Origin: Flavobacteriales bacterium
GTDB lineage: Bacteria; Bacteroidota; Bacteroidia; Flavobacteriales; Flavobacteriaceae
Assembly: GCA_026996605.1 (NCBI GenBank)
Contig: JALWLE010000063.1
Coordinates: forward strand, 62,001 to 126,000
DNA: 64,000 nt
Reading direction: 5' to 3'
Shown: one piece after another, positions 1 through 64,000 of the stretch
How the letters are laid out: every line of letters starts with the position of its first letter
Position numbering within the stretch: the first letter of the stretch is position 1
Made by a program: the position numbers and the translations under genes
The notes under the pieces: generated by a model
The model's database searches: none
What the model saw: the letters and a program-made list of their open reading frames with translations, nothing else
What the model was told of the DNA's origin: nothing

Positions 1-2255
1 ATCATAATAACCGGAATATGCGCCCAAACTTTATTTTTTTTTAATTCCTGTAAAAATTGCATGCCGTCCATCTTAGGCATCATAATATCCGATGTAATTA
101 AATCTATGTTTTGTTCATTCAATATTTTTAAAGCTTCTTCGCCGTCAAACGCTTTGTGGCAATTAAAATACGGACATAATAATTCGGACAAATAGGCACT
201 CATTTCAGGGTTGTCTTCAACGATCAAAATACTTTGCTTTTTGGCAGTTTCCTTTTTTGTTTTACTTTCTAATATTTTGCTTTTTTTTACAGTTTTTACC
301 TTGGTTTCTTTCCTATTTTCAAGTATTTTTAAGGGCAATTCCAAGACAAACAAACTGCCTTCACCGGGTTTGCTGCTGACTGTAATTTGACCTTGCATCA
401 TTTGAGCAAACTCTTGAGCCAAAGCTAAGCCGATACCTATGCCACCAACCGTTCTATTAGCTTTGGTCTGGTAAAAACGTTCAAATATTTTGTCTAATTC
501 CGATGCTTTGATACCTTGCCCGAAGTCTTTTACTTTGAATATAAGCCTTTGATCTTTAACAGTTGCTTCAATGACAATTTGACTCTCTGCCGGTGAATAT
601 TTTATAGCATTCGATAAAAGATTGTTGATGATTTTTTCAAGCTTTTCTGCATCTATTTCTACGTTTTTTGATTCCGGAATTTGATTGTCAAATACCAATT
701 CCAGATTTTTCATACTCATAAGCGATTTAAAAGAAAGTACCATTCTATTAATGGTTTCTCTCAAAGAAATGACCACCGGTTTTAAATGATATTTTTTTTT
801 GTCGGATTTTAACAATTCTAATATTTGATTGGCTTCATCAATCACCCGTTTGGCATTATTTCTAGCAGCCTTTAAATAAGGTTGCAATTTTTTTTTGCTA
901 TTTATATTTTCTATTGCCAATTCTATATTACCCAAAATTAATGTCAGTGGCGTCCTGATCTCATGGGCTATATTGCCCAAAAACTGATGTCGCATCTCGT
1001 TGATTTCCTTTGCTTTAGCCAATTGCTGAACAATCAATATTTTTTTCTTTTTTTGTTTGTAAAAAAACCATTGAAATACTGCCACTAGAATTAACAACAC
1101 AAAAATACCTAAGGCTGAAAGCCGGTTCATCCGGCTTTGTTGTTGACTTAAGAGTAGTTGCTTGTCAGCAAGTTCTTTATCCTTTTTTGCTGTTTCGTAT
1201 TTGACATTATATTCGAGTAGCTTATTCTTAGATTCTTGAAAATTTAATGAATCATGATATTGCACAAACAAATGATGATAACGTAAAGCATTTTTATAAT
1301 CTTTCTTTTGTTGATAAGCCTTTGATAACATGCGGGCGGCTTCTTTGTTATTAGTCCAGTCCATTTTATCTTGTTGAAAACTTTGTTTTAAATAAACTAT
1401 GGCAGAATCCGGTTGGTCAAGATAAAAATAATTTTTTCCGATATGCATAGCGGTTTGATTTATAACCATTTTATATTGAATACTCTTAGCAATGTTATAA
1501 GCTTTTCTACCGGCTATTAAGCTTTCTTTATAATGTTTTTGTAGCTGAAAAGCATCCGAACGAATTAAATAAAACAATGACAAATCGTGTAAATTGGTTG
1601 TATCTAGCAGTTGATAGGCTTTATCGGAATACATTTTGGCTTCTTCAAAGTTTCGGGCAACTTGTGAGAGATTATTATATAATGTATATCTACCTTGCCC
1701 TGATAATTTAAGATGAATCGAATCGGATAGTTTAAAGAATTTACGGGCTTCGGCATCTAGCCCCATATCCTTGTATGCATTTCCTATATTGTTGTAAGCG
1801 TCTGCCATCAATCTTTTATCATGGCTTTTTTGAGCGATATCCAAACTTTTCTTATTGTATTTCAAAGCCATAGCATAATTGTCTTTCATAGCATAAGCAT
1901 AAGCATATAAAGTTTGACGTCTAAAATCGTAGTAAGGGTGATAATATTTGTTTATTACCGAATCAAATTCTTTTAAAAACACTAAAGTCCGGTCAAAATC
2001 ACCGTGAATAGCCGGCAAAAGGGGTTTGTTGTAATACGTGCCGATAATCAACGAATCATTAGTCGATTGTTGTGATAAATCAATTGCTTGGTGGACATAA
2101 TATAAAGCTGAATCCAACTGATGCATAGATCTGGCTTGTTTTAACTTTAACTTTATTTTTTTAGAAAGACCTGTGGAATTTGATTGTGAAAATTGACTTT
2201 GAATACTACATAAATAGATCAAGATAAAAACATAAAATTTATACATAAGAAGCAT
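1..2255 (-). CDS. TPR-containing hybrid sensor histidine kinase/response regulator (3' truncated by window edge)
   Basis: A reading frame runs leftward from ATG at 2255 (alternative ATG at 2246) off the window edge, giving about 751 residues without a stop. It begins with a hydrophobic signal-like segment. About 300 residues of TPR-type helices follow (AYNNIGNAYKDMG, KEAARMLSKAYQQKKDY), then one membrane span near residues 377-397 (GIFVLLILVAVFQWFFY). The kinase core shows the H-box HEIRTP near residue 430, the N-box NNLLSNAIKYSP near 542 and GIGIGLALA near 605. A C-terminal receiver domain begins with ILIVEDNPEMSAYL and has its phospho-acceptor Asp in TSDIMMPKMDG near 720. The receiver is cut, so any further output domain (often an AraC-type HTH in Bacteroidota one-protein systems) cannot be seen. 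The TPRs are presumably periplasmic and the kinase cytoplasmic; the signal sensed is unknown. Confidence 0.9.
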   Translation of the reverse strand, partial: MLLMYKFYVFILIYLCSIQSQFSQSNSTGLSKKIKLKLKQARSMHQLDSALYYVHQAIDLSQQSTNDSLIIGTYYNKPLLPAIHGDFDRTLVFLKEFDSVINKYYHPYYDFRRQTLYAYAYAMKDNYAMALKYNKKSLDIAQKSHDKRLMADAYNNIGNAYKDMGLDAEARKFFKLSDSIHLKLSGQGRYTLYNNLSQVARNFEEAKMYSDKAYQLLDTTNLHDLSLFYLIRSDAFQLQKHYKESLIAGRKAYNIAKSIQYKMVINQTAMHIGKNYFYLDQPDSAIVYLKQSFQQDKMDWTNNKEAARMLSKAYQQKKDYKNALRYHHLFVQYHDSLNFQESKNKLLEYNVKYETAKKDKELADKQLLLSQQQSRMNRLSALGIFVLLILVAVFQWFFYKQKKKKILIVQQLAKAKEINEMRHQFLGNIAHEIRTPLTLILGNIELAIENINSKKKLQPYLKAARNNAKRVIDEANQILELLKSDKKKYHLKPVVISLRETINRMVLSFKSLMSMKNLELVFDNQIPESKNVEIDAEKLEKIINNLLSNAIKYSPAESQIVIEATVKDQRLIFKVKDFGQGIKASELDKIFERFYQTKANRTVGGIGIGLALAQEFAQMMQGQITVSSKPGEGSLFVLELPLKILENRKETKVKTVKKSKILESKTKKETAKKQSILIVEDNPEMSAYLSELLCPYFNCHKAFDGEEALKILNEQNIDLITSDIMMPKMDGMQFLQELKKNKVWAHIPVIM

Positions 2256-2636
2256 TTTTTACTTTTTAAAACTACCGGACGCATAAAAAAATAAGTGACA
2301 TTTGTTACTTTTTTATGCAAATATGATTTTTTTTCTAAAAAAAGATACTACCCTTTAAGGTGATTTTGACCTAAAAACAGGTATAAAACTATGATTTTAC
2401 TCATCATAACGGGTGAATGGCAAAAAAAGAACATTTTATGGCGAAAAAACAAAAGTCTTAAAAGAAGTACTGATATAGTTTTGGGGTATTGATAAATCGC
2501 AATAGTCAAAAGGTGTTTTTTTCATAATAATTAAGGTTACCAATCATTGCGAATTATTGTGTTGTTTGAATTGATCCGGCTAATCAAATGCCGGGTCAAT
2601 TTTAAAAAAAAGATAATAACCTAAAACTATATCATC
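2256..2636. other. Intergenic region between divergent genes
   Basis: This 381-bp AT-rich gap separates the leftward histidine kinase from the rightward repeat protein. It must hold both promoters, but no full TTTG-N19-TAnnTTTG match was found. The only clear structure is the inverted repeat at 2281-2318. No convincing small gene is present. Confidence 0.5.
2281..2318. repeat. Inverted repeat upstream of the histidine kinase gene
   Basis: GCATAAAAAA at 2281-2290 pairs with TTTTTTATGC at the right end, and inner GTGAC/GTTAC segments extend the stem around a short loop. It lies 26 bp before the kinase start. It could be a 5'-UTR hairpin or a regulator site; the sequence alone does not decide. 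Confidence 0.5.
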
Positions 2637-5600
2637 ATGAAAAGAATTATTTACATTATCAGTTTGATATTGACTTATCAAACCATAACTGCACAGGTAG
2701 GCATAGGCACCACCACACCGGATGGGTCTGCTATGCTCGAGATTAAATCTACACAAAAAGGGATGCTTATTCCCCGCATGACCGAAGCCCAACGTAACGC
2801 CATAAGCTCACCGGCTACAGGTTTGATGATATATCAAACCGATGGAATAGCCGGATTTTATTTTTGGAATGGTAGTAATTGGACGGGGTTATCCGGCACA
2901 GGTGCTCAAAAAATAGATGACTTATCAGATGGTCATACAAATAACGAAAGTGTTTATCTGGGAAACCATGCCGGACAAATGGACAATAACAATATAAACA
3001 ATTTCCAGAATACCGGTGTTGGAACTAATGTTTTAAGTGCCGGAACCGGAGGAACCGGAAATTCTGCTTTCGGTTATGAAGCACTATTATATAATTCTAG
3101 CGGCGGATACAACACTGCTTTAGGTAATAGAGCTCTCTATTCAAATACAAGTGGCGAATATAACACTGCTTTAGGAACGCAATCTTTATATTATAATAAA
3201 ACAGGGACGAATAATATTGCTATTGGTAATCAGTCTCTGGCATACAATGAAAATACATCAGGTTTGATTGCCATAGGTAAAGCCGCTCTATATAAAAACG
3301 GAATCGGTGCAACCGGAACAGAAGGATTATATAATATTGCCATCGGGACAGAAGCCATGTATGAAAACACAAAAGGTAAAGATAATATTGCTTTAGGTTA
3401 CTTTGCTTTACATCAAAATATGACCGGACAAGGTAATGTCGCCATGGGCTCTTACAGTTTGCTTGCCAATATAGCCAATAGCGGTTCTACAGCCATCGGT
3501 TATAAAGCTATGGAAAATGCTGATAGCAATGCTGCAGGCTATATCACTTCCAATACAGCAATCGGTTATCAATCTTTACAAGGGAGTAGTAACCCTTCTA
3601 ACAATACCGGAACAGGAAACACCGCAGTGGGTTATATCACTATGGCAGTCAACTCTTCCGGTGAAAAAAATACAGCTAACGGTAGCGGTGCCTTGTCAGG
3701 TAACACCACCGGATCGTATAATACAGCCATTGGTTATGGTAGTTTATATACCAACAAAGCCAATAGTGGTTCTACAGCTGTTGGTTATAACGCAATGGGA
3801 AACGCCAATAATACTACAACGGGAGTTACCACCTACAATACCGCTGTCGGTTACGAAGCTTTAAAAGGCAGTGCTACATCTGCCAATAATACCGGCACCG
3901 GCAATACGGCAATAGGGTATCAAACTTTAACGGCTAATACTTCGGGTATTGATAATATTGCTATTGGAAAAGCGGCTCTATCATCTAATACCACCGCCAA
4001 TAATAATGTAGCCATTGGCAATAATGCTTTAAGAGACAATATAACCGGATTATATAATATGGCTATCGGTAATAATACACTTGTTTTTAATGATGCCGCT
4101 AATAATATGGCTATCGGTGATGCCGCTTTACAATACAACACTTCCGGTGATAGAAATATTGCCATTGGCGGAAATAGTTTAAATACCAACAAAGCCAATA
4201 GTCGAAGTATTGCCATAGGTTTTTTTGCCATGGGAAATGCAAACAATACGACAACAGGGGTAGATACCTATAACACGGCTATCGGGTATGAATCACTTAT
4301 GGGAAGCAGCACACCGGCTAACAATACCGGCTACGGCAATACGGCAATCGGTTATCAAACTTTAATGGCAAATACTTCGGGTTATGATAATGTCGCTATA
4401 GGTCAATCGGCTTTGTCTAGTAACACTACTGGACAATATAACAATGCTGTTGGCTATCAAAGTTTGCTCAACAATACCACCGGTTTTCAAAATGTTGCCA
4501 ATGGTGCCGATGCTTTAAAAGCAAACATCGATGGAAACTACAACACTGCAACCGGTTACAGTGCTTTGAGTAATAATAATGGAAGCGAAAATACGGCAAA
4601 CGGTAATGCCGCATTATTTACCAACACATCCGGCAACAATAATACCGCTGTAGGTAGCAGTGCATTGGCTTTAAATGAAACCGGTTCAGACAACACGGCT
4701 ATCGGGTATCAAGCCTTATACACCGGTGCCGGATATTCAGGATTAGTAGCCATCGGCAGCAAAGCATTGACCAACAACGGAACCGGCGCGACCGGAACGG
4801 AAGGGAAATTTAATACAGCCGTAGGGACTGAAGCTATGACAACCAATACCAAAGGTTACAAAAACACAGCTTTGGGTTATCAAACTTTACGCACCAATAC
4901 TTCAGGACAAAATAATACCGCAGTAGGCTATCATGCTTTACTAGTCAACACCACCGGTTATGAAAACAATGCACTGGGTTCGGGTGCTATGGATAGCAAT
5001 TTAGGTGGCTACCAAAATACCGCCATGGGTGACGACGCTTTGAAAAAGAATACCACCGGATATGAAAATGCCGCTTTTGGTAACGACGCCTTGCTCAATA
5101 ATATTGACGGATATGGCAATACCGCCGTGGGTAACAAAGCCAATAGAGCCAATACCAACGGCACCGGCAATACGAGCTTGGGAGCAGAAAGTTTAACTAC
5201 CAACACTTCCGGAGATTTCAATACGGCACTAGGTTATCAAAGTTTAAATCAAAACAATAGTGGAGACAATAATGCGGCAATCGGTTTAACGGCTGCTTAT
5301 CAAAATACGACAGGCTCTAATAATATTGCTATTGGCACCGAAGCTTTATTTAAAAACGAAGGTATTTCCGATTTAGTAGCCATTGGACATCAGGCTTTAT
5401 ATAACAATAAATTTAGCACAAACCTATATAACTTAACCGCCTCAAAAAATACAGCAGTAGGCTCTTATGCCTTGATGGGCAACACAATAGGTGAGAACAA
5501 TTCGGCTTTAGGTTATAATGCACTCAAACAAAATATTAATGGCGCCAATAATACAGCAGTGGGTTTTGAAGCTTTAGTTGCCAATAATACCGGAGATCAC

Positions 5601-6329
5601 AATGTTGCTATTGGATCGGGGGCGCTTAGGTCAAATACAGGTGGAGGTAGCAATGTTGCTATTGGATATTTATCAGCACAAAACCTATCAGGAACTGCTA
5701 ATACAGCTATTGGTACTTTCGCTTTTCCAAATACTGGTAATATATCCAACACTACTTGTATTGGCTATAGTGCTGGTAGTGTATCTATTACTGACAACAG
5801 GATAGAAATAGGAAACACTAGCGTTACCTGGATAGGCGGACAAGTTGGATGGAGCACCTACAGTGACCGCCGTATCAAAACGCATATCCAAAACGACGTT
5901 GCCGGTTTGGACTTTATCACCCGCTTGCGTCCGGTTACTTATAACTTGGATATTCACAAAATGAACCAAATGATTGCTCGTGGCGGTAAAGGTAAAGATT
6001 TGAACAAAGATGACTGGCCGTCAAAATACGATATAGAAAAGATTAAAATAACCGGTTTTATCGCACAAGAAGTTGAGCAAGCCGCCAAAGATGCCGGCTA
6101 TGATTTTAGCGGTGTGCAAAAAGCAGATGATGATTTGGGTATGTACAGTGTGAGTTATGCGCAGTTTGTCGTGCCGTTAGTAAAAGCTGTACAAGAGCAG
6201 CAAGAAACCATCGAACAACAACAGCAAGAAATAGACCGGTTAAAACAACAAAATACGCAATTGTTACAGCTACAAGCCCGTATGTCAAAAATAGAACAAA
6301 AATTAAAAAGTTTTTCCGTAAACAATTAA
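2637..6329 (+). CDS. Secreted YadA-head-like repeat protein with C-terminal S74 tail-fibre chaperone domain
   Basis: 1230 residues. The N-terminus is a signal peptide ending near TITAQ. Next comes the flavobacterial surface-protein opening [18 protein letters not shown] and [12 protein letters not shown]. Residues from about 100 to 1060 are tandem units of roughly 17 residues with consensus NTAxGYxALxxNTxGxx, resembling the beta-roll head of YadA and other trimeric adhesins. From about residue 1077 a peptidase S74/intramolecular chaperone domain follows ([26 protein letters not shown]), as in phage tail fibres, where it drives trimerisation and then cleaves itself. The C-terminus is a Gln-rich coiled coil. 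No T9SS sorting domain is visible. Start is ATG after a 380-bp intergenic region. A surface fibre is the likely product; host attachment or a biofilm role is inference. Confidence 0.88.
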
Positions 6330-6337
6330 TCCCCAAA

Positions 6338-6370
6338 AGACCTACTAGGTTTTGAAAACCTAGTAGGTCT
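6338..6370. repeat. Perfect 33-bp palindrome (16-bp arms, 1-nt centre)
   Basis: The arm AGACCTACTAGGTTTT at 6338-6353 is perfectly repeated in inverse at 6355-6370 around a single G. It sits 9 bp after the stop of the repeat protein and 15 bp before the next start. It may terminate transcription, but no long T run follows. The same palindrome family is found at 45231-45259/45424-45426, where a mobile element has split it. Confidence 0.8.
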
Positions 6371-6385
6371 AAAAAACAAATTATT

Positions 6386-7291
6386 ATGAAAAATATATAT
6401 CTTTTTACGTTATTAATATGGCAAATCCATGCGTGGTCACAAGATACCACCGGATACGATTTATTGGCAAACTATCCGTTTCAATCAGACGCTGTCGACA
6501 CAACGGGCAATAATCCTGATGCTACCGTTCAAAATGCACCTTTTTCAAATGGCGGTATTTATTCCAATGGAACTTATAATGACGGAAGTTCCGGACAAAC
6601 CGGAAGCCGTATTGTTATGGATGGTATCAATGGTTTTAACACAAGTGATTTTATCATTACTTTTGAAGCCAAATTATCGTCTAATACCAATAACTTTATA
6701 TTTGTTTGTGGTAATACGTATCGCTGGTTAAACCTTTGGATAGACTATTCGCACCTTTTACAAGTAAACTATTTAACAGGACCCAATGCTGATTTTGAGT
6801 ATCATACCACAAGTTTTTCGGTTACAGTTGACCAATGGTATCAATTTGGACTAAAATATACACAGTCAGACCATAACTTAAAGATTTTTGCCGATGGTAA
6901 TTTGGTCGGAACAATTAATATACCTGCCGGATTTACAACCGATAATCAAATCTATTTTAGCAATACACACAGTGGTGCCGGCGCTGCTTTTTATGGTTAT
7001 TGGCGTCATGTAAAATATTTTGGGTTACACGGTAGCAGTGCGGTGGAAGAATTATTGAGTAATTATGTCAATATCTATCAAAGCACGAATACTGATTTGT
7101 TAAATATTGATTTGTTAAAAAAAACGGAAGCAAAATTAGCAATTGTAGATATGACCGGTAAACAAGTTATACAAAAAGGACTCAATGAGCAACAAAATGT
7201 CATCAATTTATCAAGCATAGACAAGGGAATCTATATTTTAAAATTTGAAATTTATAACCTAAAATTCACCAAGAAAATTATCAAAAGATAA
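6386..7291 (+). CDS. LamG-like (concanavalin A-fold) domain protein with T9SS sorting domain
   Basis: 301 residues. A short signal peptide ends near HAWSQ. Residues about 25-215 read as a LamG/concanavalin A-like jelly roll, with LLANYPFQSDAVDTTGNNPD at the start and KIFADGNLVGTINIPAGF near the end. The last 65 residues fit a T9SS type A sorting domain (KLAIVDMTGKQVIQ, INLSSIDKGIYILKF, terminal KKIIKR). Such proteins cross the outer membrane by T9SS and usually bind glycans or surfaces. The gene follows the repeat protein after 56 bp that include the 33-bp palindrome, so co-transcription is uncertain. No catalytic residues are recognisable, so a binding role is more likely than a hydrolase. 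Confidence 0.82.
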   Translation: MKNIYLFTLLIWQIHAWSQDTTGYDLLANYPFQSDAVDTTGNNPDATVQNAPFSNGGIYSNGTYNDGSSGQTGSRIVMDGINGFNTSDFIITFEAKLSSNTNNFIFVCGNTYRWLNLWIDYSHLLQVNYLTGPNADFEYHTTSFSVTVDQWYQFGLKYTQSDHNLKIFADGNLVGTINIPAGFTTDNQIYFSNTHSGAGAAFYGYWRHVKYFGLHGSSAVEELLSNYVNIYQSTNTDLLNIDLLKKTEAKLAIVDMTGKQVIQKGLNEQQNVINLSSIDKGIYILKFEIYNLKFTKKIIKR

Positions 7292-7320
7292 TTTTACCTT
7301 TATGTTTTCGCATATACTTT

Positions 7321-7408
7321 AAAGCAGCCCGGAACGTTTTTATTGATTATCTACTTGATATCAAATAGGTATTTAGGTTATTATCTGTTGCGTTCCGGTT
7401 GCTTTTTT
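7321..7408 (+). terminator. Long-loop stem followed by T run (probable terminator)
   Basis: AAAGCAGCCCGGAACG at 7321-7336 pairs with CGTTCCGGTTGCTTT at 7391-7405 with one bulge and one mismatch, followed by TTT. The loop is about 54 nt, unusually long for an intrinsic terminator. It lies 30 bp after the LamG-like gene, so termination is the simplest reading. Confidence 0.5.
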
Positions 7409-7481
7409 ATATTGCTATATTAAATGAAAGTATGCTTTCGTTTAAAAAAGAATCAGCCTGAAAAAAACTTCTAAAAATATT

Positions 7482-7512
7482 TTTGCAGAATTAAAAAATC
7501 TTCTTATTTTTG
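7482..7512 (+). promoter_or_regulatory. Bacteroidota sigma-A promoter for the tRNA-Glu pair
   Basis: TTTG at 7482-7485, exactly 19 nt, then TATTTTTG at 7505-7512. This matches the Bacteroidota consensus TTTG-N19-TAnnTTTG. It ends 17 bp before the first tRNA, so the transcript starts just upstream of it and probably covers both tRNAs, perhaps also rpsT. Confidence 0.78.
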
Positions 7513-7529
7513 CAACTCAAAATCGTAAT

Positions 7530-7602
7530 GGTCCGTTCGTCTAGGGGTTAGGACGCCAGGTTTTCATCCTGGTAACAGGGGTTCGATTCCCCTACGGACT
7601 AC
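7530..7602 (+). tRNA. tRNA-Glu (UUC), copy 1
   Basis: Cloverleaf parts are all present. The acceptor GGTCCGT pairs with ACGGACT (first pair G-U), and the anticodon stem CCAGG/CCTGG encloses TTTTCAT with anticodon TTC. The T arm is CAGGG-GTTCGAT-TCCCCT-like. CCA is not encoded; the sequence continues AC after the acceptor. The second copy is identical. Confidence 0.95.
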
Positions 7603-7637
7603 TAAATTAAATTAGAATTTAGAATTTTCTAAATCAT

Positions 7638-7710
7638 GGTCCGTTCGTCTAGGGGTTAGGACGCCAGGTTTTCATCCTGGTAACAGGGGTTCGATTCCCC
7701 TACGGACTAC
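7638..7710 (+). tRNA. tRNA-Glu (UUC), copy 2
   Basis: Sequence identical to the copy at 7530-7602, separated from it by 35 bp of AT-rich spacer. Same TTC anticodon. No separate promoter is visible in the spacer, so the pair is likely processed from one transcript. Confidence 0.95.
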
Positions 7711-7764
7711 AAAAATTAAAATATAACCGAAAGGTTTTCTATTAAATTAAATAAAAAAGGGAAT

Positions 7765-8019
7765 ATGGCACATCATAAGTCAGCATTAAAGAGAATCAGA
7801 CAAGATCAAAAGAAAAGATTGCACAATAGATTTTATCATAAATCTACCCGTACAGCCATTAAAAGATTAAGAAAAATGACTGAAAAAGCTGAAGCGGAAA
7901 TTTTTTTACCAAAAGTGATTTCAATGATTGACCGTTTGGCTAAAAGAAATATTATTCATAGCAATAAAGCGGCAAATTTAAAATCTAAGTTAACCAAACA
8001 TGTTAATGGTTTAGGATAA
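7765..8019 (+). CDS. rpsT: 30S ribosomal protein S20
   Basis: 84 residues, the normal length for bS20. It starts MAHHKSALKRIRQDQKKRLHNR, is highly basic, and contains the family's helical segments (KSTRTAIKRLRKM, IHSNKAANLKSKL). S20 binds 16S rRNA in the body of the small subunit during assembly. ATG at 7765 is 55 bp after the second tRNA-Glu. No promoter of its own is clear, so read-through from the tRNA promoter is possible. A strong terminator follows. Confidence 0.96.
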   Translation: MAHHKSALKRIRQDQKKRLHNRFYHKSTRTAIKRLRKMTEKAEAEIFLPKVISMIDRLAKRNIIHSNKAANLKSKLTKHVNGLG

Positions 8020-8049
8020 CTAAAATATTCATACTCAAAGTATATTTCG

Positions 8050-8075
8050 AGCCCTCATTCTGAGGGCTTTTTTTA
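8050..8075 (+). terminator. Intrinsic terminator after rpsT
   Basis: AGCCCTCA at 8050-8057 pairs with TGAGGGCT at 8061-8068 around a 3-nt loop, followed directly by TTTTTTTATT. This is a textbook rho-independent terminator 30 bp after the rpsT stop. Confidence 0.9.
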
Positions 8076-8077
8076 TT

Positions 8078-8095
8078 AAAAAAAAAAAAAAAAAA
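8078..8095. repeat. A18 homopolymer
   Basis: Eighteen consecutive A residues directly after the rpsT terminator and 119 bp before the ATG of the next gene, a T9SS adhesin. Tracts this long are prone to slippage. Confidence 0.9.
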
Positions 8096-8213
8096 CTTAA
8101 AATTTATTATACATTACTTAAAAATAAAGATAAATATCGAGTTTTTTTGTATAAATAGCAAGACGAATTGTGTTTTATATGTAAATTTGTTTTTTAACGT
8201 AAAAACATATACT

Positions 8214-10424
8214 ATGAAAAAAATTACTTTACTTTTTAGTTTCTTGTTAGCAACATTTAGTTGGCAAGTATCAGCTCAAACTGTTGAGGACAATTTTGAC
8301 AGCTATGCTTCCGGAGATGACCCTACCGGTTGGACCAAGTATCAAACCGAATCTGATGACCCCGGTTTTATAGTCACGGATACACAATCAAATTCTGCAC
8401 CAAACAGTTTGTACCACAATGATGATAATGTGGCGACTGAAAGCACCTCTTGGATTGTAGCCCCGGTTTATGTATCTACCGGTGATGATATGTTAGAATT
8501 TTTCTATCGTCAAAACTATACTTCTTTTGCTTACAATTATTCAGGTGTTTGGTATTCCACTACCGGAAGTGATCCTACTCAAAATCCGGGTGATTGGATG
8601 CAAATAGCCGAGTTTAATGATACGGATCAACCTTATTCCGAAGATACCTGGACGCAGTTTAGACATTTCTTTACAGAAACTGCCGGAACCAATATCTATA
8701 TAGCCTTTAAATACACCGGAGACTATGCTCATGAATTTTACATTGATGATTTTAAAATTGATGTGGCACCGGCTTATTTGAATCCCGAATTTGATTTATC
8801 CTTAACCAATGTTGACTGTGCAAACAGCCAGTTTTCGGTAAATGTTAATGTTACCAATTTGGGGGGTGCCGGCTCTGTCACGGTAGCTGATGATCAAGGT
8901 AGTGCTACACAACAATTATCTGCTCCCGGTTCTGTAACCTTCGGACCTTATGCAGATGGCACCAATGTGACTTTTACGGTAACCAATGATGATGATACTT
9001 CATTTGTCTCAACAAATAGTATTTCTTATACTTGCCCTGCAAACAATGATGATTGTTACAACGCCATGGATTTGACGGTTTACGATATGGGTATGGGTGC
9101 CGGAAACGAAACTGTAATTGATGCAGCCAACTTTACGGATAGCGGTATGCATCCTAGTTGTGACGATGTAGGAACTAACATTGATATGTGGTTTAAGGTA
9201 ACCGTGCCTGCCGGAGAAACCGGATTTAAAGCCATTTATTCCGGTGATAAAGCCGATAAAGTAGAAGCAGCACTTTGGGATGGTTGTGGTGGAAACGAAT
9301 TAGCTTGTTTAGCTTCTTCATCTAATGCTTATCACACTTTTACAGGTTTGACTGCCGGTACAACCTATTATTTACAATTATGGTTAGATGATTTTAATTC
9401 TGGAATTTTCAATGTTGTTCTTGAAAAATTACCACCTGCTCCAAACTGTGCAGATAATCCGACGCCAGCCGATGGTGCTACGGCTGTGGCTTTAACCGGT
9501 CCTTTAAGTGCGCCACAAGTGACTTTGGATTGGTCTGACCCTACCACAGGCCCAACTCCTGACAGCTATCATGTTTATTTAGGGACATCTCCGGGCAATT
9601 ATACAGCTGATGGAATTTTAACTACGCATCCTATTACTTTAACCAATGCTGCTGAAAACACAACATATTATTGGAAAGTTGTGCCAATTTCAGGTGGAAG
9701 TGAAGCCTCAGGATGCCCCGAATGGTCATTTACAACAGGTTCTTTACCGGCTCCTGTTGCCAATAGTGATTGTTCAGGTGCCGTTGCTTTAAATGTTGAT
9801 GCAAGTGCTTGTGCCACGCCTACTGTTGCTGACAACTCCGTTGCTTTAGATTCCGGCGAAGCAGCACCTACTTGTGCTAACTATTCAGGTGGTGATCTGT
9901 GGTTTATCATAACAGTTCCAGCCAGTGGTGCCATAACTATTGAAACTTCAGAAGTTACAGGTAGTAATTTAACTGATACCGGAATGGCTGTTTATAGCGG
10001 TACGTGCGGTAATTTAACTGAAATCGATTGTAATGATGATGGCGGTGCAAGTACTTTCTCAAAAATTGAATTAACCGGTCAAAATGCCGGTGATGTCCTA
10101 TATGTTAGAGTTTGGGAATATGGCAATGATACTTTTGGTGAATTCAACATCTGTGCATGGGATCCTAATCCTCAAGCCATTTCCGAAAACCAAATCGCAG
10201 GATTTAAATTCTATCCAAATCCTGTTAACCATACTTTAAACTTGTCTGCCAAAGACAATATTGAAGTTATCAGCATTTCTAATGTTATGGGACAAGAAGT
10301 ACTACGTTTGGCACCAAATGCAACTGAAATAAAAGTTGACATGAGCCAATTACAAAACGGTATCTACTTTGTGAAAGCACAAGTTAACGGAGAATTAACT
10401 GCTTTTAAAGTCATAAAAAAATAA
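8214..10424 (+). CDS. Multidomain secreted adhesin-like protein with T9SS sorting domain
   Basis: 736 residues from ATG 8214, chosen because MKKITLLFSFLLATFSWQVSAQ is a complete signal peptide; an in-frame TTG 27 bp upstream lies in promoter-like sequence. Residues about 25-185 resemble a choice-of-anchor/cleaved-adhesin jelly roll (NFDSYASGDDPTGW, FYIDDFKIDVAP). Two later modules each contain paired Cys and resemble pre-peptidase C-terminal beta sandwiches (DMWFKVTVPAGETGFKAIYS; DLWFIITVPASGAITIETS). An FnIII-like module lies between them (TYYWKVVPISGG). The end is a T9SS type A domain (FKFYPNPVNHTLNLS, LQNGIYFVKAQVNG). No catalytic residues are evident. A -7-like TAAATTTG at 8182-8189 lies 24 bp before the start, without a good -33 box. 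Confidence 0.86.
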   Translation: MKKITLLFSFLLATFSWQVSAQTVEDNFDSYASGDDPTGWTKYQTESDDPGFIVTDTQSNSAPNSLYHNDDNVATESTSWIVAPVYVSTGDDMLEFFYRQNYTSFAYNYSGVWYSTTGSDPTQNPGDWMQIAEFNDTDQPYSEDTWTQFRHFFTETAGTNIYIAFKYTGDYAHEFYIDDFKIDVAPAYLNPEFDLSLTNVDCANSQFSVNVNVTNLGGAGSVTVADDQGSATQQLSAPGSVTFGPYADGTNVTFTVTNDDDTSFVSTNSISYTCPANNDDCYNAMDLTVYDMGMGAGNETVIDAANFTDSGMHPSCDDVGTNIDMWFKVTVPAGETGFKAIYSGDKADKVEAALWDGCGGNELACLASSSNAYHTFTGLTAGTTYYLQLWLDDFNSGIFNVVLEKLPPAPNCADNPTPADGATAVALTGPLSAPQVTLDWSDPTTGPTPDSYHVYLGTSPGNYTADGILTTHPITLTNAAENTTYYWKVVPISGGSEASGCPEWSFTTGSLPAPVANSDCSGAVALNVDASACATPTVADNSVALDSGEAAPTCANYSGGDLWFIITVPASGAITIETSEVTGSNLTDTGMAVYSGTCGNLTEIDCNDDGGASTFSKIELTGQNAGDVLYVRVWEYGNDTFGEFNICAWDPNPQAISENQIAGFKFYPNPVNHTLNLSAKDNIEVISISNVMGQEVLRLAPNATEIKVDMSQLQNGIYFVKAQVNGELTAFKVIKK

Positions 10425-10440
10425 ACTTTAATAAGTTTAT

Positions 10441-10475
10441 AAAAAAAGTCGCTCAAAATGGGCGGCTTTTTTTAT
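10441..10475. terminator. Bidirectional terminator between convergent genes
   Basis: AAAAAAAGTCGCTC at 10441-10454 pairs (with G-U pairs) with GGGCGGCTTTTTTT at 10460-10473. A and T runs flank both sides, so it can stop transcripts of the adhesin (plus) and of the NadR-like kinase gene (minus). Confidence 0.85.
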
Positions 10476-10478
10476 AAA

Positions 10479-11060
10479 TTACATTTTCTTTTTTAAAAGC
10501 TTATCGACATACTTGACTGCTTTTTGTAAACGTTCTTTTTTATTGCCCTTTAAAATAATGTATTTCTTACCGTGTTCATCCAATGCTTTTTTAAAGGCAT
10601 TAAACATTTCCTCGCGTTGGGTTGGACGGTCACGTAAATCGTCTGCTTCCCAAGGCACATCAATATAGGTTAAAAAGTACAGGTCATAGTCATTATTACG
10701 AGCAGCCTCATCCAGTAATGGATCGACATAACCGCCATAATATTCTTTGGAATAAACTTTGGTTTCGAGCAAATCGGTATCGCAAAACAAAATATCTGTG
10801 GCTTTTTGAGCCAAATCGTTTTCCAATGCCATTTGTCCTATGGCTATGGGGATTAAATCTTTTTGCTCGCAAGTGCGTCGTTCATTATTCCAGACGTTTT
10901 GCAAATAATCGCGGGCGTATTCCGGCACCCAAACGGTATTATAATGTCGTGCTAATTGCTGCGATAAGGTTGTCTTACCGGTCGATTCCGGTCCAAACAT
11001 CACCACTTTAATGACATCTGAAGGTTTTTGTTTGAGTTGTTCTCTTATAGATTTGTTCAT
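10479..11060 (-). CDS. NadR-type ribosylnicotinamide kinase-like ATPase
   Basis: 193 residues from ATG at 11060. This start is preferred because it overlaps the pnuC stop as ATGA, a classic coupling signal. The P-loop GPESTGKTT is at residues about 22-30, followed by VPEYARDYL, which is typical of the C-terminal kinase domain of NadR. No N-terminal adenylyltransferase or HTH domain is present, so this is the stand-alone kinase form seen widely in Bacteroidota. The expected reaction is ATP-dependent phosphorylation of nicotinamide riboside to NMN in the cytoplasm. Pairing with PnuC supports this: phosphorylation traps the imported riboside. It is downstream of pnuC in a two-gene operon. Confidence 0.88.
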   Translation of the reverse strand: MNKSIREQLKQKPSDVIKVVMFGPESTGKTTLSQQLARHYNTVWVPEYARDYLQNVWNNERRTCEQKDLIPIAIGQMALENDLAQKATDILFCDTDLLETKVYSKEYYGGYVDPLLDEAARNNDYDLYFLTYIDVPWEADDLRDRPTQREEMFNAFKKALDEHGKKYIILKGNKKERLQKAVKYVDKLLKKKM

Positions 11061-11776
11061 AAGGTGTTTTCTATTTTTTCTTTTTGCATTAATTTTTGCC
11101 ACTGTTTATAACCTTGAAAAGCCAAAATTAAAAAAATAAAATATTGTATGCCTGTAAAACCATAGCCTTTTATAAAGTATAACGGCACAGATATAATATT
11201 AACAGCTATCCAAAAAATCCAACTTTCCAGTTTTTTGTTAGCCATGAGCCACATAGCAGCAAAAGCGGCACCGGTAGTAAAAGTATCGAGGAAAGGGGTG
11301 ATTTTTTTGATTTCAGCTAATTTACCGGTAGATAAATGTTGCCATGCGTAACTTATACTATCTTTAAAGTTCAGTTCGTTAGGCATCACATTATAATGTC
11401 GATATACCCAAATGACGAAAGCCGATGTAAAGATAAAAATTCCCAGTGCTAATAAGTAATCTTTTTTTGAACTTTTGGTTATAGGAATGTGTTTTTTGCT
11501 TTTTTCATCAACCACACGACTCCAGACCCACCAACCATAAATACTCATCAAAGTATAATAGATATTGATGATTAAATCACCATACATTTGCCATTTGCTC
11601 AACAGATACACATACAATGCCGTGCTGATGATACCGGTAGGATATACCAAAATATTTTCTTTTTTGGCAAATAAGACACTGGCAATACCAAAAGCCATTG
11701 CCACAAATTCAATAATGATGTAGATAACCGGTGTATGTTCGTAAGGGGCAGTAAAAAAGTGTATGAGATCTTGCAT
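11057..11776 (-). CDS. pnuC: Nicotinamide riboside/mononucleotide transporter PnuC
   Basis: 239 residues with about seven hydrophobic spans and the family signature around YTLMSIYGWWVWSRV. The C-terminal half contains TFTTGAAFAAMWLMANKKLESW and a final span FIFLILAFQGYKQW, both typical of PnuC. The protein mediates facilitated uptake of nicotinamide riboside across the inner membrane for NAD salvage. The stop overlaps the start of the NadR-type kinase by 4 bp, so transporter and trapping kinase are translationally coupled. A minus-strand -7-like TATTTTTG (plus-strand coordinates 11793-11800) lies 16 bp upstream of the start. No riboswitch-like fold was noticed in the short leader, so NAD or riboside is preferred over thiamine as substrate context. 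Confidence 0.93.
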   Translation of the reverse strand: MQDLIHFFTAPYEHTPVIYIIIEFVAMAFGIASVLFAKKENILVYPTGIISTALYVYLLSKWQMYGDLIINIYYTLMSIYGWWVWSRVVDEKSKKHIPITKSSKKDYLLALGIFIFTSAFVIWVYRHYNVMPNELNFKDSISYAWQHLSTGKLAEIKKITPFLDTFTTGAAFAAMWLMANKKLESWIFWIAVNIISVPLYFIKGYGFTGIQYFIFLILAFQGYKQWQKLMQKEKIENTL

Positions 11777-11963
11777 GCTTTAAATTTGGTTTCAAAAATA
11801 ATATAATTTCTAATTTTATATAAAAAAATGATAAGAAGTTTCTAAAAGTTGTACAAATGGGTGTGCAATATTAATATTGAAAAAAATGAATCTACCTCTA
11901 CAAAATTAACTTATACCAACTTTGTGTTTAAGAAAAATTTTTTATTTTTACATAAAAAATATC

Positions 11964-13328
11964 ATGAAAATTACGATACTTCTCAATGGTCTTTTATTTC
12001 TTTTATCCAGTTTTGTTTATGCGCAACAAACTTACGTTCCGGATGATAATTTTGAAAATTATCTTGAAACTCATGATGCACAAGGTCATACAGTACAATT
12101 AGGTGATCCTAATAGTATGGGTAATGGTATTGCAAATGATAATTATGTTTTGACTTCAAGAATTAGTAATGTTAGCGTATTAAATGTAGAAGGTCAAAAT
12201 ATATCTGATTTAACCGGTATAGAAGGTTTTCAAAATTTACAAATACTGGATTGTTCCAACAATCAGTTAACAAGTTTGGATGTAACCCAAAACACGGCTC
12301 TGCAACAACTAAATTGCAGTTTTAATCAATTATCAAACTTAGATATTAGTCAAAATACGGCTTTGCAATATCTTAGATGTCATAACAATCAACTTAATAG
12401 TTTAATTACAACACAAAATCCGGATTTACAAATACTCTGGTGCGATTATAATCAATTAAATAGTCTGAATGTTACACAAAATACATCATTGCAAAAATTA
12501 TCGTGTGGCAATAATCAGTTAACAAGTTTAGACGTTACACAAAATCCGGCACTAGAAGACTTTAGTTGTAATAATAATCAATTAATATATTTAGATGTTA
12601 CACAAAATATCAATTTACAGCAACTTTTATGTTCCAACAATCAATTAACAGATTTGGATATTTCACAAAATATAGCTCTGCAAGACTTAGGTTGTTCTTA
12701 AAACCATTTGACAAATATAGATTTAACATATAATACGGCTTTAACGGGTATAGGTTGTCATGATAATCAACTAACCGGTTTAGATGTGACACAAAATACA
12801 CTTTTACGATATGTAGAATGCTATAACAATCAAATAACAAGCCTTGACTTTACTCAAAATCCGGATTTGGTATGGCTTCTTTGTCAAAATAACAGTTTAA
12901 CAGATTTAGACATTAGAAATGGAAATAATGCTAATTTTTGGTATTTTAATGCCATAGATAATCCCGATCTTACCTGTGTATTTATTGATGACGAAGTGCT
13001 TATGAGCAACAACTGGGCAAATGCCATTGATACTACAGCTACATATGTAGAGACTCAGGCAGAATGTGATGCTTTAAGCTTGTCAGATGAGATATCTCAA
13101 ATAGCAGTTGAAATCTATCCTAATCCTGTGTCAAAAGTATTAAATATCTCATCGGATAAAAATGCTACTATCACTATCATTAATATGGCAGGACAGCAAG
13201 TGATAAAAACAAAATTTATAGGCAAAAAACATATATCTATTCCCGTTGAAAACCTTCAAACCGGAATATACCTGCTTATTTATAAAACCCAATCAAATAT
13301 TTATCATTATCAATTTGTTAAAAAATAA
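11964..13328 (+). pseudogene. Leucine-rich-repeat T9SS protein interrupted by an in-frame TAA
   Basis: One reading frame from ATG 11964 to the TAA ending at 13328 is broken only by TAA at 12699-12701 (codon 246). Before it: signal peptide (LLFLLSSFVYAQQ), a flavobacterial N-terminal cap (YVPDDNFENYLE) and 21-residue LRRs of the form LQxLxCSNNQLTxLDVTQN. After it the same LRR continues (NHLTNIDLTYNTALTGIGC), ending in a T9SS type A domain (VEIYPNPVSKVLNIS, LQTGIYLLIYKTQ). The stop sits where other repeats have N, Y, F or D before the N of NQL, so one substitution such as TAT to TAA would explain it. The truncated product would lack the secretion signal. Alternatives are a base-calling error or read-through. 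Confidence 0.85.
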
Positions 13329-13414
13329 GAATATTAATAATTATAGATTAAAAAATAAGAATTGTAAGCCAAAAAAACTTACCTTAGGTGTCAGTTTAAC
13401 AAAAATACACAATT

Positions 13415-15325
13415 ATGATACCAAAAATTTCAACATTAAGCGGCTATTTGCATGAATATCAGAAAAGTGTCGCTAATCCGGTAGGATTCTGGTCAAATAT
13501 CGCCGAAACTTTTTATTGGCGTAAACCTTGGACTAAAACTCTAAAATGGGATTTTAATGAACCCAAAGTAGAATGGTTTATTGATGGTAAACTCAATATT
13601 ACCGAAAATATTTTTGAACGCAACTTGTTTTTAAGAGGCGATCAAAAAGCCATTATTTGGGAACCCAATGATCCCAATGAAGCATCAAAGTCTTATACTT
13701 ACAGAGAACTGTATGAAGAAGTCAACAAATTTGCCAATGTTTTAAAAAGTTTAGGCGTTAAAAAGGGGGATAGAGTCGCTATTTATTTACCTATGATTCC
13801 CGAATTAGCCATTGCCATGTTAGCATGTGCTCGTATCGGGGCTATTCATTCTATTGTATTTGCCGGTTTTTCCGCCAAAGCCTTAGCTGATAGAAATAAC
13901 GACGCACAAGCCAAAGTTTTGATTACGGCTGACGGCGGTTATCGCGGCAAAAAGACTATTCCGTTGAAAGAGACTTCCGATGAAGCCTTAACTATGTCCG
14001 ATTCCATTGAAAAAATGGTAGTGGTAAAACGCACCGGCGAACCGGTTACTATGCAAGAAGGTCGTGACTTATGGTGGCACGATTTGATGAAAGATGCATC
14101 ACCAGAAGCCAAACCTGAAATTATGGATGCCGAAGATCCGCTTTTTATTTTATATACCAGTGGTTCGACCGGTAAACCCAAAGGTGTATTGCATACAACA
14201 GGCGGTTATATGGTTTATTCGGCTTTTACTTTTAAAAATGTATTCCAATACCGTCCTAATGATATTTATTTTTGTGCTGCTGACATCGGTTGGATAACCG
14301 GACATTCTTACATCATTTACGGACCCTTGCTTGAAGGCGCCACCAGTATTATGTTTGAGGGCATTCCAACCTATCCTTCACCTGATAGGTATTGGCAAAT
14401 CATTGAAAAGTATGAGGTTAATGAGTTTTATACATCACCAACGGCTATAAGAGCTTTATTAGCAGAAGGCGAAAAATGGGTTGATGATTACGAAATGCCG
14501 ACATTAAGAGTCTTAGGAACTGTCGGTGAGCCGATTAATGAAGAAGCATGGCACTGGTATCATGACCATGTCGGTAAAGGACGTTGTCCAATTGTCGATA
14601 CGTGGTGGCAAACCGAAACCGGTGGTATTATGATTAGTCCGTTAGCCGGTATTATTCCGACCAAACCGGCTTATGCCACTCTACCCTTACCCGGTATCCG
14701 CCCGGTGATAGTTGATGGCGATGGTAAAAAAATGTATGGCAAAAATATAGAAGGTAATTTGTGTATAGAGTTTCCTTGGCCCGGTATGGCACGAACGCTA
14801 TGGGGCGATCATGCGAGATACAAGCAAGCTTACTTTTCTACCTTCCCCGGATTATATTTCACGGGAGATGGCGTCAAGCGCGATGAAGACGGTTATTATA
14901 GAATTTTAGGACGTATCGATGACGTAATTAATGTTTCCGGTCATAGATTAGGAACTGCCGAAATTGAAAATGCTTTGAATGAACACCCGTTAGTTGCAGA
15001 ATCCGCCGTAGTAGGTATGCCGCATCCTATCAAAGGGCAAGGTATTTATGCCTACGTGGTGGCGCCGGATAAACCCGATGATTTAGATGACGAGTTGCGT
15101 AACTCATTAATCAAAGCCGTGTCTAAACTCATTAGTCCCATTGCCAAACCGGATCAAATTCAGTTTGTCAAAGGACTACCCAAAACCCGTAGCGGTAAGA
15201 TTATGCGCCGTATTTTGCGTAAAATTGTAGAAGGCTCAACCAATTTTGGTGACACATCTACGCTTACCAATCCGGAAATTGTCGAGGAAATCATCGAAGG
15301 ATATAATGTGTTAAATAAAAAATAG
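13415..15325 (+). CDS. acs: Acetyl-CoA synthetase
   Basis: 636 residues, close to the usual 630-660. The AMP-binding core motif YTSGSTGKPKGVLHTTGGY is intact, followed by WWQTETGG and the adenylate-forming hinge YFTGDGVKRDEDGYYRILGR. The C-terminal RSGKIMRRILRKI carries the catalytic lysine that is regulated by acetylation in many bacteria. The enzyme activates acetate with ATP and CoA through acetyl-AMP, in the cytoplasm, feeding the TCA cycle. ATG at 13415 is 86 bp after the LRR pseudogene; the gap shows no clear promoter. It ends in a shared bidirectional terminator facing greA. Confidence 0.97.
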   Translation: MIPKISTLSGYLHEYQKSVANPVGFWSNIAETFYWRKPWTKTLKWDFNEPKVEWFIDGKLNITENIFERNLFLRGDQKAIIWEPNDPNEASKSYTYRELYEEVNKFANVLKSLGVKKGDRVAIYLPMIPELAIAMLACARIGAIHSIVFAGFSAKALADRNNDAQAKVLITADGGYRGKKTIPLKETSDEALTMSDSIEKMVVVKRTGEPVTMQEGRDLWWHDLMKDASPEAKPEIMDAEDPLFILYTSGSTGKPKGVLHTTGGYMVYSAFTFKNVFQYRPNDIYFCAADIGWITGHSYIIYGPLLEGATSIMFEGIPTYPSPDRYWQIIEKYEVNEFYTSPTAIRALLAEGEKWVDDYEMPTLRVLGTVGEPINEEAWHWYHDHVGKGRCPIVDTWWQTETGGIMISPLAGIIPTKPAYATLPLPGIRPVIVDGDGKKMYGKNIEGNLCIEFPWPGMARTLWGDHARYKQAYFSTFPGLYFTGDGVKRDEDGYYRILGRIDDVINVSGHRLGTAEIENALNEHPLVAESAVVGMPHPIKGQGIYAYVVAPDKPDDLDDELRNSLIKAVSKLISPIAKPDQIQFVKGLPKTRSGKIMRRILRKIVEGSTNFGDTSTLTNPEIVEEIIEGYNVLNKK

Positions 15326-15346
15326 ATTTTCAATATCTGTAAAAAA

Positions 15347-15386
15347 CAAAAAGCCAAAGCGGTTCGCTTTGGCTTTTTGTTTTTTT
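15347..15386. terminator. Bidirectional terminator between acs and greA
   Basis: CAAAAAGCCAAAGCG at 15347-15361 pairs perfectly with CGCTTTGGCTTTTTG at 15365-15379 around a 3-nt loop, with T-rich sequence after it and A-rich sequence before it. It serves both converging genes. Confidence 0.93.
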
Positions 15387-15396
15387 GATAAAAATA

Positions 15397-15870
15397 TTAT
15401 CTGGTAATTTCCAAAATTTCCAATTGTAATTTTCCAGCAGGCACATCAATCTCAGCTATATCACCGACTGATTTACCCAGTAATCCTTTACCAATTGGTG
15501 ATTCGACTGATATTTTACCTTGCAAAGGGTCAGCTTCATTAGCAGAAACCAACGTATAAGTTTTTTCTTTTTTGGTTTTCAAATTTTTGATTTTAACGGT
15601 TGAAAAAATCAAAACTTTGGATGTGTCCAAATCTTTATCATCTAAAATACGAGCATTGGCAAGCGTCATTTGTAGTTCTTGAATTTTATTATTCACCCGG
15701 ACTTGCTCTTCCTTAGCAGCGTGATATTCCGCATTTTCTGACAAATCACCTTTGTCGCGCGCTTCGGCAATACGTTTGGTGATTTCAGGCATCTCGGTAT
15801 ATTTTAAATATTCCAATTCCTTTTTTAAATTTTCAAGTCCTTCCGGTGTTAAATAAATTATCTTACTCAT
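15397..15870 (-). CDS. greA: Transcription elongation factor GreA
   Basis: 157 residues from ATG at 15870, chosen because MSKIIYLTPEGLENLKKELE is the standard N-terminus. Upstream in-frame codons add only an unlikely hydrophobic tail. The coiled-coil finger holds ARDKGDLSENAEYHAAKEEQ, including the acidic tip residues that stimulate RNA cleavage by RNA polymerase. The C-terminal domain has SPIGKGLLGKSVGD. GreA rescues backtracked polymerase by inserting through the secondary channel. It is a single gene converging on acs. Confidence 0.96.
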   Translation of the reverse strand: MSKIIYLTPEGLENLKKELEYLKYTEMPEITKRIAEARDKGDLSENAEYHAAKEEQVRVNNKIQELQMTLANARILDDKDLDTSKVLIFSTVKIKNLKTKKEKTYTLVSANEADPLQGKISVESPIGKGLLGKSVGDIAEIDVPAGKLQLEILEITR

Positions 15871-16069
15871 AATCAAATATTTTAAAAAAATAATAAAAAA
15901 TATTTCCCACCAAAGCAACATCGGCAGGAAATCATTGACAAAGATACAAAATTTTATATGGCTTTGTCAAGTATTCGTAAATATCCCCTTTAAATTGGAT
16001 GTTAAAATCCATCAAAAAAATCGCTTATGACCGGTAATTCCATATCTTTGCGGTCTAATATATTAATGT

Positions 16070-17377
16070 ATGAAAGTTAAGCCAAGTGGTAAAAAAATAA
16101 ACATCATTACATTGGGCTGCTCCAAAAACGTTTATGATAGCGAAAATTTGATGGGACAATTAGCCTACAATGGTTATGATGTTACCCATAATGCCGATTC
16201 AGGAGATATTGTCATTATCAACACCTGCGGTTTTATCCACGATGCTAAACAAGAGTCTATTGATACCATATTGGCGGCTATCAAGGATAAAGAAGCCGGT
16301 TATATTGAAAAAGTATATGTTACCGGTTGTTTAAGTGAGCGTTATAAAGATGTTTTGCCAGTAGAAATTCCGGAAGTGGATCAGTATTTTGGCACTCACG
16401 ACATGATTAGCTTGCTAAAAACTTTTAATGTCGATTACAAACACGAATTAATAGGAGAACGTCAATTGACGACGCCTGAACATTATGCCTATTTAAAAAT
16501 ATCGGAAGGCTGTGATCGCAGTTGCTCGTTTTGTGCCATACCCTTGATTCGTGGTAAACATATCTCTCGCAGTATCGAAAGTTTGGTATTGGAAGCTGAA
16601 AAATTAGCGGCAAAAGGAGTCAAAGAATTGATACTTATTGCACAAGATTTAACCTTTTACGGATTAGATATTTATGGCGAACGCCGGTTAAACGATTTGC
16701 TCAAAGCTTTGGTCAAAGTAGAAGGTATTGAATGGATACGCTTACATTATGCCTTCCCGACCGGCTTTCCGGAAGAAGTCATTGAAACCATTGCACGAGA
16801 AGATAAAATTTGTAAATATTTGGATATGCCCTTACAACATATCAACAATGATATTCTCCAATCGATGCGACGGGGTCATACGCGACAAAAAACCGAAGAT
16901 TTAATCAAAAAACTGCGACAACAAGTGCCTAATGTGGCTATTCGTACGACTTTGATTGTCGGTTATCCGGGCGAAACCGAAGCAAAATTTGAAGAACTCA
17001 AACAGTGGGTTGCCGAAACCAAGTTTGATCGGTTGGGTGTGTTTACCTATTCGCATGAAGAAAATACACATGCCGGTAAATTGGTTGACGATGTGCCGGA
17101 TGATATCAAACAGCAACGTGTAGAAGAGATTATGAGCTTGCAAGAGCAAATTTCTTTTGAAAAAAATCAAACTAAAATAGGCAACATTTATAAATGTTTA
17201 TTTGACAAAAAAGAAGGAAACTTTTATGTCGGCAGAACTGAATATGACAGTCCAGAAGTAGATAACGAAGTCAAGGTTGACGCTAGTAAATTTCATATTG
17301 AGCCGGGAAAATTTATCGACATTAAAATAACCGATGCCGAAGCTTTTGATTTATATGGTGAACCGGTAAAAAATTGA
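16070..17377 (+). CDS. rimO: Ribosomal protein uS12 methylthiotransferase RimO
   Basis: 435 residues, full length. The N-terminal UPF0004 domain has Cys ligands in LGCSKNVYDSE, NTCGF and TGCLSERY. The radical-SAM motif CDRSCSFCAIP binds the second 4Fe-4S cluster. A C-terminal TRAM domain closes the protein. RimO methylthiolates the conserved Asp of ribosomal protein S12. A -7-like TATCTTTG at 16043-16050 lies 19 bp before ATG 16070, without a good -33 box. The next gene begins 4 bp after the stop, so the T9SS protein downstream is probably co-transcribed, though no functional link is known. Confidence 0.96.
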   Translation: MKVKPSGKKINIITLGCSKNVYDSENLMGQLAYNGYDVTHNADSGDIVIINTCGFIHDAKQESIDTILAAIKDKEAGYIEKVYVTGCLSERYKDVLPVEIPEVDQYFGTHDMISLLKTFNVDYKHELIGERQLTTPEHYAYLKISEGCDRSCSFCAIPLIRGKHISRSIESLVLEAEKLAAKGVKELILIAQDLTFYGLDIYGERRLNDLLKALVKVEGIEWIRLHYAFPTGFPEEVIETIAREDKICKYLDMPLQHINNDILQSMRRGHTRQKTEDLIKKLRQQVPNVAIRTTLIVGYPGETEAKFEELKQWVAETKFDRLGVFTYSHEENTHAGKLVDDVPDDIKQQRVEEIMSLQEQISFEKNQTKIGNIYKCLFDKKEGNFYVGRTEYDSPEVDNEVKVDASKFHIEPGKFIDIKITDAEAFDLYGEPVKN

Positions 17378-17381
17378 ACAG

Positions 17382-18560
17382 ATGAAGCAAACGATATTTT
17401 TTATTCTTATTTTATTTAGTGTAACAGCACAAGCGCAAATAAAAGTTTTATTTGATGCAACCAAAGCCGAAACCGCCAACAATGCCGATTGGATTATTGA
17501 TGCCGATAATTTTAATTTAAGATACAATCCCAATCCGGTTATCGGTGGTAGTGAAGCCAATCCGCAACGTTTTCCTACACCGGATCAATCAACCGTTACA
17601 GCATCAACTACCGAAGATTACTGGACAGGTGGCAATTCTGCTTGGGGTATAGAACTGGTGCAATACGGTTACCAAGTAGAAACCTTGCCTTACGATGGGC
17701 AAATTACTTATAATGACACAAATAATCCGCAAGATTTGTCATATTACGATGTGTTTATCGTAACCGAACCCAATATTTTATTTACACAGAATGAAAAAAC
17801 AGCCATACTCAATTTTGTTAACAATGGTGGCGGTTTGTTTATCACGGCTGACCACGACCTATCTGATAGAAACGGCGATGGCGTCGATTCGGTAGATGTG
17901 TGGAACGATTTGTTTCAAAACAATCCGGTGCAGACAAACCCTTTTGGTTTTTTGTTTAACTATAACAATTTTAGCGAAACGACTTACAGTATAGCCAATT
18001 TGTCAGGCAATTCTATCCTACATGGTTTTTTTGGCGATGTCACGGCATTGGAGTTTCACGGTGGTACAAGCATCAATTTATTTCCGAGTGATAACAATAC
18101 AGTTACAGGTTTGGTTTTCAGACAAGGTACACAAGAAAGTTTATTTGTATCCGCCGAATACGGACAAGGACGTGTGGTAGCTATTGGTGACAGCTCTCCG
18201 GCTGATGATGGTACAGGCGATACTCATGACAATTTATATAACGGTTGGTATGCCGAAGGCAACGGCTCGCACCGTAAGTTGATGCTCAATGCAACACTTT
18301 GGTTGGCACATGAAAATACGGGAAGCCTTATTAGTTATACCCAAAAAACTTTCAAAGTTTGGATAAAAGATAATGTTTTACACATTAAAAATCTCGGTAA
18401 ACATTTTACAAAAATTCAGATTTTCAATTTATCAGGACAAAATATATTAATGCAAAACTATACCGATGAAATTGACATCAGTCAATTAAAATCGGGGTTA
18501 TATTTCATACAATTACAAGATAAGACAGGTGTTTTTTATACTGAAAAAATTATTAAATAA
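17382..18560 (+). CDS. Secreted protein of unknown function with T9SS sorting domain
   Basis: 392 residues. The signal peptide ends near VTAQAQ. The central region reads like a class I glutamine-amidotransferase/ThuA-type alpha-beta fold: ILFTQNEKTAILNFVNNGGG and LFITADHDLSDRNGDGVDSV, then GQGRVVAIGDSSPADDGTGD. The latter stretches are Asp-rich and could bind calcium. No amidotransferase nucleophile is evident, so activity is unassigned. The C-terminal 75 residues are a T9SS type A sorting domain (KIQIFNLSGQNILMQ, ISQLKSGLYFIQLQD). It starts 4 bp after rimO and probably shares its transcript. Confidence 0.75.
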   Translation: MKQTIFFILILFSVTAQAQIKVLFDATKAETANNADWIIDADNFNLRYNPNPVIGGSEANPQRFPTPDQSTVTASTTEDYWTGGNSAWGIELVQYGYQVETLPYDGQITYNDTNNPQDLSYYDVFIVTEPNILFTQNEKTAILNFVNNGGGLFITADHDLSDRNGDGVDSVDVWNDLFQNNPVQTNPFGFLFNYNNFSETTYSIANLSGNSILHGFFGDVTALEFHGGTSINLFPSDNNTVTGLVFRQGTQESLFVSAEYGQGRVVAIGDSSPADDGTGDTHDNLYNGWYAEGNGSHRKLMLNATLWLAHENTGSLISYTQKTFKVWIKDNVLHIKNLGKHFTKIQIFNLSGQNILMQNYTDEIDISQLKSGLYFIQLQDKTGVFYTEKIIK

Positions 18561-18636
18561 AGTTTCTCTTTTATTTTAATATCTTGACATTCAATTAATT
18601 GAATTCGTTTTTTTGAGGTTATATGCAAAAAAAAGA

Positions 18637-18661
18637 TAGGGTAATTAACTCCGGAATTGTT
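18637..18661 (+). promoter_or_regulatory. Shared bipartite element, copy 1 (probable ECF-sigma promoter)
   Basis: TAGGGTAAT at 18637-18645, a 9-nt spacer, then AATTGTT at 18655-18661, 33 bp before the ATG of the repeat lipoprotein. The same two boxes with the same spacer occur before fecR at 20084-20108. It is read as a -35/-10 pair for the ECF sigma factor encoded at 23381, an inference. Confidence 0.62.
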
Positions 18662-18694
18662 TCATAAGCGTATAACCCATAAAAGTTTAGTAAT

Positions 18695-19918
18695 ATGAAA
18701 AAATTTAGTTTAATTCTCATCGCAATCCTGAGCATTACAGCTCTTTTTACGACTTCTTGTAAGAAAGAAATTGAGAATATTGAAAATCCCAAACAAGTGC
18801 AAGAAAGCGCTTCGGTAAAATCCATTATCAATAGTTTGCGTAGCGGTCCTTCACAATCTGCCGGTAATCCTTCACAATCGCAAGTAAGTTATGCTATTGA
18901 TCAATTCTTTTGCTTTGATTATGTATATCCTATTTCAGTTGTTTATAACGACGGTAGCGTAGAAAGCTTTGCTGATATCAATGAGTTTGCTCTTGCCATA
19001 ATTGATGAAACACAAAGCCATTATATTATTGATTTTGTCTATCCGTTTGACATTACTCAAAACGGAACAGTAACAACTATTAATAACGATACAGATTTTG
19101 CTAATGCTGTAAACTCTTGTCAGACACTAGAAAATTTTGCATTAAGTATGAATTGTTTTGAATTTGTTTATCCTGTTGATGTTGAAATGAGCGATGGAAG
19201 TATTGTTACTGCTAATGACCAACAAGAATTTGAAGCTTTATTTACATCTCAAAGTGTTTATCCCGTAGATATGGTTTATCCGTTTGATTATACTGAAAAT
19301 GGCAATACGCATACGGTAACTAATGCTCTTGATTTTCAAATATTATTGGATAATTGTGTTGGCGGAAACTGGGTTTATCATAGTGATTTACCTCCATTTT
19401 GGGTATTTGGTGCATTTTTTAATTTAGACTATCCGGTTACACTTGTATATAATGATGGTACCACCATAGTTGTTAACAATGAGACTGAATATGATGCCAT
19501 TATCTACAATGATTTTAACAATAGCACGCCTAACCATTACATTGTTGATTTTCAATATGATATTACTGTTACAGATACCAACGGAGTAACCACAACCATT
19601 CATAATCTTCAAGAATTATATGACTTAATTAACTATTATTATAACAATCCCCCAAGCGGTGGCGGTAATCAAGGTGCAACATTGCCTTATTCATCGGAGT
19701 TCCCTTGTTTTAATATCAATTATCCGGTTACAATTGTTTACTCAGACGGCAGTACTTTAAGTGTAACAAGTAATGCAGACTATGATCAACATTTATACGG
19801 TCCTCAAAACATAGGCGCTGTTGATTTTCAATACCCAATCACTATAACACAAAACGGTAATACTATAACTATTAATGATCGTACAGAATTTGATTCTTAT
19901 GTAAGTGGTTGTAACTAA
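18695..19918 (+). CDS. Lipoprotein built of four tandem bipartite modules, possibly ECF-sigma regulated
   Basis: 407 residues. A lipoprotein signal peptide with Cys22 in TTSCKKE is followed by acidic and basic residues, as in Bacteroidota surface-export signals. After a Ser/Gln linker come four modules at about 73-142, 154-221, 242-314 and 338-406. Each has two halves: one with YPVxxVYxDGS followed by an E(F/Y) segment, and one with (D/E)FxYPxxITxNGxxxTI followed by an EF/LxF segment. That gives eight related beta-rich repeats, often bounded by Cys. I do not recognise a named family. Its upstream element matches that of fecR, so it is probably a surface partner of the TonB receptor at 21039, for instance in ligand capture; that is inference. 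A terminator follows. Confidence 0.72.
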   Translation: MKKFSLILIAILSITALFTTSCKKEIENIENPKQVQESASVKSIINSLRSGPSQSAGNPSQSQVSYAIDQFFCFDYVYPISVVYNDGSVESFADINEFALAIIDETQSHYIIDFVYPFDITQNGTVTTINNDTDFANAVNSCQTLENFALSMNCFEFVYPVDVEMSDGSIVTANDQQEFEALFTSQSVYPVDMVYPFDYTENGNTHTVTNALDFQILLDNCVGGNWVYHSDLPPFWVFGAFFNLDYPVTLVYNDGTTIVVNNETEYDAIIYNDFNNSTPNHYIVDFQYDITVTDTNGVTTTIHNLQELYDLINYYYNNPPSGGGNQGATLPYSSEFPCFNINYPVTIVYSDGSTLSVTSNADYDQHLYGPQNIGAVDFQYPITITQNGNTITINDRTEFDSYVSGCN

Positions 19919-19957
19919 TATTTACTGTTAATTATTTTATTTGATTGATTTTAGGTT

Positions 19958-19988
19958 ATCTCCCGGTTCTATAATCGGGAGATTTTAA
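19958..19988 (+). terminator. Terminator after the repeat lipoprotein
   Basis: ATCTCCCG at 19958-19965 pairs with CGGGAGAT at 19976-19983, followed by TTTAATT. It lies 39 bp after the stop and separates the lipoprotein from the fecR operon. Confidence 0.75.
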
Positions 19989-20083
19989 TTAAATTTTATC
20001 ACAATCTTTATTATTGATATTGTATAAAAAAACGTATAAGCGGCTTTTTACCAATATTAAATTCCACAATTTAAATAATAGAG

Positions 20084-20108
20084 TAGGGTAATAATCAACG
20101 AAATTGTT
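20084..20108 (+). promoter_or_regulatory. Shared bipartite element, copy 2, upstream of fecR
   Basis: TAGGGTAAT at 20084-20092, a 9-nt spacer, then AATTGTT at 20102-20108, ending 28 bp before the fecR ATG. It matches 18637-18661 in both boxes and spacing. If it is the target of the sigma factor encoded third in this operon, the operon autoregulates. Confidence 0.62.
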
Positions 20109-20136
20109 ATAATATTGTAAAAAGAATTTTAATAAA

Positions 20137-21039
20137 ATGAACAAAGAAACTCTTATAGCCCGTTGGATGGCAGGTGATATAAGCGATGCAGACTTTAAAA
20201 AATATATGTCTAATGAAGATTTTACAGCTTATGTCAAGTTGCGAAAAGCTTTGCAGTTGTACGAACATACGCAAACAGAAATGCCTGATAAAGTCTATCA
20301 AAATATAAAATCCAAGATTTCAAAACCCAAACAGACAAGTAAAAAAATCAATTATGTTAAATTGGCTATTTCGGTAGCTGCGGTTTTATTATTATTTGTT
20401 TCTGTTAATTACTTTTTATCTCCTTCAATATTTTCTGTTGAAACAGCTTACGGAGCATCTCAAAAAGTTGAATTGCCTGATGGTTCTGTTGCCTGGTTGG
20501 GAGCGCATTCTAAATTATCTTATAATAAGAAAAATTGGAACAAAAACAAGAAAATCAATTTAATCGGCTCCGCTTATTTTGAAGTAAAAAAAGGGCAAAA
20601 ATTTGAAGTAATAACGCCTAACGGTAATGTATCTGTTTTAGGAACCAAATTTCAAGTAAAAAGTATTTCCGATTTATTTAAAACCGTCTGTTTTGAAGGC
20701 AAAGTGTTAGTTCATACCTTAAAAAAAGATATTGTGCTTAAAGCCGGAGAATCCGTTCAAAAATATGACCATCAAATGTATAAACAACCGGTGCGCTATA
20801 AGCAACCTGATATACAGGCTAAAACAACCCGTTTTGCTCAGACACCATTAACTTATGTATTGCAAGAGTTAGAAAATCATTATAATGTAAAATTCAAAAA
20901 TGAAGGTGTCGATACACAAATTTTGTTTACCGGTTCGGTGCCGCATCATAATTTAAAATTGGGATTAGATTTGTTGTCCAAAGCTTTGTCGTTTAAATAT
21001 AAAATTATTGATAATCAATTGATTATAATAAAACCTTAA
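20137..21039 (+). CDS. FecR-family anti-sigma factor (FecR plus DUF4974)
   Basis: 300 residues. A cytoplasmic N-terminal region (about 1-70) precedes one membrane span at about 73-94 (VKLAISVAAVLLLFVSVNYF). The periplasmic FecR domain starts with KVELPDGSVAWLGAHSKLSY and has GSAYFEVKKGQKFEVITPNG and LGTKFQV, all family hallmarks. The C-terminus (LTYVLQELENHYNVKF ... LSKALSFKYKI) is a DUF4974/STN-like domain. FecR proteins hold an ECF sigma factor until a TonB receptor signals ligand. The stop overlaps the next start by 1 bp (TAATG). The gene leads the operon, with the sigma factor unusually placed last. Confidence 0.92.
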   Translation: MNKETLIARWMAGDISDADFKKYMSNEDFTAYVKLRKALQLYEHTQTEMPDKVYQNIKSKISKPKQTSKKINYVKLAISVAAVLLLFVSVNYFLSPSIFSVETAYGASQKVELPDGSVAWLGAHSKLSYNKKNWNKNKKINLIGSAYFEVKKGQKFEVITPNGNVSVLGTKFQVKSISDLFKTVCFEGKVLVHTLKKDIVLKAGESVQKYDHQMYKQPVRYKQPDIQAKTTRFAQTPLTYVLQELENHYNVKFKNEGVDTQILFTGSVPHHNLKLGLDLLSKALSFKYKIIDNQLIIIKP

Positions 21040-23363
21040 TGAAGAGATTTTTCATATTGTTCATAGTGTTTTTTAAATTTCATTATGTGTTTGGTCAGGA
21101 CCAAACACATTCTGTATATTATGCTCATACAGAACTAACAAAGGTTATAAATAATATAGAACAACAATATCAAGTGCATTTTTCCTACCAATCGGATATT
21201 TTAAAAAACTTATTTTTTACTTGTCCCAAACAAGAATTGAGTCTGGATGCTCTACTTCAAAAGATTTCAAAAACATTCAAATTAAAATTTATCAAACTAC
21301 AAAAAGGCTTTTATGTCATATTATTAGCTTCCGCAGATGTAACAAAACAAGATTTGAAAGAAGTTATTATTAATGCATTTCTGACCGATGGTATTAAAAA
21401 AAATAAGGATGGAAGTTTTACTGTTTATCCGCAAGACCTTGGTATACTGGCAGGGTTGATTGCCCCTGATGTCGTGGAAAGCATACAGCAACTTCCGGGG
21501 GTTATCAGTCTCAACGAAACAGCTACTAATTTGAGCATTAGGGGCGGTCGTTATGATCAAAACTTAATCTATTACGACGGTATTCCTATTTACCAAAACG
21601 GACATTTATTTGGGATGATTTCGCCTTTTAATCCATATACTGTCAAGCGGGTAAAATATTATTTTAAAGGAACCCCGCCAAGATATGAAGGTGGTGCTTC
21701 CGGTGTCATTGATTTGTCATCCGGCGATAATATAGCTGAAAAACTTCACGTCGGTGGGGGCATAAACGCTTTGTCAACTGATTTTGAATTGGAAACGCCG
21801 TTGATAAAAAAACATTTGAGTTTAACGACATCATTTCGGACTTCCTATCGAGATGTTTGGGAAACATCAGGCTTAAAACAATTTGAAAAAAAGATTTTTG
21901 AAAACACCAATATTCAATCACAAACTGTCAAGTTAAATACATTCGGGTTTAATGATTGGACCATAAAACTTAATTCTCAATGGGCAAAACGTCAAAAACT
22001 ATCGGTTAGTTTTCTCCATATTTCATCCTTTCTCAATTTTAATCATAAAATTTCCGGTTATGACGATTATGACTACGGCAATAATTTAGACACATCGACC
22101 AGCGGTGTTTCCATTACATCAAACAATATTCTAAATGGCAAATGGCAAGTAAAAACGGTTTTTGATTGGGCTTGGTATGATATGGCGTTTGAAAATCAAA
22201 TGATAAAACTGCAAAAGAATATCGGAAATGTTTTTAAAGAAAATTTTGTATCGCATACCGGTATTACTACGGAATTTTCTTATAGACCAAATTATCATGT
22301 CGGTTACCGTTTCGGGTATGATTACAATGAAAAAAGAACGGCTTATCTCTTTAAATTAATTGTTGATAATCAGTTGTATATCTTTGATTATTTGAAAAAC
22401 ATCAATAATACCCAGTCGGTTTTTGGTATGATTCAGTATCGCAATTTTCATAATTGGGATATTGATGCCGGATTTAGAATACCTTATTATCAAGAATTTC
22501 AAAATGTTTTTTTTGAACCCCGATTGGTTATTGGAAAAAAGATTTTGCCTCATACAAAATTGCAAATAACAGGCGAAATCAAACATCAAAATATACAACA
22601 AAACAATAAAACGGTAATCGGTTTACTCAACTTGGAAAATAAAATTTGGCAAGTTGCCGAGCCGGTAAATTTTCCTTTTATTTCAGTTCGTCAAATCACA
22701 TCCGGATTATTGTTCTTAAAAAACCAATGGCATTTAGAATTGGATTTTTATCACAAATACACCAAAAATGTCAGTATTTCGGTTCCATACAGGATATATA
22801 ATAAACATCAATATTTAATAGGGGATTCTCAGACACAAGGTTTTGATTTTTACACCAAAAAGAAATACCGAAATTTTAATTTTTGGGCGTCATATTCATT
22901 GATGCGTTCTCAAAACCGGTTTGAAAAGTTAAAAAACAATCAATATTTTATCTCAGATTTCCAAATCCGCCATAAAACATTATCGACCATTATATACCAC
23001 AAAAAACAATATCAAATGGCAATAAGTTGGTTGTGGCACTCACCACGTCCTTATTATAAAAACATTATTGTTGATGATGAAAACGAATATACAGGTAATA
23101 ATATTAAACAAGACTTTGATATAGCCTACTTACCACCTTTTAATAGAGTTGATTTCTCGGCTTTTTACAATTATCAATTTGAAAATCAAAATCAAAATAA
23201 ACTCAAATTAAAATTCGGCTTTTCTGTAAGGAATCTTCTAAATCATCAAAATATTTTATCCCATGAACAAAACGGCTATGGTTTAGATACACAACTAATT
23301 GATTTTGAACGTTACGGACTGAATAGAGTTTTTAATATTGTATTACGGCTGAATTGGGATTAA
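21039..23363 (+). CDS. TonB-dependent transducer-type outer-membrane receptor
   Basis: 774 residues. Signal peptide to about VFGQ. An STN (secretin/TonB short N-terminal) signalling domain at about 25-95 has VINNIEQQYQVHFSYQS and LDALLQKISKTFKLKF. The plug domain has VESIQQLPGVISLNETATNL, SIRGGRYDQNLIYYDGIPIY and GGASGVIDLSS. The rest is an aromatic-rich 22-strand-type barrel, ending NIVLRLNWD. The STN domain marks a receptor that signals to FecR as well as importing ligand. No carboxypeptidase-like insert and no SusD partner are present, so a classic polysaccharide locus is unlikely. The ligand is unknown; a siderophore, metal or peptide complex is possible. Confidence 0.9.
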   Translation: MKRFFILFIVFFKFHYVFGQDQTHSVYYAHTELTKVINNIEQQYQVHFSYQSDILKNLFFTCPKQELSLDALLQKISKTFKLKFIKLQKGFYVILLASADVTKQDLKEVIINAFLTDGIKKNKDGSFTVYPQDLGILAGLIAPDVVESIQQLPGVISLNETATNLSIRGGRYDQNLIYYDGIPIYQNGHLFGMISPFNPYTVKRVKYYFKGTPPRYEGGASGVIDLSSGDNIAEKLHVGGGINALSTDFELETPLIKKHLSLTTSFRTSYRDVWETSGLKQFEKKIFENTNIQSQTVKLNTFGFNDWTIKLNSQWAKRQKLSVSFLHISSFLNFNHKISGYDDYDYGNNLDTSTSGVSITSNNILNGKWQVKTVFDWAWYDMAFENQMIKLQKNIGNVFKENFVSHTGITTEFSYRPNYHVGYRFGYDYNEKRTAYLFKLIVDNQLYIFDYLKNINNTQSVFGMIQYRNFHNWDIDAGFRIPYYQEFQNVFFEPRLVIGKKILPHTKLQITGEIKHQNIQQNNKTVIGLLNLENKIWQVAEPVNFPFISVRQITSGLLFLKNQWHLELDFYHKYTKNVSISVPYRIYNKHQYLIGDSQTQGFDFYTKKKYRNFNFWASYSLMRSQNRFEKLKNNQYFISDFQIRHKTLSTIIYHKKQYQMAISWLWHSPRPYYKNIIVDDENEYTGNNIKQDFDIAYLPPFNRVDFSAFYNYQFENQNQNKLKLKFGFSVRNLLNHQNILSHEQNGYGLDTQLIDFERYGLNRVFNIVLRLNWD

Positions 23364-23380
23364 AAAATGAAAGTATATAA

Positions 23381-23899
23381 ATGAAAGATAAAAATCAAAA
23401 TATTTGTAAAGAAGCGGTCTTTGAGCATATATATCAAATGTATGCCAAAGAATTGCGCAATTTTTTGATTTATAAATTCCAAGATGTCGAAACTTGCAAT
23501 GATATTGTACAGGAATGTTTTGTAAAACTTTGGCAAAAATGCAAGGAAGTGCCTTTTGGTAAGGCAAAATCTTTTTTGTTTACCGTAGGTAACAATGCTT
23601 TTATCAACCAAAAGAAACATTTGCAAGTTGTCAGAAAGCATCATGCAGGTATGTCCAAACAAAATGCAAATTACGTTTCGCCCGAATATATTTATATTGA
23701 AGAAGAATATGCGCAAAAGCTACACCGTTTAATAGAAAACTTGCCCGAAAAACAAAAAATAGTCTTTAAAATGAGCCGGCTCGACAAAATGACTTACAAT
23801 GAGATAGCCGAAACCTTACAGTTATCAGTTAAAACCATTGAAAAACGCATGTCTGCCGCACTACAATATTTAAGAGCAAATTTGGAATATTTTAGATAA
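23381..23899 (+). CDS. ECF-type RNA polymerase sigma factor
   Basis: 172 residues, normal for ECF sigma factors. Region 2 spans about 10-75 (FEHIYQMYAKELRNFLIYKF, DIVQECFVKLWQK). Region 4 spans about 110-165 (LIENLPEKQKIVFKMSRLDK, MTYNEIAETLQLSVKTIEKR). Regions 1.1 and 3 are absent. ATG 23381 is 17 bp after the receptor stop. With FecR and an STN receptor upstream it forms a cell-surface signalling triad. Usually sigma comes first in such operons, so the order fecR-receptor-sigma is notable. Confidence 0.93.
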   Translation: MKDKNQNICKEAVFEHIYQMYAKELRNFLIYKFQDVETCNDIVQECFVKLWQKCKEVPFGKAKSFLFTVGNNAFINQKKHLQVVRKHHAGMSKQNANYVSPEYIYIEEEYAQKLHRLIENLPEKQKIVFKMSRLDKMTYNEIAETLQLSVKTIEKRMSAALQYLRANLEYFR

Positions 23900-23903
23900 A
23901 AAA

Positions 23904-23927
23904 ATGGCTCAAATCTTGTTGAGCCAT
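23904..23927 (-). terminator. Terminator for the DUF779/ALDH operon
   Basis: ATGGCTCAA at 23904-23912 pairs with TTGAGCCAT at 23919-23927. On the minus strand a TTTTTTT run follows the stem, so it terminates leftward transcripts. It lies 5 bp after the sigma-factor stop and may block rightward read-through as well. Confidence 0.82.
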
Positions 23928-23950
23928 ATAAAAATAAATAGTAATTGAAA

Positions 23951-24334
23951 TTATTTCTTATCAAGGATATTGTCGGACAAACCTAATGATTTAGCTTCTT
24001 CACCGGTCATAATTCGAGAATGAATAATGAATCTTAAACCCAGCGGTATCTCCAAAGAAAAGGTTGACCCCCTACCTTCGGTAACATCAACTGTTATATG
24101 TGTAAATTTCCAAATATCATACATATCTTCACTCATATAATAATTGACGCCTTCCAGTTGTCCCAGAAGAATATCGCTGTCATCTAAATACATATCTTCT
24201 TTTTCAATAAGCATGGGGGCTGTTCCGTCACAACAACCACCACTTTGATGAAAAATAACTTCTCCGTGTTCTTCTTTTAATTTTCTAACGACTTCTGCCG
24301 CTTTTTCTGTTATTGCTACTTGTTGAAATGCCAT
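23951..24334 (-). CDS. DUF779 family protein
   Basis: 127 residues. Motifs typical of DUF779 include VIFHQSGGCCDGTAPMLI with its paired Cys, DILLGQLEGVNYYM, and FTHITVDVTEGRGSTFSLE. The Cys pair suggests metal or redox chemistry, but the molecular role is not established. The gene follows an aldehyde dehydrogenase after 76 bp on the same strand, and this pairing is common for the ExaC/AcoD-type dehydrogenases, implying a shared function. A minus-strand terminator closes the unit. Confidence 0.9.
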   Translation of the reverse strand: MAFQQVAITEKAAEVVRKLKEEHGEVIFHQSGGCCDGTAPMLIEKEDMYLDDSDILLGQLEGVNYYMSEDMYDIWKFTHITVDVTEGRGSTFSLEIPLGLRFIIHSRIMTGEEAKSLGLSDNILDKK

Positions 24335-24410
24335 TGTTGTTAATTTAAATTAAAATCGATTAGCTCATTATAAAACAAGCTAATCGATTGTAAATAATAG
24401 TTAAATTTCA

Positions 24411-25910
24411 TTAAAAGAATCCTAATTTCTTTTTATCATAAGAAATCAACATATTTTTATTTTGACGATAATGATCGAGCATCATCAAGTGGGTTTCTCT
24501 ACCAAAACCTGATTTTTTGTAACCGCCAAACGGTGCATGTGCGGGATAAGCATGATAATTATTGACCCAAACACGTCCGGCTTTAATAGCTCTTGGTATT
24601 TGATAAAGTTGATGTGCATCACGTGACCAAACACCGGCACCTAAACCGTACATGGTATCATTGGCTATTTCGATAGCATCTGCTTCATCTTTAAATTTGG
24701 TAACAGATAAAACCGGTCCGAAAATTTCTTCTTGGAAGACACGCATTTTGTTATGTCCTTCTATTAAAGTAGGCTTGATATAGTAACCATTTTTAAATTC
24801 ACCTTCAACATCAGCAGGTTTGCCACCGGTAAGAATTTTTCCACCTTCTTCTTCTCCAATTTTGATATAGGACATAATTTTTTCAAACTGGTCTTTTGAA
24901 GCTTGCGCACCCATTTGTGTTTCCGTATCATAAGGGTTGCCTTGTTTGATAGCATTAACACGATCAATGACACGTTTCATAAATTCGTCATAGATATCTT
25001 CTTGCACTAATAAACGGGAAGGACATGTACAAACTTCTCCTTGGTTAAAGGCAAATAATACAGCCCCTTCAATAGCTTTGTCTAAAAATTCGTCATCAGC
25101 ATCCATAACCGAATTGAAGAAAATATTAGGGGATTTACCACCTAATTCCATAGTTACAGGATTGATATTTTTAGAGGCATACTGCATAATTAATTGTCCC
25201 GTAGTAGTTTCACCTGTAAAAGCAACTTTATCAACACCGGCATGTGAGGCTAAAGGTTTTCCGGCTTCAGGACCAAATCCATGAACTATATTGATAACCC
25301 CGGGAGGAAATACATCGGCAATTTTTTCCATCAATAATGTTGCGCTGGCAGGTGTTTGTTCGGCTGGTTTTAATACCACGGTATTACCGGCAGCTAAAGC
25401 AGGTGGAAGTTTCCAAGACAACATTAATAACGGGAAATTCCAAGGAATAATTTGAGCTACAACACCCATAGGTTCTTTTATAATAAGGGATACAGTATTT
25501 TCATCAAGTTCTGTTGCCGAACCTTCTTCTGCTCTGATAGCAGCAGCAAAATAACGCCAGTGATCAGCAGCTAAAGGCACATCGGCATTTAAGGTTTCTC
25601 TAATAGGTTTGCCATTATCAGCAGTTTCAACAACAGCAAATTCTTCTAAATTTTCTTCGATAATATCAGCTACTTTATTGAGCATTCTTGCTTTTTCAAT
25701 AGGGGAAACTTTTTCCCAAGCATCTTTGGCAGCATTAGCAGCTGCAACAGCATTGTTAACATCTTCTTTTTTTGAGCGCGGATACTTAGCTAAAAAGCTA
25801 TTGTCTATGGGTGAATAATTGTCAAAATATTCTCCGCCAACCGGCTCAACAAATTTGCCATTGATAAAGTTACCGTACTTCTCTTTAAATTTAGGTTTTG
25901 AGTAAATCAT
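24411..25910 (-). CDS. NAD-dependent aldehyde dehydrogenase (ExaC/AcoD-like)
   Basis: 499 residues, full ALDH length. Motifs in order: the NAD-binding region [43 protein letters not shown] with the general-base Glu, and the nucleophile in [12 protein letters not shown] near residue 294. The [12 protein letters not shown] and [10 protein letters not shown] segments complete the fold. GEVCTCPSR with neighbouring DUF779 is typical of the acetaldehyde dehydrogenases ExaC/AcoD/AldB. The likely reaction is acetaldehyde plus NAD to acetate, which Acs (13415) could activate; the latter link is inference. ATG at 25910 follows a 326-bp upstream region. Confidence 0.93.
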
Positions 25911-26236
25911 AGTTAGTTAATTTTGTTTTTAAAATTTTGCCTACTCTTTTTAAGATTTTCGGCTTACTCTTATAATTTTTTGCTTAAAATAGATAAAAAA
26001 TATTAAACTAACTATTAAAAAGTGTTAAAAAAATCAATTTTAACAAAAAAAATAATAAATAAAATTTTTTTATGAATTTTAGTAAAAATAATAAAAAAAC
26101 TGCTTAATGTCATTTTTAAGCAGTTTTATATAGATATTGTAGTTTTTATACCTATTTATACATTCAATATAGTTCAATAAAAGAGACTAATTAATACTTG
26201 GAATTGGTATTATACATAGGATAAAAATAAATTATT
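25911..26236. other. Intergenic region between gpmI and aldehyde dehydrogenase
   Basis: 326 bp of very AT-rich sequence (long A and T runs at 25980-26100). It holds the gpmI terminator at 26096-26127 and must hold the leftward promoter of the dehydrogenase, which I could not pin to a consensus. No small gene seen. Confidence 0.5.
26096..26127 (-). terminator. Intrinsic terminator downstream of gpmI
   Basis: AAAACTGCTTA at 26096-26106 pairs perfectly with TAAGCAGTTTT at 26117-26127. Read on the minus strand the stem is followed by TTTTTTTATT. It lies 109 bp after the gpmI stop. Confidence 0.85.
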
Positions 26237-27751
26237 TCAAAATAAAGGTTCCATCATTTCCACAGGCTTAGACAATCCCATAATTTTCAAAATAGTCGGA
26301 GCAACATTAGCCAAAATACCGTCTTTAAGTTCCGGTTTCAAATCTTTATCTATTAAAATCACCGGAACCGGATTGGTCGTATGTGCCGTATTGGGCGAAC
26401 CGTCCGGATTGATCATATTCTCGGCATTGCCGTGGTCGGCAAGAATGATAATGGCATAATCATGTTTCAAAGCTTCCTCAACAATTTTATTAACGTTTTT
26501 ATCGACTGTTTCCGCTGCTTTTTTAGCCGCTTCAAATACCCCCGTATGACCTACCATATCACCATTGGCAAAATTTAATACAATCAAATCAGCCGATTCT
26601 TTTTTGATTTCGGGCAAAAGCGCTTCGGTTACTTCATTAGCACTCATTTCAGGTTTCAAATCGTAAGTAGCCACTTTTGGCGAGGGAATCAAAATGCGTT
26701 TTTCACCTTCAAATTCTTTTTCTTTACCCCCCGAAAAGAAGAAGGTAACGTGCGGATATTTTTCGGTTTCAGCTATACGAATCTGTTTTTTACCGGCTTT
26801 GGAAACTAACTCTCCCAAAGTATCTTTTAAGTCTTCCTTAGGATAGGCAACTTTGATGCCTTTAAAATTGTCATCATAAATGGTCATGGTTACAAAATGA
26901 AGCGGCAAAGTTTTCATACCGTATTCGGGCATATCTTCCTGAGTCAAAACTTTGGTGAGTTCGCGCCCGCGGTCGGTTCTGAAATTGTAAAAAATAACGG
27001 CATCACCGGGTTCAATCTTCCCGATTGGTTGCCCGTTGTCATCTACATGAACAATTGGCATGATAAATTCGTCCGTCACCCCTTCTTTATAGCTTTCTTC
27101 AACAGCTTTAATTAAGTCAGTAGCCGGTTTACCTTCGCCTTTGACCAATAAATCATAAGCTTTTTTGACGCGTTCCCAACGATTATCACGGTCCATAGCA
27201 TAGTAGCGCCCGATAACCGAAGCTATTTTGACCGGTGTACCCTTGATATAATCTTGTATTTCTTTTAAAAACTCAATACCGGAATGCGGATCGACATCAC
27301 GCCCGTCCATAAAGGCGTGAATATATGCCGGTACATTGTATTTTTTAGCCATCTGTACCAAGGCTTTTAAGTGGTCAATATGCGAATGTACGCCACCATT
27401 GGATAACAATCCTAAAAAATGCACCGCTTTACCGTTTTGCTTGGCATATTCAAATGCTTCTGTTAAAGCCTTGTTTTCAAAAAAACTACCGTCTTTAATG
27501 GCTTTATTAATCTTAACCAAATCTTGATATACGATACGTCCGGCACCCAAATTCATATGCCCGACTTCCGAGTTACCCATTTGTCCTTCCGGCAATCCGA
27601 CATTCTCACCTGAGGTATATAGTTTAGCATGTGGATATTTTTTTATTAGTGCGTCCATAAAGGGCGTGTCTGCTTGTGCAATAGCTGACACGTCCGGATT
27701 TTGGGTAATTCCCCAACCGTCTAATATCATCAAAATGACTTTCTTGCTCAT
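26237..27751 (-). CDS. gpmI: 2,3-bisphosphoglycerate-independent phosphoglycerate mutase
   Basis: 504 residues, standard for iPGM. The alkaline-phosphatase-fold metal site is visible: MILDGWGI, the catalytic serine in NSEVGHMNLGAGR, IHAFMDGRDVDPHSG, FYNFRTDRGREL, ANGDMVGHTG and IILADHGNAENM. The enzyme interconverts 3- and 2-phosphoglycerate in glycolysis and gluconeogenesis with two manganese ions. A -7-like TAACTTTG on the minus strand (27770-27777) lies about 18 bp upstream. The gene diverges from the lipoprotein gene at 27877 over 125 bp. Confidence 0.97.
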   Translation of the reverse strand: MSKKVILMILDGWGITQNPDVSAIAQADTPFMDALIKKYPHAKLYTSGENVGLPEGQMGNSEVGHMNLGAGRIVYQDLVKINKAIKDGSFFENKALTEAFEYAKQNGKAVHFLGLLSNGGVHSHIDHLKALVQMAKKYNVPAYIHAFMDGRDVDPHSGIEFLKEIQDYIKGTPVKIASVIGRYYAMDRDNRWERVKKAYDLLVKGEGKPATDLIKAVEESYKEGVTDEFIMPIVHVDDNGQPIGKIEPGDAVIFYNFRTDRGRELTKVLTQEDMPEYGMKTLPLHFVTMTIYDDNFKGIKVAYPKEDLKDTLGELVSKAGKKQIRIAETEKYPHVTFFFSGGKEKEFEGEKRILIPSPKVATYDLKPEMSANEVTEALLPEIKKESADLIVLNFANGDMVGHTGVFEAAKKAAETVDKNVNKIVEEALKHDYAIIILADHGNAENMINPDGSPNTAHTTNPVPVILIDKDLKPELKDGILANVAPTILKIMGLSKPVEMMEPLF

Positions 27752-27876
27752 AATCTCTATTTATGATTGCAAAGTTAAGTCATATATCCTAAAATCATTG
27801 TAAAGATTTAATTAAATGTAACAGAATTTGTTTATATTTGTTGAACTGAAAAAGCCTGTTTACAAAAAATTACATT

Positions 27877-28629
27877 ATGAAAAAATTGATTCTATTAATT
27901 CTTCCTTTCATTTTCCTCACTTCTTGTCAAATAACTGAAGAAGTTTATTTTAACAAAAATGGAAGTGGCACTTATAATCTTAAAATGAATATGAGTGGCA
28001 TGATACAAATGATGAAAGGAATGATAGAAAATGACAGTATCAAAAAACAAGAAAATGCATCAAAAAACAGAAAACCGGAAAAAAGGGATACCGTTATTCT
28101 TTTTGCAGATATTTTAAAAGAAAAGAAAGATAGTATCAAAAACTTGTCTAAGGAACAACGAGAGTTTTTAAAAAGTCTTAAAGATGCCAAAATACAAATA
28201 CATATGGATGAAGCCAAAGATGAAATGTTTATAAACTATGAGATTCCTTTCAAAAAGATAGCGGATTTAACAAATATTGATAAAAAATTCGGCAAACTGA
28301 ATGCTTTTAATAAAAAAGAAACAAAAGATATGAATGGTATGAATAGCATGTTACCTGACTATAAAGTTACATATGAGTTTAATAAACATGTTTTTCATAG
28401 AAAAGTGACATTATCAAAAGATCAAGAGAAAAAAAACAAACCTAAGGACGACAAATTTTATAAAATGATTAATTACGAAATTATTTATCATTTTCCTTAT
28501 AAAATCGAATCGGTTTCTTATAAAGATGCGCTGCTTGGCGCCGATGGCAAATCTGTACATATCAGAATGCCTTTAGATAGCTTGCTAAAAAATAAAGATC
28601 TGTTAAATTTAGAAGTAAAATTCAGATAA
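27877..28629 (+). CDS. Putative lipoprotein of unknown function
   Basis: 250 residues. Lipoprotein signal peptide MKKLILLILPFIFLTSC with Cys17. The mature part is rich in Lys and Met (MSGMIQMMKGMI), with a charged helical middle (KEKKDSIKNLSKEQREFLKS) and a beta-like C-terminus. No family recognised. A -7-like TATATTTG at 27833-27840 lies 36 bp upstream, facing the gpmI promoter. The stop is 29 bp from the stop of the convergent permease gene. Confidence 0.75.
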   Translation: MKKLILLILPFIFLTSCQITEEVYFNKNGSGTYNLKMNMSGMIQMMKGMIENDSIKKQENASKNRKPEKRDTVILFADILKEKKDSIKNLSKEQREFLKSLKDAKIQIHMDEAKDEMFINYEIPFKKIADLTNIDKKFGKLNAFNKKETKDMNGMNSMLPDYKVTYEFNKHVFHRKVTLSKDQEKKNKPKDDKFYKMINYEIIYHFPYKIESVSYKDALLGADGKSVHIRMPLDSLLKNKDLLNLEVKFR

Positions 28630-28658
28630 TTTTCCTTCCGGTTTTTATTTGATTACGC

Positions 28659-29846
28659 CTATTTCTCTATTTTGGAAATGCCAATCAAAGTTGCAAAAGT
28701 TCCCATAAAAATAATGGTCAGCAATACATATAATACATTGGACCAATGAAATTCCACCGGATACGGCATATTGGTTTGCGGTATGTATAAAAACGGGTAA
28801 AATTGTTGTATGCCGATTAAAACAAGCCCGAATATTAGACCGACTAAGCCACTTAAAACGGTCATACCCAAGCCTTGAATCATAAATATTTTTTTGATTT
28901 CAGATCGGTCCAAGCCCAAAACGCGTAAGGTGTGAATATTATCTTTTTTATCGATAATTATCATAATAATCGTCCCGACTATATTAAACAAAGCCAATAA
29001 CAAAATTAAGGCAAAAATAAAATAGACCATCAAGTTTTCCGTATTGAGCATTTTGTAAAGCAACTTGTTCTGTTGTTGCCGGTTACGGATATTTAAGTTT
29101 TTTCCAAAACGACTCTGCAAGCGTTCTTGTAACGCATTTAGTTGATTAGGTAGCGCACTAATTTCAATAGCGGTTATTTGTCCGGGTTGATAATGTAATA
29201 ATTGTTGCGCCCCTTTTAAAGTTGCGTATAAATAGGTATGATCATGATCGGGCGTGGTTTGAAAAATGCCGACAGGTACAAAATATTTTTCATAAAAGGC
29301 TTTTCGAGGGTCGGTAATAAAACCTTTGCCCGGTTTAGGAACCAACAATTGTATCATTTCCGGATTATTGGAAAGCATAAAGGACAAATCATTTGCCATA
29401 GAGACTCCCATAAGCATTTCAATAGTCCCCGGTGTCGGTAAATGTCCGGATATTATAGTTGAATCTAAGTTGATGACATGGTAATAATTACTATCGACTC
29501 CTTTGATTTTGGCTATTTTTTGTTTATCATTGTAGTTGATAAAAACTTTTTCTTCAATGACTTTGGCAAAATTTTTAACGGCTTTGTCTTGACTTAAAAA
29601 CTGTGTCAATTCTTTATCCAAAACAAAACTTTTACTGGTTTTGGGCGTGATTCTGATATCGGCATCGGTCATTTTAATCAGGTTGATATTGAAAGTACGA
29701 ATACCGGAAAAGCCTGATAATACAATAATAAAAGCCGCCGACACCATCAAGACACCGAATGAAGCAATTTTGACAATAATATTAATAGCATTATTGCCGC
29801 TTTTTGAAAACAAATATCTTTGTGAAATGTAGCGGATATAATTCAA
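28659..29846 (-). CDS. ABC transporter permease, FtsX/LolE-like
   Basis: 395 residues. One N-terminal span (about 22-45, VKIASFGVLMVSAAFIIVLSG) is followed by a large periplasmic MacB_PCD-like domain and three C-terminal spans (VYFIFALILLLALFNIVGTI, GLGMTVLSGLVGLIFGLVLI, VLYVLLTIIFMGTFATLIGI). This is the topology of LolC/LolE and FtsX permeases, which extract lipoproteins from the inner membrane with an ATPase encoded elsewhere. It starts 12 bp after rbfA on the same strand, so the two form a transcription unit. Which lipoprotein or substrate it handles cannot be read from the sequence. Confidence 0.88.
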   Translation of the reverse strand: MNYIRYISQRYLFSKSGNNAINIIVKIASFGVLMVSAAFIIVLSGFSGIRTFNINLIKMTDADIRITPKTSKSFVLDKELTQFLSQDKAVKNFAKVIEEKVFINYNDKQKIAKIKGVDSNYYHVINLDSTIISGHLPTPGTIEMLMGVSMANDLSFMLSNNPEMIQLLVPKPGKGFITDPRKAFYEKYFVPVGIFQTTPDHDHTYLYATLKGAQQLLHYQPGQITAIEISALPNQLNALQERLQSRFGKNLNIRNRQQQNKLLYKMLNTENLMVYFIFALILLLALFNIVGTIIMIIIDKKDNIHTLRVLGLDRSEIKKIFMIQGLGMTVLSGLVGLIFGLVLIGIQQFYPFLYIPQTNMPYPVEFHWSNVLYVLLTIIFMGTFATLIGISKIEK

Positions 29847-29858
29847 AATACGAGGACT

Positions 29859-30218
29859 TTAATCAATCGGATTATCTCCTTTTTTGAGTGCTTCGTCAAT
29901 CTTTTCAATATAGTCTAATGAGTCATCTCTAAAAAATAACAAATCAGGCATCTTTCGCAGTTGATGACGCACCCTTTGCGCCACTTCATGCTTGATTAAT
30001 TTGGCATTACTTTCTAACTCGGTTAGTAATACATCTGCCTTGTCAGACGGAAAAATACTGACATATACTTTTGCCAAATTCAAATCCGGCGTTACATAAA
30101 CTTTTGATACGCTGATAATTAAATTTTTAATACCGGCTTTTCTAACTTCTCCTTGCAGAATTTCAGCCAAATCTTTTTGTATGATTTTAGCAATGCGTTT
30201 TTGTCTTGTTGTTTCCAT
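29859..30218 (-). CDS. rbfA: Ribosome-binding factor A
   Basis: 119 residues. METTRQKRIAKIIQKDLAEIL is the usual N-terminus. The KH-like fold shows VYVTPDLNLAKVYVSIFP and HEVAQRVRHQLRKMPDLLFF with RDDSLDYIEKID. RbfA binds the 30S subunit during late maturation of the 16S 5' end. It is the first gene of a pair with the LolE-like permease; upstream lies a 421-bp repeat-rich gap. Confidence 0.95.
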   Translation of the reverse strand: METTRQKRIAKIIQKDLAEILQGEVRKAGIKNLIISVSKVYVTPDLNLAKVYVSIFPSDKADVLLTELESNAKLIKHEVAQRVRHQLRKMPDLLFFRDDSLDYIEKIDEALKKGDNPID

Positions 30219-30639
30219 ATGGCAAAGATACGGATTTTTGTAGATGATTATTGATGAATTGATGATTTATGCTGCTTCATAGGATGTTATGTTCTTTGAT
30301 GTTTATTCTCTACTTTCGACTTTACTTCTGCCGGTAATCTGATGAATTGATGATTTTTTCCGTTTAATAGAACATTTAATTCATTGATGTTTGTTTACTA
30401 CTTCTGATTTTATTACTTCTTCTAATTTGAGGAAATGAGGAAAGGTCACTGATGATCCCATTGATAATCGGGATTGTACCGAAGCAGTGCTTCAAAAGAT
30501 GCTAGGTTTTTGATGTCCGGTGTCATTTCGAACGTAGTGAGAAATCTCAAAATTCAATCCAGATTTTTTTGAACCACATAAGGTACATAAAGACACATAA
30601 GTTTTTTTCTTTTGTGGTCTTATGTGACTTATGTGGTTC
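30219..30639. repeat. Repeat-filled intergenic region
   Basis: Three or four dispersed families meet here. (a) About 30238-30425 is a TGATGAATTGATGATT-type element ending GATGTTTGTTTACTACTTCT, which recurs in inverse at 47612-47780. (b) 30425-30492 is an inverse copy of the CTTCGGTACAATCC hairpin element also at 57055-57120. (c) 30521-30548 reads GTCATTTCGAACG...GAGAAATCT. (d) 30571-30639 is a long inverted repeat. No gene is supported. Confidence 0.7.
30571..30639. repeat. Long inverted repeat (CACATAAG family), copy 1
   Basis: GAACCACATAAG at the left end pairs with CTTATGTGGTTC-type sequence at the right end, with further CACATAAG/CTTATGTG matches inside, around an A/T-rich centre. It abuts the stop codon of the gene at 30640. 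A related copy lies at 57173-57239. Confidence 0.75.
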
Positions 30640-31428
30640 TTAGCTCTTAAGTTCTTTAAAATAATACTCTAACAATTTTTGTACATCTTCCGGATTGTTC
30701 ATTTTCAGATGATTAGCTTTGATGTATTTTTTCAAGGGTTTTACAGCAGCCGGGTCATTAATGGCTTTTAAAACCGCTTTTTTGCCGAGATGTGTCGGAA
30801 CAAATATTTTATATTTGTTTTTGATGTAATAAGTACTAAAAGTTTTAAACTCAAAATCTTCCGAACTATCAGTATATGGCATGCCTTTCATATGATTTTT
30901 CTTAATCTTTTTGTAAGTGCTTTTAAGAACCAAGGCGTCTTTGGGCTTCACACTGTAGTATTCAAAAAATTGGGTCTTAGGGACACCTGCAAAACGATCA
31001 GGAGACACACGAACAAAACGTTTGACCCCATCTTCATTATTGGTCAAAGCGATGGCAACTATATTTTTATCTGTTAACTTAACCAATGGAAAGTCTTCTG
31101 ATGCAATACCATTAAAATCTGATTTTAAGTTTTTCAAATAAATCAAAAAACTATCATCTAAAGCATCATAATTCACATAAGGAAGAGTATATAATTTACC
31201 ATCGTTAAATAAAGCTTCCGCCTTAGACCATTTACTCAATAACAATGGTGAACCAACATGATTTTTTATATGCAGATTGTCATCTATCTCAATATTTCCT
31301 TTTCCAAATTGATTGTTCAACACATCTTGATACATACCAACCATAGAACTGACACCTAAAGGGAGCGCTTCTTGTGCAGAAAGCACGGATGTTGTAACAG
31401 CTAATAAAAAAATTAATATTCGTTTCAT
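30640..31428 (-). CDS. Secreted protein of unknown function
   Basis: 262 residues. A signal peptide MKRILIFLLAVTTSVLSAQ precedes a mostly polar body with no recognised motif. Lys-rich segments near residues 175-185 (KKIKKNHMKGM) and the C-terminus (helical, LLEYYFKELKS) are the main features. It lies 27 bp downstream of a FadL-type porin gene on the same strand, so it is probably in its operon and may act in the periplasm or at the outer membrane with it. That link is inference from position only. Confidence 0.72.
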   Translation of the reverse strand: MKRILIFLLAVTTSVLSAQEALPLGVSSMVGMYQDVLNNQFGKGNIEIDDNLHIKNHVGSPLLLSKWSKAEALFNDGKLYTLPYVNYDALDDSFLIYLKNLKSDFNGIASEDFPLVKLTDKNIVAIALTNNEDGVKRFVRVSPDRFAGVPKTQFFEYYSVKPKDALVLKSTYKKIKKNHMKGMPYTDSSEDFEFKTFSTYYIKNKYKIFVPTHLGKKAVLKAINDPAAVKPLKKYIKANHLKMNNPEDVQKLLEYYFKELKS

Positions 31429-31455
31429 AAACCTAATGTTTTATTAAAATTGGTC

Positions 31456-32982
31456 CTAAAAATTATACCGTACACCAATTACATACTTGTTGACATCTTC
31501 ATCGACAACAGCAGTATCAGGCAAAGTTAAGACATTTTTTGAGATTTGTCCGGCACTATGCCAATAAGCAAAGTCCAATACAAAACTACCGAAATTATAA
31601 CCTAATCCGGCTGAATAGCCCTTGTAAGCATATAGGTCTTTATTGTCTTTAATCGGAGATGTTGCCATAAAGCCTCCGGCTCTTAATGATAAGTTATCTA
31701 GTTTGATTTCACCACCGGCATTTAATTTATGAACGGGTTGCATGGTAGCGGAAATTTCATCATTCAAACTGTCAAAATAACTTGTATCGGCATCGACATT
31801 TTTTTCTTTAAAATGTAAATCGGACATATTTTGATAGGTATAATCAACTGATATAACTGCTGTTTTATTGATTACACTTGATGCACCGACTATAAATTTT
31901 GAAGGTGTAATAATTTTATAAGGTGCAAATGCATTTTCCACTCCCGGGTTTATCTCGATAACATCACCATTACCCATTTCGGTATGGATAGATTGCTTCA
32001 TATATTCATTGATTTCTAACCATTCGGGCGAATGGTATGCCAAACTCAATTTGGTGTCGGACGCAATTTTATATATGGCTCCCAACTTTATACCGACACC
32101 CGAACCTTCAACTCGCAAGGTGTTTTGAAATTTTAAATATTGTAAATCAGAAGTCGTATCATAATTATCTTCTTCAATGCTATTATGTTCTAAATAATCG
32201 ATACTATAGGCGGTAAAAGAAAAGCCTAATTGTAATTTTTTTTGATAGGTTCCCGCAATACTGAAATCAATATGTGATTTATCACCGACACTAGTTATTC
32301 TATTAAAATGACGAACTTTATTATAAACGGCATTGGCTACATACTGTGTATTATTATCATCAGTAGGGTCAACCGGATTGATAACATAGGCTTGATAGCC
32401 CAAATAGGCTTGTTGTGCGCCATAATCATAGTTTTCGCCCAACCATTGATAATCGGATGTATAATCATCTACTAATTTAAGGTCAGCTAACGGAATACCA
32501 TTGGCATTATCAACAAAATAAGTCGTAGCGGAATTTCCGGCTTCGTTGATACCGGCAACTTTATAGTAGTTACCATATTCGGCATCTTTATTATAGTTGA
32601 TACTCAAGGCAATTTTGTTCCAGTCACTGACATCGGATTGAAATACCCAAATGGCTCCAATTTGGTCCATACCGACAAATCGGTCATCAAAAGAGGTGTA
32701 GTCTGCCTGCATATTTTGATTAAAATAATCGGCTTGATTGGTCGTGTTGTAGAAAGATAAAGTTCCTGTAAATCTGTTGGTAGTAAAAGTCGTTGCGCCG
32801 GCAGGGTTTAAACCTATGGCACTCAAATCGCCCCCAAGTGAACTAAAAGCACCGGACATACCTAGAAAACGGGCGGTGCCTGTCATGTTGTCTTTTTGAT
32901 AACGCCAACCATCTTCAAAAGATTGGGCATTAAGAGTAAAAGAAAGGAAAATAATACTTAAAGTAATGTATAGTGATTTCAT
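31456..32982 (-). CDS. OmpP1/FadL/TodX-family outer-membrane transport protein
   Basis: 508 residues. The signal peptide ends near TLNAQ. The mature start SFEDGWRYQKDNMTGTARFL and GMSGAFSSLGGDLSAIGLNP is the typical FadL-family opening, in which a short hatch plugs the barrel. Alternating beta strands run to a C-terminus ending YVIGVRYNF, with the final aromatic needed for Bam-dependent insertion. FadL proteins admit hydrophobic compounds such as fatty acids; flavobacterial members are often annotated as hemin receptors without proof. It is followed by a secreted unknown (30640) in the same direction. Confidence 0.88.
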   Translation of the reverse strand: MKSLYITLSIIFLSFTLNAQSFEDGWRYQKDNMTGTARFLGMSGAFSSLGGDLSAIGLNPAGATTFTTNRFTGTLSFYNTTNQADYFNQNMQADYTSFDDRFVGMDQIGAIWVFQSDVSDWNKIALSINYNKDAEYGNYYKVAGINEAGNSATTYFVDNANGIPLADLKLVDDYTSDYQWLGENYDYGAQQAYLGYQAYVINPVDPTDDNNTQYVANAVYNKVRHFNRITSVGDKSHIDFSIAGTYQKKLQLGFSFTAYSIDYLEHNSIEEDNYDTTSDLQYLKFQNTLRVEGSGVGIKLGAIYKIASDTKLSLAYHSPEWLEINEYMKQSIHTEMGNGDVIEINPGVENAFAPYKIITPSKFIVGASSVINKTAVISVDYTYQNMSDLHFKEKNVDADTSYFDSLNDEISATMQPVHKLNAGGEIKLDNLSLRAGGFMATSPIKDNKDLYAYKGYSAGLGYNFGSFVLDFAYWHSAGQISKNVLTLPDTAVVDEDVNKYVIGVRYNF

Positions 32983-33030
32983 ATAATAGTATTTTAATTT
33001 GAAATAGATTGTTTTTGTTTCGGTATTTTT

Positions 33031-33055
33031 AACAAACGCCCTTACGGGCGTTGTT
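33031..33055 (-). terminator. Hairpin after the low-complexity lipoprotein gene
   Basis: AACAAACGCCC at 33031-33041 pairs with GGGCGTTGTT at 33046-33055 with one bulged A. It lies 34 bp downstream of the leftward gene ending at 33089. The T run after the stem is short, so efficiency is uncertain. Confidence 0.5.
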
Positions 33056-33088
33056 GATTATAATACTAAATTTTGTCTTTATAAAATA

Positions 33089-34495
33089 TTAACGTCTTCT
33101 ACCGGAATGAGATGATCGACTTCTTGACGAACGTCCTGATGAATAACTGCGTCCCGATGAAAAAGAACCGCCTGCTGAATAACTTCTCGTAGAGCGAGAT
33201 GATGAACGTGATATTCTAGTCGAACGAGTTGGTGTGCTTGAAGTATGACGTCTTACAGATGACGAACTGCGATGAGACCGGTTGTTTCGTACGGAACTTG
33301 AGTTACGAGTACGTGTCGTAGTACTTCGCGTATTTCTAGTACTGTAATTTGCATGACTACGACCGGTACGTATAGCCTTACGTTCAACTCTGTCATATCT
33401 CGATGTATGCGTATAGCGATTCGTCCTCCCGTTTCTATTTGTTCTATCTATTCTTACACGACCTGTTCTAGTTGTAGGAGTTTGTCTGCCGGTGCGAATA
33501 TTATGCGTATTTCTTCCGACTCTATCTATTCTATTTGTTCTACCGGTTCTTGTAGTTCGGTCATTTCTACCGGTACGCGTATTGCGTATTGTTCTGTCAT
33601 TATTATTGTTTCTTCCAATACGGTCTGTAGATGTATTACGTCCGGTTCTATCAATCCTGCCGGTACGCGTATTACGTATCGTTCTGTCTGTTCTACCACT
33701 TCTACTTGTGGATAAACCGCTACGAGATATTCTTCCGGTTCTATTACGACGAGACGTCAAAGAGTTTTGATTATTACGTCTTGCATAAAAGTTCCGTCTG
33801 CCACGTACATAAGCACGTCGGTTACGGTAATAATAGTTGTTATAAACAGGTCCGTAGTAATAATTATTATATCCGTAGTAACCACCATAATAACCGCCAT
33901 AATAATTGTAGTAACTAGGATAATATCCCCAGTAAGTATAAGGATCATAAAACGGGTCATACCAAGATGATCCCCAATTGAAGAAAACACCTGCACCTAC
34001 ATAAATATGCAAACCCGACCAATAAGGACGATAATAATAAGGACGATAATACCAAGAACTGTAATAATATGGGCTGCCGTAATAATAATTATGAATATAC
34101 ACTTCTTTTTTTGTTACATAATAGTTGTCCTCATTATCATCATAACTATCATTAGCATTATCATAATAATAATCATCATCACCGTTCACAATATCATCAT
34201 CAGTAATTTCATCGTATAATTCCGCTTTATTTTTAAAATATTCTTCATAAAATGTATTCGAATTGGAAGCATTACGGGATTGTTTAGCCGGTTGTTCTTT
34301 TACGATAACAGTTTTCTTTTCAACTACTTTTTGAACCGGTTGTTCTTGTGCTACAACAGGTTCGGATAAACCATCGTCATAAATACCGTCAGCAGCCGAT
34401 ACATTATAATAACTATCACAAGAAGACAGAAGTAAAAGTAGAGCCGGTATCAAAAGTCCGGTATAAAAATATCGAAAAATGGCGGTTGTTTTCAT
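33089..34495 (-). CDS. Low-complexity lipoprotein: acidic, Tyr-rich, then Arg/Thr/Ser-rich
   Basis: 468 residues. Lipoprotein signal with Cys in LLLSSCDSYYNV. Residues about 90-125 are Asp/Asn/Tyr-rich and acidic. About 130-225 is Tyr/Trp/Gly-rich with YYRPYYYRPYWSGLHIYVGA and repeated YYGGYYG. From about 230 to the end the protein is strongly basic, with short repeats around RTGR, DRTxRNTRTGR and SSRSGRR. Flavobacterial genomes encode similar proteins of unknown function. The opposite charge of the two halves suggests self-association or binding to nucleic acid or anionic polymer at the surface, an inference. It faces proS divergently across 117 bp. Confidence 0.78.
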   Translation of the reverse strand: MKTTAIFRYFYTGLLIPALLLLLSSCDSYYNVSAADGIYDDGLSEPVVAQEQPVQKVVEKKTVIVKEQPAKQSRNASNSNTFYEEYFKNKAELYDEITDDDIVNGDDDYYYDNANDSYDDNEDNYYVTKKEVYIHNYYYGSPYYYSSWYYRPYYYRPYWSGLHIYVGAGVFFNWGSSWYDPFYDPYTYWGYYPSYYNYYGGYYGGYYGYNNYYYGPVYNNYYYRNRRAYVRGRRNFYARRNNQNSLTSRRNRTGRISRSGLSTSRSGRTDRTIRNTRTGRIDRTGRNTSTDRIGRNNNNDRTIRNTRTGRNDRTTRTGRTNRIDRVGRNTHNIRTGRQTPTTRTGRVRIDRTNRNGRTNRYTHTSRYDRVERKAIRTGRSHANYSTRNTRSTTTRTRNSSSVRNNRSHRSSSSVRRHTSSTPTRSTRISRSSSRSTRSYSAGGSFSSGRSYSSGRSSRSRSSHSGRRR

Positions 34496-34612
34496 AAAAT
34501 AAAATTTTTAAAGTTAAATTTAATAAAAATAATTAGCTTTGCAAAATAATTTTTGTCGGCAAAGACAATTTTTTAATTTTATAGATACAATAATTATACC
34601 AAAATTCTGAAA

Positions 34613-36088
34613 ATGAGTAAAAAACTGACCAAACGAAGCGATGATTATTCCAAATGGTATAACGAATTAGTCGTCAAAGCCGGCTTGGCTGAAAATTCCG
34701 GTATTCGCGGCATGATGGTTATCAAACCGTACGGATATGCTATTTGGGAAAAAATGCAAGCCCAATTAGATAAAATGTTTAAAGAAACCGGACATCAAAA
34801 TGCCTATTTTCCACTTTTGATACCCAAATCATATTTTAGTAAAGAAGCCAAACATGTTGACGGTTTTGCCAAAGAAGCTGCCGTTGTAACGCATTATCGC
34901 TTACGTACCACACCGGACGGTAAAGGCATAGAAGTAGATCCGGCAGCTAAATTGGAAGAAGAACTCATTATCCGTCCAACATCCGAAACTATTATCTGGG
35001 ATACTTATAAACGTTGGATTCAATCTTATCGTGATTTGCCTATTTTAGTTAATCAATGGGCGAATGTCATGCGGTGGGAAATGCGAACCCGTTTATTTTT
35101 ACGGACAGCCGAATTTTTGTGGCAAGAAGGACATACGGCTCACGAAACCCGTGAAGAAGCGGTAGCGGAAGCAGAGCAAATGATTAATGTTTATGCCGAT
35201 TTTGCCCAAGATTTTATGGCTATGCCGGTTATTAAAGGGGTTAAAAGCGAATCGGAACGGTTTGCCGGTGCCGAAGATACTTATACTATTGAAGCGCTGA
35301 TGCAAGACGGAAAAGCTTTACAGTCCGGAACATCACACTTTTTAGGACAAAATTTTGCCAAAGCATTCGACGTCAAATTTTTATCAAAGCAAGGTAAGCT
35401 TGAATATGTATGGGCAACCTCTTGGGGCGTTTCAACACGATTGATGGGTGCTTTGATTATGACCCATTCTGATGACAATGGTTTGGTGTTACCTCCTAAA
35501 TTGGCTCCTATTCAAGTAGTGATTATTCCCATATATCGCAAACCTGAACAGCTTGAAGGTATAACTGCTAAAGTTGATGAAATTGTCAGTAAACTTAAAG
35601 CCAAAGGTATCAGCGTTAAATATGATGACAGTGACAACTATAAACCCGGTTGGAAATTTAACGAATATGAACTCAAAGGTGTACCGGTACGTTTGGCAAT
35701 AGGACCTCGCGACTTAGAAAACGGTACCGTTGAAGTTGCACGTCGTGACACATTGACTAAAGATATTATAGCAATGGACAATATTGATGTTTATGTTGAA
35801 AAATTATTAGATGATATTCAAAACAATCTCTTTGAAAAAGCTGAAAAATACCGCAATAACCATATTACCAAAGTGGATACTTTTGATGAATTTAAAGATG
35901 TTTTAGAACAAAAAGGCGGTTTTATTGCGGCGCACTGGGACGGAACAGCCGAAACCGAAGAAAAAATCAAAGAATTAACCAAAGCGACCATTCGTTGTAT
36001 TCCTTTGAATAATGAGTTAGAAGAAGGTAAGGATATATTAACCGGTAAACCGTCTAAGCAACGAGTATTATTTGCCAAAGCTTATTAA
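34613..36088 (+). CDS. proS: Prolyl-tRNA synthetase (eukaryote/archaeal-like type)
   Basis: 491 residues, the short type 3 form without the bacterial editing insertion. Class II motifs: [19 protein letters not shown] (motif 1 region), [20 protein letters not shown] and [20 protein letters not shown] (motif 2), and [20 protein letters not shown] (motif 3). The anticodon-binding domain follows ([12 protein letters not shown]) and a C-terminal tail ends QRVLFAKAY. It charges tRNA-Pro in the cytoplasm. A -7-like TAGCTTTG at 34534-34541 lies about 70 bp before ATG 34613. Confidence 0.97.
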
Positions 36089-36186
36089 TTGAAAAAAAAA
36101 TTATAAAATTTTATAAATTTCATTTATTTCGTTTATTAATTTATTATTTTTTTGCTAATTTTAGCCAATTATAAAAATGTAAAATT

Positions 36187-36558
36187 ATGAGTGAAGAAAA
36201 AAAGAGATACTCCGATGAAGAATTACAAGAATTTAAGGAATTAATCAACCAAAAACTAACGCAAGCACGTAAAGATATAGAAGTCCTTCGTTCATTATTG
36301 GATAACCACGATATGACTCAAACAAAAATTGTTACTTTTGAAGACAGTGCATCCACCTATTCTAAAGAGTCTAATCTGAAACTCATTGGGCGTTTGGAAC
36401 GTTTTGTACGTGATTTGGAAAATGCTTTGATACGTATTGAAAACAAAACTTATGGGATTTGTCGTGAAACCGGTAAACTCATCAGCAAAAAACGTTTGAT
36501 GGCAGTACCACATGCAACACTTAGTATTGAAGCAAAAAATCGTCAGGACACTAAATAA
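36187..36558 (+). CDS. TraR/DksA-family protein with reduced zinc finger
   Basis: 123 residues. An N-terminal coiled coil (SDEELQEFKELINQKLTQAR) precedes the DksA-like C-terminal domain RIENKTYGICRETGKLISKK followed by RLMAVPHATLSIEAK. Only one Cys of the usual four zinc ligands remains. Bacteroidota often have such degenerate DksA/TraR proteins beside lspA. DksA inserts its coiled coil into the RNA polymerase secondary channel; whether this form does is not known. The lspA start is 4 bp after the stop, so the pair is an operon. Confidence 0.88.
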   Translation: MSEEKKRYSDEELQEFKELINQKLTQARKDIEVLRSLLDNHDMTQTKIVTFEDSASTYSKESNLKLIGRLERFVRDLENALIRIENKTYGICRETGKLISKKRLMAVPHATLSIEAKNRQDTK

Positions 36559-36562
36559 TCCT

Positions 36563-37225
36563 ATGAATTTAAAAAAATCTTTGTGGTTGGTTTTTGTAGT
36601 TTTGGTATTAGACCAAGCTATTAAAATTTATGTTAAAACCCATTTTCAGCTAGGTGAGTATATAAAAGTTTTTGATTGGTTTAAAATTTATTTTGTTGAA
36701 AATAACGGCATGGCATTTGGTACCGAATTTGGCGGTACAACCGGTAAATTATTTTTAACCGGATTTCGTTTAATAGCTATCGGAGGAATATTTTATTGGC
36801 TTTATACCAGCATAAAAAAGAAAGAATCTAAGTTGTTAATTATAGCTATCAGTCTAATATTGGCAGGTGCTATCGGTAATATTTTAGATTCGGTGTTTTA
36901 CGGTCGATTGTTCTCAGACAGTTTTCATCAAGTAGCCCGTTTTATGCCCGAAAACGGAGGTTATGCACCTTGGTTTCAAGGACGTGTAGTCGATATGTTT
37001 TATTTTCCTCTTTTTGAAATACAATTTCCGAAAGAACTTCCGGTAATAGGTGGAAAACATTTTACTTTTTTTGAACCGGTTTTTAATCTTGCTGACAGTG
37101 CCATCACAATTGGTGTCTTTATTTTGATTTTGTTTAACAAAAAAATTTTCGAAACTAAACAAAAATCAACTTATCAAACTGAAATAGACCAAGTTATAGA
37201 AGATAAGACTAACGCAATTAGTTAA
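36563..37225 (+). CDS. lspA: Lipoprotein signal peptidase (signal peptidase II)
   Basis: 220 residues from ATG 36563, chosen because MNLKKSLWLVFVVLVLDQ begins the first membrane span with the conserved Asp. Four spans are visible. The catalytic aspartates lie in GNILDSVFYGR and FNLADSAITIG. The family normally has 150-170 residues; the extra length comes from a loop (about 120-165) between the Asp segments and a C-terminal tail, as in other Bacteroidota. LspA cleaves prolipoproteins ahead of the lipidated Cys, serving the many lipoproteins in this window. Confidence 0.96.
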   Translation: MNLKKSLWLVFVVLVLDQAIKIYVKTHFQLGEYIKVFDWFKIYFVENNGMAFGTEFGGTTGKLFLTGFRLIAIGGIFYWLYTSIKKKESKLLIIAISLILAGAIGNILDSVFYGRLFSDSFHQVARFMPENGGYAPWFQGRVVDMFYFPLFEIQFPKELPVIGGKHFTFFEPVFNLADSAITIGVFILILFNKKIFETKQKSTYQTEIDQVIEDKTNAIS

Positions 37226-37487
37226 GAGCCGTATATAATACCTGTTTTCAAAATATCCGTATATTTGTGTGTTATAAATAACGGCTGATTTATTTGATTT
37301 ATTACGGGATATAATGAGTCAATTTTCATCTGTTTATTTTTTTAATTTTGACATCAATGTTCCCGACTATTGCCGGGATAACCTTTGATGATTAAAATAA
37401 TCATTTCGTTATGTGTTTAATAATTATTTTAATCATGGCGGTACCATTTATTTCAAATATTTACAACTAATATAAAATACACAACAA
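37226..37487. repeat. Intergenic hairpins between lspA and the M28-like gene
   Basis: CCCGAC-TATT-GCCGGG lies within a larger CATCAA...TTTGATG imperfect stem (37352-37390). ATGATTAAAATAAT at 37388-37401 pairs perfectly with 37423-37436. These resemble the REP-like hairpins elsewhere in the window. No consensus promoter is obvious. Confidence 0.55.
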
Positions 37488-39092
37488 GTGAAAATACGTC
37501 TAATCCTGATAAGTTTTATTCTTATATTTTTAAGCTTATATTCTTGCGGTTCCAAGAAAAAGGAACTACGTGAGAAATATGGTGTTGAAGAAAAAGAAAA
37601 AGACACCAAATCAAAACACACCCCGACACTAGCCGAAATTTTTGCCGAAGGCATCAACGCTGATGACTTGGATTATCATGTGTATCATTTGGCTGATTCA
37701 ACTATGGAAGGTCGGGAAACCGGAACGCACGGAGCTACAAAAGCAGCTAAATATATCTGGGATTTTTTTCTGGACCAACATTTAATGTTTCCTAAAAAAC
37801 TTGACGGCTATTTTCAAAAATACACCGCAGCTCAAAATGAAAAACCTTCTGTTGTCTTGGAAACAGATATCAAAGCCTATAAATACGGTGAAGATTTTAT
37901 TTCATTTTTTCCGCATGATAGTATCGATGTTCAAGCTGATAATCTCATTTTTGTAGGTTATGGTATTGAAGATCCTAAATATAACGATTATGCTTATCAA
38001 GACGTCAAAGACAAAATTGTATTAGTTGTAGGAGGCGAACCGCGTGATAAGTACGGTAATTATATTCTTTCCAACGATGTAGATCCTTATACCGGACGAT
38101 CTCTACCCTCAGTTTGGAGTCAGGATCCTATCAAAGGCTATATCTTAAGACGAAATGCAGCTATGAAGCATGGAGCTAAAGTGATGCTATATTATGAACC
38201 TTATCATCAAAATTATTTTTGGCAAAATTTTAAAAAGCATTTTGAAAAAAAACAACTGGAAGTCTCTGTAAAAAAAGATTCTGTCTATGATTTTTTTATC
38301 AATAAAGATATTTTTGCAGACCTTACCGGTTACGAAAATCCGGAAGATATTCATTACACCAAAAAAACTAGAAAATACAGTGTCCCTATACATATTAATT
38401 ACCAAAATAATGATGATGTAATTGATGGTATTAATACAATTGGGATCTTGGAAGGCAACCCTAAAAGCGATGAATACATTATTATATTAAGTCATTACGA
38501 CGGTCAAGGCAAACACAATGGTGAAATTTATCCGTCAGCAAATGATAATGCCACAGGTGTTGCGGCTTCTTTCGAAATAGCTGAGGCTTTCAATGCTGCT
38601 AAAGATTCCGGTTTCGTCCCTCGCAGACATTTGGTTTTTATGAATTTTTCAGGTAAAGAACAAGATATGATAGGAGGACAATTTTACATTAAACATCCTG
38701 TAGTACCTCTGGAAAAAACCATTGCTGTAATTGAATTACATAAATTAGGACGACTCAAAGATCTCAAATCTGATGATGATATCCCCGATTTTTATCCTAT
38801 TAATATCGCTTTTAACGGTTTTGAAAAAGTCAGCTTTAAAAAAAATATTGAAAATATGCAATCGTATAACGATTATATCACTCTAAAATTCAAACCACTG
38901 GTAGAAACTTCCGAATACAGTTTATTTATGAAAAAAAATGTTCCGGTCATTTATTTTTACGGAAGCAGTGATTATGCTGATTATCACAAACCTACCGATA
39001 CACCCGATCGTGTAAGTTATGATATTTTGGAAAAACGTACCCGGTTTATCTTTCAAATTATTTGGCAACTGGCTTACCAAAAGAAATTATAA
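37488..39092 (+). CDS. M28-like peptidase lipoprotein with altered catalytic residues
   Basis: 534 residues from GTG 37488. The start is supported by a full lipoprotein signal with Cys20 (SLYSCGSKKK). A PA-like segment (about 150-200, IFVGYGIEDPKYNDYAYQD) precedes the M28 core. Zinc ligands H336 (SHYDGQG), D353 (SANDNATG) and H500 (DYHKPTD) are present. The usual Glu-Glu pair appears as SGKEQDMIGG, so the general base is K390, with only E391 left. The next Asp ligand is replaced in IELHKLGRLK (H418). It may be a weak or inactive peptidase or a binding protein. It precedes pgm by 25 bp, heading a four-gene cluster. Confidence 0.82.
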   Translation: MKIRLILISFILIFLSLYSCGSKKKELREKYGVEEKEKDTKSKHTPTLAEIFAEGINADDLDYHVYHLADSTMEGRETGTHGATKAAKYIWDFFLDQHLMFPKKLDGYFQKYTAAQNEKPSVVLETDIKAYKYGEDFISFFPHDSIDVQADNLIFVGYGIEDPKYNDYAYQDVKDKIVLVVGGEPRDKYGNYILSNDVDPYTGRSLPSVWSQDPIKGYILRRNAAMKHGAKVMLYYEPYHQNYFWQNFKKHFEKKQLEVSVKKDSVYDFFINKDIFADLTGYENPEDIHYTKKTRKYSVPIHINYQNNDDVIDGINTIGILEGNPKSDEYIIILSHYDGQGKHNGEIYPSANDNATGVAASFEIAEAFNAAKDSGFVPRRHLVFMNFSGKEQDMIGGQFYIKHPVVPLEKTIAVIELHKLGRLKDLKSDDDIPDFYPINIAFNGFEKVSFKKNIENMQSYNDYITLKFKPLVETSEYSLFMKKNVPVIYFYGSSDYADYHKPTDTPDRVSYDILEKRTRFIFQIIWQLAYQKKL

Positions 39093-39117
39093 TAAGAAGA
39101 TTAAAAATATTCAAATT

Positions 39118-40833
39118 ATGAATACAGATATATTGCAAAAAGCAAAAGCTTGGACACTAGCCCCTTTTGACGAAAGCACTCGCAAAGAAGTAGCTGATAT
39201 GATAGCTAATGATCCAAAAAAATTGGAAGATAGTTTTTATAAAAATCTCGAATTTGGTACCGGCGGTATGCGTGGTATTATGGGTGCCGGCACTAATCGT
39301 ATAAACAAATATACTTTGGGACGTAATACGCAAGGATTGGCAAATTACATCAACAAAGTTTCCGATAAAAAAGACAAAAGTGTCGCTATCAACTACGATG
39401 TACGGCACAACAGCAAAGAATTTGCCAAGTTGGTAGCCGATGTTTTGACGGCAAACGGTATTAGAGCCTATTTGTTTTCGGAATTTCGCCCGACACCCGA
39501 ATTGTCTTTTGCCGTTCGACATCTGGGAACCGATGCCGGTATTGTTTTAACCGCATCGCACAATCCACCGGAATACAACGGTTATAAAGTCTATTGGAAT
39601 GACGGTGCACAAATCGTACCCCCACAAGATCAAGAAATTGTCGATGAAATCAACAAAGTACAATTTGACGAAATCAAATTTACTCCCAATGAAGAATTAA
39701 TAACTTATGTTGGCAAAGAATTAGATGATGCTTTTTTAAAAGCTTCTGTAGCACATGGTACTTTTGATGCCCCTAATCGTAGCAATATCAAAATTTTATT
39801 TACCTCACTGCACGGGACCTCAATCAAATTGATGCCAGAAGCCATGAAGCGGGCGGGTTTTTCCGATTTTCATATTGTTGAAGAACAAATGCAACCCGAT
39901 CCGGAATTTTCAACGGTCAAATCACCCAATCCCGAAGAACCCGAAGCTTTTACCATTGCTTTGAAAAAAGCCGATGAAATAGATGCCGATTTAATCTTAG
40001 CCACCGACCCCGATTCTGACCGGATAGCCGTTGCTGTCAGAGAACCGGATGGCAACATGCGCTTGCTCAATGGTAATCAAACCATGGCAATGATGGACGC
40101 TTTCTTGATTAAAAAATGGAAAGAACAAGGCAAACTGGACGGTAATGAGTTTATCGGTTCTACTATTGTTTCGACAGACATGATTAAAAAAATAGGTGCA
40201 GCTGACAATGTAGAAGTCAAAGTCGGTTTGACCGGTTTTAAATGGATAGCCAAAATGATTCGCGAAGCGGAAGGTAAACAAGACTTTATCGGTGGCGGTG
40301 AAGAAAGTTTCGGTTATATGGTGGGCGATTTTGTGCGTGATAAAGATGCCATTACATCAGGTTTATTGGCAGCCGAAATTGCTTCGGAAGCCAAATCAAA
40401 CAACAGCTCGTTTTTTGAAGAATTACTCAAGTTATACCAACAACACGGTTTTTATAAAGAAGGATTGGTTTCTCTGGTCAAAAAAGGCATTGAAGGACAA
40501 GAAATTATCACTAAAATGATGCATGATTTTAGGAATAATCCACCTAAAAGTTTTGATAGTTCGCCTGTAGTGCGTATTGAAGATTACAAAACTTCTATCG
40601 CCAAAAACATTAAAGACGGTACAGAAGAAACCTTACAAGTAGAACCTTCAAACGTTTTGATATTTTATACCGAAGACGGTAGTAAAATTGCCATGCGTCC
40701 GAGTGGTACCGAACCGAAAATCAAGTTTTATTTCAGTGTTCATCAACCGCTTGATGACATTAAGAATTATAAAGAAGTTGAAAAAGCATTGGACGCCAAA
40801 ATTGAACGCCTTAAAAAAGATTTAAGTTTATAA
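39118..40833 (+). CDS. Phosphoglucomutase/phosphomannomutase (alpha-D-phosphohexomutase)
   Basis: 571 residues from ATG 39118; the longer upstream frame overlaps the previous gene and lacks family features. The phosphoserine loop is TASHNPPEYNGYKVYW, the metal loop DPDSDRIAVAV, the sugar loop GGEESFGYMVGD, and the phosphate-binding loop RPSGTEPKIKFY. These are the four active-site segments of the superfamily in order. The opening WTLAPFDESTRKEV is typical of the PgcA-like subgroup in Bacteroidota. It interconverts hexose 1- and 6-phosphates for glycan precursors. The next gene starts 1 bp after the stop. Confidence 0.95.
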   Translation: MNTDILQKAKAWTLAPFDESTRKEVADMIANDPKKLEDSFYKNLEFGTGGMRGIMGAGTNRINKYTLGRNTQGLANYINKVSDKKDKSVAINYDVRHNSKEFAKLVADVLTANGIRAYLFSEFRPTPELSFAVRHLGTDAGIVLTASHNPPEYNGYKVYWNDGAQIVPPQDQEIVDEINKVQFDEIKFTPNEELITYVGKELDDAFLKASVAHGTFDAPNRSNIKILFTSLHGTSIKLMPEAMKRAGFSDFHIVEEQMQPDPEFSTVKSPNPEEPEAFTIALKKADEIDADLILATDPDSDRIAVAVREPDGNMRLLNGNQTMAMMDAFLIKKWKEQGKLDGNEFIGSTIVSTDMIKKIGAADNVEVKVGLTGFKWIAKMIREAEGKQDFIGGGEESFGYMVGDFVRDKDAITSGLLAAEIASEAKSNNSSFFEELLKLYQQHGFYKEGLVSLVKKGIEGQEIITKMMHDFRNNPPKSFDSSPVVRIEDYKTSIAKNIKDGTEETLQVEPSNVLIFYTEDGSKIAMRPSGTEPKIKFYFSVHQPLDDIKNYKEVEKALDAKIERLKKDLSL

Positions 40834-40834
40834 T

Positions 40835-42670
40835 ATGGATAAACGCATCAAACAGACTTTTTTTAAATATATCAAACCTTACAAAAAATTTGCCTTTTTT
40901 AGCATTTTGAGTAATGTTTTGTATGCGTTATTTTCGACTTTGGCATTTGTCGTTTTTGTGCCTTTGCTCAATATTTTATTTGAAAAAGAAAAACAAGAAA
41001 CAGTCGTTAAACCGGCTTGGGACGGTTTTATGCATCTTAAAGATTATTTGAATAATTATCTCAACTATCATTGGGTTAATTTTATCAACGAACATGGTTA
41101 TATGACAGCGCTGTCATTTATCATGATAGTAGCGGCGGTCATTGTTTTGTTAAAAAATGTATTCAACTATTTGGCGATGTTTTTTATGACTTTTTTGCGC
41201 AACGGTGTCTTAAAAGATATGCGTAACGATATGTATGAAAAGGTCATTTCTTTGCCGGTATCTTTCTTTTCCGAAAAACGAAAGGGTGATGTGATAACCC
41301 GAATGACTTCCGATGTAAGAGAAGTTCAATGGGCATCGTTAATTGTTTTGGACATCATTGTCAAAGAACCTTTGACCATTTTGTTTACGGTTTTAGCCAT
41401 GCTGATGCTCAATGTCAAATTAACCTTATTTATTTTTGTCTTTACACCGGTAGCCGGCTATATCATTTCTTTGATTGGAAAAAAACTCAAACGGGCTTCG
41501 CATGTAGTCCGTAAACTCAACAGTAATTTTTTATCCCATATCGAAGAAACTTTAACCGGATTGAAAATCATCAAGGCATTTAATGCCGAAGACTTGTTTG
41601 AGCATAAATTTAAGAATTTGACTTCTGCCATGTATAAAGCCACCAATAGGCTGATTAACCGGCAAAATTTGGCACATCCGGTCAGTGAATTTCTCGGGGT
41701 TATGGTTATCATTACCATTTTATGGTACGGCGGTCACATGGTTTTGATTGACAAAACTTTAAGTCCGGCGGCATTTATAACGTTTATCTCGTTGGCATAC
41801 AATGTTTTAACACCGGCAAAAGCCATTGCCAAAGCCGGTTATACCATACGAAAAGGTATGGCGTCGGTAGAACGAATATTTACGATTCTCGATGCCAAAA
41901 ATCCTTTAATCGATAAGCCCAATGCTATCGTTAAAAATAGTTTTGATAAAAACATCGAACTGGATCATGTCAGCTTCAGATACGAAGATGATAATGTGGT
42001 CAAAAATGTAAGTTTTACCGTCAAAAAAGGTGAAACTTTGGCATTGGTTGGGCAGTCCGGTAGTGGTAAATCTACTATTGCCAACTTATTGATGCGTTTT
42101 TATGATGTCAACGAAGGCGCTATCAAAATAGACGATATTGACATTAGGGATATGACCAAAAAATCCTTGCGTGGTTTAATGGGTTTGGTTACACAAGATT
42201 CCATTTTGTTTAACGATACGGTGCGTAACAATATCGCCTTGGGCAAGCCCGATGCCTCTATGGACGAAATTATCCAAGCTGCCAAAATAGCCAATGCACA
42301 TGATTTTATCATGGAATTACCCAAAGGCTACGACACCAACATCGGCGATAGCGGCAACCGGCTGTCGGGCGGTCAAAAACAGCGACTCAATATTGCCCGT
42401 GCCATCTTGAAAAATCCGCCTGTTTTGATATTGGACGAAGCCACTTCGGCACTCGATACCGAATCGGAAAAATTGGTACAAGATGCCTTAGACCGATTGA
42501 TGACCAATCGTACATCGGTAGTTATTGCCCACCGTTTATCAACAATTAAAAATGCCGACAAAATTGTGGTCATGCACAAAGGCGAAATCGTGGAAATGGG
42601 CACACACCAAGAATTGATGCAACACGAAGGCGTGTATCACAACTTGATTATGCTGCAATCATTTGCCTGA
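40835..42670 (+). CDS. MsbA-like ABC exporter (fused membrane and ATPase domains)
   Basis: 611 residues. Six membrane spans in about 15-330 form the type IV exporter domain. The ATPase half has Walker A GQSGSGKST, a Q-loop in LVTQDSILFN, the signature LSGGQKQRL, Walker B PVLILDEATSALD and the switch AHRLS. The protein works as a homodimer flipping lipids or exporting compounds across the inner membrane. An MsbA role (lipid A flipping) is plausible but not proven. It lies 1 bp after the phosphohexomutase and 5 bp before priA. Confidence 0.94.
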   Translation: MDKRIKQTFFKYIKPYKKFAFFSILSNVLYALFSTLAFVVFVPLLNILFEKEKQETVVKPAWDGFMHLKDYLNNYLNYHWVNFINEHGYMTALSFIMIVAAVIVLLKNVFNYLAMFFMTFLRNGVLKDMRNDMYEKVISLPVSFFSEKRKGDVITRMTSDVREVQWASLIVLDIIVKEPLTILFTVLAMLMLNVKLTLFIFVFTPVAGYIISLIGKKLKRASHVVRKLNSNFLSHIEETLTGLKIIKAFNAEDLFEHKFKNLTSAMYKATNRLINRQNLAHPVSEFLGVMVIITILWYGGHMVLIDKTLSPAAFITFISLAYNVLTPAKAIAKAGYTIRKGMASVERIFTILDAKNPLIDKPNAIVKNSFDKNIELDHVSFRYEDDNVVKNVSFTVKKGETLALVGQSGSGKSTIANLLMRFYDVNEGAIKIDDIDIRDMTKKSLRGLMGLVTQDSILFNDTVRNNIALGKPDASMDEIIQAAKIANAHDFIMELPKGYDTNIGDSGNRLSGGQKQRLNIARAILKNPPVLILDEATSALDTESEKLVQDALDRLMTNRTSVVIAHRLSTIKNADKIVVMHKGEIVEMGTHQELMQHEGVYHNLIMLQSFA

Positions 42671-42675
42671 TAAAA

Positions 42676-45129
42676 TTGGAAACCACGCAAAAATATTATA
42701 TCGATGTCGTTCTGCCGCTCAACCTGTGGAACAATTTTACCTATGAAGTCAATCAAAAAGAATATGACTTTTTACAAAAAGGAATGCGCGTAGCAGTCAG
42801 TTTCGGCAAACAACGCCTGCAAACGGCTATAGTCGTCAAAAAACACCGGCAAACCCCGCTACATTATGGAGCTAAACCTATTTTACATATCATTGATAAC
42901 CAGCCGATTATTAATGATTATCAATGGGAATTATTCCGCTTTGTATCAAGCTATTATTTAACGCCACCCGGCTTGGTCATCAAAGCCGCTTTGCCCGGCT
43001 CGTTTATGTTGCAAAGTGAGACTTACTTGATGCTCAATGATGGCGCTATTGAAAAGCCCGATTTATCCGATGACGAATACCTCGTTATCGAAGCTTTGCA
43101 ACTGCAAAAAATGGTCAATATCAAAGCACTTCAAGATTTATTCGGAACTAAAAAAGTTTTTAAAATAGTCAATACTTTGATAAAAAAGGGCTTGGTCAGA
43201 AGCATGCAAGAAGTCAAGGAAAAATACAAACCCAAAACAGAAACTTATTTGCAGCTATCGGAACAATGGCAAGGCGAAAACATTAACGAATTGTTTGAAA
43301 GTTTGTCGAAAAATGCCGAGAAACAGCGGCAAATTCTCTTACAATTTTTCAGTTTGCAACGACAAGGTAAGCCCGTGCTTAAAAAACAACTTTTGGAACA
43401 AAGCGGTGCCGGATTATTCTCATTAAAAACCCTCATCGGCAAAGGCATTTTGTTTGAAATAAAAACCAATATAGACCGGATCAATTTTGAAGCGGCATCG
43501 GAGCAAATCAAAGAATTGTCCGTTTCGCAAAAAACAATTCTCGATGAGATAAAAAGTTTATTTTTAAAAAATAAACCCGTATTGTTACACGGCGTCACCT
43601 CGAGCGGAAAAACCGAAATTTACATTCATCTGATTAAAGACATTATCAAGCAAGGTAAACAGGTATTGTACTTGGTGCCGGAAATTGCTTTAACCACACA
43701 ACTAGTCCAACGATTAACCAAAATATTCGGGAACAATATAGCCGTTTATCATTCAAAATATTCGCAACAAGAACGCCGCGAAGTTTGGCTCAATGTGTTG
43801 CACAAACAACAAACGGCACAGATCGTTTTAGCAGCCCGTTCGGGCATATTTTTACCATTTCAAAATCTCGGGTTAATCATTGTTGATGAAGAACATGAGA
43901 CGTCCTATAAACAAGTGCAACCTGATCCACGATACCAAGCTCGTGATTTGGCGGTACTCTTGCACAAAATACACCAAGCGCCGGTTCTGTTAGGCTCTGC
44001 TACGCCGAGTATTGAAAGCTATTTTAACACCCGCCGGCAACGCTACAATATTGTACACTTGCAAGAGCGTTTCGGCGGGGTACAATTACCGCAAATCGAA
44101 ATCATTGACTTAAAAGATGCCATTCGTCGCAAGCGTACTAAGGGTAATTTTGCCGAAAATGTTCTGGAAGCCATTGAAAAAACTTTACAGGCAAAAAAAC
44201 AAGTTATCGTGTTTCAAAACCGGCGGGGTTATGCACCTGTTGCCCAATGTGAAGACTGTGGTCACGTCATGGAATGTCCGCACTGTGACGTTAGTTTAAC
44301 CTTGCACAAACACCAGCACAAACTCAAATGTCATTATTGCGGTTATCAAACCGAAGTACCGGTATTGTGTCCGGTTTGCGGCAATCCGTCTATCAATTAC
44401 AAAGGTATCGGCACCGAACAAATTCAAAACGATTTACAAATTTTCTTTGAAAATGCCGTGGTAGATCGTCTCGACAGCGACACGACACGCGGCAAAAACA
44501 GTTTTGCACATATTTTAAGTAAATTTCAAAATTCGGAAACCGATATTCTGGTCGGAACACAAATGCTGGTCAAAGGTCTGGATTTTGCCAATGTCGGTTT
44601 GGTAGTCGTGATGAATGCCGACCAACTCTTGTATTACCCCGATTTTAGAGCCGATGAGCGCAGTTTTCAAATGCTGATGCAAGTAGCGGGACGTGCCGGC
44701 AGACAAAAAGAACAAGGTAAAGTGATGATACAAACTTTTAATCCGGACCATCCGGTATTGCAACTGGTTTTAAAAACTGATTACGAAAGTTTGTATAAAG
44801 CCCAAATCGTCCAACGTCGTGAATTGTATTATCCGCCGTATAGCAAGATGATAAATTTCATTATCAAGGATAAAAATCTGCAAAAATGTCAAGAAGCGGC
44901 TGAATGGTTACAAAAATCTTTTGCCAATTCGTTTGAAAAAGTTTTAGGTCCGTCCGACGCTTTAATTCCACGTATCAAAAACCGGTTTATTAAGGAAGTT
45001 TTAATCAAATTACCCCCAAGCAAAACCCTACCCGAACAAAAACGCCACATTTTAAAAGTTTTAAACACCTTTCATAATATTGCGTATTTTAAATCGGTGC
45101 AAGTGGTGATTGATGTGGATCCGTATTAG
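42676..45129 (+). CDS. priA: Primosomal protein N' (replication restart helicase PriA)
   Basis: 817 residues. No ATG is available near the start; TTG at 42676, 5 bp after the ABC stop, gives the usual N-terminal DNA-binding domain (YYIDVVLPLNLWNNFTYEV). Helicase motifs: GVTSSGKTEIY (Walker A), VDEEHETSYKQ (DEEH box), LGSATPSIESY, and GTQMLVKGLDFANVGLV. Eight zinc-binding cysteines lie in CEDCGHVMECPHC and CHYCGY...CPVCG. PriA reloads the replisome at stalled forks. The TTG start may keep expression low. Confidence 0.96.
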   Translation: METTQKYYIDVVLPLNLWNNFTYEVNQKEYDFLQKGMRVAVSFGKQRLQTAIVVKKHRQTPLHYGAKPILHIIDNQPIINDYQWELFRFVSSYYLTPPGLVIKAALPGSFMLQSETYLMLNDGAIEKPDLSDDEYLVIEALQLQKMVNIKALQDLFGTKKVFKIVNTLIKKGLVRSMQEVKEKYKPKTETYLQLSEQWQGENINELFESLSKNAEKQRQILLQFFSLQRQGKPVLKKQLLEQSGAGLFSLKTLIGKGILFEIKTNIDRINFEAASEQIKELSVSQKTILDEIKSLFLKNKPVLLHGVTSSGKTEIYIHLIKDIIKQGKQVLYLVPEIALTTQLVQRLTKIFGNNIAVYHSKYSQQERREVWLNVLHKQQTAQIVLAARSGIFLPFQNLGLIIVDEEHETSYKQVQPDPRYQARDLAVLLHKIHQAPVLLGSATPSIESYFNTRRQRYNIVHLQERFGGVQLPQIEIIDLKDAIRRKRTKGNFAENVLEAIEKTLQAKKQVIVFQNRRGYAPVAQCEDCGHVMECPHCDVSLTLHKHQHKLKCHYCGYQTEVPVLCPVCGNPSINYKGIGTEQIQNDLQIFFENAVVDRLDSDTTRGKNSFAHILSKFQNSETDILVGTQMLVKGLDFANVGLVVVMNADQLLYYPDFRADERSFQMLMQVAGRAGRQKEQGKVMIQTFNPDHPVLQLVLKTDYESLYKAQIVQRRELYYPPYSKMINFIIKDKNLQKCQEAAEWLQKSFANSFEKVLGPSDALIPRIKNRFIKEVLIKLPPSKTLPEQKRHILKVLNTFHNIAYFKSVQVVIDVDPY

Positions 45130-45571
45130 TGGTAAATAATGAGTAACAAATGCTATTTTAGTGATTTTTGGACACTTCAATAATAACAAGGTGTAAAATT
45201 ATATAAGTACAGAGAGTCATTGGTTTGACAAGACCTAGCAGGTTTTAGAAACCTACTAGTGTCATGTCAAGTGTGTTATGACGCATAAGTCGAAGTTATT
45301 TTTGTGGAGAGCAAGGCATAAAATTTTCAGCATAGCCGTAGCTATGGTTAAAATCTTTAACGCAGCTATCTGCAAAAAGAACGAGTGCTTGGTATGACAA
45401 TAATATGCTTGACATGACACTAGGTCAAGTAACATTAAAAATCGATGTGTTCAAAAAACAAACACCTTTATAGAAACACATTGGTAAAATGTCTCTATAA
45501 TCTTGTAAAAATAATTTTTAATTTTTAAAATGAAAGCATTATCTTTGCATTCACGAAAATAAAACCGAATT
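45130..45571. other. Intergenic region carrying a split palindrome and a MITE
   Basis: 442 bp. It contains the split palindromic repeat from 45231 and the 160-bp element at 45260-45419. A small stem follows at about 45468-45500 (TTATAGA/TCTATAA), and a -7-like TATCTTTG at 45540-45547 lies 24 bp before the next gene. Nothing recognisable in 45130-45230. Confidence 0.7.
45260..45419. mobile_element. 160-bp MITE-like element with TIRs and CTAG target duplication
   Basis: Terminal inverted repeats TGTCATGTCAAG (45260-45271) and CTTGACATGACA (45408-45419) are perfect over 12 bp. Both ends are flanked by CTAG (45256-45259 and 45420-45423). Removing the element and one CTAG restores a near-perfect palindrome of the family seen intact at 6338-6370, which shows a real insertion. 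The interior has no coding capacity but a small hairpin CATAGC-CGTA-GCTATG. A 4-bp CTAG duplication fits the YTAR target preference of the IS5 group, so an IS5-type transposase elsewhere may mobilise it (inference). Confidence 0.82.
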
Positions 45572-46339
45572 ATGGCAACATATAAAAAGAAAGGATATAA
45601 AAAGGAGAAAAAAACCGGTAATGATCTGGAATATTTGTCTAAAGAAAGTACAACTGCAGAAGTTTTTACGTCGTTAGATGAAGGAGCTTCCAAACTGGAA
45701 AAATTTTTAGAAAAAAATCAAAAGTGGATTTTCACCGGATTAGCGGCTATTATCGTTTTGGTTGCCGGATATATGTGGTATGATAAAAACGTCAAACAAC
45801 CTAACGAGCAGCAAGCTATCAATGATTTAGTAACCGCTCAAAAATATTTTGACGAAGGACTCAATGCGACCCAAGACTCTATCATGAATATCAATTTTGA
45901 TAAAGCCTTAAACGGTACCGATGGTAAATACGGTTTTTTGAAAGTCAATGAAAAGTTTAGCAATACTAAAGCCGGGAACTTATCGAACTATTATATAGGT
46001 ATGATTTTTTATAAAAAAGGTGATTTTAAAAATGCCGTTTCATATTTGTCAAAATTCGATGGTGATGATGATATATTGCAACCTACGGCATACGGTGTAA
46101 TTGGTGATGCTTTTGTAGAGTTGAATCAACCTGCAGATGCTTTGAGTTATTATGAAAAAGCAGCCAAAGCTTCTGATAATGAATATACCTCTCCTATTTA
46201 TTATTTTAAAGCCGGTAAATTAGCATTAGACCAAGGTGATAAAGCTAAAGCTAAAAAATATTTTGAGTTGATTAAAGACAAATACCCGAAATCAAAAGAA
46301 GCCAAAGATATAGATATTTATATTGCACAAGCTGAATAA
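45572..46339 (+). CDS. TPR protein with single membrane anchor (YfgM-like)
   Basis: 255 residues. A Lys-rich cytoplasmic N-terminus (TYKKKGYKKEKKTG) precedes one span at about 54-72 (WIFTGLAAIIVLVAGYMWY). The rest is TPR-type helices facing the periplasm (LSNYYIGMIFYKKGDFKNAV, QPADALSYYEKAAKA, KAKKYFELIKDKYPKS). This layout matches YfgM, an ancillary subunit of the SecYEG-PpiD translocon. The family call is inferred from topology. It stands alone, with the MITE 153 bp upstream. Confidence 0.8.
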   Translation: MATYKKKGYKKEKKTGNDLEYLSKESTTAEVFTSLDEGASKLEKFLEKNQKWIFTGLAAIIVLVAGYMWYDKNVKQPNEQQAINDLVTAQKYFDEGLNATQDSIMNINFDKALNGTDGKYGFLKVNEKFSNTKAGNLSNYYIGMIFYKKGDFKNAVSYLSKFDGDDDILQPTAYGVIGDAFVELNQPADALSYYEKAAKASDNEYTSPIYYFKAGKLALDQGDKAKAKKYFELIKDKYPKSKEAKDIDIYIAQAE

Positions 46340-46652
46340 TGTTTAAGGAATGATGAATTGATGATTGTTTTTTGTCTCATTGTTTATTTTGTGCTTTGAT
46401 GATGGTTGATTACTTCATACCATACTTCTGCTTATAATTTTAGGAAAAGAGAAATTAAGAAATGATTGAGAAAACAAGAGTATCCTGATTATAAACGGAA
46501 TAAATTGATGAAATGAATAATTATTTTGTATTTTAGAATTATAGTTAATATTATTAACGCATCAAAATGTCCTTTTACAGGGCATTTTTTTATAACTAAA
46601 TGCAAGCATCATCCTGTAATTTTTCTTAATTTTACCATATCAAATAAAGACC
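46340..46652. repeat. Intergenic region with dispersed repeat and terminator
   Basis: The stretch of about 46350-46445 resembles the TGATGAATTGATGATT...TTGATTACTTCA...TACTTCTG element at 30238-30425. A terminator lies at 46564-46591. No gene seen. Confidence 0.55.
46564..46591 (+). terminator. Intrinsic terminator upstream of nadK
   Basis: AAAATGTCCT pairs (one G-U) with AGGGCATTTT around a short loop, followed by a T run to 46591. It lies 225 bp after the TPR gene, which suggests the repeat between them was inserted. Confidence 0.75.
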
Positions 46653-47573
46653 ATGAAAAAAGTCGCCATATTCGGATATTATCGTCCTGAGAAATCTTTT
46701 ACCTACCTGCTTTTGTTACTCGATATTTTATTGAAGTACAAAATAGAAATTTTATTTCAAAAGGATTTTTACGAAAAATTGTTGGAACACCGTAATTTTT
46801 CAAAAGAACAGCCCGAAATTTTACTCAAGTCTTATCCCGTTTTTAAAACTTTTACTTCATATCACGATTTACCTGATGACACTAATGTATTTTTTACCTA
46901 TGGTGGTGATGGCACAATTTTACGAGCCTTAACTTATATCAGAGATAAAGGGATTCCTATTTTCGGAATCAATGCCGGTCGGCTCGGTTTCTTAGCAACC
47001 GTACAAAAAGAGCAATTGGAAAAAGCCGTACATCAATACTTAAAAGGTCAATATACGATTAGCGAACGCAATTTAGTAGCTATTGAAACCCAACCGGAAC
47101 ATGCAGATATAAAAAAAATGAATTTTGCCTTAAATGAATTGGTCGTCAATCGAAAAAATACAACTGCCATGATCAATATCGATGCGTATATCGACGATGA
47201 ATATTTGGCAACTTATTGGGCGGACGGTTTGATTGTATCTACACCAACCGGTTCGACCGCCTACTCATTGAGTTGCGGAGGACCTATTATGGTACCTGAA
47301 GCCATGAATTTGATTATCAATCCTATTGCGCCGCACAACTTAACCGTAAGACCTTTGGTTGTCCCCAATGAACACCATATTAAACTGAAAGTTTCGAGTC
47401 GTGAACCGGAATATCTCATTTCTTTAGATAGCAGAGTATATAGTTTACCAATTGATACTGAAATAAGCATCTATACTGCTCCTTTCGTAATTAAATTAAT
47501 ACAGTTTAAAGAAAACTCTTTTATAAAAACCCTACAAAAAAAGTTGTTGTGGGCAAAAGATGAAAGAAATTGA
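46653..47573 (+). CDS. nadK: NAD kinase
   Basis: 306 residues. Family motifs are FFTYGGDGTILRALTYI with the GGDGT nucleotide site, IFGINAGRLGFLA, FALNELVVNRK, and DGLIVSTPTGSTAYSLSCGG. The enzyme makes NADP from NAD in the cytoplasm. MKKVAIFGYYRPEKS is a typical start. It is a single gene, with the pnuC/nadR-type NAD salvage pair elsewhere in the window. Confidence 0.96.
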   Translation: MKKVAIFGYYRPEKSFTYLLLLLDILLKYKIEILFQKDFYEKLLEHRNFSKEQPEILLKSYPVFKTFTSYHDLPDDTNVFFTYGGDGTILRALTYIRDKGIPIFGINAGRLGFLATVQKEQLEKAVHQYLKGQYTISERNLVAIETQPEHADIKKMNFALNELVVNRKNTTAMINIDAYIDDEYLATYWADGLIVSTPTGSTAYSLSCGGPIMVPEAMNLIINPIAPHNLTVRPLVVPNEHHIKLKVSSREPEYLISLDSRVYSLPIDTEISIYTAPFVIKLIQFKENSFIKTLQKKLLWAKDERN

Positions 47574-47611
47574 TATTTTTTATCATTTCCTCAATTATAT
47601 GCAAAATTAAA

Positions 47612-47780
47612 ATAAGAAGTAGTAAACAAACATCGAAAAAACCTAATAATCTATGAAACAGATTAAATCGTTAATTCATCAAATGAAAAATATTAATTTT
47701 ATTTTAAGTATAAATAATCATCAGTAAAGAAAGTAATCTTTGAAGCAAAATAAATCATCATCATCAATTCCTCAAAAATA
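47612..47780 (-). repeat. Dispersed repeat, inverse copy of the element at 30238-30425
   Basis: AGAAGTAGTAAACAAACATC near 47613 is the exact reverse complement of GATGTTTGTTTACTACTTCT near 30388. The right end, read on the minus strand, has TGATGATTTATTTTGCTTCA against TGATGATTTATGCTGCTTCA near 30258. The two ends match over about 170 bp with a diverged centre. Confidence 0.65.
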
Positions 47781-48239
47781 ATGATACTATATACCTCAAA
47801 ATTTTCAAAAGTCAATTACCTAGAGTTGCAATACTTGATGCATTTTTACTGGACGGAATATGCCGGATTTATGGATAACGAAGGCGTTTATCATGAGTTC
47901 TTAAATTTTTTAAATAAACGTATTTACAAACGTGCCAACCAAATTTATGTCGATTGGCGACAAATTGAACACTTAATCTCACAAGAAACCATCGATTGGT
48001 TTTTGCAATATGTTTTGCCGAAGATTGCTTCCCATAAAGCTTACCGCATGGCATTCTTATTTAATAATCCGGATAAAATAAAACTTCCTGAAAAAGTTAA
48101 AGTTAATAACCTAAGTTTAACAGCTCGAGTTTTTTCTGAATCTGAAATTTTAATGCAATGGCTTATGGACGGCGCCGAACGCAAAACGCCCGGAATAGAT
48201 GAGCATGACCATCATCACGGCGATTCCTGTCATACATAA
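47781..48239 (+). CDS. Small protein of unknown function with His-rich tail
   Basis: 152 residues. It starts MILYTSKFSKVNYLELQYL, is rich in aromatics, and resembles in layout the STAS/SpoIIAA-like single-domain proteins (VDWRQIEHLISQETIDWFLQ), though no match is certain. The C-terminus HDHHHGDSCHT has five His and one Cys and could bind zinc, nickel or copper. It is cytoplasmic by the lack of a signal peptide. The lipoprotein gene at 48272 follows after 32 bp in the same direction. Function unknown. Confidence 0.68.
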   Translation: MILYTSKFSKVNYLELQYLMHFYWTEYAGFMDNEGVYHEFLNFLNKRIYKRANQIYVDWRQIEHLISQETIDWFLQYVLPKIASHKAYRMAFLFNNPDKIKLPEKVKVNNLSLTARVFSESEILMQWLMDGAERKTPGIDEHDHHHGDSCHT

Positions 48240-48271
48240 TATTTTTTTCTTATTTTTAACCAAATTTTAAA

Positions 48272-49324
48272 ATGATGAATAAACTCTTTATTAGCTTTTC
48301 AATCTTAATGCTCATTTTAACTTCTTGTGATATTAAAGAACAAGGTGTGTCTGATACTTTAATTATTGAAATTAGTAATCCATATGGCACACAATTGATT
48401 ACCGATTATAAAATTCCGTTTACCGCCAAAACAAACACCGGAAATGATTTGACATCTGTTGCAGTTTTTTACGTAAACGGACAAGTACAAAATACCAATG
48501 AAATAACTTTTGATCAAGCTGGTTCATATGAAATAACAGTTACCGCCACTTTAGACGGACAAAATATTAGTAGCGAACCTTATTTGATCAATGTTATTAA
48601 TCCACGTCATTCTACAAAAGTTTTGGTAGAAGACTATACAGCTACTTGGTGTACCAATTGTCCGCGAGTTGCTTATCACTTAGATGAAGCTGTTTTACAA
48701 AACAATCATATTATTCCGGTCGCTATTCACCAGTCACGTTTTCCGGGAGATGACCCATTCGGATTTAGTGATGTCACAACTTTAATTAGTGATTTTGAAA
48801 TTACGGGAGGACTTCCATCCCCTATTGTTAACCGTACAATTGGCTTTGTTTGGGATGAAACTTACGGTACTTTAGAAACTGAATTAGAAAAGTCGCAACC
48901 TCTTGGACTGGCTATTTCTTCTAACGTATCCGGTAGCACATTAAACATAGATGTATCCGTTAGATTTGATATGAACATGTCTAAAAAGAACTTAAATTTG
49001 GTCTTATACCTGACCGAAAACGGTTTATATGCCGACCAAGCTAATGGTACGACTTTTTACGGTGGACAAGATCCTATACCGAATTTTGAACAAAAACATT
49101 GTCTGCGAAGTGCTTTAATTGGTCTTTACGGTATGAATATTCCATCTGAAGAAACTTCTGCAAATGCTGTTTATCATTACCAATATTCGGGAAGTATTCC
49201 AGCAGAAGTTAGTGATATTAACAACTGTGATATTGAAGCATTTATAATTGACGGAAGTGATCAACATGCCAAATTAATCAATATCCAAAAAGCTGCTGTA
49301 GGCACAACAAAAGATTTTGATTAA
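48272..49324 (+). CDS. Omp28-related lipoprotein with thioredoxin-like fold
   Basis: 350 residues. Lipoprotein signal with Cys in LILTSCDIKEQG, whose following residues fit a surface-export pattern. An Ig-like/PKD-like domain at about 30-110 (VFYVNGQVQNTNEITFDQAG) precedes the Omp28 core VLVEDYTATWCTNCPRVAYH, which has a CxxC motif as in thioredoxins, and GGLPSPIVNRT with the cis-Pro loop. The family is known from Porphyromonas Omp28 and many flavobacterial surface proteins; redox activity is not established. The stop overlaps the stop region of the convergent M3 peptidase by 4 bp. Confidence 0.85.
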   Translation: MMNKLFISFSILMLILTSCDIKEQGVSDTLIIEISNPYGTQLITDYKIPFTAKTNTGNDLTSVAVFYVNGQVQNTNEITFDQAGSYEITVTATLDGQNISSEPYLINVINPRHSTKVLVEDYTATWCTNCPRVAYHLDEAVLQNNHIIPVAIHQSRFPGDDPFGFSDVTTLISDFEITGGLPSPIVNRTIGFVWDETYGTLETELEKSQPLGLAISSNVSGSTLNIDVSVRFDMNMSKKNLNLVLYLTENGLYADQANGTTFYGGQDPIPNFEQKHCLRSALIGLYGMNIPSEETSANAVYHYQYSGSIPAEVSDINNCDIEAFIIDGSDQHAKLINIQKAAVGTTKDFD

Positions 49325-51351
49325 TGTTTTAATCCCGCCCTTTTGATAAGTGCTTCTACTTGAGGTTCACGACCTCTGAATCTTTTATAAAGTGTCATCG
49401 GGTGTTCTGTACCACCGGCTTGCAAAAGAGCTTTAAATTTTTGTGCCACTTCCGGATTAAAAATGCCATTTTCTTTAAAGTACTCAAAAGCATCGGCATC
49501 TAAGACTTCTGCCCATTTGTATGAATAATAACCGGCAGCATAGCCTCCGGGAAAAATATGACTGAATGCCACACTCATATTGTTTTGCTCATAATAAGGT
49601 AAAATTTGCGTTTTGCCCATGTGTTTCTGTTCTATTTGAGATACATCTTTATCATGATCCGGATTAAAATGATAATGCCAGCCCATATCCAAATAGCCGA
49701 AGCTCAGTTGCCGGTTAGTCGCATAACCTTCCATGAATTGTAAAGATTTTTTGATGTTTTTTAAATCTTCTTCCGGTAATTTTTCACCGGTTTGGTAATG
49801 GTGGGCAAATAGGTCAAGTGCTTCTTTTTCATATGCCCAGTTTTCCATAATTTGTGAGGGTAATTCGACAAAATCCCAATAAACATTGGTTCCTGACAAA
49901 CTCGGATAGTGACTTTGTGCCAACATACCGTGCAAAGCGTGACCAAACTCGTGAAAGAGCGTTGTAACTTCGTTAAAACTCAACAAACTCGGTTCGGTTG
50001 CCGTAGGTTTGGTAAAATTGGTAACAATAGAAATATGTGGTCGAGAATCTTTGCCGTTTCTTTGCCATTGTCCTTTGTACGATGTCATCCAAGCGCCTTG
50101 TCGTTTACCGGCACGTGGAAAGAAATCAGCATAAAAAACAGCTTTAAATTTTCCGGTTTCGTCATAGACTTCATAGGCTTGTACATCAGGATGATAGGTG
50201 TCTATCCTATCGGTTTTTACAAATTTTAATCCATATAATCTACCGGCTATATCAAAAGCACCTTGTAAAACTTTGTCTAAAGGAAAATAAGCTTTGAGTT
50301 TTTGTTCATCTAACTGCAATTCTTGCTTTTTAAGGATATTCATATAGTATGAAATATCCCATTTTTCAAGCCGGTTAATACCGTCTTTTCGAGCTAATTT
50401 TTCCAATTGTTTTAATTCTTCTCGTGCTTTCGGGTAAGCAGCTCTATGTAAATTATCTAGAAAATCTAAAACTTTTTTCGGCTGTTCCGCCATACGTTCT
50501 TCCAATACATAGTCGGCATAAGTATTATATCCGAGCAAATTAGCCCTTTGCTTACGCAAACCGGCTATTTGTAACACAATTTTACGGTTATCATAAATAT
50601 CATTTTTAAAACTGCGACTCCCGTAAGCCAACGCCATTTGTCGTCGCAAATCTCTATTTTTGAGATATTTCATAAACGGCATATAAGACGGGGCATGCAA
50701 GGTAAACATCCAACCGGTTTTGTTGCGTTGTTTGGCTAACTCTTGAGCGGTTTCTATGACCGATTCGGGCAATCCGGTTAAATTGTTAGCATCTGTAATC
50801 AATAACTCGAAACTATTGGTTTCATGCAATACATTTTTGTTAAACAGTAATTTTAAGCGAGTCAGCTGTTGATCTATTTCACGCAATTTTTGTTGTTGCT
50901 CGCTATTGAGATTAGCACCGTTACGTACAAAACTTTTATAGGTTTTGTCTAACAACATTTTTTGTTCGGGCGTTAAATTGTCCGGATTGGTATGTGTTTT
51001 GACATAAGCAATCTTGTCAAACAAGGCTTTGTTTTGTCTGATGTTATTATAAAAATCATTTACAACGGGCAAAATTTCTTCGGTGGTTTGTTGCCAAGCT
51101 TCATTGGTATCGGCAGAGTTGATATTCATCAAAATGCTTTGAATCCTATCTAAATGCATACCGGAAAATTCCAAGGCTTCTATTGTATTTTGAAAATCCG
51201 GTTGTGCCGGATTTTTCACTATCTTGTCAATTTTTTCTTGCATTTGCGCTATATATTTTTCGACTGCCGGTTTAAAATGTTCAGGTTTAATATCTGAAAA
51301 CGGAACTGTCTCAAGATAAGTATTGAAATCTGAAAGTAATAGGTTTTTCAT
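49321..51351 (-). CDS. M3-family oligopeptidase (peptidyl-dipeptidase Dcp/oligopeptidase A-like)
   Basis: 676 residues, full length for M3A. The zinc motif HEFGHALHGML is present with the downstream Glu in WDFVELPSQIMENW. The substrate-binding region FSHIFPGGYAAGYYSYKWAE is also typical. No signal peptide is evident (starts MKNLLLSDFNTYLETVPF), so it is a cytoplasmic enzyme degrading short peptides. The gene converges on the Omp28-like gene with a 4-bp overlap of the ends, so no terminator fits between them. Confidence 0.94.
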   Translation of the reverse strand: MKNLLLSDFNTYLETVPFSDIKPEHFKPAVEKYIAQMQEKIDKIVKNPAQPDFQNTIEALEFSGMHLDRIQSILMNINSADTNEAWQQTTEEILPVVNDFYNNIRQNKALFDKIAYVKTHTNPDNLTPEQKMLLDKTYKSFVRNGANLNSEQQQKLREIDQQLTRLKLLFNKNVLHETNSFELLITDANNLTGLPESVIETAQELAKQRNKTGWMFTLHAPSYMPFMKYLKNRDLRRQMALAYGSRSFKNDIYDNRKIVLQIAGLRKQRANLLGYNTYADYVLEERMAEQPKKVLDFLDNLHRAAYPKAREELKQLEKLARKDGINRLEKWDISYYMNILKKQELQLDEQKLKAYFPLDKVLQGAFDIAGRLYGLKFVKTDRIDTYHPDVQAYEVYDETGKFKAVFYADFFPRAGKRQGAWMTSYKGQWQRNGKDSRPHISIVTNFTKPTATEPSLLSFNEVTTLFHEFGHALHGMLAQSHYPSLSGTNVYWDFVELPSQIMENWAYEKEALDLFAHHYQTGEKLPEEDLKNIKKSLQFMEGYATNRQLSFGYLDMGWHYHFNPDHDKDVSQIEQKHMGKTQILPYYEQNNMSVAFSHIFPGGYAAGYYSYKWAEVLDADAFEYFKENGIFNPEVAQKFKALLQAGGTEHPMTLYKRFRGREPQVEALIKRAGLKH

Positions 51352-51506
51352 AAATTGTTAATTTGTTTTTATACTATCTGAGTTATTTGTTGAAAGAGAC
51401 GATAATACAAATAAATGATACAATATTAATCGCAAAATTAGAGGAAATGACGCTTCAATACAAATATTCAAGCAAGGTTTTTTAAACAAAAAACCTAATA
51501 ATTCAA

Positions 51507-51540
51507 TTTGTTAAGCTTTCAACAATTCTCACTAAATTTG
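51507..51540 (+). promoter_or_regulatory. Probable promoter of the xrtF pair
   Basis: TTTG at 51507-51510, a 22-nt spacer, then TAAATTTG at 51533-51540, ending 21 bp before the xrtF ATG. The -7 box is perfect; the spacer is 3 nt longer than the consensus. Confidence 0.5.
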
Positions 51541-51561
51541 CCATAGAATTATTAGCTTACA

Positions 51562-52083
51562 ATGTCTATTTTTAAAACATATTACCCTACATTGAAATTT
51601 ATCTTCAAGTTTGTTTTAACCTATGTTATTTTAGTGGTAATCTATAATTATTACTTATCATTTTTTCAAAATCAAACGGATTATTTGACACTTTGGGTCG
51701 GTAAAATTGTAAGTGGTATTTACAAACTTTTCGGCATGAATGTGCAAAGCATTCCGATTAAAACAGAACCCGGACTTAAATTGATAATTCAAGGGCAATA
51801 TGTTGCACGCATTGTAGAAGGTTGTACCGCCATGAGTGTTATTATTATGTTTACGGCGTTTATAATCAGTTTCGGACAGCATATCAAAAAGACACTCATA
51901 TTTGCTCTTGCCGGTAGTGTAGCGATATTTGTATTTAATATATTACGAATTGTACTGTTAGGCTATTTATTATATGCTTTTCCGCAATATCAAGATGTAG
52001 CACATCGAATTATATTCCCGGCATTGATTTACGGATTTGTCGTCTTTTTGTGGATACTCTTTATCAAAAAGTACAATGATTAA
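51562..52083 (+). CDS. xrtF: Exosortase family protein XrtF
   Basis: 173 residues, the short exosortase form. Several spans surround the catalytic triad of the family: Cys88 in RIVEGCTAMSV, Arg129 in FNILRIVLLGYL and His148 in QDVAHRI. Exosortases are membrane transpeptidase-like enzymes that recognise short C-terminal sorting tripartite signals on surface proteins. XrtF is the flavobacterial subtype. Its stop overlaps the start of the partner gene by 8 bp. No candidate substrate with a matching tail was recognised in this window. Confidence 0.92.
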   Translation: MSIFKTYYPTLKFIFKFVLTYVILVVIYNYYLSFFQNQTDYLTLWVGKIVSGIYKLFGMNVQSIPIKTEPGLKLIIQGQYVARIVEGCTAMSVIIMFTAFIISFGQHIKKTLIFALAGSVAIFVFNILRIVLLGYLLYAFPQYQDVAHRIIFPALIYGFVVFLWILFIKKYND

Positions 52084-52510
52084 AACTTATCAAAAACATA
52101 TCATTGCTATTATTTTGATTTTTCTTTTGATAGCTGTCAGGTTCTTTGAAAAATCATATTTTGATGATGGCTTAATCGGTTTTTTTCAATATGATTATTT
52201 AACCGAACCTCTTCCAAAACTTCCAATTTTTAAAATCATATTGATTGACAGTATCCGTTTTTGGCTCAATACAGCTATTAGTATCTTAATATTAAGATTG
52301 TATTTTAACCAATCAGGCTTATTAAAATTTCTCTTGCTTGTTTTTACAATCAGTTATTTTGTAAGCATTTTATTCTTATATCTATCAATTGAAAATTACC
52401 AAGCGGGGCATTACTTGTCCTTGTTTTACAGCCGGAGATTTCTTATACAGCCCTTATTATTTTTACTATTGGCGCCTGCTTTGTGGTATCAAAAACATTT
52501 AAAAAATTAA
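52076..52510 (+). CDS. Exosortase F system-associated membrane protein
   Basis: 144 residues from ATG 52076, which overlaps the xrtF stop by 8 bp; the longer frame start is within xrtF. At least four hydrophobic spans (IIAIILIFLLIAVRFF, FLLLVFTISYFVSILFLYLS, LIQPLLFLLLAPALWYQKHL), with the family-typical ENYQAGHYLSLFYSRRFLIQ. Proteins of this family always sit beside xrtF and are assumed to work in the same complex, with no known reaction. Confidence 0.88.
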   Translation: MIKTYQKHIIAIILIFLLIAVRFFEKSYFDDGLIGFFQYDYLTEPLPKLPIFKIILIDSIRFWLNTAISILILRLYFNQSGLLKFLLLVFTISYFVSILFLYLSIENYQAGHYLSLFYSRRFLIQPLLFLLLAPALWYQKHLKN

Positions 52511-53007
52511 TTCCCTCCTAAATAACTGTTAAGAAAAATAGGGTCTATGTCGTTTTGTGTGGATAATAATAAATTAGGTTCAAGAATCATTTAATCATGG
52601 TTATTATCTTCTTATATAATTTCACCTCTACGGGGGTTATGTTATTAACCTCATAAATTTTCTATAAATATATCACCCCTTCGGGGTTCTTTATTAAATC
52701 ATCCCGACGACTGTCGGGATGACATTATAATAATAAAGCAATTAAACAATGTTTTTGACCCCAACGACTATCGGGGGACATTATTTTTTGAGATATTATA
52801 TATATTACCCACCTAAATCGATATAGAGCCAAAAAATAAAAAAGATTGATTTTATTGAAATTAAAATCAAATTTGACTATATATTGTTTATTCTGTGGTA
52901 AATAAAATTTAATTTGTTTAATGAGAAAATATTTGTCAAGATGATATAGATTATTTGCTATGTAAAGAAATCCCTTACTTAAAAGAAAATCACGATAAAT
53001 AAAATCA
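52511..53007. repeat. Hairpin-rich intergenic island
   Basis: 497 bp with no gene. Hairpins include ACCCCTTCGGGGTT (52675-52688), CATCCCGAC-GACT-GTCGGGATG (52700-52721) and a GACCCCAACGACTATCGGGGG stem near 52757-52778. A related CACCTCTACGGGGG lies near 52624. These belong to REP-like families also seen at 37358, 57069, 61951 and 62033-62202. The right half (52800-53007) is plain AT-rich sequence. Confidence 0.7.
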
Positions 53008-53952
53008 TCAATTTTTAAAAAATTTCACAGTAACTGTTTGTTGATCGTTAAGTATTACTTGCATCAAATAAATACCGTTTTTAAGTGTGCTGACATTAAT
53101 CTCAGTTTGGTTTTGATTAATTTCTTTGAGTAAACGCCCGTGTAAATCATAAATTTTGATAGATGTAATTTGCTGATTTCTTAAGGGATTTATATGTAAA
53201 ACTTGATGAACGGGATTAGGATAAAATTTAAAGCCCAATGTTTTTAATTCGGTAATACCGGTTACACCTATTAAATTATTAAAATCTACTGTATTGCCAT
53301 GAAACGAATCTAAATCGACATTCCCTGTAATACCATTAACACTGCCATACCAACTATATTGTTTAAAGACCCAAGTATTCCAGTTACCTAAATTTGTTGG
53401 GGGTGTAGAAGGCAAGGTGCCGGGTTTGGCAATCCAAAGTCCGTATGAATTGAGTGAGTTGTTTAAATAAGCGGCATAATGTGAGTTTAGATATAATATG
53501 GGTTGCACACCGGTTTGTGATTCAACCCTGTTAAGCCAAGTTTGCACCCATGCGGTCAGTTGTGATGAGGTAAAAAGTTGATCTAAATGTGTATTCGCAT
53601 TCGGGTCTTCCAAATCTAAAACCGGCGGTAAAAAACCGTTACCGATATAGCTTGATGCGGTGTTGATAAAATTATCAGCATCTTGAGTCGCCGTATTATT
53701 GTCGGGACGGGCAAAATGGTAAGCCCCCATGACGATACCGGCATTGGTGCCGCCGGTCATATAGGTAGTAAAATTTGGGTCATGATAAGTCATTCCTTCG
53801 GTAGCTTTACAATAAGCAAAAACTTTACCGTCATTGGCAACTAATTGCCAATTGATAGTACCTTGATGGTGTGATACATCAATACCGAGAATTGTTTGTG
53901 CCGAAATAAATTGTACTGAAAGTAACCAAAAAAACGTATAAATTTTTTTCAT
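53008..53952 (-). CDS. GH25-family lysozyme with T9SS sorting domain
   Basis: 314 residues. Signal peptide to FISAQ. The GH25 barrel opens with TILGIDVSHHQGTINWQLVA, has YCKATEGMTYHDPNF and GAYHFARP, and the catalytic acidic cluster in PPVLDLEDP. The barrel closes near residue 225 (NVDLDSFHGNTVDF). The C-terminal 80 residues are a T9SS type A domain (GFKFYPNPVHQVLHINPL, STLKNGIYLMQV). It hydrolyses peptidoglycan muramic-acid links; T9SS export points to use outside the cell, against other bacteria or for cell-wall turnover (inference). Confidence 0.93.
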   Translation of the reverse strand: MKKIYTFFWLLSVQFISAQTILGIDVSHHQGTINWQLVANDGKVFAYCKATEGMTYHDPNFTTYMTGGTNAGIVMGAYHFARPDNNTATQDADNFINTASSYIGNGFLPPVLDLEDPNANTHLDQLFTSSQLTAWVQTWLNRVESQTGVQPILYLNSHYAAYLNNSLNSYGLWIAKPGTLPSTPPTNLGNWNTWVFKQYSWYGSVNGITGNVDLDSFHGNTVDFNNLIGVTGITELKTLGFKFYPNPVHQVLHINPLRNQQITSIKIYDLHGRLLKEINQNQTEINVSTLKNGIYLMQVILNDQQTVTVKFFKN

Positions 53953-53981
53953 AAGAAATATTTTAATCTAAGAATTTTCTA

Positions 53982-54581
53982 TTATTTAACCGGTTGAATC
54001 TTTTGTATAAAATAGTCGAAAACTTCTTTGGCTTGGATATTGTTCTTCGGCAAATCATAAACAATTTCCAATAGTCCTTCATGATTAGGTGAAAGTATAT
54101 AAATTTTATGTCTTATAAAAGGTTTGGGTAAAATATGCCCTTTGCCATCACGGGTTAGTTGTTCGTCAGTCATGATGGCAGGCTGTCCGGCAATATTAAA
54201 GTGTTTACTTTTTATAGATTTATTTTCGTTATAATAATTATATAATGTCATACCGGCTTTGTCGGGATGATAAACTAATTTAATCCTACTTTGGTTTTCT
54301 TTATCAGTATAGTCCGTTTCAATCGTTTTGATTTGTCCTTGTAAATCAGTCGATTTGAAATCAGTCACTTGAGCTTGCCAATTTTTGGGAATGTTAAATT
54401 GAAAGCCGTATTTTTTAATATTTTGTCCGGATTCATTTATTTTTTTATCAGTATCATTTTTTTTCGACACAACACTTGACGGTGATTGATTTTGAACGGT
54501 TTCTTGTTTTCCGGCTGTTTTGGTATTACCGCAAGAGTTATTTAAACTCAATATTAGTATCAATATTATTAAAGCTTTCAT
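53982..54581 (-). CDS. Putative lipoprotein of unknown function
   Basis: 199 residues. Lipoprotein signal with Cys in LSLNNSCGNTKTAG. A Ser/Gln/Lys-rich linker precedes a domain from about 55 beginning KKYGFQFNIPKNWQAQV, similar in style to PsbP/DUF1795-like domains, which open with an amphipathic PxxW strand. The body has beta and alpha stretches (KTIETDYTDKENQSRIKLVY, YDLPKNNIQAKEVFDYFIQK). No partner is proven; it lies 87 bp after the large fusion gene and 29 bp before the GH25 gene, all leftward. Confidence 0.72.
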   Translation of the reverse strand: MKALIILILILSLNNSCGNTKTAGKQETVQNQSPSSVVSKKNDTDKKINESGQNIKKYGFQFNIPKNWQAQVTDFKSTDLQGQIKTIETDYTDKENQSRIKLVYHPDKAGMTLYNYYNENKSIKSKHFNIAGQPAIMTDEQLTRDGKGHILPKPFIRHKIYILSPNHEGLLEIVYDLPKNNIQAKEVFDYFIQKIQPVK

Positions 54582-54668
54582 AAATATCTGTGTTTTAGCA
54601 CTTTTTAATAAATTTCAAAATTAAATTCTTTATATTTTTTCTTTAAAACCTTATAAAGATACAAAAAT

Positions 54669-56915
54669 TTATGGATATTTGGATTTATAAAAATCATTAA
54701 CCACAAAATCGGGAGTATTTTTATTAATATCTACAACGATAAAGTGTTTGTTTTGCCATAAATTTAATACATCTTCCAAGATGCGTTTTCGCACTACGAA
54801 GATCATATCCAAGCCGGATACATTCATGGCTTTTTCAATGGCTTTAAACCAACCTTGTCCTTTAATTTCCAAATAGCCGACTTCATCTATGACCAAGATA
54901 TCCAATTGTTCCAAGTCATTTAAAATAGCATTATTGCCAAATTCAAATCCGATTTTAGAAAAATAAAATCTACCGGTTTTAAGATCATCATCATGCGTTT
55001 TTTCACGACTACACAAGTATTGTTTCTCGCCTGTCATAATATTTTCAATACTAAAGCCAAAACGTTCCCCCATATAATCCGTGCCATGCGCAATGATACC
55101 ACCTATTTTTAATTGTGGATTCGTTTGTTTCAAATCGTTAATAATTTGTTTTAAAAAAGTTGTTTTACCACTTCGCGTTTCGCCCGAAATAACAAAAATT
55201 TTATTACGTTGGAATATTTGTCGTTTAAATTCTTGCAACAAAGTATCTGATAGCCCGATAGATTTTTGTAGCACTTTTAAGGGTTTAAACAACATTTTAC
55301 GGTCGGCAGAAATATGTTTTAAAATATAAGGTACAGCCGAAGTCGCCAAGCCCAAAGTAGCATATAACTGTGAGTAACCTTTTTTGTAAAGCAAAGCTTT
55401 AACCAAGGGATTTTTGAGTTCAACACTGATGGCGGTAAAGCTCGAAACGACCAAAATAGCCCGTAAAATCATCTTGATGCCTACCAGTAGTCCTTCCGTT
55501 TTATCTTGCCACAGCCATACTGCCATTAAAACAATAACGACTAATTGTAACCAAAACAAAGGCTTTGCCAGTCGTCGTAGAGATTTGCCATAACGCTTAA
55601 AAATAAAGCCCAAATATAAGGCAATCGGAATGATGATATACGACAACGGATACCATTCCAGACCGATAAGAAATAACACTAATACTATTATATGTATAAA
55701 TAAATATTTGGTTTGATACTTAAATTTGTCAATGTCAAATAAATCATTTTTAAATTGCCATGGTTCGGTTGTAAGTGGTTGATTATAATTTGTTTGTTGG
55801 ATTTTTTTACCAACCATTTTACCTACGAAAGCTGCTAACAATCCCAAAAAAATATAAGCGATACCTATAAGAATAAACAGCTGATTAACAGGTAGTTTTA
55901 GGTGAGTGGTATGCAAAAATACATAGTATAAATTTTCTAAAATCTTAACAATATCAAATCCGTAAATCAAAATAATACTAACGACTTTGTGGATGATGGC
56001 ACTATACATAGCTAAGATACCGGCAGTGGCAAAACTCAAAAAATTACGTCCGAAAAGATTAATTACCAACTGAAACAATGCCGCTTCCACCAATATCCCG
56101 ATTAACGGACCTAAAATAACCGAAGTAGGCATGAGCGAACGCATCAATGCGGCAATGATACCGGCTTTGATAAACAAGTTTTTATCTTGCCATTTATATG
56201 AAAAGGCTATCAGTAAAATGATAGATGAAAAAGTCAAGAATGTACCTGCAAAAGGTAGGCGTAAACTGTGAAAAAATCCCCCGAAAATAATTTCAAAACT
56301 TGCCCAAATACTGCCTATGACAGCGGCTTTTAGCCATATATCCTGCTGATTGTTATCCATTTTTTTTTGTAGTTTTTGAAGCGATTCGGGCGTGTTGATA
56401 TTGACAAATTGTGATGAAAAATCACCGGCATCAATGGTATGATTTAGGGTTTTATTTAATAAATTTCGTAATTTGTAATCGCCGGTTTCAATCTGTTGTT
56501 TTAAAACCGGCAGTAAATCTTTGTGGTATAGTCCGGTAAGCATTTGCAAACGGTCATTTGCTCGAAAAATATTAATTTTTTTACTGAAATCCGCCTGTTC
56601 TAAAAGATATGATATCACTTCGGTTGTCAGCATAGGCATATCCACCGGAATAACCAAAGCTATTTCGTATTTGATGTAAGGCAAGCAAGTATAAAGTCCA
56701 CTGATGGGTCCGGTATTATGAATAGAATCCGGTATTGTTTTGTAGTTTATAGCCTTGATTTTATCGTTTGTGCTTACAATAATATCATCGGTAAAATTTT
56801 GTAGTAAACTAACGGCTCTGTTCAAAAAACTTTGGTTTTGAAACACTAATGAAGACTTATCTGTTCCCATCCTCAAACTTTTTCCCCCTGCTATAACGAT
56901 TCCGGATACCTTCAT
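54669..56915 (-). CDS. Fusion: MobA-like nucleotidyltransferase, ECF-transporter-like S and T membrane parts, THEP1-type NTPase
   Basis: 748 residues from ATG 56915. Residues 1-188: MobA-like NTP transferase (IVIAGGKSLRMGTDKSSL, PVDMPMLT), the enzyme type that joins GTP to molybdopterin. About 195-370: spans like an ECF S component (SVILGPLIGILVEAALFQLV, YSAIIHKVVSIILIYG). About 400-560: spans with a CbiQ/EcfT-like cytoplasmic stretch (VELKNPLVKALLYKKGYSQL, SAVPYI). 571-748: THEP1/NTPase_1-type domain with P-loop GETRSGKTTF (578-587) and Walker B DILVIDEVGYLE. The ECF reading of the middle is inference; the two ends are confident. The ATG is preferred because the TTG 18 bp upstream overlaps a -7-like TATTTTTG (minus strand, 56931-56938). 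No other Moco genes are near. Confidence 0.78.
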   Translation of the reverse strand: MKVSGIVIAGGKSLRMGTDKSSLVFQNQSFLNRAVSLLQNFTDDIIVSTNDKIKAINYKTIPDSIHNTGPISGLYTCLPYIKYEIALVIPVDMPMLTTEVISYLLEQADFSKKINIFRANDRLQMLTGLYHKDLLPVLKQQIETGDYKLRNLLNKTLNHTIDAGDFSSQFVNINTPESLQKLQKKMDNNQQDIWLKAAVIGSIWASFEIIFGGFFHSLRLPFAGTFLTFSSIILLIAFSYKWQDKNLFIKAGIIAALMRSLMPTSVILGPLIGILVEAALFQLVINLFGRNFLSFATAGILAMYSAIIHKVVSIILIYGFDIVKILENLYYVFLHTTHLKLPVNQLFILIGIAYIFLGLLAAFVGKMVGKKIQQTNYNQPLTTEPWQFKNDLFDIDKFKYQTKYLFIHIIVLVLFLIGLEWYPLSYIIIPIALYLGFIFKRYGKSLRRLAKPLFWLQLVVIVLMAVWLWQDKTEGLLVGIKMILRAILVVSSFTAISVELKNPLVKALLYKKGYSQLYATLGLATSAVPYILKHISADRKMLFKPLKVLQKSIGLSDTLLQEFKRQIFQRNKIFVISGETRSGKTTFLKQIINDLKQTNPQLKIGGIIAHGTDYMGERFGFSIENIMTGEKQYLCSREKTHDDDLKTGRFYFSKIGFEFGNNAILNDLEQLDILVIDEVGYLEIKGQGWFKAIEKAMNVSGLDMIFVVRKRILEDVLNLWQNKHFIVVDINKNTPDFVVNDFYKSKYP

Positions 56916-57260
56916 TTCGTTGATTTTAGGCAAAAATACGATAAATGCTTTATTGAAACAGCTGATAATTGTTAAAAAAACGCATAATTATTGTATCTAC
57001 AGTTGCAAAAGCTGTGTTTATATTTCTTATTTCTTTATTCCATCAAAAAATAGATCACTTCGGTACAATCCCCCCGACGAAAGTCGGGGTCAAGACACTC
57101 AATGGTCTTTCCTCATTTTCTCATTTCGACAGAATCCCGATTCTTATTGGGAAGAAATCTCTATTTAATTAATACCATATAAGTCACATAAGGACACAAA
57201 AGAAGAAAACTTATATGTACTTATGTGACTTATGTGGTTAAAAAAAACTCACTTCCTCGT
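56916..57260. repeat. Intergenic region with three repeat families
   Basis: 57055-57120: CTTCGGTACAATCC...hairpin...CAATGGTCT...CCTCATTTTCTC element with CCCCGAC-GAAA-GTCGGGG. 57121-57161: TCATTTCGAC...GAAGAAATCT. 57173-57239: CACATAAG inverted repeat, copy 2. The minus-strand -7 box of the fusion gene lies at 56931-56938. Confidence 0.7.
57173..57239. repeat. Long inverted repeat (CACATAAG family), copy 2
   Basis: ACCATATAAGTCACATAAG on the left pairs with CTTATGTGACTTATGTGGT on the right, with one mismatch, around an A-rich centre. Related to 30571-30639. It sits 21 bp after the stop of the leftward gene at 57261. Confidence 0.75.
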
Positions 57261-58289
57261 TTATTGCTCTCTAAACTTCAACAATGCTTTAATAGGATAG
57301 TGATCAGAATACCTGAAATGATTTAAAGTTTCAAATTGTAAAACTTGCATTTTTTTCTCGTCGGGCAGAATAAAATCAATACGCAACGGTACCCATTTAT
57401 AACGCCAAGTAAAGCCGAAGCCTTCACCGGCATCCACAAAAGCATCTATTTTATTAGCCTTTAAAATACGATAGGGCGCCGAAAATGCCGTATTGTTAAA
57501 ATCGCCGGCAATCACAACCGGATGCGGACTTTTTTCGGTGTGTGCAGCAAGGCGTTCCGCCTGTTGATATTGGCGTTTAAAAACTTTTTGCAGTTTATTT
57601 CGGACTTTGTTTTTATCTTGTTCTACCAAATTTTCCGGCTTGACAATTTTATAGGATTGCAAATGCACATTATAAATTCGAAGCGTATCTTTTTTGATGA
57701 TAATGTCCGCCCAAATGGCATTATTGTAAGTATCTTTAAAATCCAAGTTGCCTTGATTGATGATTTTATATTTTGAATAAATCGCCAATCCGGCTTTACG
57801 TTTCTTACCTTTTAAGACGATATGCTTGTAAGGATATTGCAAAAAATCGGTTTGTTTGTCGGTTTTAAATTCCTGTAAGACCAAAATATCCGGAAATTGA
57901 TCTTTTAAATAATTGGAAATATCAACATTGATGCCTTTCTTTTTAATCCAATGATAGGCATTGAACAATCGCACATTATAACTCATTATTGAAAAGCCTT
58001 TCGGTTCAATCGGATGTTTGCCACTCCACTGATAAAGCGCTTTAAGATTGCTATAGTTTAACAATAACACCAGCAGCGAAATGAATAATTGCTTTTTGAG
58101 TTTAATCAACCAATAAATCAAAAATAGGATGTTGATAAGGACCAAAAACGGAAAAATCAAACTGTTTACGGATAAAATAGGCAAGAAACCGGAAGGTAGG
58201 TATGGTGTAACAAAAGCCACAGCCAACCACAATGCGGCGATATAATTAATTATTAAAATTATTTTCTCTGTGATTGATAAATTTTTCAT
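57261..58289 (-). CDS. Endonuclease/exonuclease/phosphatase (EEP) family membrane protein
   Basis: 342 residues. Three hydrophobic N-terminal spans (about 10-85) anchor a DNase I-like domain. Its motifs are SIMSYNVRLFNAYHW, ILVLQEFKTD (metal Glu), IRIYNVHLQS-type strand, VIAGDFNNTAFSAPYR (Asp/Asn) and the final YSDHYPIKALLKF (Asp/His). The fold cleaves phosphodiesters in nucleic acids or phospholipids, or inositol phosphates; substrate unknown. Its start lies only 24 bp from the start of kdsA on the other strand. Confidence 0.88.
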   Translation of the reverse strand: MKNLSITEKIILIINYIAALWLAVAFVTPYLPSGFLPILSVNSLIFPFLVLINILFLIYWLIKLKKQLFISLLVLLLNYSNLKALYQWSGKHPIEPKGFSIMSYNVRLFNAYHWIKKKGINVDISNYLKDQFPDILVLQEFKTDKQTDFLQYPYKHIVLKGKKRKAGLAIYSKYKIINQGNLDFKDTYNNAIWADIIIKKDTLRIYNVHLQSYKIVKPENLVEQDKNKVRNKLQKVFKRQYQQAERLAAHTEKSPHPVVIAGDFNNTAFSAPYRILKANKIDAFVDAGEGFGFTWRYKWVPLRIDFILPDEKKMQVLQFETLNHFRYSDHYPIKALLKFREQ

Positions 58290-58313
58290 ACTTTTATACC
58301 TGCATCATTTTTA

Positions 58314-59138
58314 ATGGATAAATATATGAAATTGGATTTAATACCCAAAATAAAATATACCGGTTCCGGACATTTTTTCTTATTAGCCGGTCCATGTGCC
58401 ATTGAAGGCGAAGAAATGGCTATGCGGATTGCCGAACATATAGTCAAATTGACTGACAAATATCAAATTCCTTACATTTTCAAAGGTAGTTTTAAGAAAG
58501 CCAATCGTTCCCGTTTGGATAGTTTTACGGGGATAGGCGATGAAAAAGCACTTAAAATATTGCAAAAAGTCGGCAAAACTTTTGATATTCCGGTCGTAAC
58601 GGATATTCATCTGCCAACTGATGCCGCTATGGCTGCCGCTTATGTCGATGTGTTACAAATACCGGCATTTTTGGTGCGTCAAACCGATTTGGTCGTTGCT
58701 GCCGCCAAAACAGGCAAAGTGGTCAATCTCAAAAAAGGACAATTTATGAGTCCGGAAAGTATGCGGTTTGCCGTAGATAAAGTGTTGCAATCCGGAAATA
58801 CGCAAGTGGCTGTTACCGAGCGTGGCACCATGTTTGGTTACGGCGATTTGATTGTCGATTTCAGGGGTATTCCCGTGATGCAAGAGTTTGCACCGGTCAT
58901 ACTTGATATTACGCATTCATTACAGCAACCCAATCAAGCGAGTGGCGTAACCGGTGGTCGTCCCGAATTGATAGAAATCATTGCCAAAGCCGGCATGGCT
59001 GTAGGGGTAGATGGTATATTTTTAGAAACCCATTTTGATCCGGCATCGGCAAAATCAGATGGCGCCAATATGTTGCCATTGGATAAGCTCGATGATTTGC
59101 TAAAAAAATTAATCGCTATTAATGAATTGAATATCTAA
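58314..59138 (+). CDS. kdsA: 3-deoxy-8-phosphooctulonate (Kdo-8-P) synthase
   Basis: 274 residues (or 270 if it starts at ATG 58326). Motifs: LLAGPCAIEGEEMAMR, IFKGSFKKANRSR, VVTDIHLPTDA, LQIPAFLVRQTDLV, DITHSLQQPN and GIFLETHFDP. The enzyme condenses phosphoenolpyruvate with arabinose 5-phosphate for Kdo, the inner-core sugar of LPS. The promoter must overlap the neighbouring divergent gene. Two genes downstream is an OstA/LptA-like gene, giving an LPS theme. Confidence 0.96.
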   Translation: MDKYMKLDLIPKIKYTGSGHFFLLAGPCAIEGEEMAMRIAEHIVKLTDKYQIPYIFKGSFKKANRSRLDSFTGIGDEKALKILQKVGKTFDIPVVTDIHLPTDAAMAAAYVDVLQIPAFLVRQTDLVVAAAKTGKVVNLKKGQFMSPESMRFAVDKVLQSGNTQVAVTERGTMFGYGDLIVDFRGIPVMQEFAPVILDITHSLQQPNQASGVTGGRPELIEIIAKAGMAVGVDGIFLETHFDPASAKSDGANMLPLDKLDDLLKKLIAINELNI

Positions 59139-59221
59139 TCTTGGCGTAATATTTGAATAGAAAACCATAATGGAAGAAAGTTCAATTCGGAAGCAAAACA
59201 ATTTCTCAATTCTAAAAAAGC

Positions 59222-59259
59222 ATCCGACATCGGACATCGGACATCCGACTTCGGACATT
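59222..59259. repeat. Short tandem repeat of the 8-9-mer TCGGACAT
   Basis: Between kdsA and the GIN gene, variants of CGGACAT/CCGACAT/CGGACTT follow each other about five times. Slippage-prone; no hairpin of note. Confidence 0.75.
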
Positions 59260-59280
59260 AAATCATAAAATAATATCATT

Positions 59281-60111
59281 ATGAAAAAACTAATACTAAT
59301 CCTGTTGGCAATCCTGTCATTGCCCGCATTGGCTCAAAAGAAAGAAAAAATCAAAGGCAATCGTGAGGTTTTAATCAAAAAATTTACGGTAGCTTCTTTT
59401 AGTGCTATTGAAGTCGGTGAGAAATTTAAGGTAAAACTACAAAAAGCCACCGATACCACCAGAGTTGTTATTGAAGCAGATGATAATTTGTTTGACGTCA
59501 TTCATTTCAATGTCGAAAATGATGTACTAAAGTTTTGGACAACTATGGAAATTGTCAAGAAAAAACGACTGCGCATTACGGTTTTTGTGCCGGAACATTT
59601 TCATAAAATCAAGCTGATTGAAAAAGGCAAAGTTTTTAATGATGAACAATTGGATTTAACAACATTGACATTGGAAGCCAATGACAAATCGGAAGCCGAA
59701 CTCAATCTGCATCTTAAAGATAATTTTGACTTGACAGCTTTGGGTAAACCGGATTTGAATTTAGAAGTTTTTGCCCCCAAAGCAAGCATAAGACTCTCTG
59801 ATGATGCCGAATTAGAAGCCAAAGTCAATATCAAATCCGCTACTATAGATATGGATAAGCACGCATCTTGCAAATTGGAAGGCAGCATTGATCAGTTGGT
59901 ATTAAAAGCCGGAGAGAAAGCCGAAGTTAAAGCCGAAAAGCTTTTGGCAAAAGAAGTCAAATTGTCGGTTTTTGATAAGGCGACGGTTTATATCAATGTA
60001 AGCAATCAAATAAAAATGAACTTATCGGGCAAGACGGAAACCTATTTGTTTGGTTCCCCCGAAATTAAATTGAAAACTTTTGAAGGGAATGCCATTTTAT
60101 ACAAAAAGTAG
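59281..60111 (+). CDS. Secreted GIN-domain (DUF2807) protein
   Basis: 276 residues. Signal peptide MKKLILILLAILSLPALAQ. The body is a beta-helix-like GIN domain: FTVASFSAIEVGEKFKVKLQ at the start, then repeating short strands (LTTLTLEANDKSEAELNLHL, QLVLKAGEKAEVKAEKLLA), ending in INVSNQIKMNLSGKTETYLF. Such head domains occur in Bacteroidota envelope proteins of unknown role, often suggested as adhesin-like. The following OstA-like gene starts 23 bp before its stop, indicating coupling and perhaps a shared envelope role. Confidence 0.85.
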   Translation: MKKLILILLAILSLPALAQKKEKIKGNREVLIKKFTVASFSAIEVGEKFKVKLQKATDTTRVVIEADDNLFDVIHFNVENDVLKFWTTMEIVKKKRLRITVFVPEHFHKIKLIEKGKVFNDEQLDLTTLTLEANDKSEAELNLHLKDNFDLTALGKPDLNLEVFAPKASIRLSDDAELEAKVNIKSATIDMDKHASCKLEGSIDQLVLKAGEKAEVKAEKLLAKEVKLSVFDKATVYINVSNQIKMNLSGKTETYLFGSPEIKLKTFEGNAILYKK

Positions 60112-61711
60112 CTTTTTAATTATCTTTTTATTGTTTTTTGCAAACTTATCGGCACAACAACCAACCGATTCGTTGCCGGATTATATTCATATCTTATACG
60201 CCGACCATGCTACCACCAGCGACAAATATCCGGGTAAGCAATTATTGTCAGGCGATGTTAAAATCAGTCATAACGGGGCTTTATTGTTTTGTGATAAAGC
60301 CATAGTAGATAAAGCCGAAAACACGGCTATTGCCGTAGGTAATGTGCGTTTGGAACAGGGCGATACTATTCAAATGAAAGCCGGCTATTTGAAGTATGAC
60401 GGTAATAAAAGTTTTGCCGAAGCTTACGATGCCGTACATCTGTCCGATCCTAAAATGCAACTTTCAACCGATACTCTGTATTTTGACCGGAAAAAACAAG
60501 AATCGTTTTATACAAGCGGAGGTACAATCGTCGATAGTGTCAATACTTTAAAAAGCAAAATCGGGAAATATTTTTTAAATGAAAAACGCTTCCGGTTTAT
60601 ACACAATGTTCATATTGATAATCCCGATTATCAGCTCGATTCTTATCAATTAGATTATTTTACGGACTCAGGTATTTCCAATTTTTACGGACCGACTAAA
60701 ATTTACAACAAGCAAAGTTATATTTATGCCGAAAAAGGACACTACGATTCGCAACAAAAAATTTCGTGGTTTGTTAAAAATGCTTTTATCAAACACAAAA
60801 ACAGCACGATAAAAGGTGATAGCTTATATTATGACCGCAATAGAGAATACGCAACGGCAACGCATAACGTGGTGTTGCACGATTCGGTCAACAAAACTTG
60901 GATTTTTACCGGCTATGCCCAACGGTGGATTGATTTGGATTCGACCCGGGTCAATCAAAAACCATTGGTAGTTTCAGTGTCTGATAAAGATACCTTGTTT
61001 ATCAGAGCCAAGCAATTTATAGCTGCCGGCAAAGAAGGCAAAAGACGACTTTGGGGCTATACAAACGTGCGATTTTTTTCGAAAGATTTTTCAGGTAAAG
61101 CCGATTCATTGTATCGCGATGGGGCGACCAAATTAATGAAACTCATGCGAAAACCGGTCGTTTGGAGCGGCAAAAGTCAAATAACCGGCGAACGTATTTT
61201 GGTGCAAAATGATTCGTTAAATCACTTGGATTCTTTGATTATTCCAAAAGATGTTTTTATCATTCAAAAGGATAGTGCGGGATTTAATCAAATAAAAGGC
61301 AAAAAATTATTGGGAAAATTTAAAAATAACCGTTTAAAAACCGTGGATATTTATGGTAATGCCGAAGTTATTTATTTTTTAAGAGAAGAAGATGGTAAAC
61401 TGACCGGTATTGAAAAAAATAAATCCAGTCATATTTTTATAGAATTTGAAAATGACGAAGTGTCAATAATCAGATTTTATAAGCAGCCGGAAGGTAAGGT
61501 GTTGCCTTACAAAGATTTTATCAAACAAGGTCGATTTTTTAAAGGTTTTAATTGGCGTGGTGATGAACAAATTTCACGCAAAGAAGATATTATCGGTGAG
61601 AAAAGACTACTTTATGAAGCAGAAACCAAACAAAAGCCGACCTTTCAACCGGAAGATTTGAATATTGTTGAACCAAATGCAAAAAGAAAAGCTATTCAAA
61701 TACATGAATAG
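60089..61711 (+). CDS. Bacteroidota OstA/LptA-like LPS-transport protein
   Basis: 540 residues from ATG 60089 (a TTG 9 bp earlier is less likely). Signal peptide ending NLSAQQ. Repeated OstA strands: LSGDVKISHNGALLFCDKAI, AVGNVRLEQGDTIQMKAGYL, YLDSYQLDYFTDSG-type segments and ATHNVVLHDSVNKTWIF. LptA/OstA proteins form the periplasmic beta-jellyroll bridge carrying LPS to the outer membrane; Bacteroidota versions are long, as here. The N-terminus overlaps the GIN gene by 23 bp. kdsA upstream fits LPS biogenesis. Confidence 0.88.
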   Translation: MPFYTKSSFLIIFLLFFANLSAQQPTDSLPDYIHILYADHATTSDKYPGKQLLSGDVKISHNGALLFCDKAIVDKAENTAIAVGNVRLEQGDTIQMKAGYLKYDGNKSFAEAYDAVHLSDPKMQLSTDTLYFDRKKQESFYTSGGTIVDSVNTLKSKIGKYFLNEKRFRFIHNVHIDNPDYQLDSYQLDYFTDSGISNFYGPTKIYNKQSYIYAEKGHYDSQQKISWFVKNAFIKHKNSTIKGDSLYYDRNREYATATHNVVLHDSVNKTWIFTGYAQRWIDLDSTRVNQKPLVVSVSDKDTLFIRAKQFIAAGKEGKRRLWGYTNVRFFSKDFSGKADSLYRDGATKLMKLMRKPVVWSGKSQITGERILVQNDSLNHLDSLIIPKDVFIIQKDSAGFNQIKGKKLLGKFKNNRLKTVDIYGNAEVIYFLREEDGKLTGIEKNKSSHIFIEFENDEVSIIRFYKQPEGKVLPYKDFIKQGRFFKGFNWRGDEQISRKEDIIGEKRLLYEAETKQKPTFQPEDLNIVEPNAKRKAIQIHE

Positions 61712-61992
61712 CTTAACTCAATTAACAACACAAATAAAACAATGAAATATGAAAAAACTACTTTCCTCTTATTTCTAACACAAATATACAGTAACATTTC
61801 TTGCAAAAATTAATTATTATACGAAGTGCAGATTTGAATATATAAACGACATGATTTTAGGCATAAACGACATTTTTTTTAGACTGTATATAAATGAACT
61901 GAAATATTTTTTTCTCAATTCCTCAATCAAAACCGGACATTTCGGTACATCCCCCCGACGAAAGTCGGGGTCGGGACACTCAATGACCTATT

Positions 61993-62289
61993 AGGGCAAA
62001 CGCACTATAAAAAAAATTAAAATATTTCTTTTAGCCCCTTAGGGGCGTCCTGTTTATAGAACATAATACCATTACAATCCAATAAAGCCCCATAGGGGCG
62101 ACCTAATAAAATTATTAATACTACATGTTACAGGTCGCACCTACGGAGCTATTTGTTATCATTAATTTATCTTGCTACAAACAGCACAGCTCCTACGGAG
62201 CTGATATTAAGGGGGTTGTAAATAATTTTGCATGGTTGCATTAATGTTTTATGGCATTCCAGAATAAACACATATGGTGCGTTTGTCCT
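61993..62289. mobile_element. Probable 297-bp non-coding mobile element
   Basis: The ends are inverted: AGGGCAAACGCACTAT (61993-62008) against ATGGTGCGTTTGTCCT (62274-62289), 14 of 16 paired. Just outside, with one intervening base on each side, lies AATGACCTAT at both ends (61982-61991 and 62291-62300), as a target duplication would. The interior holds four short hairpins of the AGCCCCNTAGGGGCG/AGCTCCTACGGAGCT type (62033, 62086, 62139, 62188). No transposase. The inner hairpins are a common Bacteroidota repeat, so the element may be composite. Confidence 0.55.
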
Positions 62290-62308
62290 GAATGACCTAT
62301 GCCTATGC

Positions 62309-62338
62309 TTTCAATTCCTCAAATATTCACTAAATTTG
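62309..62338 (+). promoter_or_regulatory. Probable promoter of the DUF4271-hemD pair
   Basis: TTTC at 62309-62312 (one mismatch to TTTG), an 18-nt spacer, then TAAATTTG at 62331-62338, ending 23 bp before ATG 62362. This placement decides the start against the upstream ATG at 62299. Confidence 0.48.
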
Positions 62339-62361
62339 CAACTAAACCAATCTATCTATTA

Positions 62362-63030
62362 ATGAAAGAACTTGTCAGAGAAGATTTTTTCCAAAACATT
62401 TTTGTGTTATTGTTTTCAATAGCAGTATTTTTATTTATGTTTAGTAAGTTATGGTTTAACAAGCGATTAAATATCAATATAACGGCTCCCAATATCTATA
62501 TTTTTGAATATGAATCACAGTCGCAAAATTTAGTATCGTTATACAATTTGAATGCATTTATATTCAAAATCTTAGCTTATACATTATTTATAATAGCTTT
62601 TTTAAAATTCTTTAATCTAAATTTTAAATTACCTAATCAACATGAGCTAACTTGGGCTATTATTATGATAAGTGCGACGGGCTATTTAGGATTGAAAATT
62701 ATCTTGGAAATCTTGTTACTTATTTTACTTAAAAAAAGCAAATTTTTAATGAAAATCAGGTTCATTAGAACTACTTACGAGAATTATATTGTTTTTTATC
62801 TGTTTTTAATGGCTTTTTTAATCTATTATTTTCCTTACCAATCAAAGGTGTTTTTTTATATAATTGTAAGTATTTCAGCTATTTGGTTGATTGGTCTTTG
62901 GACAAATCTTTTTAATAGTTTACATAAACATACGAGCTTGAAATCATATCAAATATTTTTGTATCTTTGCCTATCAGAAATTCTACCGTTTATTTTGGTA
63001 ACCGGTTGGATAATTTTTCAAATTCTATGA
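62362..63030 (+). CDS. DUF4271 membrane protein
   Basis: 222 residues from ATG 62362. About six spans (FVLLFSIAVFLFMFSKLWF, ILAYTLFIIAFLKFF, YLGLKIILEILLLILL, FYLFLMAFLIYYFPY, YIIVSISAIWLIGLW, LSEILPFILVTGWIIFQIL). The C-terminal LYLCLSEILPFILV is a strong family marker. The function is unknown, but in Flavobacteriia it is regularly next to hemD. Its stop overlaps the hemD start as ATGA. Confidence 0.85.
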   Translation: MKELVREDFFQNIFVLLFSIAVFLFMFSKLWFNKRLNINITAPNIYIFEYESQSQNLVSLYNLNAFIFKILAYTLFIIAFLKFFNLNFKLPNQHELTWAIIMISATGYLGLKIILEILLLILLKKSKFLMKIRFIRTTYENYIVFYLFLMAFLIYYFPYQSKVFFYIIVSISAIWLIGLWTNLFNSLHKHTSLKSYQIFLYLCLSEILPFILVTGWIIFQIL

Positions 63031-63803
63031 GTGAAAAAACCGTCCTAAAAAAGAAGAAAGTCAAGACTATTTTAGTTTCACAGCCTGAACCGACTTCTGA
63101 AAATTCTCCTTATATTGCTTTGGCTCAAAATGAAAAGGTAAAAATTGATTTTCGCCCTTTTATTCATGTAGAAGGCGCTACGGCAAGAGATATCAGAAAA
63201 CAAAAAATTGCTTTACCCGATTATAATGCCATTATATTTACCAGTCGTAATGCGGTGGATCATTTTTTTCGTTTAGCCGAAGAAATGCGATACACGGTCC
63301 CCAACACCATGCGATATTATTGTCAATCGGAAGCAATTGCATTGTATCTGCAACGGTATATTGTTTATCGCAAACGTAAAATTTCTTATGGTAATAAAAC
63401 CATTAAAGATTTGGCTAATATCATCAGTAAAAACCCGGAAGGTAAATTTTTATTGCCTTCATCTGATAAGTTAAAACCGGAAATTCCTAAAGCTTTGAAT
63501 GAAATAGGAATCGATTGGCAATCTGCTACTTTCTTTAAAACTTGTATCAGCGACTTGTCTGACCTAAAAGATGTTTACTACGATATTTTAGTATTTTACA
63601 GTCCATCGGGAATAGAATCATTATACCATAACTTTCCCGATTTTGAACAAAATGACACACGGATTGCCGTTTACGGTAAATCGACCATAAAAGTAGCCGA
63701 AGAAAAAGGTTTGCGTATCGATATTATGGCGCCGACACCCGAAACCCCTTCAATGACCATGGCACTTCAAAAGTATATTAGGGAAGCCAATAAAGGAAGA
63801 TAA
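63027..63803 (+). CDS. hemD: Uroporphyrinogen-III synthase
   Basis: 258 residues from ATG 63027, chosen for the ATGA overlap with the previous stop and the basic flavobacterial N-terminus (EKTVLKKKKVKTILVSQPEP). HemD motifs are weak across bacteria but visible: YNAIIFTSRNAVDHFF, LLPSSDKLKPEIPKAL, DILVFYSPSGIESLY and RIAVYGKSTIKVAEEKGLRI. The enzyme closes hydroxymethylbilane with D-ring inversion to make uroporphyrinogen III for haem. Identity rests on these motifs and synteny. Confidence 0.88.
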   Translation: MSEKTVLKKKKVKTILVSQPEPTSENSPYIALAQNEKVKIDFRPFIHVEGATARDIRKQKIALPDYNAIIFTSRNAVDHFFRLAEEMRYTVPNTMRYYCQSEAIALYLQRYIVYRKRKISYGNKTIKDLANIISKNPEGKFLLPSSDKLKPEIPKALNEIGIDWQSATFFKTCISDLSDLKDVYYDILVFYSPSGIESLYHNFPDFEQNDTRIAVYGKSTIKVAEEKGLRIDIMAPTPETPSMTMALQKYIREANKGR

Positions 63804-63840
63804 TTTTTTGAGAAATTGAAAGATAAAACTGTGTTACAGA

Positions 63841-63933
63841 TGTCATTTCGACAGAGCGAAGCGACGAGAAATCTATTAGTCAGTTGAAAATAAGTAAATT
63901 AAAGCTAAGATTTCTCACTTCGTTCGAAATGAC
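63841..63933. repeat. GTCATTTCGA inverted-repeat element
   Basis: TGTCATTTCGACAGAGCGAA on the left and TTCGTTCGAAATGACA on the right form an inverted pair, with GAGAAATCT/AGATTTCTC nearer the centre. Single-arm relatives lie at 30521-30548 and 57121-57161. Confidence 0.75.
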
Positions 63934-63983
63934 ACTTACACTTTTATTTATGATTGTACATAATACAAAAACTTTCAACTAAT

Positions 63984-64000
63984 ATGAAAATCTACACCAA
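63984..64000 (+). CDS. Start of a truncated gene at the window edge
   Basis: ATG at 63984 followed by codons for K, I, Y and T, then the window ends. MKIYT begins many PduO-type cob(I)alamin adenosyltransferases (MKIYTKTGDKG), but five residues cannot establish identity. Confidence 0.3.

Follow-up and report, generated by a model that had tools for sequence, protein, structure and literature searches.

The locus and its reading frame

The window, that is, the whole stretch of 64,000 nucleotides that was analysed, carries at 54669-56915 one 748-aa open frame on the minus strand. Read from its N-terminus, the frame holds a MobA-like guanylyltransferase region (residues 1-186), an S-like and a T-like membrane half, and a THEP1-type NTPase domain (Table 1). 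A plus-strand reading of the same stretch is ruled out, there being 53 stops in that frame. Downstream of S-T-THEP1 lies a GH25 lysozyme-type hydrolase that carries a T9SS sorting tail (53008-53952), in a synteny that is kept in congeners. An exosortase-family protein (PF09721, E 1.5e-7) is followed by a small membrane protein (51562-52510); the two resemble the XrtF pair, which is known from Flavobacteria. A plasmid search with the window neighbourhood gave no match.

Table 1. Features of the MobA/S-T-THEP1 frame (window positions)
Feature	Position	Strand	Basis
S-T-THEP1 protein, 563 aa, conserved unit	54672..56360	-	Intact single frame in congeners; at least 500 aa in 65/80 fetched loci
THEP1-type NTPase domain	54672..55205	-	PF03266 in 64/64 relatives; Foldseek top match 2i3b
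Walker B Asp-Glu (LVIDEVG)	54882..54887	-	D492 and E493 invariant in alignment A4; DExG in 60/64
Walker A GETRSGKT	55161..55184	-	Pattern in 64/64 relatives
T-like membrane half, without EcfT Ala-Arg-Gly signatures	55209..55739	-	Alignment A6 against separate T genes, A7
S-like membrane half, W-x3-E-x3-G-x3-H-x4-P-x2-G core	55773..56360	-	Profile A5; helix-1 small-x3-small pattern
A9 run that puts MobA and S-T-THEP1 in one frame	56360..56368	-	Junction alignment with 13 relatives
MobA-like guanylyltransferase domain	56361..56915	-	PF12804 1.2e-28; NCBIfam MobA NF001457 1.5e-37; PDB 2e8b/1e5k MobA

The PF12804 match to the MobA-like region spans residues 5-156 and scores 100.7 bits against a cut-off of 27, with the GGxSxRMG and PVDMP motifs present; against the NCBIfam MobA equivalog the score lies under the cut-off (129 vs 164). 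The region meets S-T-THEP1 in a run of nine A, the last of which opens the ATG of S-T-THEP1. In the nearest relative the junction reads C-AAGAAAGAAA-TGG, a run of 10 bases, and in the window C-A9-TGG; the run is thus 1 base shorter here, which places MobA in frame with S-T-THEP1. The frame is open and undisrupted, and a separate MobA would stop few codons further on, as might be expected if the fusion were a functional four-part enzyme-transporter, neither mutation nor assembly error. Such a product is nevertheless very improbable, as the join hangs on a single base within the A9 run, the public genome scan shows no MobA-fused S-T-THEP1 in its 80 loci, and in 11 of 11 comparable congeners the two are separate genes in different frames with a 4-8 nt overlap. 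The fusion is private to this assembly, and its source is either a real mutation or deletion or a homopolymer error. As an architecture it was rejected, since all comparable relatives have MobA as a gene of its own with a translational overlap, and MobA is often absent.

The initial annotation had described a single four-part polypeptide. Its frame, coordinates and four parts are real, among them the MobA-type guanylyltransferase and a THEP1-type NTPase with intact Walker A and B motifs as the sole NTPase in cis; the frame lies on the minus strand, and the MobA join is not conserved. It had also named an assembly join of separate genes as the finding that would speak against it, and this is largely what is seen for the MobA part and clearly not for S-T-THEP1.

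S-T-THEP1 as a conserved single-chain unit

A scan of 84,980 species genomes returned 115 relatives, 80 of which were kept. S-T-THEP1 occurs in Flavobacteriaceae (including Lutibacter sp. SZUA-1414), Saprospiraceae, Bacteroidales and Lentimicrobiaceae, and also in Chlorobiota, Ignavibacteriae, KSB1 and Elusimicrobia MAGs. A single chain so conserved and so widespread goes beyond chance. In one locus (L136, 2064-4169) the S-T-THEP1 frame has an extra C-terminal stretch of ~130 aa resembling a Crp-type regulator.

In the window protein PF03266 covers residues 574-734 with an E-value of 9.4e-23 (81.3 bits vs a gathering score of 23.9). Similarity to the Moco adaptor MobB is marginal, being seen in 25 of 64 members with E up to 0.1. 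The AlphaFold2 model of S-T-THEP1 (mean pLDDT 84.9, pTM 0.74) predicts all-helical membrane halves, with long helices in the S half, and an alpha/beta NTPase. Human NTPase/THEP1, 2i3b, is the sole significant Foldseek match of the whole model in the PDB (E 3.8e-6); searched by fold in PDB and viral libraries, the model was recognised in its NTPase only. A single-sequence fold of S and T (pLDDT 50) was unusable. We know of no role for THEP1 in energising transport.

Membrane halves and their kinship to ECF components

Pfam ECF families gave no match to the membrane part in the window protein or in 63 relatives, and the LSGG motif is present in 0 of 64 relatives. The likeness to ECF components is seen through relatives in which S and T are separate genes. 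Separate S-gene homologues match PF09605 over their full length (E 0.006) and PF09819 (E 0.59), both under the cut-offs; we take these two to be ECF S-type families. Separate T genes match TIGR02454 (CbiQ) at E 3e-5 to 2e-3, and hhalign relates separate T (A7) to CbiQ (A8) with a probability of 72% (E 3.3e-5) and fused T (A6) to separate T (A7) with one of 97% (E 3e-11). Fused T compared directly with CbiQ is not significant (3.6%). PDB sequences were also searched with profiles of S, of fused T and of separate T; no ECF match came up, and a control CbiQ profile recovered EcfT/CbiQ at 1e-21 to 1e-30. CbiQ itself has no match in the window genome.

Helix 1 of the S half has a small residue at position 12 in 86% of sequences and at positions 16 and 20 in 100%. 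The AXXXA motif of helix 1 sets transport S-components apart from their sensor and MreD relatives (PMC11109136), and since the small-x3-small residues are comparable to it they are counted for a transport role. In ECF transporters two Ala-Arg-Gly signatures of T dock the EcfA units (PMC3246461). The corresponding residues R169 and R207 of A8, invariant in CbiQ, have no counterpart among the conserved columns of A7, and no ABC ATPase lies between the cassette genes in L062, L063, L065-L067 or L072-L074. Because T is without these signatures and the cassettes are without ABC ATPases, S-T-THEP1 is not filed as an ECF transporter.

Assignment of the halves as S and T is indirect, by way of the separate-gene relatives and the all-helical model, and homology to ECF components is weak. 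The resemblance proposed from the sequence finds support that is weak yet consistent, through the relatives with separate genes, in the predicted helical halves and in the likeness of separate T to CbiQ, but not in the Pfam ECF families or in the direct comparison of fused T with CbiQ. As the best reading of these sequences, S-T-THEP1 would work in the manner of an ECF importer in which another motor has taken over.

Gene arrangements and neighbours

The three parts recur in other ARRANGEMENTS: each may have its own gene, S-T may be fused with THEP1 apart, or all three may share one chain, ordered S-T-THEP1 or THEP1-S-T. Cassettes with S, T, a TonB receptor and THEP1 as separate neighbouring genes are found in L062, L063, L072, L073 and L074, and those with S, T and receptor as separate genes in L065-L067. 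A fused S-T with a separate THEP1, often 3' of a carboxymuconolactone-decarboxylase-like gene, is found in L064, L067 and many THEP1 loci. The permuted THEP1-S-T fusion, one frame of ~470 aa, is that of L068 (6090-7511) and L069 (5959-7368). That S, T and THEP1 are shuffled among these arrangements argues for a joint function. The TonB receptor of the cassettes is BtuB-like; none adjoins S-T-THEP1 in the window.

Genes of molybdenum enzymes are recurrent neighbours. A Mo-oxidoreductase with FeS and TorD-like genes adjoins the cassettes of L062 and L063 (the latter with MobA), and a periplasmic nitrate reductase operon adjoins those of L065, L066, L067, L072 and L073. In L067 S-T plus THEP1 also lies 3' of an XDH-type operon, and fused forms are found beside XDH-type (L070) or Mo-oxidoreductase (L071) genes. 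THEP1 is among the separate cassette genes that adjoin molybdoenzyme operons in four loci. MobA lies immediately 5' of the S-T-THEP1 gene in 27 of 75 loci; outside the genus the count is 17 of 65. In 8 loci the place that MobA takes elsewhere is held by DUF364/DUF4213. For DUF364, a paper on its structure suggested that the protein acts on a derivative of pterin or flavin during metal uptake, and genome context there ties the family to Mo/W transport (PMC2954201).

A protein of ~105 aa of the carboxymuconolactone-decarboxylase family (PF02627) is found beside both S-T-THEP1 cassettes and Moco operons (L064, L168-L171, L173, L174 and several THEP1 loci).

Molybdoenzymes and Moco synthesis genes

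MoaA, MoaC, MoaE and MoeA have no match in the window genome (97% complete) or in 11 of 12 congeners, with control genomes giving the expected matches. A molybdopterin oxidoreductase is present in 10 of 13 genus members, and the window genome has a PhsA-like thiosulfate reductase (E 5e-135) beside a NiFe hydrogenase; PhsA-type enzymes need MGD. Outside the genus all four synthesis genes are missing from nine genomes, among them G156 and G171. Two others (G428, G129) have MoeA and MobA only, and six (G113, G224, G152, G263, G064 and G140) have MoaA, MoaC and MoeA without MoaE. Complete MoaA+MoaE+MoeA sets are found in the carriers G001 and G094, so that S-T-THEP1 is not only for auxotrophs.

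The sole Moco operon in the genus is in G001 (contig C16, L160, 7.3-13.2 kb) and comprises MoeA, a ModE-like regulator, a TauE/SafE-like permease, MoeB-like, MoaE, MoaC-MogA and MoaA; the genome keeps MobA and S-T-THEP1. Operons of MoaA, MoaC and MoeA, with MobA in some, are also seen in five of the six genomes lacking a PF02391 MoaE (L172 in G113, L168 in G224, L170 in G152, L171 in G263, L175 in G064); another protein may stand in for the molybdopterin synthase there, or there may be none. The MoaA-like protein of G113 and G064 is only 266 aa long.

Among genomes with a PF00384 match, MoaA+MoaE+MoeA is found in 2 of 25 carriers vs 14 of 15 non-carriers (Fisher 7e-8), 10 of the 25 carriers belonging to one genus and the match being weak (NuoG kind) in G156 and G171, the latter with an XDH-type enzyme instead. 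Two genomes (G008, G012) have the S-T-THEP1 gene and no PF00384 match. MoaE alone is an imperfect marker of Moco synthesis, since family f32 has MoaA, MoaC and MoeA without a PF02391 match, and MoaA, MoaC and MoeA were therefore added to the test. In a phylum sample MoaE is found in 1 of 30 positives vs 147 of 366 (p 1.5e-5) and strong MoaA matches in 5 of 30 vs 209 of 362 (p 1.3e-5), the 30 positives including some matched via THEP1 alone, most of these with S-T beside THEP1. PF01568 was left out of the phylum-wide counts because some matches looked like non-Mo relatives. The genomes throughout are incomplete MAGs, and the carriers are phylogenetically clustered.

A candidate importer of Moco and its alternatives

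In many carriers molybdenum enzymes are present while all the Moco synthesis genes searched for are missing, and on this ground S-T-THEP1 is read as a putative inner-membrane importer of Moco (Mo-molybdopterin, maybe the dinucleotide) or molybdopterin, with a probability of about 0.6. The initial annotation had noted that no Moco genes lie nearby and left the substrate open. This is probably the wrong way round, the genome-wide absence of MoaA/C/E and MoeA together with a molybdoenzyme pointing to Moco or molybdopterin. Its suggestion that a cofactor-related ligand is imported and coupled to nucleotide chemistry finds support in the genomic pattern, from which we infer transport itself, along with the ligand, its direction, the energy coupling and the hand-over to MobA. 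The adjoining molybdoenzyme operons, the MobA and DUF364/DUF4213 genes 5' of S-T-THEP1 and the precedent of molybdopterin cross-feeding also speak for import. Against it count the weak homology of S and T to ECF components, the carriers with full synthesis sets or without MoaE alone, those lacking a PF00384 match, the want of an adjoining TonB receptor in the window, the incompleteness and clustering of the genomes, and the fact that THEP1 is not known to energise transport.

Ligand would be captured in the periplasm by the S-like half, having been brought across the outer membrane by the BtuB-like TonB receptor in those relatives with one in the cassette. The T-like half would couple S to the THEP1 domain, which would take the place of the two EcfA ATPases, NTP binding and hydrolysis resetting S or releasing or accepting the ligand. 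With MoeA missing too, the imported ligand is probably already loaded with Mo. MobA would then add GMP to give MGD for enzymes of the DMSO-reductase family and so trap the cofactor inside. Given the marginal likeness of THEP1 to MobB, the domain might hold the cofactor and not just power its transport.

Other substrates have been considered. An importer of molybdate or tungstate, or of chelated Mo, feeding ordinary Moco synthesis would fit the adjoining Mo enzymes and the genome context of DUF364 (PMC2954201). Most tested carriers, however, are without MoaA, MoaC, MoaE and MoeA and could not convert free molybdate to cofactor, and the BtuB-related TonB receptor fits a large ligand better than an oxyanion; this reading is unlikely. 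Import of a pterin precursor (cPMP or metal-free molybdopterin), finished by whatever Moco enzymes remain, agrees with the graded loss described above, from genomes without MoaE to those with MoeA and MobA only. It is a little less unlikely than molybdate import, but the window genome and many others are also without MoeA, and the imported form would have to suit those carriers without MoeA-assisted Mo insertion.

S-T-THEP1 might instead move nothing and be a nucleotide-dependent adaptor or sensor that is anchored in the membrane and serves Moco delivery, S and T being its scaffold. The S-component fold serves in receptors as well (PMC11109136), and an adaptor would suit the marginal MobB similarity of the NTPase. 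The cassettes nevertheless contain a T-like half and TonB receptors, the small residues of S helix 1 are conserved, and cells without Moco synthesis need an entry route for the cofactor, all of which makes a non-transporting role improbable, more so than either of the other substrates.

Import of Moco or molybdopterin remains our preferred reading. The fuller claim, of a previously undescribed system for finished Moco, spread over several phyla, with THEP1, a non-ABC NTPase, as the motor of an ECF-like S-T pair, is more tentative, and we would put it at slightly under even odds. As far as we know, the general view is that Moco is too labile to be passed between cells and that each bacterium using it makes its own de novo, and we know of no described bacterial importer. 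Among the 5.39 million open-access papers searched, neither THEP1 with ECF parts nor a bacterial Moco importer was found described. Solutions with Moco uptake were judged unrealistic in network modelling of E. coli (PMC3423039). The fitness of Ruegeria pomeroyi moaD and moaE mutants shifts in co-culture, which was read as molybdopterin cross-feeding (PMC10041152), and uptake has been speculated for some T11SS outer-membrane proteins (PMC12282271). If the importer reading is true, bacteria without Moco synthesis would run nitrate, thiosulfate and xanthine-type molybdoenzymes on their neighbours' cofactor, making Moco a shared resource like vitamin B12 and explaining bacteria that have molybdoenzymes but no synthesis genes. 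It would also hint at what the THEP1 family does and show that an ECF-like membrane pair is able to work with a non-ABC motor.

Comparison with known systems

The upstream domain or gene shares family and motifs with MobA guanylyltransferases, but here it occurs without MoaA/C/E and MoeA in the genome, and its frame overlaps that of a membrane NTPase. Distant P-loop kin of the NTPase domain are found in MobB, which belongs to the Moco pathway, and in DUF2478 P-loop proteins; the similarity is marginal only, and in the material examined ECF-like membrane parts are joined to neither. With THEP1/NTPase_1 (PF03266) the protein shares the NTPase domain in full, Walker A and B included, and, in human 2i3b, its closest structure. 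As solved, THEP1 is soluble and stands alone, whereas here the domain is fused to or lies beside an ECF-like membrane pair.

With ECF transporters S-T-THEP1 has in common the S-like and T-like membrane parts, the small-x3-small residues of S helix 1, an NTPase partner and a gene context of the micronutrient type. It differs in that the cassettes have THEP1 and no ABC ATPase, T is without the two EcfA-docking Ala-Arg-Gly signatures, and S and T are mostly fused, the fused protein having no Pfam ECF match. Compared with vitamin B12 uptake by BtuB with an ECF-type or BtuCD system, the context here is one of molybdoenzymes and the inner-membrane part is S-T-THEP1, but several cassettes have a BtuB-like TonB receptor, and the logic of salvaging a costly cofactor is the same.
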